A stretch of 27,934 nucleotides of DNA from a virus: the IMG/VR virus record IMGVR_UViG_3300009135_000012, positions 1 through 27,934 of that record. The stretch is one strand, 5' to 3'. This document shows positions 1-27,934 of this stretch, one piece after another. The notes below the pieces were generated by a model. The model was not told where the DNA came from. It did not search any database and saw only the letters and a list, made by a program, of their open reading frames with translations. Each line of letters opens with the position of its first letter. Within the stretch, counting starts at the first letter, position 1. The translations under genes were made by a program, and so were the position numbers.

Positions 1-10
1 GGATGGGTAC

Positions 11-26
11 GGGCTTTTTTTTTTTT
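11..26 (+). terminator. 3' part of a probable intrinsic terminator, cut by the window edge
   Basis: The window opens with GGGC followed by twelve T residues (15-26), then an AGGAG ribosome site and the exonuclease start. This matches the end of the complete terminator at 8609-8642, which also closes with GGGC plus a T-tract just ahead of the next gene's ribosome site. The 5' arm of the hairpin would lie outside the window, so the stem cannot be confirmed. Confidence 0.45.
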
Positions 27-40
27 GCACAGGAGATTAT

Positions 41-1231
41 ATGAGCTTTAACTATGGTACTGAAGAAGAATTAGGAGGTATAGGAAACAATATAAAGCTG
101 TGGCCTACCTCTGGTAATAGAACAGCTCTTGTTGATGCTGATGCTGTGGCTTATATAGTCGGGTATACATCTGATATGCAAGAGTACTTGAAGATGAAAA
201 GAGATCCAAATTGGGAAGAGTCTGATGTATTTCTTAAGAAGAAAGAACATGCCAGCTTCATGATAAACAAGTGGATTAATCAAGCAGCTTGTGACTCTGC
301 AATAATGTATCTAACAAATAGTAAATCAAACTTCAGGATTGAGATAGCTAAGAGTAAGGTTTATAAAGGTGAGCGAATTGAAGAGAAGCCACCATTCTTC
401 TATGAGATAAAAGATTGGATACTAAACTTTCACAGTGCTATACTCTCAGATAATTGCGAAGCAGATGATGAGATAAGCATAGAAGCTTGGAAGAGACACT
501 TAGCTTTTGAAGGTGAACTCTGGACAGGAGAGCATAAGAAGTTCTCAGACTTCGTAGTAATATCAAATGATAAAGATCTTGGTATCATACCGGGATGGAG
601 ATGCCACCCAAACATTGGTATCTTAGAGTGGGTTGAACCACTTGGTAAGTTAGAACCAAAATGGAAAGAGAAAGAAATTAATGCTTATGAGTATTGGCCT
701 TTATTTAATGGTAAGATAGCTGATCTTGTAGTATGCACTTCGCCTATTATATATGGTGGAGAGATTAAAGTGAAAGTAAAGGGTGAACTTAAAAGCCCTA
801 AAGATAAATGGGAACAAGAGTATGTGTGGTATAAAGGCACAACCAAGCAAGACATTTACTCAAGTGGTAAGAACAAAGGAAAGGGTAAGTTCAAGAGGGT
901 CACTGTAGGTAAGAAGAAGGTTGATAGAATGTCAGCACTTAAAGGAGTTGGTCTTAAGTTCTTCTATAGTCAATTAATCACAGGTGATACTGTAGATAAC
1001 TATGATGGTATTCCCGGTAAAGGTGATGTGTTTGCTTATGAACTTCTTGATAATCTCACATGTGAGACAGAACTATATGATGCTGTTCACCTTGCGTATT
1101 TAGATAAATATAAAACAGTTGAACTTGCTGAAGAGAAGCTACTTGAGACAGGTCAATTGGCTCATATGCAAACAAGTAGAGAGGAATTATGGCAACTACC
1201 AAGGTTAAACGTGCAGACCTTCCCGAAGTAA
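41..1231 (+). CDS. 5'-3' exonuclease, T7 gp6-like (FEN/PIN superfamily)
   Basis: Probable double-strand-specific 5'-3' exonuclease that degrades host DNA, removes RNA primers and supports recombination and packaging. The acidic metal-binding clusters of the FEN-like fold are visible: VDAD at residues 31-34, CEADDE at 139-144, SNDKD at 175-179, and GDTVDNYDGIPGKG at 315-328, which is the helix-three-turn-helix DNA-binding signature with its aspartates. At 396 residues it is clearly longer than T7 gp6 (about 300 aa); the extra length includes a lysine-rich segment at about 225-298 between the acidic core and the GDTVDN motif. The ATG at 41 follows AGGAG (31-35). Its 3' end overlaps the endonuclease VII gene by 43 bp. 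Position ahead of the gp7.3/portal block matches T7 gene 6. Confidence 0.9.
   Translation: MSFNYGTEEELGGIGNNIKLWPTSGNRTALVDADAVAYIVGYTSDMQEYLKMKRDPNWEESDVFLKKKEHASFMINKWINQAACDSAIMYLTNSKSNFRIEIAKSKVYKGERIEEKPPFFYEIKDWILNFHSAILSDNCEADDEISIEAWKRHLAFEGELWTGEHKKFSDFVVISNDKDLGIIPGWRCHPNIGILEWVEPLGKLEPKWKEKEINAYEYWPLFNGKIADLVVCTSPIIYGGEIKVKVKGELKSPKDKWEQEYVWYKGTTKQDIYSSGKNKGKGKFKRVTVGKKKVDRMSALKGVGLKFFYSQLITGDTVDNYDGIPGKGDVFAYELLDNLTCETELYDAVHLAYLDKYKTVELAEEKLLETGQLAHMQTSREELWQLPRLNVQTFPK
1053..1068. promoter_or_regulatory. 16-bp dyad ATCTCACATGTGAGAC (family copy 1)
   Basis: Inside the exonuclease gene. It matches the RTCTMAC-NN-GTKAGAC family seen at 8581, 16249, 25059 and 27446; apart from the first base it is a perfect palindrome. 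Function unknown. Because it is coding sequence, its presence could be incidental, but the match to four other copies is close. Confidence 0.45.
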
Positions 1232-1596
1232 AAAGAAAGTTAATATTAAAACAAAAAGGTATTTGTCCTATTTGTAATAAAAGCCTAAGAGGTGTTAGGC
1301 TTTCAAATATAGTTGCAGACCATGATCACACAACAGGATTAATAAGAGCAGCTTTACACAGGGCATGTAATGGTAAAGTAGAAGGTGTTATATTAAGATC
1401 ATTAACAACATGGGGTAGGTGTAGATCAATAAGAGATAGAGAGATTATGTTTAAAAATCTAATATCTTTTTGGAGACTTCACAACACACCTCAAACAGAT
1501 TTAATATATCCAGATCACAAAACACCAGCAGAGAAAAGACTTGCCGTTAATAAGAAACGAAGATTAGTAGCTAAGAAGAAAAGGGAGAACAAGTAA
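1189..1596 (+). CDS. Recombination endonuclease VII-like (T4 gp49 family)
   Basis: Probable His-Me finger nuclease that resolves Holliday junctions and branched DNA before packaging, the role filled in T7 by the unrelated endonuclease I (gp3). The family signature is clear: CPIC at residues 26-29, then ADHDHTTGLIRAALHRACN at about 43-61, with the catalytic DHDH and the TGxIR-xxLHxxCN segment. The family usually has CxxC here as well; in this protein the first cysteine is replaced by histidine (H57...C60), so zinc would be held by C26, C29, H57 and C60. The C-terminus (about 105-135) is highly basic, suiting DNA contact. The ATG at 1189 has GAGG at 1181-1184 and lies within the end of the exonuclease gene. 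The stop overlaps the next start (TAATG). Confidence 0.85.
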   Translation: MATTKVKRADLPEVKRKLILKQKGICPICNKSLRGVRLSNIVADHDHTTGLIRAALHRACNGKVEGVILRSLTTWGRCRSIRDREIMFKNLISFWRLHNTPQTDLIYPDHKTPAEKRLAVNKKRRLVAKKKRENK

Positions 1597-2600
1597 TGGC
1601 AGGTAATTTAAGAAAACTATTTACAAATGAAGAGATACACTTTGCTGTTGATAATTCAAGGACAAGAGTAAAGGCAGCAGAGTATCTAACAAGTAAAGAG
1701 AGAGGGACTATTACACCTCAATTACTTGACTATTGGTATAGACAACTTACAGAGGTTACTAAGAAGAATGGTAAACCATATGTAGGTTCAACTGTGCTTG
1801 ACAGGAAGATAAGAAATGAAGAGGTTGTTATAAGAACTCCAAGCCCTCTTGATTATGTTTCAAAGCTAACTAAAGGTGAATTAGATAACAGTAGGATTCT
1901 TACATTCTCCTGCAATCATGCACCTTACCAACACCCTGATGCAATTTTATTCTTGTCAGCTCTTAATGATCATTTCAAATTCACAAGGGTTATTCACTTA
2001 GGGGATGAGGTAGATGCACAGGCATTAAGTTTTTATGACAGTGACCCTAATTTAGACAGCGCTGGCACTGAGTTAGCAAATGCAAGAGTCTGTTTAAAAG
2101 AGCTTGCTAAATTGTTTCCTGTATTAGAAGTTTGTCATTCTAATCACGGATCTCGTATATATAGAAAAGCTAAGAAATGTGGGATACCAGCAGAGTATAT
2201 TAAAAGCTATAGGGAGATACTTTTTCCTAATGGTGGTGGAGATGGTTGGAGTTGGCACAATGAAGTTAGTATTACATTACCTAATGGAGAGCCTGTGTTA
2301 TTCAGGCATACTAAATCTGGTGATATATTAACTACAGCATTTAAAGACAGAGCTAATCAAGTTCAAGGCCACAAGCATACTGAGTTTAAGATTGTAACAG
2401 AATCTTCAGACGCTTGTTTATCATGGGGTATGCATCCTGGTAGCTTACTTGATCGTAAAAGTTCAGCATTTGCCTATGGAGATCTTCATGGAAAGAGACC
2501 TATTATGGGTGCTGGTATTATTATAAACTCACTTCCTATCCTGATGCCAATGCTATTAGACTCTGATGGTAGGTGGATAGGTGAACTTAAAGGAATTTAA
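1596..2600 (+). CDS. Metallophosphoesterase with N-terminal HTH-like region
   Basis: Calcineurin-type phosphoesterase. Metal-binding motifs appear in family order: NHAPYQHP (about 107-114, in place of D-x-H), LGDEVD at 135-140, SNHGSR at 182-187 (the GNH motif), FRHT near 238 and GHKH at 258-261. The residue equivalent to the usual first aspartate is asparagine (N107), as in some phage relatives. The first 55 residues (VKAAEYL...ITPQLLDYWYRQL) look like a helix-turn-helix, so the enzyme may be brought to DNA. Substrate unknown; phage members of this superfamily act on nucleic acid ends or on nucleotides. Start overlaps the stop of the endonuclease VII gene by one base, implying translational coupling. 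It sits in the DNA-metabolism cluster. Confidence 0.75.
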   Translation: MAGNLRKLFTNEEIHFAVDNSRTRVKAAEYLTSKERGTITPQLLDYWYRQLTEVTKKNGKPYVGSTVLDRKIRNEEVVIRTPSPLDYVSKLTKGELDNSRILTFSCNHAPYQHPDAILFLSALNDHFKFTRVIHLGDEVDAQALSFYDSDPNLDSAGTELANARVCLKELAKLFPVLEVCHSNHGSRIYRKAKKCGIPAEYIKSYREILFPNGGGDGWSWHNEVSITLPNGEPVLFRHTKSGDILTTAFKDRANQVQGHKHTEFKIVTESSDACLSWGMHPGSLLDRKSSAFAYGDLHGKRPIMGAGIIINSLPILMPMLLDSDGRWIGELKGI

Positions 2601-2602
2601 TT

Positions 2603-3085
2603 ATGAACACAGCATTAAAATGTACATGTGGTGATTCAACTGAAATACCTACTGGTCATAAGATTATGTGTCACAAGTGCAGAAAAGTTTACTCATTAGA
2701 TTATCTAATTAATGATAATAAACCTATAGTCGTAGAGCCAGCGCCTTTTAAAAGTAAATGCTGGACTTGCAGTAAAGCAACTAATTGTGAAGATGCTAAT
2801 GGTGATACAATAGATTGTGCTGTATATAGTAATAATAAACTTGTAGCTGAAGATACCATAGTAATGGAGGAAGTTATAGTAAATAGCAGAGACTTTAACA
2901 TCGGTAATTCTGATTATGCAAAGCATAAGATACAACCTTGGGATATCTGGCTTGAGTATAAGCTTAACCCTTGGGATGCTGATATTGTTAAAAGAGTATT
3001 AAGAACTAAAGAAGGTGAGTCACGTGTTCTTGATTATGAAAAGATTATCCATATATGTCAAGAGCGTATTAGACAACTTAAATAA
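2603..3085 (+). CDS. Zinc-ribbon protein with DUF3310-like C-terminus
   Basis: Two cysteine clusters lie in the N-terminal half: C7/C9 with C23/C26, and C53/C56 with C62/C72, typical of small zinc ribbons or knuckles. The C-terminal part (about 102-160) contains IQPWDIWLEYKLNPWDADIVKRVLR...VLDYEKIIHICQERI. This resembles the DUF3310 domain seen in many phage proteins, including T7 gp1.7-type nucleotide kinases (pattern IQPxDF...NVIKYVxR...DLxKAxHYL). A role in nucleotide metabolism is therefore possible, but the domain call is from pattern memory and the zinc part points equally to nucleic-acid binding. It starts 2 bp after the phosphoesterase stop and precedes DNA ligase. Confidence 0.6.
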   Translation: MNTALKCTCGDSTEIPTGHKIMCHKCRKVYSLDYLINDNKPIVVEPAPFKSKCWTCSKATNCEDANGDTIDCAVYSNNKLVAEDTIVMEEVIVNSRDFNIGNSDYAKHKIQPWDIWLEYKLNPWDADIVKRVLRTKEGESRVLDYEKIIHICQERIRQLK

Positions 3086-3105
3086 TAAACAGGAGATAAC
3101 CTAAA

Positions 3106-4071
3106 ATGAATGTATTTCAATTCCTTGGACTCAAAGAAAATCATAGGGACAAGAAGAAAGTAGTACAACTTTGTAAGCACTCTGATGAAGTAACAGAGAG
3201 TAGAAAGTCTTATCCTAAAGTTGGACAGGTTAAGAAAGATGGAGTGTACTCTATCACAGTTGTCAAACCTAATAACGAAGTTGAGATCTTCAGTAGAACT
3301 GGTATGAAGTTTACAAACACAGATATATTGACAGATCAGATTAAACGATCTAACTTTAGGGTAGGTGTTTATATTGCAGAGCTTTGCTGTGATGCTTGCT
3401 ACCTTGAGGTTTTATCTGGTATTGTAAATCCTAATAGGAATAAAGTGTTAAGTGAAGACAAAGAGAATGTAAAAGCTGTTATGTATTTAGCATTCCATGA
3501 CTTCTTACCTATTGAAGAGTTTATTGGTGGGAAATCATATATTGGTTATGCAGATAGACATTATCATCTCTCACAAATACTACCAATAAACATGAACTTA
3601 CTTGATGCATACGAGATCAAAGATCAAGAGCAAGAAGATAAATTCTTTGATGATGTAGTGGCTGATGGGGAAGAGGGTATAGTACTTAAGAATCCTGAAG
3701 CTGATTGGGTTGCTGGTCACAAGGGTTGGAGAACCATGAAGAGAGTTCGTGGTTGGAGTGGTGATCTTCTTTGTATCAGAGCTGAAGAAGGTGTTGGTAA
3801 GATGAAGGGTAAGATTGGTAACCTATTCTTCAAGTGGAAAGATGGTAAGGAAGTTAAATGCCCTCTTGGTAAAGGTTACACCCATGAAGATGCAAAAGGT
3901 ATGTGGCAGACATATAAGCATGTTGAAGCTGGCTTGCATGATACATCTATTAATGGAACACCAATAGGTCAGATCTTCGAAGTGTACGCTCTTCAAGAAT
4001 CAAGCAAGGGTAAGCTAAGACTACCAAAAGTTGGTGAACTCAGAATAGATAAGACGGAGGCTGATGTATAA
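3106..4071 (+). CDS. ATP-dependent DNA ligase
   Basis: Joins nicks during phage replication by forming a ligase-AMP intermediate. Nucleotidyltransferase motifs are present in order: motif I K43-K-D-G46 with the AMP-accepting lysine, SRTG at 63-66, YIAEL at about 89-93, EGIVLK at 190-195 (motif IV) and MKRVR at 211-215 (motif V). The remaining 100 residues would form the OB-fold. Length (321 aa) fits small phage ligases (T7 gp1.3 is about 359 aa). The start is preceded by CAGGAGATAACC. In T7 the ligase is an early gene; here it lies directly ahead of the structural block, so the order differs. Its stop overlaps the next start (TAATG). Confidence 0.9.
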   Translation: MNVFQFLGLKENHRDKKKVVQLCKHSDEVTESRKSYPKVGQVKKDGVYSITVVKPNNEVEIFSRTGMKFTNTDILTDQIKRSNFRVGVYIAELCCDACYLEVLSGIVNPNRNKVLSEDKENVKAVMYLAFHDFLPIEEFIGGKSYIGYADRHYHLSQILPINMNLLDAYEIKDQEQEDKFFDDVVADGEEGIVLKNPEADWVAGHKGWRTMKRVRGWSGDLLCIRAEEGVGKMKGKIGNLFFKWKDGKEVKCPLGKGYTHEDAKGMWQTYKHVEAGLHDTSINGTPIGQIFEVYALQESSKGKLRLPKVGELRIDKTEADV

Positions 4072-4301
4072 TGAAGAAAGCAAAAGAATACAAATCACCA
4101 TCAGATCCTAAGCTACCACCAGCATTATCAGGTAAGAAGCAAGGCTTGTATTTTCCACCTGATATTGAAAAGTTCTTGCTGAAGATTACAAGTCCAGAAA
4201 GTCTTAATCATAGGGCTTCTTTAGCTGATTTCATAAGAAACAATGTACTTGAAGATATAAGGAATAGGATAAAACATGCTCAAGAAAAAGGTTCTTATTA
4301 G
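4071..4301 (+). CDS. Small protein of unknown function
   Basis: A 76-residue protein, basic and proline-rich at the start (KSPSDPKLPPALSGKKQ), followed by a short extended segment (GLYFPP) and two predicted helices (DIEKFLLKI and SLADFIRNNVLEDIRNRIK). The strand-helix-helix layout is reminiscent of ribbon-helix-helix regulators, but no diagnostic residue is seen. I do not recognise the family. It is coupled on both sides: its start overlaps the ligase stop by one base, and its last 26 bp overlap the acetyltransferase gene. Confidence 0.65.
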   Translation: MKKAKEYKSPSDPKLPPALSGKKQGLYFPPDIEKFLLKITSPESLNHRASLADFIRNNVLEDIRNRIKHAQEKGSY

Positions 4302-4746
4302 AGTTGCCATTGGTCTTGATATACTACAGCTTGTTAATATAGGTAAAGAATATCACGAAGAGGCTGTAGCTTGGAGTTGCTTTGAATATAACTCTGGACA
4401 AACAGCACTCTCTTTAAACTATGCAATAGAGGACAGAGATCAACAGATATTCTTAGCAATAGCTGACAATAAGATTGTTGGGTTTATGTGGAGCGCTCTT
4501 GCTTCTTATGTATTCTCTAAAGATAAGGTTGCAAAAGATTTATACCTGTATGTCAAGCCAGCTTACAGGGGTGAAAATATAGGTAAAAGATTAACAGATG
4601 AGTTTGAAAAGTGGGCTAAGGCTTGCAATGCAACTGCTATAATTACTGGTGCTAATTCAGGCATTAGTGATGCTGCTGATAAGCTATATACAAACTCTAA
4701 TTATTTACCATTTGGCTATAACTATTTAAAATTAATTAAGGAGTAA
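4276..4746 (+). CDS. GNAT-family N-acetyltransferase
   Basis: The GNAT fold is recognisable. A central strand pair (QQIFLAIADNKIVGFMWSAL, about 56-75) is followed by the beta-4 strand KDLYLYVKPAYRGENIGKRL (87-106), which carries the acetyl-CoA pyrophosphate-binding loop R98-G-x-x-I-G-K. The helix DEFEKWAKACNA and a final strand (YNYLKLIKE) complete the domain. It transfers an acetyl group from acetyl-CoA to an amine; the substrate (host protein, phage protein or small molecule) cannot be told. Such genes occur between replication and structural blocks of several podoviruses. The start at 4276 lies inside the previous gene with AGGAT upstream. Confidence 0.75.
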   Translation: MLKKKVLIRVAIGLDILQLVNIGKEYHEEAVAWSCFEYNSGQTALSLNYAIEDRDQQIFLAIADNKIVGFMWSALASYVFSKDKVAKDLYLYVKPAYRGENIGKRLTDEFEKWAKACNATAIITGANSGISDAADKLYTNSNYLPFGYNYLKLIKE

Positions 4747-4749
4747 CTT

Positions 4750-4992
4750 ATGGGACTTGATCCAGTATCATTAGGTATAGGAGGTAGTCTACTTGCAAAG
4801 AAGCATTTGACACCAAAGCTACCAGATATACCTAATCCAGCAAAAAGACCTGAAAGAGAAGAAGGAGTAAATCCTGAAGACATTCAATTAGGTGGTGTTG
4901 ATGAAGACATTGACTCTAAGAAATCAGGTAAGAGATCACTATTAAAACCTAAAGGCACTGTAACACCAACTGCATCTGGTCTAAACATATAA
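4750..4992 (+). CDS. T7 gp7.3-like tail assembly/virion protein
   Basis: An 80-residue, proline- and charge-rich protein with a glycine/leucine-rich start (SLGIGGSLLAKK) and the C-terminal signature GKRSLLKP...TASGLNI. T7 gp7.3 likewise ends in KSLSVARSSGGGINI, and short podoviral proteins with a terminal GLNI/GINI occur just ahead of the portal. In T7 this protein is in the tail and is needed for assembly or adsorption. The call rests on the C-terminal motif and on position directly before the portal gene; the rest shows no clear similarity. Its start is preceded by TAAGGAG. Confidence 0.6.
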   Translation: MGLDPVSLGIGGSLLAKKHLTPKLPDIPNPAKRPEREEGVNPEDIQLGGVDEDIDSKKSGKRSLLKPKGTVTPTASGLNI

Positions 4993-5001
4993 GGAGTTAT
5001 C

Positions 5002-6564
5002 ATGGAATCCTTATTATCACAGGTAAGTAGAGGTAAAGGCTCTAAGGTTGATATGGCTGGAAGGTATGCACACAAGTCATCAGATAGAAGTGGATACTTA
5101 GATAGGGCCAGAGAGTATAGTAGGATGACCTTACCTCAAACAATCACAGATCAGTTAGGTCAAAACAGAGGTGATGCAGCAAACCAACATGGATATAGTG
5201 GGATAGGTGCTGAGTTAGTAAATCATTTATCTAATAAGATTACAGTTAACATGTTTCCAATAGGTAGGAGTTTCTATAAACTTACCTTTGGTGAGCGTCT
5301 TGAGGCGTTGATTGAGGCAGAAAATAAAGATCCATTAGAGTTAGCTGAACTCCTTGTAAGTGCAGAAGACCAAACAACTACATATCAAACAAGAATAGCT
5401 GCAAGAGTTGCATATATTAATAGTGTTAAAAATCTACTTATAACTGGAAATGTCTTAGTTCATCTACCTAAAGTTGGTGATCTACAAGCGATACCTCTTG
5501 ATAGATACGTAGTGTCAAGAAACTTAAGTGGATTCATGACTGAGCTTATTATACTTGAACAAAGTAAATTCTCTATGTTATCAGATGATGCACAGATGAT
5601 TGTTAAAGCTCAAAGAGGATCTCTTGCACCTAAGAGTGATGATGTAATAGATCTCTATACTTGGGTTTATTATGTTAAGAAAAAAGGGTATGCTATTGTA
5701 CAGTCGGTAGACTCAATACAATTAACAGATGTACAGTATGTTGAAGAAGAACAACTACCTTGGTTAGCTTTGAGGTGGAACTCTGCTTATGGTGAAGATT
5801 ATGGTAGAGGTTTAGTTGAAGACCATTCTGGTGATTTCTATGTTATTGAGTTCTTAACAGAAGCTATTGCTAAAGGTATGGCTTTAATGGCTGATATTAA
5901 ATATCTTATCAAGCCGGGGTCTGTGACAGACATAGATGAGATTGCTACAGCTCCTACAGGTGAATGGATCTTTGGACAACTTGACGACATTGGAGTATTA
6001 CAGCTTGAAAAGTATGCTGATTTTACACCTATCGTAGAAGTACTTAAAGACTATGAGAGGCGAGTAGGAAGAGCATTCTTGATGAACTCTGCTATGCGAA
6101 GGGATGCTGAGAGAGTTACAACAGTAGAGCTTAGAATAGATGCACAAGAGCTTGAAGTAAGCATGGGTGGTAATTACTCAGGGTTAGGTCAGAAGTGGTT
6201 AACACCTATGGCTAAACTATACTTACATAGGATTGGGTTTCCATTCCCCGGTGGTGTAGTACCTACAATAGTTTCAGGTTTAGAGTCATTTGGTCTTACT
6301 GGTGAATTAGAAAAACTATATCAGTGGTCAGAGATAATGCAACTACCTAACACATGGCCTGAAGCTCTGCAATCAGATATTAAATTTGATGATTATGCAA
6401 GATTAGCAGCAGCTAATTTAAGTATGAAATTACCATTCTTAATGACAAAAGAAGAGAAGATAGCAAAGCAGCAAGCACAGCAAGCACAGCAGGATGGTGA
6501 TCTTGTTAAAGAAACAGTGGCAAACACAGCACCTAAAGTGATAGAACAAAGTATGAAGGAGTAA
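5002..6564 (+). CDS. Portal (head-tail connector) protein, T7 gp8-like
   Basis: Dodecameric ring at the capsid vertex through which DNA is packaged and ejected. The 520-residue length is close to T7 gp8 (536 aa). Conserved podoviral segments include RAREYSRMTLPQ near the start, GIGAELVNHLSNKITVNMFP at about 70-92, the ITGNVLVHLP strand near 148, ERRVGRAFLMNSAMRRDAERVTTVELRI near 353-380, and QELEVSMGGNYSGLGQKWLTPM after it. The last 40 residues are glutamine- and lysine-rich (QQAQQAQQDG), a common portal tail. A clear AAGGAG precedes the ATG. It is followed by the scaffold gene 2 bp downstream, as in T7. Confidence 0.93.
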   Translation: MESLLSQVSRGKGSKVDMAGRYAHKSSDRSGYLDRAREYSRMTLPQTITDQLGQNRGDAANQHGYSGIGAELVNHLSNKITVNMFPIGRSFYKLTFGERLEALIEAENKDPLELAELLVSAEDQTTTYQTRIAARVAYINSVKNLLITGNVLVHLPKVGDLQAIPLDRYVVSRNLSGFMTELIILEQSKFSMLSDDAQMIVKAQRGSLAPKSDDVIDLYTWVYYVKKKGYAIVQSVDSIQLTDVQYVEEEQLPWLALRWNSAYGEDYGRGLVEDHSGDFYVIEFLTEAIAKGMALMADIKYLIKPGSVTDIDEIATAPTGEWIFGQLDDIGVLQLEKYADFTPIVEVLKDYERRVGRAFLMNSAMRRDAERVTTVELRIDAQELEVSMGGNYSGLGQKWLTPMAKLYLHRIGFPFPGGVVPTIVSGLESFGLTGELEKLYQWSEIMQLPNTWPEALQSDIKFDDYARLAAANLSMKLPFLMTKEEKIAKQQAQQAQQDGDLVKETVANTAPKVIEQSMKE

Positions 6565-6566
6565 GA

Positions 6567-7391
6567 ATGGCAGATCCAGTAGAGGGTGTAGCTCCAAGTG
6601 AGCCAGTTGTTCCAGTGGAACCAGTAGCACCTACAGAGCAAGTACCAACAGAGCCTATTGTAACACCAGAAGTAGTACCAGAAACACCAGCAGTTACACC
6701 AGATGAAAATGCATATACACCTGTTGAAGAAGCTGTAAGTCTCAGTGATATTAAGATTGATGGTCATGATGTTGAGATTAATATCCCGGCTGATATCCTT
6801 AATTTCGTAGGAGAGAAAGGACTCGATGCAGCAGAGATAGCTAAAGAGATGTATTCTGAAGGTGGTGTGACAGAGGAAACAAGAGAGAAGCTTAATGAAG
6901 CTTTTGGTAAGTGGCAAGTAGATGCTTATTTAGATGGGATAGCTGCAAAGAATCAGTTAACAATGTCTGAGTATAAGAGTGGTGTTGAAGCATCTCAGAA
7001 AGCAGAAACAGAAGCTTGGGAGAGCACATTAGAGATAATGGGTGGCGAAGATAGATGGGATGACCTGTCATCGTTTGCAGAGGAAAGCTTATCTGAAGTT
7101 GACTTTGAAGCTTTTAATTCTATTATGGAAAATGGATCTTTGATGGTACAACAAGTACTTATTACTGATCTTTATAGTAAGTTCACTGAAGCTGGCGCTC
7201 CTGTAGCTCCACAAATACCAGAGCTTGAGCAAGGTGAGACAGGTGGTGATGCTGGTAGTGTTGGTGAAAAACCCCTATCTGTTGCTGAGTATAAAGAGTT
7301 ATTTACATCAGGTGAATATAGTAAAGCTACCAAAGAAGAGCAAAGAAGATTTGATCAATTAAGAGAACTTGGTCAGAGTAAAGGAATATAG
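6567..7391 (+). CDS. Capsid assembly scaffolding protein, T7 gp9-like
   Basis: Acidic scaffolding protein that guides procapsid assembly and is then lost. Residues 5-55 form a low-complexity repeat rich in P, V, E and T. A folded part follows (about 56-195: VSLSDIKIDGHDVEINIPADILNFVGEKGLDAAEIAKEMYSEGGVTEE...AFGKWQVDAYLDGI), typical of podoviral scaffolds. The C-terminal end (VAEYKELFTSGEYSKATKEEQRRFDQLRELGQ) resembles the capsid-contacting tail helix of this family. At 274 residues it is slightly shorter than T7 gp9 (307). AAGGAG lies 6 bp ahead of the ATG, overlapping the portal stop region. Confidence 0.88.
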   Translation: MADPVEGVAPSEPVVPVEPVAPTEQVPTEPIVTPEVVPETPAVTPDENAYTPVEEAVSLSDIKIDGHDVEINIPADILNFVGEKGLDAAEIAKEMYSEGGVTEETREKLNEAFGKWQVDAYLDGIAAKNQLTMSEYKSGVEASQKAETEAWESTLEIMGGEDRWDDLSSFAEESLSEVDFEAFNSIMENGSLMVQQVLITDLYSKFTEAGAPVAPQIPELEQGETGGDAGSVGEKPLSVAEYKELFTSGEYSKATKEEQRRFDQLRELGQSKGI

Positions 7392-7411
7392 TCAAGTAAT
7401 ACAGCAACTTA

Positions 7412-7433
7412 AATAAGGTTGCAGCATAAGATA
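7412..7433 (+). promoter_or_regulatory. Candidate phage-RNA-polymerase promoter upstream of the capsid gene
   Basis: In the 70-bp gap between scaffold and capsid lies a 22-bp element whose 18-bp core is AGGTTGCAGCATAAGATA (7416-7433). The same 22 bp recurs at 24135-24156, just after terL, with one mismatch. Both copies stand at the head of a transcription unit in the same orientation. T7-type polymerases use promoters of about 23 bp, and T7 has its strongest promoter (phi10) at this position. No polymerase gene is in the window, so the role is inferred from placement and repetition. Confidence 0.55.
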
Positions 7434-7461
7434 GTAATTTTAACTTAAAAGGAGTAATTTA

Positions 7462-8574
7462 ATGTCAGGATCAAATTCGAACAACCTTTCAAATCCAGCA
7501 GTACCTAATAACACAGAAGTCCCTACGCTACTTATTGAGAAGTTCAATGGGCGTGTCCATGAAGAGTATGGAAAGAAAGATAACATACTCGGTGATTTCT
7601 ATGTTGATGAGGTTGTTGGTACTAATATGGTATCCAATAAAGCTATTGGTGATACTACTCTTCAGGTACTTAGTGCAGGTACTAAACCAGAAGCAACACC
7701 TGTTGAATACAACAAGAATGCATTTATCGTTGATACTGTAGTTCTTGGTAGAAATGCTACATTCCAGTTGCATGATGTACAGAATGATTTCGACAACAAG
7801 AACAAAATTGCCAAGAATCAGATAGTTAAGATGAATGAACTTGAAGATCAAATGGCATTACAGCAGCTTGCAGCAGGAGCTTTTACTGGTGGTGTTTTTA
7901 ATCCAACAGCAAACACTATCACTGGTGGTGTTAGTAGAGTTTCAGGTCAGGGTGTTGCAATTAAAGTTGATCTTATTGACACCTTTGCACAGGCACAAGA
8001 TCCTTATATGCTTGTATCTGCTATTGAAATTGCACTAATGGGCCTTATTATCCAGAAAGTACCAATTGGATCTATTACAATTTATGTACCTATTAATGAG
8101 TTCAGCTTGCTTCAGGATTACGGCTTTATTGCTATTGCTCAGGGTGGTTCTAATGAAATCCAAGCTGGTGGTATGACAAACCTTATGGGTACTCTCAAGA
8201 GCTACGGAGTTCGTATTAAAGGGAGTGTTCAGTACTCTCTTATGAAAATGAATCCTCATGATGGTGCAGATCACAGTCTTCTTTCAAATGCAGACAATGG
8301 CAACAGGTATGATGTTACAGCAGATATGCAAGCCACACATGCTATTATCGCTGGTTCTGATGGTCTTCTTGCAGGTCGTTCTATTAACCTGTCAACTGAT
8401 ATCTACTTTGATAAAGATTCAAAATCATACTTCATCGACTCTTGGAACTCTCAAGGTTGTATTTATGACAGATATGATAACTTGGCAATTGTAGGTAGTA
8501 ATGCAGTTGCAGAGAACACAGAAGTTAGCAAGAAAGCTAAAGGTAAGTCTACAGCGACTAAGACGTATGCTTAA
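7462..8574 (+). CDS. Major capsid protein, T7 gp10-like
   Basis: Main shell protein with the HK97-type fold expected for T7-like capsids. At 370 residues it is close to T7 gp10A (345). The N-arm and E-loop region contains KFNGRVHEEYGKKDNILGDFYVDEVVGTNMVSNKAIGDTTLQVLSAGTKP. The central part carries FIVDTVVLGRNATFQLHDVQNDFDNKNKIAKNQIVKMNELEDQMALQQL, a very typical podoviral capsid segment, and the P-domain ends near DIYFDKDSKSYFIDSWNSQGCIYDRYDNLAIV. AAGGAG precedes the ATG by 6 bp. It is flanked by a candidate promoter and a strong terminator, giving high isolated expression. I saw no extended -1 frame like that of T7 gp10B. Confidence 0.95.
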   Translation: MSGSNSNNLSNPAVPNNTEVPTLLIEKFNGRVHEEYGKKDNILGDFYVDEVVGTNMVSNKAIGDTTLQVLSAGTKPEATPVEYNKNAFIVDTVVLGRNATFQLHDVQNDFDNKNKIAKNQIVKMNELEDQMALQQLAAGAFTGGVFNPTANTITGGVSRVSGQGVAIKVDLIDTFAQAQDPYMLVSAIEIALMGLIIQKVPIGSITIYVPINEFSLLQDYGFIAIAQGGSNEIQAGGMTNLMGTLKSYGVRIKGSVQYSLMKMNPHDGADHSLLSNADNGNRYDVTADMQATHAIIAGSDGLLAGRSINLSTDIYFDKDSKSYFIDSWNSQGCIYDRYDNLAIVGSNAVAENTEVSKKAKGKSTATKTYA

Positions 8575-8580
8575 TAGTTA

Positions 8581-8596
8581 GTCTAACACGTTAGAC
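8581..8596. promoter_or_regulatory. 16-bp dyad GTCTAACACGTTAGAC (family copy 2)
   Basis: It lies 6 bp after the capsid stop and 12 bp before the terminator stem. Seven of seven arm positions are complementary around a 2-bp centre. It belongs to the RTCTMAC-NN-GTKAGAC family also found at 1053, 16249, 25059 and 27446. A hairpin with a four-base loop is possible, but in copies 25059 and 27446 the two half-sites carry different variants, which breaks RNA pairing yet keeps both half-sites. This favours a dimer-binding DNA site. Confidence 0.6.
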
Positions 8597-8608
8597 AAGT
8601 AATATAAT

Positions 8609-8642
8609 AGCCCTCCTGCCAATTAGGTGGGAGGGCTTTTTT
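8609..8642 (+). terminator. Intrinsic terminator after the capsid gene
   Basis: AGCCCTCC (8609-8616) pairs with GGAGGGCT (8630-8637), and the stem continues inward through two G-T wobbles and two C-G pairs to a five-base AATTA loop. Six T residues (8637-8642) follow. This is the position of the T-phi terminator in T7, downstream of gene 10. It overlaps a spurious upstream GTG start of the gp11-like gene. Confidence 0.9.
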
Positions 8643-8656
8643 GCATAGGAGGGTAT

Positions 8657-9304
8657 ATGCTTAATAATGAAGTGGATGCTGTTAATGTATGCCTTGCTGG
8701 TATTGGGCTTGAACCTGTTACAGAGTCAGAGATAGATTCTGATTTAGATGCTGGTACTGCATTAACTAAAGTGAGGTTAGTGACAGAAAGGATATTATCA
8801 AAAGGTCTTTGGTTTAACAAAGAATATCATTGGAATTTAACACCAGACACAGTAACAGGTTATATTAATGTACCATCAGGAGCTATATCAGTTATTCCTT
8901 CAGGTGAATCATATTATAGAGATCTTAGCCTAAGACAGAATAAGATGTATGATATGGTTAATCACACATATGACTTAAGAGATTTAGTTAACTCAGATGG
9001 TGCTATTGAATTTATGATCATAATGAGACTTACTTTTGAGGACATACCCTTCACTGCAAGAAACTACATAACATACATAGCCCGTAGAGAGTGGGCGCAA
9101 GATTCAGAAGTTGATGAACGAAGGTGGAGATTTCAGAAAAGTGATGAGATGGATGCTAACATAAGTATGCTAAGAGAAGATGCAAGAGGTAAGAAGAGAA
9201 ACAGCATCACAGATAATGGTGTGATACAGAGCTTCTTAGCAAGAGTTGGTGGGCCTAATAGTCACTCAAGCCAAGTTGGTATTTATCCTAAAAGGAATGA
9301 GTAA
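8657..9304 (+). CDS. Tail tubular protein A (gatekeeper/adaptor), T7 gp11-like
   Basis: Forms the ring joining portal and nozzle. The 215-residue protein begins MLNNEVDAVNVCLAGIGLEPV, the usual start of this family (EvdAVNxxLxxIGExPV). It has the later conserved segments RLVTERILSKGLWFNKEYHW (about 45-64) and MRLTFEDIPFTARNYITYIARREW. T7 gp11 is 196 aa. I chose the ATG at 8657 because GGAGGG (8648-8653) precedes it at good spacing; the in-frame GTG at 8627 lies inside the terminator stem and would have to be read through it. Confidence 0.92.
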   Translation: MLNNEVDAVNVCLAGIGLEPVTESEIDSDLDAGTALTKVRLVTERILSKGLWFNKEYHWNLTPDTVTGYINVPSGAISVIPSGESYYRDLSLRQNKMYDMVNHTYDLRDLVNSDGAIEFMIIMRLTFEDIPFTARNYITYIARREWAQDSEVDERRWRFQKSDEMDANISMLREDARGKKRNSITDNGVIQSFLARVGGPNSHSSQVGIYPKRNE

Positions 9305-9315
9305 GGAGTTTTAAA

Positions 9316-11709
9316 ATGACATTTAGCACAGGTAATCAAGGGAATCCAATAAACGGAGTATCGCAACAACCTGCTAAAAATAGATTTCTTGGTCAGTGTA
9401 CAGCATCAGATAACTTTAAACCAGATGTTGTACAAGGTTTAATAACAAGACAAGGCACTGACACACAAGGTAAGCTTATTGGAGCAAGTGTTGATCCTGA
9501 TGTTAAGTGGCACTATTATGATAGGGGTGATGGAGAGCAATATCACATATCAATAGAAGATGATGGTACTGTTAAAGCATGGAGTCCTGATGGAACAATA
9601 CACAGTATAGGCTCAACAGCAGCAGCAATAGCCTATTTAGTATGTGATAATCCAAGAGAAGAGATAAAACCACTTACAATAGGTGATTATACATTCCTTG
9701 TAAACACAACTAAAACAGTTCTTGCTAATGCAACAGATACACCGTCACAACTAAGTGAAGGTATTATTAATGTAAAGTTCATGGACTATGGACAAACCAT
9801 TAATGTATATATAGACTCAGTACTTGCTGCAACATATGTAGGGCCACAAGGGTTAGGCCCGTCTGAATCACCTTTAGTTGCTGTTGACTATGTAGCTAAT
9901 CAATTATATATAAGCCTAAGTGCATGGAATTTAGCAAACGGTAATAATTACACACTTACTCTTGATTCAAATACTGTTTATATTAATAGATTTAGTGGCC
10001 TACCTTTTACTTTAAGTGTAGAAGATGATGCAGCAGGAGCTAATACAGTTGCCGTTAAAGATAAGATAAAAAGTACAACAGATTTACCTAAAAGAGCACC
10101 AGAGGGGTTCTTAATAGAAATAGACCCTCCTGGAGCTACCTTTGCTGGTAATGATAATTACTGGTTAAAAGCTGAAAATAATGATACAGACCACATAACA
10201 TGGAGGGAATCAATTTCTCCTGATATATCACTTGGTCTTGATGTTGATACAATGCCTGTTGTACTTGTTAGAGATTCTGTTCAACCAACTCAATCTTTAT
10301 TTACACTAAGAGTAGGTGAGTGGGAAGATAGAACTGTTGGAGATGACGCAAGTAATCCTCAACCAGTGTTTGTAGATAATAAGATACAGAATATAGGATT
10401 AATGCAAAACAGAATAATATTTACATCAGGTGAAGAGGTGTTAGCATCTAAATCAACAGGTGGTGGCTTCTTTGATTTCTTTAGAACTACTTCACAATTA
10501 ACACTGTCAACAGACCCTTTATCTTTCTATGCAGATGTACCTAAAGTTAATTTCTTAGAGTCAATGGCATCTTTTGATGGTAGTATGGTATTCTTTAGTA
10601 AGAATGGACAGTTTATATTAAGAGGTGATAAAGCTTTAACAAGTGCCTCTGTTCTTGAAACATCTACCTCATTTGAATCAAAGCTTACAGTAGAACCAGT
10701 TGCATCAGGTGATGGTATTTTCTTCACCTTTAATTATGGTAGGTTTACTGGCATAAGAGAGTTCTTTACAGATTCAATAACTGACACTAAGAAAGCAAGA
10801 CCAGTCACAGAACATGTTAATAAATATGTTGCTGGATCTCCAACAATAATGGCTACATCTACAAACCTTAATATGTTAGCAATAAAAACAGATAATGCTG
10901 ATAATATACTTTATGTTTATGATTGGTTATGGAGAGGTGACACTAAGGTACAAAGCGCTTGGGGTAGATATATATTTGCAGCTACCGATAATATTCTTAA
11001 TATTGTCTTCAATGATGAGCTTATGATAATTGTAATAGAGAGAGAAGATGGAAGTGTTTATTCAGAGAAGATGAATATAGGCTCACCTGATGATGATGGA
11101 TTAGATTTCTCTGTAAGAGCTGACAGGAAGATAGAAGACGATATGGAGTTGTTCAGTGAGAGGTATAGAGTGTTAGATCCGTTTCCCGGATTAGATATAG
11201 AAGAGATTCTTTGTATTAGATCAACAGGTGCATATGAAGAGGATATTGGTGTTGCAATAGATATTTATAGAGAAGGTGGCTATTTATACACAGATGAAGA
11301 TCTCACAGACACAGGAGATCCTGTTGCTGTTGTTATAGGACAGAGGTATTTATGTTCATACACACCTACTAATCCAATACCACATGATGAGGGTGGACAG
11401 GCACTTAATCTTGATAAGTTTAAAGTTAAATCATTTTATCTTAATTATGATTCATCTGGTGATGTAGTGGCAAGGGTTGAAAAGAACTCTGGTTCAATAA
11501 GAACAAAGAACTTAACACCAAGGGTTTTAGGTAATCCTAATAACCTAATTGGATTTGCTCCTATATCAACAGGCACTTACAAAATGACCATAAAGCAAAG
11601 ACCAGATAAATACACCTTAACATATGAAACTTATAGTCACATACCATTAATAATAAGAGATTTTGATTATAATGGTGATCTAAATAGGCGTGGGAGGCGT
11701 ATACAATAA
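9316..11709 (+). CDS. Tail tubular protein B (nozzle), T7 gp12-like
   Basis: Hexameric nozzle to which tail fibres attach. At 797 residues it is nearly the length of T7 gp12 (794). Family hallmarks are the opening GNQGNPINGVSQQPAKNRFLGQCTASDNFKPDVVQGLITRQGT (typical: l.GVSQQ...R..gQc....N..pdvv.Gl..R.gT), TFLVNTTKTV near 132, the mid-protein VGEWEDRTVGDDASNPQP...QNRIIFTSGEEVLASKSTGGGFFDFFRTT, and the late block SHIPLIIRDFDYNGDLNRRGRRIQ. GGAG precedes the start. The last stop base overlaps the gp14-like start. Confidence 0.93.
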   Translation: MTFSTGNQGNPINGVSQQPAKNRFLGQCTASDNFKPDVVQGLITRQGTDTQGKLIGASVDPDVKWHYYDRGDGEQYHISIEDDGTVKAWSPDGTIHSIGSTAAAIAYLVCDNPREEIKPLTIGDYTFLVNTTKTVLANATDTPSQLSEGIINVKFMDYGQTINVYIDSVLAATYVGPQGLGPSESPLVAVDYVANQLYISLSAWNLANGNNYTLTLDSNTVYINRFSGLPFTLSVEDDAAGANTVAVKDKIKSTTDLPKRAPEGFLIEIDPPGATFAGNDNYWLKAENNDTDHITWRESISPDISLGLDVDTMPVVLVRDSVQPTQSLFTLRVGEWEDRTVGDDASNPQPVFVDNKIQNIGLMQNRIIFTSGEEVLASKSTGGGFFDFFRTTSQLTLSTDPLSFYADVPKVNFLESMASFDGSMVFFSKNGQFILRGDKALTSASVLETSTSFESKLTVEPVASGDGIFFTFNYGRFTGIREFFTDSITDTKKARPVTEHVNKYVAGSPTIMATSTNLNMLAIKTDNADNILYVYDWLWRGDTKVQSAWGRYIFAATDNILNIVFNDELMIIVIEREDGSVYSEKMNIGSPDDDGLDFSVRADRKIEDDMELFSERYRVLDPFPGLDIEEILCIRSTGAYEEDIGVAIDIYREGGYLYTDEDLTDTGDPVAVVIGQRYLCSYTPTNPIPHDEGGQALNLDKFKVKSFYLNYDSSGDVVARVEKNSGSIRTKNLTPRVLGNPNNLIGFAPISTGTYKMTIKQRPDKYTLTYETYSHIPLIIRDFDYNGDLNRRGRRIQ

Positions 11710-12305
11710 TGGCAGTACAAGCAATAATGGCTGGTGGAATGGCTGTTGCTCAAGGTTACTCAGCCTACACACAAGCTAAAGCAGACGAAGAAGCACAAGA
11801 TGCATATAATAAACAATTAACAGAAGATGCGATAAGGCAATATGGTGAACTTGATGAAGTAGAGGATGATATTATATATGAAAGTCATGCTCAGTCATTA
11901 CAAGCTCAGAAGCAATTATTACTTGAGAGAAGTGATTTATTTCTAAGAGCTGCTCATACTGGTACTTATGGTGGAACTGTTGACTTAGCTCTTAAAGATA
12001 TAGGTCGTGGGTTCTCAAGTAGAATGAGTGAGATTACAGACAATAAGGATCGTAATTTAGAGTCTGTAGTTAAGCAAGCTGAAGAGATTCACGCTGGAAC
12101 TAAGAGAAATTATGATACTACACTGAGAAGACCTGCTTGGTTCTCTGGTGCTATGGGTGCTTTACAAGGTGCTCAGGCTGGTTCATCATTAGCTGGTTCT
12201 CTAAGTGGTGTAAAGGGTTCTGGAAGAGCTGTGCCTAAGAGAAAGACAGATATAAATATAAAAACAGATGCATCTCAAATAAATACTAATAGACAATACG
12301 CATAA
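11709..12305 (+). CDS. Internal virion protein, T7 gp14-like
   Basis: First of the three ejection (core) proteins in order; in T7 gp14 lodges in the outer membrane during DNA entry. The length of 198 aa matches T7 gp14 (196). It has an N-terminal Ala/Gly-rich hydrophobic stretch (AIMAGGMAVAQGYSAY) and then a long charged helical region (EEAQDAYNKQ...ILYESHAQSLQAQKQLL type). The typical GTYGGTVDLALKDIGRGFSSRMSEI segment and a Gly/Ala-rich hydrophobic part near 142-170 (AMGALQGAQAGSSLAGSLSG) follow. Position between gp12- and gp15-like genes supports the call. Start overlaps the previous stop (TAATG). Confidence 0.85.
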   Translation: MAVQAIMAGGMAVAQGYSAYTQAKADEEAQDAYNKQLTEDAIRQYGELDEVEDDIIYESHAQSLQAQKQLLLERSDLFLRAAHTGTYGGTVDLALKDIGRGFSSRMSEITDNKDRNLESVVKQAEEIHAGTKRNYDTTLRRPAWFSGAMGALQGAQAGSSLAGSLSGVKGSGRAVPKRKTDINIKTDASQINTNRQYA

Positions 12306-12319
12306 TAGGAGGTTGCCTT

Positions 12320-14425
12320 ATGGCAGAGATTGGAGTAAGGCCCGGACAAAGGGTACAGAAGAAAAGAAATCTTGGATCTCAAGCTCGGTCAAGGGCATCC
12401 TTTCAACCGGGACAAAGTGAAGGTAGTTTAGCAATAACCGCCCTTACGGCATTTGCTGGTGTAGCTGGCGATGCCTTCACAGCAAGAACTAAAAAGAAAG
12501 TAGAAGCTGATAAAGCTGTTCAAACATCAAGAGCGCTTCAAGGGTTTGCTCCAACAGATGATGCTACTATAGCTGGATATGATGCTCATGTAGCAGTTAA
12601 TATAAAAGAGCAAACCTTAGCATCTCAGGCAAGACTTAATGAACTTGCAAAGACAAGAGTATCAGAAGATGAGTGGGATGAAGCAATCCGTAAGGAGTAT
12701 GAAGGGCTTGATCTAACTCTCTCTGATGACTATGAAAGATATACAACAAGTATTGATTTACAAAAACTATCTTCAGTGGCAATGCGTGAAGCTATTGCTA
12801 AGCCAACTGTAATTAGAGAGACTTTTAAGATACAGCATGAAATAGAAGATAGGATGAATACAGCAACAGATACATTGATGAATAATGCTGCTGCTAATCC
12901 AAGTTCTAATGTCTTAGATGAGACTAATACAATGTTAGAAGCTCTTAAGCTAACAGAGTCTCAGAAAGATAAAGTAATACTTGATGCAATATATAACACA
13001 AGAGACCAGAACTTAATAGATCTTTCTAAAGAATATAAAGGCGAAAGAGATACAAGCCTTTATGAAAGAAATGGTAAGATCCAACAGATTGAAAAGAATC
13101 TAAAGAATCAAGCTATTGCAGATAAAGCTATTCAGATTAATGAAGAAAGGAATACATTAGACCAATCTTATATAGATGGTAGTATGACAAGAGAGCAGTG
13201 GATACAGGCTCATGTAAATAGAAATAAAGATCTTGATGGTAAGTTTTCAACACCTTCTCATATTAACTCGGTAGATGCAGCAAAAGATAAAGTTACAGTC
13301 CAGCAATTCAAAACTAATAATATAACTAAAAATCTTCTTGATTGGAATTTCACAGATTTCTCTCAGTATAAACCTGAAGATGTTCAGAAAGCAATGGATA
13401 ATATATTAACAGTTAATACCGATCAAATGGTGTTTGAGGCTAATAAATTACCAGTTGAGGACAGAGCAGAATATATTGATAATAAGCAAAGAGCTACTAT
13501 AAAACACTATGGTGATTTAGGTGTTAAAAGTGGAATGACTGTTGATGCTTGGACTTCTGATTTAAATGCACTGTCTAAAATGGTCGTACCATCAGAGATA
13601 CTTGAGAGTGAAGGTGGTGAGTTATCTATAACAGCTTCAAGAGGTATGAAGGTACTCGACTCTTTATCCCTTACAGCAAGAGATGAATATCTACAGAAGC
13701 TTGGTAAGCAAGAGAGGACTACCTTACAGAACTTTATGCACTATAGAGATATGCAGATGCCATTAACTCAGGCACTTGATAGAGCGCAGACAGAAGCAAG
13801 AAATCCATCTAAGCTTAATACTGAAACAATTAATAAAGCTGTTGATGCTATTAGAAGTGAAGAAGAAGCTTGGTTTAGACCAGACTTTAGTTCTGCTCAA
13901 GATGCTTACCTTATGGATGAAGTAAGACAGAAGACTATGGCTGGAAGAGCAGATAGTGAAGCATATCAGAAAGTAGTGTCGAATTGGATGAAGAGTCAGT
14001 GGACTATAACAGGTAATATGAGATTAAAAGGCTCACCACAGCAATTGACTGATTTATCAGGACTTCACTCTGAGAAGTTAGGTAATGCAATTGGAGGTTA
14101 TATAATTGCAAACCAAGATACTATTAAAGATCAAATATCTGGTTTTGGTTTTGGTTTGGATGATGTGTTTGCTGTTACAGACCCTACCAATGGAACCTTT
14201 GAAATCAGAACAAAAGATAATGTTGCAATCCCCGGAACAAGATCAAGCTTACAAGATCTCCAAAAATACAATGCTGATCTCAAAGTCCACGTTGAAAGAA
14301 GAAAGCAAAAGCTTGCAGCAAAGGAAGTCACTAAACTTCTTAAAGATGACAGAACAGCAACATTCGAAGCAGAGCTTGAAGCAGAAAAAGATAGATTACG
14401 AGAAGAAGGATATCTCATCGACTAA
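12320..14425 (+). CDS. Internal virion protein, T7 gp15-like
   Basis: Second core/ejection protein; in T7 gp15 forms the periplasmic tunnel with gp16. At 701 residues it is close to T7 gp15 (747). It begins with a basic segment (RPGQRVQKKRNLGSQARSR), has one moderately hydrophobic patch (LAITALTAFAGVAGDAFTA, about 37-55), and is otherwise almost wholly helical and charged, as expected. No enzyme motif was seen. AGGAGG precedes the ATG. The C-terminal 110 codons overlap an open but implausible upstream extension of the next gene. Confidence 0.82.
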   Translation: MAEIGVRPGQRVQKKRNLGSQARSRASFQPGQSEGSLAITALTAFAGVAGDAFTARTKKKVEADKAVQTSRALQGFAPTDDATIAGYDAHVAVNIKEQTLASQARLNELAKTRVSEDEWDEAIRKEYEGLDLTLSDDYERYTTSIDLQKLSSVAMREAIAKPTVIRETFKIQHEIEDRMNTATDTLMNNAAANPSSNVLDETNTMLEALKLTESQKDKVILDAIYNTRDQNLIDLSKEYKGERDTSLYERNGKIQQIEKNLKNQAIADKAIQINEERNTLDQSYIDGSMTREQWIQAHVNRNKDLDGKFSTPSHINSVDAAKDKVTVQQFKTNNITKNLLDWNFTDFSQYKPEDVQKAMDNILTVNTDQMVFEANKLPVEDRAEYIDNKQRATIKHYGDLGVKSGMTVDAWTSDLNALSKMVVPSEILESEGGELSITASRGMKVLDSLSLTARDEYLQKLGKQERTTLQNFMHYRDMQMPLTQALDRAQTEARNPSKLNTETINKAVDAIRSEEEAWFRPDFSSAQDAYLMDEVRQKTMAGRADSEAYQKVVSNWMKSQWTITGNMRLKGSPQQLTDLSGLHSEKLGNAIGGYIIANQDTIKDQISGFGFGLDDVFAVTDPTNGTFEIRTKDNVAIPGTRSSLQDLQKYNADLKVHVERRKQKLAAKEVTKLLKDDRTATFEAELEAEKDRLREEGYLID

Positions 14426-14435
14426 GGAGTTCATA

Positions 14436-15449
14436 ATGCCTGATAGTATAAGAGAAAAAAGTATTGAAAGTGTTAAAGGTGCTCCTTTTGAAGAGATGCA
14501 GAAGAGGGAGGTTATCCAGCCAGATTGGACACCTCCTGCTGTACCTCAACATCAAGAGGTTGATAAGACTGATATATATGGTCTAAAGATACCAGAGCAA
14601 TTTGATACACAACCTGATGACAGTGTATGGAATGAAGATATGTTGAATAGGGCTGGTATGTTAGATACTGAAAGCACAGCAGTTCCAGTAACTCAGAATA
14701 AAGCAAGAAACATGCACTTAGATGAAGTTAAAAATCTTGAGAACCCTAACAATGTAGGTATGACTAAAGTTAAAGGACAAGAGTTATTTATGCCTTTTAA
14801 GTCAATTGAAGGTAGGGGTAAAGATAAGTCAATGTCAGAGTTTGAAATAGGCTATGGAATTAAGATACCGAGTAAGTGGATATCACCTAATAGAAATGAC
14901 TGGCCTACTATTCAAGGTGTTCCTGTTGATTTATGGAATGGTATTACAGTTGATCAAGCCTCTCAAATGTCAAAAGATATCCTTGATAAGTCTTATGTTG
15001 AAGCAGAGTCCAGAGTAGGTAAGGAGTGGAAAGCTTTAACAGAGCGTGAGAGAAGCTTTTGGGCTGACCTTGTTTATAATGGTGGTGCTGGTGCAGTGCC
15101 AGCTAATCCCAATGCAATGAAAGCAATGAAGAAAGGTCACACAGCAGAAGCTATGATAAAAGCTGGTGATTATATAAAAGCTGGTGGAAAGGCTTATAGA
15201 GGTCTACTTAACAGAAGGTTGTCAATGTACAACCAAGCAGCTCTTACAATAACAGGAGCGCCAGTTGTTGAGTCTTATGAAGTTAAGAAAGGTGAGACTG
15301 TTATTAAGTTTGCTTATGGTTTTAATACAAAGAAGGTATCTGATGCTTTCGCTAAGAAGGTAAATGGTAATAAGAACCAGCACAGTTTCAAAGTTGATAT
15401 AGATAAAACAGGAACATATAAAGCTGATAAAAATTATAATTTTAAATAA
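14436..15449 (+). CDS. GH24-type muramidase with LysM-like tail, virion-associated
   Basis: Predicted peptidoglycan-cleaving enzyme of the T4-lysozyme type. The catalytic region reads FKSIEGRGKDKSMSEFEIGYGIKI (121-144), with E125 as the likely catalytic glutamate and the family's E-x(n)-GYG pattern. The C-terminal half of the domain is also clear: WADLVYNGGAGAV (209-221), NPNAMKAMKKG and GGKAYRGLLNRRLSMYNQ (250-267). Residues 281-305 (YEVKKGETVIKFAYGFNTKKVSDAF) resemble a LysM cell-wall-binding motif. The first 110 residues are unrelated and proline/acid-rich. I placed the start at 14436 (337 aa) because AAGGAG (14424-14429) precedes it. Position between gp15- and gp16-like genes suggests a wall-opening function in ejection; a role in lysis is also possible. 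Confidence 0.78.
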   Translation: MPDSIREKSIESVKGAPFEEMQKREVIQPDWTPPAVPQHQEVDKTDIYGLKIPEQFDTQPDDSVWNEDMLNRAGMLDTESTAVPVTQNKARNMHLDEVKNLENPNNVGMTKVKGQELFMPFKSIEGRGKDKSMSEFEIGYGIKIPSKWISPNRNDWPTIQGVPVDLWNGITVDQASQMSKDILDKSYVEAESRVGKEWKALTERERSFWADLVYNGGAGAVPANPNAMKAMKKGHTAEAMIKAGDYIKAGGKAYRGLLNRRLSMYNQAALTITGAPVVESYEVKKGETVIKFAYGFNTKKVSDAFAKKVNGNKNQHSFKVDIDKTGTYKADKNYNFK

Positions 15450-15458
15450 GAGGTAATC

Positions 15459-18400
15459 ATGGGTAGCTACTACGATTCAATAAAAGGTGCAGGGCCACCT
15501 ACAGCTTGGGACATTGAAAATCAAGCAAAGTCTAATAAAGTTAAACCACCTTTAAGCGCTGTTGTTCGTAATGCTGCACAAGATGTAATGTCTCCTTATG
15601 CTATCAGTCGTATATTTGAAAGAGACTCAAGCCAGTATGATAAGATGGTGGATTCTGATTGGAAGGTAGACGATAAAGTACAAGCTGATCTTGATAGGAA
15701 TTATGATACTAAAGACACAAAATATATCATGGAGGCAAGGTCTGAGCCTGAGTTTATAGCTCGCAAGAGATATGTACAAGAAGATATAACACGAAAGAAT
15801 ATAATAGCTTCTGCTGGTGGTGCTGGTATTATTGCTTCAGTTGGTATGTCTTTATTAGACCCTGTTGCAATAGCTGCTGGTGCTTTCAGTGGAGGTGTAT
15901 TACAGGGAGCAAAGCTAACAGGGCTTACAAGAATAGCTACTATTGGTGCTGCTTCTGGTATTGAGAATGCTGCTATTGAAGCTGTACTCTCTGAAAGTAA
16001 TACTCAATCTTCACCTTATGATATTATACTTGCTTTGGGTACTGGTGCTGTATTAGGTGCTGGTATAGGTGCTATTACTAAAGGGCCAAAGCTTGAAGCA
16101 ACTATTGATCATGCTGCTAATACTATCACAGAAGAAGCAGCTAATGTTACAGCTTTTGACTTAGCAAAGAAAGCTCAAAGACTACAACCAAGAGTTGATA
16201 CAATAGATACAAGAGCTGTTACTAAAGCTGTTGACGATCATATAGAAAGTCTCACACGTGAGACAGAAGGTTTCCTAACATCAGGTCAATTAGGTCAGGT
16301 TGATAAGCAAATAGCAAAGGCTACTAAAGAGCTTGATGAAACAGATGTTCTACTTAGAGAGGCACAAGGTTCTGAGACAGTACAAAGAGAAGCCTTCCTA
16401 AAGAAAGAGACAGAATTTGCTGAGACTGTTGAGCCTAAAGTTAAAGAAATAGAAGCTACTTATAGTAAAAGAATCAAAGAAGCTGAAGATAATATAAAGA
16501 AGATAGAAAGAAAACCTGATACTCAGAAGAGAGAAGGTAAATTATTTGTAGCTGAAGATAAGCTGAGTAGACTTAAGAAAGCTCAAGCTGATGAGATAAA
16601 AGCTGTAAGATCTAAAGCTAAAGCTTCTGTTAGTAAAGTCAAGAGTAAATTTAAATCATCTCTTGATCAAAGAATTGGTGTAGTAAAAGCTCAAAGGAAA
16701 GTAATTACTAACAGAATTACTGAACTTGAAGGAATTAAGAGTAAAGCTGAAATAGCTAAGAAATCTAAAACAGATCTCAATAAATTCAATAACTTATCAG
16801 ATGAAGCTAAAGCTACAGCGCTCTTTGGGAAAGGTAAGATTCCTCTTAAACAAGTAGAACTTAAGAGACAAATTAATGCTGGTAAAGAGATATCACCTAA
16901 ACCTGATGTGGAGCCTAAAGTTTCTGAAGGAACAGTTGGTGCTGAGTTTGCTGGATTTAAACCTTATGTAATCAAAGCTGAAGACAACATAGATCGCTTT
17001 GCACATGATGGTGCTAATATGCCAGAAGATCTAAGAGGGAAGAGGATACTACCTAAATTCACTAAGCACATACAGAGTATTCAGACAAGATTATCTAATT
17101 CTGATAATATGGCTATTCGTGGATTTGCTTATCATTTATTTGAAGCACCTCAAGGAGGGGCAGCAGCAGAGATTACAGCAGCAGCAAGAGTACATAACAA
17201 TAATACAATAATACGTTCAGTAATGCGAAACAGACTGAATGAAGGACTTGAAGAGTGGGGTGCAAACCAAGGCATATCTTTATATAAAACGTTGATGAGA
17301 AGAGAGAATTTTAACTCTTATCATAAGAAGGTTATACTTGAAGTTAAGTATCCCGGTACATTCACTGACACTGGTATTGTAAAAGGTGCTGAAGGTGTCA
17401 GAGCACAATTGAAAGAAGCTGGTAGAATCAGGAAAGATGCTGGTGAGGCTGGCTTTGATAATATAGATCTTGATGCAAATTATGCACCTACAGTTATTAA
17501 TGAAGGTCTTGTTAAATCTGCAACACTTAAACATGGTGAAGCTAAAGTTATATCAGTATTATCTAAATCTTATCAGGAAGGTAAACACCTGTTAAAGCCA
17601 GAACTTGCAGATAGAATAGCTGAAGGGTATGTAAAGAGATCTCTTAATAATACATTGACAATGAAAGACGTGATAGCTGAGTCAACCAATAAAGATGTTG
17701 ATTCTATGATTAAAGGCTTACAAGAAGCCGGTGTTGATGAAGATGTTATACAAGATTATCTTGACACAACAATGCAGAAAGAGATCAATTCACAACTATC
17801 AGATAGAGCTAAGTTCTCTTTGTTTCCTGATCTTAGGACTGAGTTCAATGGACTTAAGATGGTTGATCTTATTGAGAGTGACCTACCAAGATTACTTGAG
17901 AGTTATACAAGGTCTGCTTCAGGTGGCGCTGCATTCGCTAAATTAGGTTTCAGTACAAGAGGTCAGGTTATGGGATTCTTAACTGATCTTGAAAAACAAT
18001 CAAACAACTTAGGATTAAATCAGACTAACATAGCTGAAGAGATTCAAGTATTAAGAGATGGAGTTGACTTACTTTATGGACGTTCTGTTAATAAAGATGC
18101 TCACAGTCCGTTTGTTAGGAACTTAGGTAGGCTTAGGGATCTCACCTCATTTTTAAGATTACAGTCTGTTGGTATAGCTTCTATTCCAGAGGGTGCAAGG
18201 ATAACAGCAAACAGAGGTTTAAAGAATGTTATTGAAAACGTACCCGATCTTGGAATAGGTATCAAAGGAACAAAGAATCTGAGAGAGGGTGGTAAATATA
18301 GTGGCCAATTCAAGAGAACAGATCTCAGAGAGCTTGAAGAGGTTATGGGTTATGTAGGTGAAGATCATGTATTATATCCTAATGGACTAAGAGTTGACAA

Positions 18401-19349
18401 CTTAGAAGAGGCTGGTTTTGATAAAAGTCTTGGTGCTATGATGGACAATGCACTTGCTCAAGGTAAAAGAATACAAGAGATCACTTCAGCATTTAGACTT
18501 GTTCAAGGCACAGGTGAGAAACTTGCAGCTCGTAGCCTTGGTGGTCAAATCAAGAAGTGGGTTGATGGTGCTGGTGATGCATTAAGTGAAGCTAATATAA
18601 AAGATGCTGGATGGTTTGAGGATGATTTCCTTGATGATCTTAAGGTGTGGATGACTAAGAATAAAGCCACAGATATCCATAATGGTAAAGATATAAGGTT
18701 GTTTAACTTTGGAAAGATGCCAGCAGAGATGCAAGAGCGCTTACAGGTTGGTATGCATAGATTAGTAAGAAGAGATATGCAAAGACCTTTTATTGGTGAA
18801 GCACCTGTAATGATGCACAAGTGGTTAGGTCAAACACTAACACAGTTTAGAAGCTTCTCATTACTGTCACTTGAGAAACAATTAATACATGACATAAGAC
18901 ACGATAGAATAGCTGGTGCTACTATAGCGCTACATTCAGCTTTCCTTGGTTTCTTAGGTCTTACTATAAACACATTAAACAGAGGTATTGGAAGAGAGGA
19001 TGCTGATGAATTTATTAAGAACAATCTTACAGGAACTAATGCAGTGCTTGGAGTTTTCAATCGTATGGGACAAACCGCTTCTGTTGGTATTGGATTAGAT
19101 TTCCTTGCTACACTTGGCGCTCTTCCAGAAGAGATATCAGCACCAGGACATACAGGCTATAGGGGTTTATCTTCATCTTCAATACCTTTAGTTGGATTAG
19201 CATCTGATGTTAAAGATGTTGGTGTAGATTTAGTAGATATATTAAAGGGTGATGGTGCTGCTGGTAGAACTATAAGAGATATACAGCAAGTAGTACCATT
19301 TGCTAAAACAGTAGGAATAAATCAAGCTTTCAATGCAATAGAGAGGTAA
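15459..19349 (+). CDS. Internal virion protein, T7 gp16-like, without an obvious transglycosylase domain
   Basis: Largest core/ejection protein, crossing the cell envelope to lead DNA in. At 1296 aa it is the size of T7 gp16 (1318). The C-terminal block RPFIGEAPVMMHKWLGQTLTQFRSFSLLSLEKQLIHDIRHDR is characteristic of gp16 proteins. Two Gly/Ala-rich hydrophobic stretches (about 112-155 and 180-210) and a later one (ATIALHSAFLGFLGLTINTL, about 1152-1171) could insert in membrane. Residues about 265-470 are extremely rich in K, E and A and should form long coiled coils. T7 gp16 starts with a lytic transglycosylase domain; I see no such motif here, and the GH24 gene just upstream probably replaces it. 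Confidence 0.88.
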   Translation: MGSYYDSIKGAGPPTAWDIENQAKSNKVKPPLSAVVRNAAQDVMSPYAISRIFERDSSQYDKMVDSDWKVDDKVQADLDRNYDTKDTKYIMEARSEPEFIARKRYVQEDITRKNIIASAGGAGIIASVGMSLLDPVAIAAGAFSGGVLQGAKLTGLTRIATIGAASGIENAAIEAVLSESNTQSSPYDIILALGTGAVLGAGIGAITKGPKLEATIDHAANTITEEAANVTAFDLAKKAQRLQPRVDTIDTRAVTKAVDDHIESLTRETEGFLTSGQLGQVDKQIAKATKELDETDVLLREAQGSETVQREAFLKKETEFAETVEPKVKEIEATYSKRIKEAEDNIKKIERKPDTQKREGKLFVAEDKLSRLKKAQADEIKAVRSKAKASVSKVKSKFKSSLDQRIGVVKAQRKVITNRITELEGIKSKAEIAKKSKTDLNKFNNLSDEAKATALFGKGKIPLKQVELKRQINAGKEISPKPDVEPKVSEGTVGAEFAGFKPYVIKAEDNIDRFAHDGANMPEDLRGKRILPKFTKHIQSIQTRLSNSDNMAIRGFAYHLFEAPQGGAAAEITAAARVHNNNTIIRSVMRNRLNEGLEEWGANQGISLYKTLMRRENFNSYHKKVILEVKYPGTFTDTGIVKGAEGVRAQLKEAGRIRKDAGEAGFDNIDLDANYAPTVINEGLVKSATLKHGEAKVISVLSKSYQEGKHLLKPELADRIAEGYVKRSLNNTLTMKDVIAESTNKDVDSMIKGLQEAGVDEDVIQDYLDTTMQKEINSQLSDRAKFSLFPDLRTEFNGLKMVDLIESDLPRLLESYTRSASGGAAFAKLGFSTRGQVMGFLTDLEKQSNNLGLNQTNIAEEIQVLRDGVDLLYGRSVNKDAHSPFVRNLGRLRDLTSFLRLQSVGIASIPEGARITANRGLKNVIENVPDLGIGIKGTKNLREGGKYSGQFKRTDLRELEEVMGYVGEDHVLYPNGLRVDNLEEAGFDKSLGAMMDNALAQGKRIQEITSAFRLVQGTGEKLAARSLGGQIKKWVDGAGDALSEANIKDAGWFEDDFLDDLKVWMTKNKATDIHNGKDIRLFNFGKMPAEMQERLQVGMHRLVRRDMQRPFIGEAPVMMHKWLGQTLTQFRSFSLLSLEKQLIHDIRHDRIAGATIALHSAFLGFLGLTINTLNRGIGREDADEFIKNNLTGTNAVLGVFNRMGQTASVGIGLDFLATLGALPEEISAPGHTGYRGLSSSSIPLVGLASDVKDVGVDLVDILKGDGAAGRTIRDIQQVVPFAKTVGINQAFNAIER
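16249..16264. promoter_or_regulatory. 16-bp dyad GTCTCACACGTGAGAC (family copy 3)
   Basis: Inside the gp16-like gene. Both half-sites are exact (GTCTCAC and GTGAGAC) around AC. Same family as 1053, 8581, 25059 and 27446. It could be a coding coincidence, but exact agreement with both half-sites makes that unlikely alone. Confidence 0.45.
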
Positions 19350-19351
19350 AA

Positions 19352-21715
19352 ATGGCTCTAAGTTTCACAGAGAGTATAGGAGATGGGGCAACTAAGACCT
19401 TCTCATTTTCTTTCGAATACATAGACGTAGATACAATATTTGTATATATTGATGGAGTTAATACATCATACACATTATCTGGTGTATCACAGGTTACATT
19501 AGCAATTGCACCAGCAGACCAAGCAGAGGTGTTAATAAGGAGGGAAACATCTGATACTACACCATATACCACCTTCTCAAGAGGTAATAGGTTTGGTCAA
19601 GATAACTTAAATTATAGTTTTCTACAGCAGCTTTACTTAATGCAAGAGACTTTAGATGGGTTTGTACCTATTGGATACTATGCAAAGCAAGATCTATCTA
19701 TGGGTAATTATAGGATATTTGATCTTGCTGACCCTGTTGATGACCAAGACGCAGCCACTAAAGCTTATGTATTAGAAACTATTAGTGGTATTACAATAAC
19801 AACTGAAGGTATAGTAACTGTAGATAATATAGACATACTTAGGACATTACAATATACAGATTCGATAAAATATGTAGAGTTATTAGGATACTATAATCCC
19901 GGTGATTCAGGTGGTGATCCATTTTTCTGGAACCCTACATTAACTGATGCAGATGATGATGGTATTATAATAAAAGTTATAGGTGTTGATACAGGTAGAT
20001 GGGTAAGGGACAGGAAAGGTAAGAATGTATCCCCGGATATGTTTGGAGCATATAAACGTGGCGAATCTGACCCCGGTGTTGGGTTTTATGATGATGCTGC
20101 AACTCAAGCTGCAATTGATTATATTATTACAAATGGTCTAAGTATACTTGAGTTTGGTGAAGGTAGTTATTGGTTTGATAATCCTGTTACACTTAATATT
20201 GCTGCAACTGGATTAAGGATAACAGGTAAAGGTGTTGCTGGATGGTTGAACCCTAATAACAACATTGCAGGAACAAGGGTGACAGGTTCAGATGGTCTTA
20301 CATCTTTGTTTGACATTATAATAGATTATTTTGGTTTAGAGACAGATCATGTATTTTTTGATGCGAGAAGTGTTGTAACAGGTGTTGTATCTGCATTTTA
20401 TAGTACAGCAGAGGGTTATCCAGCAAGACCAGTATCGTTTCACCACAATCAATTTAACTCTTTTGAAAAAGTTATACATGGCGAATTAGTTCCGGGTGGT
20501 GTTCCAAATACAGGCTGGTATAATGTACATATACATGACAATGTTTTTTATGCTGGGAACTATGCGTTATATTTTGAGGGTGATATAGGGTCAATAGGTG
20601 GTCTTAACTTTGAATCTAATGTTGCTGAACAAGGCGCAAAAATACATATTGGTGACTCTGGTGCATTTGGAACAATACGAATTTGTGATAATCTTCTGGA
20701 AAATCAAGATGATGCTATTTATATAGAAGGTGGTCATTGTCAAGCTGAGATAAAACGAAACTACTTTGAAAAGAACTACGGAACTATAATTCATTTTTCC
20801 ACAAGTGCTGCTGATTCTTCCATTGATATTGGTGATAACTATTACTTAGATTGTAGTGTTCCTCCTGTAGGTGATATTAGTCGTGTGTTTATTCAGGGTT
20901 GTTATGCTAATGTTACAGATAATTTTGAAGACTTAGGAATAAGAACATTCTATAATCTTATACAAAGAAAATCGGAAATAAAACAACCTGTATTTTATCT
21001 GGACACTAACACAACAGGGAATATTCAAAACAATATAGATATCTCATCTATAAACTCACAAAGAAAACACCCTGTTTCTAACGGTGAAGTTGTTGTAGTT
21101 TCACAGTCGTTATCTTTGATAGAGGACACACCGCTTGGAACAAAAGCTGTCATTCCTGTAACAGGCACAAGTGGGACATATCCAATACAAGGTAACCTCT
21201 CTATTGGGGATTACGTGACGCTTACCTTTCTTGTAAGGGCTGGAACAGCTCAAGATATAATGGTTACATTATATGATAACGCAAGTGCATATATTAATGA
21301 GTCGTCGCCTATACTAATAGAGAGATCAGGGGAATGGTCTTTAATTCATATCGGTATAAGAGCCTTGGCAACATCTACAGGGAATAGCATTATTAGATTT
21401 GGAGGAGGGGCAGGTTTAACTTATGAAATTGCCGACTTTATAGCATTTGTTAAAGTAAATGCAACGTACTTATCACCTTTATATGCCTCAGATCATCAAA
21501 CTCCTTTAAGGGGTGTATCAACAGTACCTTCATTGGCATCATCAGTGGTGGTTACACACGGCTTAGGCTACATTCCAAGGAGTGTCAAATTTTGGCCAAG
21601 AGATGACTTTGGTGATGTATGGGCGGCTACAGCAACAATCAACGCAACCACATTTACGATTTTTGTTGACACCCCAATAGTTGCAGCAAGTGATATTGAA
21701 TGGGAGGTTTTTTAA
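19352..21715 (+). CDS. Tail fibre/tailspike: T7 gp17-like N-terminus on a beta-helix body
   Basis: Receptor-binding or capsule-degrading tail protein of 787 residues. Residues 1-140 match the T7 tail-fibre attachment domain (GATKTFSFSFEYIDVDTIFVYIDG...LIRRETSDTTPYTTFSRGNRFGQDNLNYSFLQQLYLMQE...QDAATKAYV). Residues about 172-232 (YVELLGYYNPGDSGGDPFFW...DTGRWVRD...VSPDMFGA) are the connector usual in tailspikes. From about 240 to 530 the short repeated strands and Asn/Gly turns (HDNVFYAGNYALYFEGD...FESNVAEQGAKIHIGDSG...IKRNYFEKNYG) indicate a right-handed beta-helix, as in pectate-lyase-like depolymerases. Residues about 575-700 look like a carbohydrate-binding jelly-roll, and the end (VTHGLGYIPRSVKFWPRDDFGDVW) is a known fibre-tip module. 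Catalytic residues cannot be named. Confidence 0.85.
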   Translation: MALSFTESIGDGATKTFSFSFEYIDVDTIFVYIDGVNTSYTLSGVSQVTLAIAPADQAEVLIRRETSDTTPYTTFSRGNRFGQDNLNYSFLQQLYLMQETLDGFVPIGYYAKQDLSMGNYRIFDLADPVDDQDAATKAYVLETISGITITTEGIVTVDNIDILRTLQYTDSIKYVELLGYYNPGDSGGDPFFWNPTLTDADDDGIIIKVIGVDTGRWVRDRKGKNVSPDMFGAYKRGESDPGVGFYDDAATQAAIDYIITNGLSILEFGEGSYWFDNPVTLNIAATGLRITGKGVAGWLNPNNNIAGTRVTGSDGLTSLFDIIIDYFGLETDHVFFDARSVVTGVVSAFYSTAEGYPARPVSFHHNQFNSFEKVIHGELVPGGVPNTGWYNVHIHDNVFYAGNYALYFEGDIGSIGGLNFESNVAEQGAKIHIGDSGAFGTIRICDNLLENQDDAIYIEGGHCQAEIKRNYFEKNYGTIIHFSTSAADSSIDIGDNYYLDCSVPPVGDISRVFIQGCYANVTDNFEDLGIRTFYNLIQRKSEIKQPVFYLDTNTTGNIQNNIDISSINSQRKHPVSNGEVVVVSQSLSLIEDTPLGTKAVIPVTGTSGTYPIQGNLSIGDYVTLTFLVRAGTAQDIMVTLYDNASAYINESSPILIERSGEWSLIHIGIRALATSTGNSIIRFGGGAGLTYEIADFIAFVKVNATYLSPLYASDHQTPLRGVSTVPSLASSVVVTHGLGYIPRSVKFWPRDDFGDVWAATATINATTFTIFVDTPIVAASDIEWEVF

Positions 21716-21945
21716 TGAATAAATTTACAATATCAGCAACAGTTGGAGTTTTAGTTCCAATAATCTCAGCTCTTATATTGATGTATTCTGATATACAAGA
21801 ATTAAAATCGACTAAAGCAGACAACAAGGAAGTGTATGAGTTTAAAATGTCTTTGACTGAACCTATGCTCAGAAATACTATTGCTGTTGAGAATTTAAAT
21901 GAAACACTAAAAGAGTTGAAGGTGAGTATAGATGGGAAAGGGTAA
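21715..21945 (+). CDS. Small single-span membrane protein, possible lysis-cassette member
   Basis: A 76-residue protein with one transmembrane helix at about residues 5-24 (TISATVGVLVPIISALILMY) followed by a charged, helical C-terminal tail (SDIQELKSTKADNKEVYEF...NLNETLKELK). It lies where T7 has gene 17.5 (holin), between fibre and small terminase. The topology, an N-terminal anchor plus coiled-coil tail, is also that of an i-spanin (Rz-like) or a phage haemolysin-like protein, so holin versus spanin is unresolved. A more convincing holin is at 25617. I chose ATG 21715, overlapping the fibre stop as TAATG with GGGAGG upstream, rather than the in-frame ATG at 21700. Confidence 0.65.
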   Translation: MNKFTISATVGVLVPIISALILMYSDIQELKSTKADNKEVYEFKMSLTEPMLRNTIAVENLNETLKELKVSIDGKG

Positions 21946-22273
21946 TAAGAACTCAGCAAAAGAAGATGACTTAGGTGAACTTCATGGGCTTGTTACTAAA
22001 CTACATAGACTTAAAGCATCTTATCTATTAAAAGCTATAGCAAAGCTTGAGTTTATGATAGAGAGTATGGCAGATGATTTTGACTTTGATTCTATAATTG
22101 TATCATTAAATAATATGAAACTCACTGAACTACAGAAGTGGGTTGAGTATAATGGTATTGGTTGTAACATTGCAGAAGAAGATGAAGAGTCTAAGTTAAG
22201 TAAAGACCTTAAGACACTTATGACTAAGCAAGAGGGAAATTTAGTTCAATTTAAAGATATAATGGAGGGTTAA
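21932..22273 (+). CDS. terS: Small terminase subunit (DNA maturase A), T7 gp18-like
   Basis: A 113-residue, mostly helical, acidic protein directly ahead of the large terminase, with which it would recognise and process concatemeric DNA for packaging. Sequence features are a first helical part (LHGLVTKLHRLKASYLLKAIAKLEFMIESM) and an acidic linker. T7 gp18 is 89 aa. The call depends mainly on position, size and helical character; no diagnostic motif is known to me. The start at 21932 overlaps the upstream gene by 14 bp with AAGGTGAG upstream. Confidence 0.75.
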   Translation: MGKGNKNSAKEDDLGELHGLVTKLHRLKASYLLKAIAKLEFMIESMADDFDFDSIIVSLNNMKLTELQKWVEYNGIGCNIAEEDEESKLSKDLKTLMTKQEGNLVQFKDIMEG

Positions 22274-24127
22274 GTGGGTAAGAGAGAAATGTCACAAGAA
22301 GACCAACTCTCTATGCGTGAAGCTCTTGAAGAGGTTAAGGAGGCTTTCCCAAATACATTGGCAGGTTTCCTACTCTTCGCTCAAACAGTAATAAATACCT
22401 TAATAAAGGGTAATCCAAACCTAAATAGAGTACAAGCTGATATATGTAAATGGCTATTCAGTGGTGGTTTATATAGGATGGTGCAAGCACAGCGTGGTCA
22501 GGCTAAGACTACATTTACAGCTATCTACGCTGTGTTTAGACTCATACATAATCCAAGACTAAGGGTAGTGATATTCTCGGCTGGTGGTGGTATGAGTAAG
22601 AAGATTGCTTCGTTTGTTATCCAGATGCTTGATGCTCTTGATTTTCTATGGATGCTTAGAGCTGATAGTAGTGCTGGTGATAGATCATCTGTTGAAGGTT
22701 ATGATGTACATTGGGTCTTTAGGGGCACAAGTGCGCAACCATCAGTAGCTTGTATGGGTGTAGAGGCAAGTGTAGCTGGTAACAGAGCTGACTTACTTAT
22801 TGCTGATGATATTGAGTCAATGAAGAACTCAAGCACTGTTGGAGCAAGAGAGAAGTTAGAAGACCTCACTAAAGAGTTTGAAGCTATTTGCACTGACGGT
22901 GACATTATCTATCTTGGTACACCTCAGTCAGTTGAGTCTATTTACAACAACTTAGGAGCAAGGGGTTATGCTATTCGGGTTTGGCCCGGAAGATACCCAA
23001 CTGAAAAAGAAGAAGAAACATATGGTGACTTACTTGCACCTATAATAAAGAATGATTTAATATTAGATCAATCTTTAAGAAATGGTGGTGGTCTTAATGG
23101 AGATATGGGTAAGCCTACATGTCCAGAGATGTTCCCTGAATTACTACTGTGCACTAAAGAACTATCAATGGGTAAGGCTAAATTCCAACTTCAGTATATG
23201 CTTAATACAAGTCTATCTGATGAGGAAAGATACCCACTTAAGTTAAAGAATTTAATAGTAGCTGATTTCAATGTAGAGCAAGGGCCAGTACTTCCAGTGT
23301 GGTCTAATGATCCAAGAAACCTCTACCAGAGTATAGCTTTTGGTGCTAAGTTTAAGACCTACAGAGCTGTCAATCATGACTATGAGCTTAGACCTTTTGA
23401 GCAAACAATCATGTATATTGATCCTGCTGGTGGTGGTAAGAATGCTGATGAGATGGGTTATGCTGTTATAAAGCTAATAGGAGCTTATGTTTATATTGCT
23501 GCTATTGGTGGAGTTCCCGGTGGTTATGAAGAGGACAAATTAGTAAGGCTTGTTAAAGTAGCTAAAGAGTATAATGCTAAAACTGTAGTTGTTGAAAAGA
23601 ATTATGGTAATGGTGCTCATGCTAATATGTTGAAGCCATTGTTTGCTAAGAACGATCATCCTGTTATAATGGAAGAGGCTTGGGAGACAGGACAGAAAGA
23701 GCTTAGGATTATAGATGTTATTGAACCTTTACTCACCTCTCATAGACTTATTATAAGTCCATCTGTATTAGAGCAAGATGCAGCAAGTGTAAGTTTATAC
23801 CCAACTAATACTCAGTTGACGTACAGGTTGATTCATCAGATGAAGATGATAACCAGAGATAAAGGTTGTCTAAGGCATGATGATAGACTTGATGCTCTGG
23901 CTGGTGCAATTAGATTTGTTATTGAAAGATTAGACTTTGATACACAGGTCATGATTGAGGCCAAAAGGCGCTCTGAAGAGATCCAAAAGATAAATGCATG
24001 GAAAGACCCTGTGAGCCGTAGAAAGTGGCTTGGGGTTGATTACAAGCCCGCTGGTGCTATGGGTGGCAGAAACTCTCTGTCCGGTAAAAGGCCAGTAGGT
24101 GTAAAGAGAAGAAATCGTTTTGGGTAG
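22274..24127 (+). CDS. terL: Large terminase subunit (DNA maturase B), T7 gp19-like
   Basis: Packaging motor and genome-cutting nuclease. The ATPase part has a Walker A variant QAQRGQAKTT (71-80) and Walker B LLIADDIE (174-181). The coupling motif is YLGTPQS (213-219). The nuclease part has the RNase-H-like acidic residues: D383 in MYIDPAGGG, E441 in VVVEKNYG, and D536/D537/D540 in RHDDRLDALAGA. At 617 residues it is slightly longer than T7 gp19 (586). The start is GTG at 22274, supported by GGAGGG at 22264-22269; the first ATG (22289) is too far from this site. The gene begins directly after the small terminase stop. Confidence 0.95.
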   Translation: MGKREMSQEDQLSMREALEEVKEAFPNTLAGFLLFAQTVINTLIKGNPNLNRVQADICKWLFSGGLYRMVQAQRGQAKTTFTAIYAVFRLIHNPRLRVVIFSAGGGMSKKIASFVIQMLDALDFLWMLRADSSAGDRSSVEGYDVHWVFRGTSAQPSVACMGVEASVAGNRADLLIADDIESMKNSSTVGAREKLEDLTKEFEAICTDGDIIYLGTPQSVESIYNNLGARGYAIRVWPGRYPTEKEEETYGDLLAPIIKNDLILDQSLRNGGGLNGDMGKPTCPEMFPELLLCTKELSMGKAKFQLQYMLNTSLSDEERYPLKLKNLIVADFNVEQGPVLPVWSNDPRNLYQSIAFGAKFKTYRAVNHDYELRPFEQTIMYIDPAGGGKNADEMGYAVIKLIGAYVYIAAIGGVPGGYEEDKLVRLVKVAKEYNAKTVVVEKNYGNGAHANMLKPLFAKNDHPVIMEEAWETGQKELRIIDVIEPLLTSHRLIISPSVLEQDAASVSLYPTNTQLTYRLIHQMKMITRDKGCLRHDDRLDALAGAIRFVIERLDFDTQVMIEAKRRSEEIQKINAWKDPVSRRKWLGVDYKPAGAMGGRNSLSGKRPVGVKRRNRFG

Positions 24128-24134
24128 GTTTTGT

Positions 24135-24156
24135 AATTAGGTTGCAGCATAAGATA
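24135..24156 (+). promoter_or_regulatory. Candidate phage-RNA-polymerase promoter after terL
   Basis: Second copy of the 22-bp element at 7412-7433; the 18-bp core AGGTTGCAGCATAAGATA (24139-24156) is identical. It begins 8 bp after the terL stop and would drive the accessory genes from 24346 on. Placement at the head of a 218-bp gene-free leader, with the same orientation as the capsid-gene copy, supports a promoter role. Confidence 0.55.
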
Positions 24157-24269
24157 AGAGAGAAAAAGAGAGCAAGAAAGAAAAGAAGTATAAGAGCGTT
24201 AAGAGAGTATAGTATAGTAAGAGAGTCAAGAGCGTATAGAGCGCTCAAGAGATCATAGTGTATTAAGAG
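24155..24269. repeat. Purine-rich leader with repeated (T/C)AAGAG hexamers
   Basis: The 218-bp gene-free stretch between terL and the next gene is dominated by purines on the + strand. TAAGAG or CAAGAG hexamers start at 24155, 24191, 24200, 24218, 24227, 24246 and 24264, at spacings near multiples of 9. An AGAGCGCTCA near-palindrome (24238-24247) is included. TAAGAG is the reverse complement of the CTCTTA heptamer core arrayed at 27574-27683. Function unknown; similarity to the short repeats flanking T7 terminal repeats is by analogy only. Confidence 0.55.
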
Positions 24270-24287
24270 CATCAAGCTCTAAACCAA

Positions 24288-24312
24288 CCTTAAACCCTAC
24301 AGGGTTTTAAGG
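24288..24312 (+). other. Hairpin in the leader of the 24346 gene
   Basis: CCTTAAA plus CCC pairs with GGG plus TTTTAAGG around a TACA loop, giving about ten base pairs with one bulged T. No T-tract follows, so it is unlikely to terminate transcription; it could stabilise the 5' end of the transcript or mark a processing site. Confidence 0.4.
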
Positions 24313-24345
24313 GTATTAATAATTAATTATAGGAGATCAAAGAGT

Positions 24346-24714
24346 ATGACAGTTATTGGAGATTCACAAGTACAGCAGGAAGATATGGTAGCAGTATCAA
24401 TGCCACAGTCACTTATTACAGAAGCAGAGTTGCTTGATGTAGATAGTTATGTAAATGATACAAACAAGTCAGGTAAGAAAGCTGGTGGTACTTACTACGT
24501 AGCCTTTGATACTGATGTTGTTGATATTGTAATGGCTACTGGATCTGCAACAGATGATCCTTGGATTAGATTAGGTGCTGCTTCTGAAGTACCAGCTATT
24601 ACATTAACTGTTGCTGGTGATGTAGGTGATGCTGCTGGTATAACTGCTCAGTTGAATATCATTGAAGGTGCTATTAACGATCTGGCAACAGCAAGTACTA
24701 TTACACCTGTATAG
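24346..24714 (+). CDS. Small virion-like protein, possible head fibre or decoration protein
   Basis: A 122-residue protein of low charge, rich in A, T, V, D and G. The middle (GKKAGGTYYVAFDTDVVDIVMATGSATDDPWIRLGAA) reads like the beta-rich tag domain found in phage decoration and fibre proteins. The C-terminus (DVGDAAGITAQLNIIEGAINDLATASTITPV) resembles the helical end of phage head-fibre proteins, which pair N-counting helices with a short tail. A TAGGAG-type ribosome site precedes the ATG. It follows the candidate promoter at 24135, so could be strongly expressed. The structural assignment is a pattern impression, not a firm homology. Confidence 0.45.
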   Translation: MTVIGDSQVQQEDMVAVSMPQSLITEAELLDVDSYVNDTNKSGKKAGGTYYVAFDTDVVDIVMATGSATDDPWIRLGAASEVPAITLTVAGDVGDAAGITAQLNIIEGAINDLATASTITPV

Positions 24715-24731
24715 GTGAATAAATAAATAGT

Positions 24732-24760
24732 TCAGGAGGGTGACTCATGTGCTCTCCTGA
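24732..24760 (+). other. Hairpin between two accessory genes
   Basis: TCAGGAG (24732-24738) pairs with CTCCTGA (24754-24760), and the stem may extend inward by three weaker pairs. Only a short T-run follows, so termination would be weak; an mRNA processing or stability element is equally likely. Confidence 0.4.
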
Positions 24761-24786
24761 GCTTTACATGTTAGGAAGGAGATCTA

Positions 24787-25059
24787 ATGCTAAGAGAATA
24801 TACAAACAAGCCTACTACAAGATTAGCTTGTCAGATATCAGAGAAGGGTAAGATTGAAAAGATAAAGACAGGAGTATACTCATACTCTGCACAGGGTAGT
24901 GGAGCATCTAAAATCTACCTTGAGTTTACTATTGGTGCAAAACAGAAAGCACCTGTTGCTGGTGATTATATCATACAGTTATCTAAAGATGATGTTTATT
25001 GTTCACCTAAAGATGCATTTGAAGAAGCTTGGGTTCCTAAAGGTTTCTATGTAATGTAG
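24787..25059 (+). CDS. Small phage protein of unknown function
   Basis: A 90-residue protein. The C-terminal half (APVAGDYIIQLSKDDVYCSPKDAFEEAWVPKGFYVM) follows a pattern common in short phage proteins (P-x-x-GDWIV...G..YPC.P..FE..YE), usually annotated only as hypothetical. No catalytic or metal-binding motif. AAGGAG precedes the ATG. The stop codon abuts copy 4 of the 16-bp dyad. Confidence 0.7.
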   Translation: MLREYTNKPTTRLACQISEKGKIEKIKTGVYSYSAQGSGASKIYLEFTIGAKQKAPVAGDYIIQLSKDDVYCSPKDAFEEAWVPKGFYVM

Positions 25060-25074
25060 TCTAACGTGTGAGAC
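25059..25074. promoter_or_regulatory. 16-bp dyad GTCTAACGTGTGAGAC (family copy 4)
   Basis: It begins at the last base of the upstream stop codon and fills much of the 36-bp gap ahead of the P-loop gene. The left half is GTCTAAC and the right half GTGAGAC: both are valid family half-sites, but they differ at one position, so an RNA stem would carry an A-G mismatch. Placement just upstream of a gene is compatible with an operator. Confidence 0.6.
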
Positions 25075-25095
25075 AGGTTTGAGGAGACCGAAGAT

Positions 25096-25590
25096 ATGGT
25101 AATAAATTTATATGGTGGCCCTGGTTCTGGAAAAAGTACAACAGCGGCAGGGGTGTTCAGCAAGCTTAAGTTATTAGGTGTTAATGTAGAACTTGTTACA
25201 GAGTATGCAAAAGATCTTACTTGGGAAGAAAGTTTTAAGAAATTAGGTAATCAAAATATAGTATCAGCAAATCAGCACCACAGACAGTGGATACTAAATG
25301 ATGTTGATGTTATTATAACTGACTCACCTATTATACAAGGGTTGATATATTCTAATAAGTATCATGATCATATTATGGAGTTATTTAATGAGTTTGATAA
25401 TATTAATATCTTCTTAAATAGGAAGAAAGCTTATCAAACAAAAGGTAGATCTCAGACACTTGATCAAGCAATTACTTTAGATAATAAAATTAAAGAAATA
25501 TTTCTTGATGAATCAATGCAAGTTCACTATATAGATGGTGATGAGTCAGCTATTGATAATATAGTGGAACAGGTAAAGTTAATACTGTAA
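25096..25590 (+). CDS. P-loop NTPase/kinase-like protein (NadR/AAA_28-type pattern)
   Basis: Predicted ATP-binding enzyme of 164 residues. Walker A is GGPGSGKST at residues 7-15. VELVTEYAKDL (31-41) matches the conserved VVEEYARDL strand-helix of AAA_28/NadR-like kinases. VIITDSP (72-78) is the Walker B-like strand with D76, and FLNRKKAYQTKGRSQT (105-120) supplies the arginine-rich lid. NadR-type domains phosphorylate nicotinamide riboside; related phage proteins may phosphorylate nucleosides or polynucleotide ends, so the substrate is open. GAGGAG precedes the ATG. It sits in the accessory block, between an unknown gene and a holin. Confidence 0.65.
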   Translation: MVINLYGGPGSGKSTTAAGVFSKLKLLGVNVELVTEYAKDLTWEESFKKLGNQNIVSANQHHRQWILNDVDVIITDSPIIQGLIYSNKYHDHIMELFNEFDNINIFLNRKKAYQTKGRSQTLDQAITLDNKIKEIFLDESMQVHYIDGDESAIDNIVEQVKLIL

Positions 25591-25616
25591 TGAATAAGAG
25601 TTAAAAGGAGCAAGCC

Positions 25617-26060
25617 ATGAGTTTTTGGGGATCATTAATAGCTCCTACTGTGAAAGCAGTTGGAGATACAGCTAAGATCTTTGTAGGTGATAAATCTGCA
25701 AGAGATGACCATGATGCAGAGAATTACAAGATAGCTCATGACAGCGATAGAACGCACTATGGAGAAGGGAGAACATTATGGGACTCCTTGATTGATGGTA
25801 TAAACAGAATACCAAGACCCTTGGGTTTCTTCTCTATATGTTATTATATATCACTCTCGTGGCTTGACCCTTTACAATTTTCTATTATAAACATAGGATT
25901 GTCAAGTATACCAGATGCAATGTGGATTGTCATTGGAACGGTACTCACCTTCTATTATGCTGGCAGGATGCAAGTCACAGGTATGAAACCGAAGGTGTTA
26001 GTGAAAAGAGCTAAAGCTATTAAAGAATCATTTAATGAATTAAAAGGTGATAAGAAGTGA
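25617..26060 (+). CDS. Holin with three membrane segments (GTA_holin_3TM-like)
   Basis: A 147-residue inner-membrane protein expected to open the membrane at lysis. Residues 55-117 match the pattern of the 3-TM holin family: LWDSLIDGINRIPRPLGFFSICYYISLSWLDPLQFSIINIGLSSIPDAMWIVIGTVLTFYYAGR. The GINRIPRPL motif ends just before the first hydrophobic helix (about 68-83), followed by the D-P-x-x-F turn, a middle segment (about 88-98) and a last helix (101-116). Both ends are charged, with a basic C-terminus. AAAAGGAG precedes the ATG. The last 4 bp overlap the next gene (ATGA type), implying coupling. In T7 the holin lies before the terminase genes; here it is after them. Confidence 0.75.
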   Translation: MSFWGSLIAPTVKAVGDTAKIFVGDKSARDDHDAENYKIAHDSDRTHYGEGRTLWDSLIDGINRIPRPLGFFSICYYISLSWLDPLQFSIINIGLSSIPDAMWIVIGTVLTFYYAGRMQVTGMKPKVLVKRAKAIKESFNELKGDKK

Positions 26061-26263
26061 TACATTTCTTAAGAGAACAAGATCTTCAGTGGAATAAAAG
26101 AGCTGCTCTTAATTGGAATTTTCCTGATTGGAAGGTAGAACAAACTCTCATAGAAGATAAGTTAGCTAAGTATTCAGATCAATGTGAGATAGTTGTCAAG
26201 CAGATAAAAAGAAACAGAGCTATAGATAAAGACATTGCTAAAGAAGCAAGCAAACTGAGGTGA
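26057..26263 (+). CDS. Small charged protein of unknown function, coupled to the holin
   Basis: A 68-residue hydrophilic, helical protein with three tryptophans near the start (LQWNKRAALNWNFPDWK) and a basic C-terminus (KQIKRNRAIDKDIAKEASKLR). No membrane segment or signal peptide, so it is not an obvious spanin. Its start overlaps the holin stop by 4 bp, which ties its expression to the holin; a role in lysis timing is possible but unproven. Confidence 0.6.
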   Translation: MIHFLREQDLQWNKRAALNWNFPDWKVEQTLIEDKLAKYSDQCEIVVKQIKRNRAIDKDIAKEASKLR

Positions 26264-26268
26264 ACCAA

Positions 26269-26439
26269 ATGAGTAACGTAAAGTATGTAGGTGAGGGTGA
26301 TCATATCACTGCAAAGAGTTCTAAGGTCTTGAATGATAATGTCAGACCATCTAAGGTGTATATTGATAATTACAGTAAGATTAAGTGGACTTCGAAGAAG
26401 AGCGTAAAGAAGATGTACTTTGAAGATCATAACAAATAG
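26269..26439 (+). CDS. Small basic protein of unknown function (56 aa)
   Basis: A 56-residue ORF beginning MSNVKYVGEGDHITAKSSKV and ending KKMYFEDHNK. The ATG at 26269 has GAGG at 26257-26260, 8 bp upstream, and starts 5 bp after the preceding stop, so it is likely translated. It is rich in lysine, serine and aromatic residues, without a recognisable motif. Its stop codon lies one base before the first stem of the structured element at 26440. Confidence 0.55.
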   Translation: MSNVKYVGEGDHITAKSSKVLNDNVRPSKVYIDNYSKIKWTSKKSVKKMYFEDHNK

Positions 26440-26580
26440 CAGTTGCATTATGGTTTGAACTCCCTCTCTACATCGCTGATGGTGTATGATGAAGCTTACC
26501 GCAACTGAGCATAAGAGCTTGTAGTGAGTAGAGTTATCTACTGCGTCACTTAGCTGATCAGCACAAGCTGCTTATGCAAC
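26440..26580 (+). other. Structured non-coding element with several nested stems
   Basis: No gene fits here, but the pairing is extensive. P1: CAGTTGC (26440-26446) with GCAACTG (26501-26507), enclosing 54 nt. P2: GCATAAGAGCTTGT (26509-26522) with ACAAGCT-G-CTTATGC (26563-26577), 14 pairs and one bulge. Inside P2: AGTGA/TCACT (26523-26527 with 26546-26550), GTAGA/TCTAC (26528-26532 with 26537-26541) closing a GTTA loop, and the palindrome GCTGATCAGC (26553-26562). GTTGCAT at 26442-26448 can alternatively pair with ATGCAAC at 26574-26580, which would close the entire element. It could be a small RNA, a switch in the 5' leader of the next gene, or a replication/packaging site. Confidence 0.55.
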
Positions 26581-26603
26581 CTTTAATTATAACAGGAGCT
26601 ACT

Positions 26604-26927
26604 ATGAAAGACTGTGATGGACAAGAACTTAATATTGGCGATAGAGTTGCTACACAAAGAGTTGGATATAAAGATCTTGTAGTTAAGAAGATAATTACTA
26701 TGACACCTAAGAGGTTAATCGTAGAGGATAAAAGCAACTTCAATAACATAAGACACATAGATCCAGAGAGAGTAGCTTTAGTCAAAGATCAACAGCTTAA
26801 GAAGAGATACCTTAAAGTTATTAAAAGTATACCTGAGCCTTGTAGTGCTGGTTGTGTAGATAATATAGATCATCCTTGTAAGAAGTGTGGGCAGCAGTGG
26901 GGTGGTAACACTGGTAGACCAGAATAA
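26604..26927 (+). CDS. Small phage protein with C-terminal zinc-binding-like cysteines
   Basis: A 107-residue protein. The N-terminal part (DCDGQELNIGDRVATQRVGYKDLVVKKIITMTPKRLIVED) looks like a small SH3-like or KOW-like beta barrel, a fold common in short phage proteins with the GxxLxxGDxVA opening. The C-terminus has CSAGCVDN...HPCKKCGQQWGG, four cysteines and a histidine arranged for one zinc site. I placed the start at ATG 26604 because AGGAG lies at 26594-26598; the in-frame ATG at 26574 is inside the structured element. Function unknown. Confidence 0.6.
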   Translation: MKDCDGQELNIGDRVATQRVGYKDLVVKKIITMTPKRLIVEDKSNFNNIRHIDPERVALVKDQQLKKRYLKVIKSIPEPCSAGCVDNIDHPCKKCGQQWGGNTGRPE

Positions 26928-26966
26928 GCTTAGAGCATTCTTAGAGAGTCAAGAGCGCTCCATGAC

Positions 26967-26978
26967 GATATATAAACA
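26967..26978. repeat. 12-bp repeat GATATATAAACA, copy 1
   Basis: Identical to 27242-27253. Each copy follows a GAG-rich segment containing AGCTCC or GCTCC and lies after a gene stop. The AT-rich TATATAA could serve as a -10-like or DNA-unwinding element. Role unknown. Confidence 0.4.
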
Positions 26979-27007
26979 AGTTTAGAATTTTGAGAGGGAG
27001 TATAATA

Positions 27008-27220
27008 ATGAGTGGTACATTTAGTCCAGAGCCGTTTGTGAATCCTATTATGAAGCATTTTACATATAGTCACCTACCTAAACACCTACAGGTAGTTAGT
27101 AAGGTCTTATGTGAAGCAGCACTTCATTTAGATAAAGTATTGCCTAATAGTGCAGAGAAATCAGTAGGTCTTAGAAAGCTATTAGAAGCTAAGGATGCTT
27201 TCGTTAGGTCAGTAGTTTAA
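27008..27220 (+). CDS. Acb2/Tad1-hook-like protein, candidate anti-CBASS/anti-Thoeris nucleotide sponge
   Basis: A 70-residue helical protein. The segment HFTYSHLPKHLQVVSKV...AALHLDKVLPNSAEKSVGLRKLLEAKDAFVRSVV follows the pattern I associate with the Acb2/Tad1 hook family: FxYH at the start, a helix with ALxIDxLxP, then P-x-S-x-EKS-x-x-L-x-KL-x-EA and a final aromatic/alanine helix. Characterised members form oligomers that bind cyclic (oligo)nucleotide signals and so blind CBASS or Thoeris defences. Here the match is by pattern memory, without alignment. The ATG at 27008 is preceded by GAGGGAG; an in-frame TTG at 26990 lies upstream of that site. It is the last gene before the repeat-rich non-coding region. 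Confidence 0.6.
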   Translation: MSGTFSPEPFVNPIMKHFTYSHLPKHLQVVSKVLCEAALHLDKVLPNSAEKSVGLRKLLEAKDAFVRSVV

Positions 27221-27241
27221 TATAGCTCCAAGAGTGTTAGT

Positions 27242-27253
27242 GATATATAAACA
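27242..27253. repeat. 12-bp repeat GATATATAAACA, copy 2
   Basis: Identical to 26967-26978 and located 22 bp after the stop of the Acb2-like gene. No gene follows within 500 bp, so a start-linked function common to both copies is doubtful. Confidence 0.4.
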
Positions 27254-27300
27254 GACTCAATAAAATGAAGTGGTTAAGAGTGGTTAGTTTTACGCTCTTG

Positions 27301-27337
27301 CCGTTTACGGTTTCCCCCTTCGGGTCTCCTTGGGAAA
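27301..27337 (+). other. GC-rich hairpin island
   Basis: CCG-TTTA-CGG (27301-27310) is followed at once by TTTCCC (27311-27316) pairing with GGGAAA (27332-27337). A competing CCC-TTC-GGG stem (27316-27324) lies inside. Flanking this are near-repeats GCTCTTGCCG and GCTCTTGGCG. The base composition is far richer in GC than neighbouring DNA. No T-tract follows on the + strand. Confidence 0.45.
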
Positions 27338-27445
27338 AGCTCTTGGCGCTCTGGTAGTATCGGAGCGTCTTAGAGCACTCTTAGAAAGTAAGGCAAGACT
27401 AACATTGTGATGGTAGACTGTGTAACAGTATCAAAGAGCGCAACA

Positions 27446-27461
27446 GTCTAACATGTGAGAC
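27446..27461. promoter_or_regulatory. 16-bp dyad GTCTAACATGTGAGAC (family copy 5)
   Basis: Intergenic copy about 370 bp ahead of the early gene. Half-sites GTCTAAC and GTGAGAC around AT. Further single half-sites follow: GTCTCA at 27478 and 27498, TGAGAC at 27521 and CGAGAC at 27536, making a cluster that looks like a compound operator. Confidence 0.6.
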
Positions 27462-27473
27462 ACAGAGTATGAA

Positions 27474-27503
27474 GAGTGTCTCAGAGTGTATCAGAGTGTC
27501 TCA
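27474..27503. repeat. Three tandem 10-bp repeats GAGTGT(C/A)TCA
   Basis: Copies start at 27474, 27484 and 27494 with one differing base. The 10-bp period places them on one face of the helix. The first and third contain GTCTCA, most of a dyad half-site. Confidence 0.65.
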
Positions 27504-27573
27504 TAATTAAGGACACTACTTGAGACATGAGGGTACGAGACCGCATCTATTCGTTTTGTTCCTACTTCGTGCG

Positions 27574-27683
27574 CTCTTCATGCTCTTAGTTTATCTCTTA
27601 GTTACAACTGTTGCGCTCTTATAACTCTAATACTTCTTAGTAGCTCTTAGATTGCTCTTAGTCTCTTCTTAGAGCGCTCTTAA
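27574..27683. repeat. Phased array of CTCTTAG-like heptamers
   Basis: Heptamers resembling CTCTTAG start at 27574, 27583, 27595, 27616, 27634, 27644, 27655, 27666 and 27677. Spacings are 9, 12, 21, 18, 10, 11, 11 and 11, mostly near one or two helical turns. Two further copies at 27367 and 27378 (11 apart) and one pair at 26927 and 26938 (11 apart) keep the same phase. Function unknown. Confidence 0.65.
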
Positions 27684-27763
27684 TACACTATAAATGATAG
27701 AGCGCTCTGTTACACAGTATATAAGGTGTATCAAACTTTATTAATCTTAATTACATTTAATAC

Positions 27764-27791
27764 TTGCAATCTCTACAGATATCTATATAAT
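27764..27791 (+). promoter_or_regulatory. Sigma70-like promoter of an early gene
   Basis: TTGCAA (27764-27769) and TATAAT (27786-27791) are separated by 16 bp, with AT-rich DNA upstream. The -10 is a perfect consensus. It lies 38 bp ahead of the ATG at 27830 and would be read by the host polymerase, as for T7 early genes. Confidence 0.65.
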
Positions 27792-27829
27792 GATACTTAA
27801 GACTAACAATTAAATAAGGAGTTACTAAT

Positions 27830-27934
27830 ATGGGTTTACACACTGATAGATTTCATAATACTTTAATGTCAAATAGAGCACTACCATTCTTTATGTCACA
27901 TAATAATGATGTATGGTTTGTTAAGCAATTAATA
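27830..27934 (+). CDS. Start of a probable early gene, truncated by the window end
   Basis: ATG at 27830 with AAGGAG at 27816-27821; 35 codons are open to the last base. The visible peptide begins MGLHTDRFHNTLMSNRALPF and continues with FMSHNNDVWF. Not recognised. Position behind a consensus host promoter and a long non-coding region suggests an early gene, the class that in T7-like phages carries host-takeover and anti-restriction functions. Confidence 0.6.
   Translation, partial: MGLHTDRFHNTLMSNRALPFFMSHNNDVWFVKQLI

Follow-up and report, generated by a model that had tools for sequence, protein, structure and literature searches.

Operator-like palindromes recur across SP6-group phages and are predicted targets of the gp7 family

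Genomic context of the palindromes

The window, i.e., the whole stretch of DNA analyzed here (IMGVR_UViG_3300009135_000012, 27,934 bases), holds the exonuclease-to-terminase part and the right end of an SP6-group autographivirus. Its content is that of the late region of an SP6-group phage, and the fragment stops short of its own gp7 gene. The major capsid gene was one anchor for this placement. A nucleotide search of the window against phages gave zero matches. A capsid search of IMG/VR returned one relative, and the terminase was then used instead to gather relatives. The features relevant here are the following:

7462..8574, plus strand: major capsid gene (phrog_267)
1053..1068, no strand: operator-like palindrome ATCTCACATGTGAGAC, within the exonuclease gene
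8581..8596, no strand: operator-like palindrome GTCTAACACGTTAGAC, between the capsid and tail tubular A genes, 7 bp past the capsid gene and ahead of an intrinsic terminator
16249..16264, no strand: operator-like palindrome GTCTCACACGTGAGAC, within the internal virion protein (endolysin-domain) gene
25059..25074, no strand: operator-like palindrome GTCTAACGTGTGAGAC, flanked by ORF 24787-25059 and the P-loop/thymidylate kinase-like gene
27446..27461, no strand: operator-like palindrome GTCTAACATGTGAGAC, in the long non-coding stretch preceding the first early ORF
8610..8643, plus strand: intrinsic terminator-like hairpin with a T-run, read from the sequence; it lies directly behind the site at 8581 and is separate from it (context only)

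A sequence-only reading of this DNA had reported a dyad, RTCTMAC-NN-GTKAGAC, at 1053, 8581, 16249, 25059 and 27446. All five copies were found, with 0 mismatches to RTCTMACNNGTKAGAC. That reading held chance recurrence to be very unlikely, and 2000 dinucleotide-preserving shuffles of the window gave a mean count of 0.001 and a maximum of 1, so chance is not a reasonable explanation of five copies. The half-sites stood as described. The center can be described more closely, as the two central bases were always purine-pyrimidine; the half-site is thus 8 bp long (GTCYMACR) and the whole site is a 16-bp palindrome. Three copies had been called intergenic (after the capsid gene, before the P-loop gene and ahead of the early region), in agreement with the ORF map. 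Mixed halves, GTCTAAC against GTGAGAC, had been noted for two copies and were seen at 25059 and 27446. The copy at 1053 starts with an A and so departs at one base from the consensus of the family in relatives, and the copy at 25059 overlaps ORF 24787-25059 at the last base of that ORF's stop codon.

Two other repeats were observed in the window. AATWAGGTTGCAGCATAAGATA occurs twice, before the capsid gene (7412-7433) and after the terminase gene (24135-24156). It is a candidate promoter for the RNA polymerase (RNAP) of the window phage; SP6 has promoters at both places. A second palindrome, GAGCGCTC, occurs five times (4491, 24239, 26953, 27672 and 27700; 0.02 expected), with four of the copies in the non-coding right-end region.

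Distribution across SP6-group phages

The scan of related phages that had been proposed as a check found SP6-like phage genomes to hold many copies of the motif, with 4–11 sites per complete genome across the SP6 group. Exact copies numbered nine in SP6, eight in K1-5, seven in Era103 and ten in Vibrio phage BD1, and the IMG/VR relatives also carried 7–10 copies of the 16-bp palindrome. A reversed control pattern had 0 matches in all 50 records scanned.

The site differs between lineages. In Colwellvirinae, the half-site is unchanged and one central base is added, resulting in a 3-bp spacer and a 17-bp form. Such copies were counted in phiA318 (9), Achelous (10) and HJG (8), and R25D and Ulitu01 likewise carry this half-site with the 3-bp spacer. 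Vc1 has nine GTTTCAC sites with the Colwellvirinae spacing, while ECBP5 and PP99 have GTCTAGT sites. The two central bases are purine-pyrimidine, and the 17-bp form has purine-S-pyrimidine there; this indicates two 8-bp half-sites, either abutting or one base apart. For CB5A, GTTCGAG (three exact copies, one near) was taken as the site, though a TGTTATA repeat is commoner there.

T7 and phiKMV have no such palindrome family; the top palindrome of T7, CTCACTA, was read as the T7 promoter. The record G035 was set aside, as it has a related spaced pattern several times, none with a purine-pyrimidine center. Two further arrangements were seen. ECBP5 (L222) and PP99 (L223) carry 3–4 copies of a second palindrome, based on GTACTA/TACTAG, in addition to their GTCTAGT sites. 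In the divergent contig L017, each of seven sites (2340 to 12214) pairs a GTCTATT half with a GTCTACT half, and the halves are never identical.

These computations support the palindromes as a real, selected, group-wide family. The initial observation was right, and it is larger than stated, since the family reaches SP6 itself. The open literature searched yielded no account of the palindromes, although the 2004 SP6 and K1-5 genome papers (Scholl, Dobbins) might mention them.

Placement of the sites

Conservation of position, which had been raised as a question for the relatives, holds at the level of gene slots. Shared by the lineages are slots ahead of the first early gene, inside the RNAP gene, between RNAP and primase, between primase and DNA polymerase (DNAP), between SSB and the gp20 family, after the capsid and after the terminase. 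These slots are kept while the site sequence changes among lineages. A left-end site, exact or with one mismatch, was found in 11 of 11 annotated relatives. The RNAP/primase interval carries one or two sites in all 11 as well, and in SP6 and K1-5 these adjoin tandem promoters.

The post-capsid slot is occupied in the window, phiA318, Achelous and Ulitu01. In the nearest capsid relative (L005), a diverged palindrome, ATCTCACAATTGAGAT, lies directly after the capsid gene and ahead of a terminator, i.e., in the same slot as in the window. Besides the window, Achelous, Ulitu01, ECBP5 and PP99 have sites in the post-terminase region. Era103, BD1, phiA318, Vc1 and Achelous have a site within the RNAP gene, 0.54–0.57 of the way along it; in Achelous it falls at other codons. 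At one homologous RNAP position, the codons match the motif of the respective lineage: GTCTCACGTGTTAGAC in Era103, GTCTCACGCTGTGAGAC in phiA318 and GTTTCACGCTGTGAAAC in Vc1. K1-5 has no RNAP-internal copy, and not every slot is filled in each phage, which points to site turnover.

Across five genomes, 30 of 43 site centers were non-coding, versus 4 expected. Three SP6, three K1-5 and two Era103 sites end 0–15 bp upstream of a phage promoter, and none lies within 20 bp downstream of a phage promoter in these three phages. No site adjoins the main late promoters (capsid, terminase), which is unexpected for a pure promoter operator. Left-end sites did not overlap the sigma-70 promoters predicted there by promoter scans. 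Overall, the sites are front-loaded toward early and middle genes, as would fit a regulator made early.

The gp7 family as predicted binder

The gene for SP6 gp7 (K1-5 gp6; phrog_4571) is an early one and lies directly ahead of the phage RNAP gene. The function of the homologue gp6 has been listed as unidentified (PMC4099482). The family is present in 18 of 18 annotated group genomes with the palindrome family, and tblastn did not find it in T7-type records, among the matches listed. Because the same phages carry gp7 and the sites, and because gp7 has a predicted helix-turn-helix (HTH), it was considered as the binder.

Comparison of recognition helices with half-sites revealed a regular relation. 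In 24 phages, the gp7 helix column at SP6 residue 66, an H in SP6 itself, is K if base 5 of the half-site is C and H, N, R or E otherwise, with no exception. No other column of gp7, and none of RNAP or primase, separates the base-5 classes in these phages. SSB and DNAP have one separating column each, both hypervariable, giving with gp7 three in all columns tested. On the RNAP tree, the residue and base 5 change jointly, about six times, and five of five independent pairs agree (sign test p = 0.0625, with five pairs only).

The residue-base rule was fixed in writing before another seven phages were retrieved. All seven carried a palindrome family with base 5 as predicted, four of them being close kin of phages already used (MR4 of ECBP5, R25D of L236, Ulitu01 of Achelous and PM116 of L235). 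In WAG25P1, another of the seven, base 3 was off the prediction (GTATAGT). Half-site bases 6-7 showed a suggestive relation to column R86. This column was dropped as their reader and kept as a lead only, since control proteins score too.

Site sequence and the DNA-reading helix of gp7 thus vary together, which makes gp7 very probably the binder, an identification drawing on sequence covariation, phage distribution and modeled fold. That a gp7-family protein binds the palindromes is a prediction we make with high confidence. For the window, we infer binding by its own gp7, encoded outside the fragment; the helix of that protein would be expected to have K, like those of other phages whose half-sites mix A and C.

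A different candidate binder, the SP6 gp18 family (phrog_862), was rejected: by inspection, it has the acidic tail and terminal aromatic residue of T7 gp2.5-type SSBs. SP6 gp18 (L214, 13216-14019), listed without function, looks like the SP6-group counterpart of T7 gp2.5.

Predicted structure of gp7

In the model of SP6 gp7, the HTH is part of a helical N-terminal domain, which a disordered linker joins to a long helix; a small C-terminal domain follows. The covarying residue 66 sits in the modeled recognition helix, and the HTH helix starts at about residue 60 in most family members. In VIA-align, the N-terminal domain matched Spo0J-parS (Z 9.7), Spo0J, Noc, ParB and KorB-operator (Z 8–9.7), including 107 of 115 residues of the KorB DNA-binding domain on its operator (1r71, Z 8.2). 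The C-terminal domain matched J-domains with up to Z 7.3. A second model, of the relative G023 from another lineage, gave the same two assignments (Z 7.9 and 9.1). Over both models, Spo0J, Noc, ParB, KorB or SopB were matched at Z 4.6–9.7, a range in which (Z about 5–10) helical domains may match through common arrangement alone; the Rubisco factor Raf1 and helical bundles matched too.

Other searches added little. Foldseek of the gp7 model gave no significant match (all E > 0.7), a profile search against PDB sequences no credible one, and Pfam and NCBIfam weak matches only, with DUF3102 most frequent (best E 0.0019). From the models, the N-terminal domain is probably a ParB/Noc/KorB-type HTH, and the predicted fold further includes a coiled coil and the J-like domain. 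At the sequence level, the family appears to have no CTPase (ParB/Srx) domain with its GERRxxA motif: GER[RK] was found in 0 of 27 members, and for five members, Pfam gave no match to ParB with E up to 10. The HPD motif, by which J-domains stimulate Hsp70, was also found in 0 of 27. As modeled, the C-terminal 55 residues of SP6 gp7 (L230, 2435-3316) would be a J-domain-like fold without HPD in a putative phage DNA-binding protein.

Proposed role and alternatives

We propose that the five palindromes are double-stranded DNA operators, bound by homodimers of the gp7-family protein that the phage itself encodes. Each monomer would read one 8-bp half-site via a ParB/KorB-type HTH, the coiled coil would hold the dimer together, and the J-like C-terminal domain may contact a partner. 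Made early, gp7 would occupy the unit boundaries (left end, post-RNAP, primase-DNAP, SSB-gp20, post-capsid and post-terminase), block or tune read-through by host and phage polymerases, and shield promoters starting just downstream. Placement at unit boundaries and upstream of some promoters suggests transcription control or insulation. As a whole, this reading, operators for a gp7 homodimer serving genome-wide transcriptional control or insulation, is the one we favor, with some reserve. Transcriptional control as the main purpose of binding may or may not hold, with the case about evenly balanced.

More speculatively, the SP6 supergroup may share a CTP-independent ParB-like system of lytic phages, in which an early protein with a J-like domain, at 4–11 syntenic palindromes, organizes transcription and perhaps genome layout. 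In it, site and reader would co-evolve via repeated specificity switches.

The alternative that survives best is genome organization of the ParB kind. Here, as the phage genome enters, replicates or is packaged, gp7 dimers at several sites would bridge or compact it or tether it to some host structure, with secondary effects on transcription. The fold matches are partition proteins, the Vc1 half-site GTTTCAC resembles parS, and the sites are spread over coding and non-coding DNA. However, CTP-driven sliding is not expected of a protein without a CTPase domain, a ParA-like partner was not noticed in the annotation tables, and the sites, which are front-loaded, fall on gene boundaries and promoters. 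We regard this alternative as rather unlikely.

Control of replication is less probable still. The primary origin of T7 is the RNAP/primase region, and the sites found there in every annotated relative, beside the tandem promoters of SP6 and K1-5, could mark an origin at which gp7 helps or restrains initiation. Most sites lie elsewhere, though, including in late genes and at the left end.

It is very improbable that the sites act as RNA hairpins, be it in termination, processing or packaging. Perfect palindromes can fold, and one site stands ahead of a terminator, but hetero-half sites break the plus-strand stem in 9 of 13 genomes, the loop would have 2–3 nt only, and an Rfam search was without match. 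The sequence-only reading had preferred a dimeric protein to an RNA hairpin, and this preference is supported by the stem-breaking sites, the residue-to-base covariation with an HTH protein and the prediction on later phages. It had also staked its proposal on enrichment over shuffled sequence and on conserved positions in relatives, and both were found. Least credible of all is a host transcription factor as the binder: the motif is palindromic and operator-like, but the half-sites track the recognition helix of the phage protein rather than the host, the sites of SP6, with GTTGGAC halves, and of K1-5, with GTGAGAC halves, differ though both are enterobacterial phages, and GTCTCAC is common to phages of Vibrio, Pseudomonas, Aeromonas and enterobacteria. 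The prediction that the sites are operators for a DNA-binding protein is strongly supported.

SP6 is a textbook phage with a polymerase in use everywhere, and its gp7 has been without an assigned function. Our proposal gives gp7 a predicted DNA-binding role together with its targets. It also suggests that a T7-type genome may carry a multi-operator layer besides promoters and terminators. The family further offers naturally occurring specificity variants of a single HTH, each with its matching sites, which should be useful for studying the co-evolution of operator and reader.

Comparison with known systems

The modeled C-terminal fold of gp7 aligns with J-domains, as in DnaJ co-chaperones (Z 7.3 and 9.1 in the two models), but the HPD motif is missing. 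Promoters of SP6-group RNAPs are, like the palindromes, short, conserved, multi-copy and specific to a phage protein; their sequences are separate and adjoin only some of the palindromes. The stoperators of mycobacteriophage L5 are many sites over the genome for one phage DNA-binding protein; their sequence is asymmetric and their role is in lysogeny. The SP6 group likewise has many sites over the genome, with one putative phage reader, but as palindromes in lytic phages.

In plasmid RK2, the single protein KorB controls many operators scattered over the replicon. Its DNA-binding domain on operator DNA aligns with the gp7 model, whereas gp7 is without the CTPase domain and the operator sequence differs.

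ParB/parS and Noc/NBS likewise have palindromic targets at several places of a replicon; the HTH dimer that reads them apparently shares the fold modeled for gp7. gp7 differs from these proteins in missing the N-terminal CTPase domain and in having a J-like domain at its C-terminus; it is also the product of an early gene of lytic phages in whose annotation no ParA partner was noticed. In the ParB/Noc fold, a few interface residues switch specificity (PMC7383237), which is a close parallel to the covariation of gp7 with its sites.
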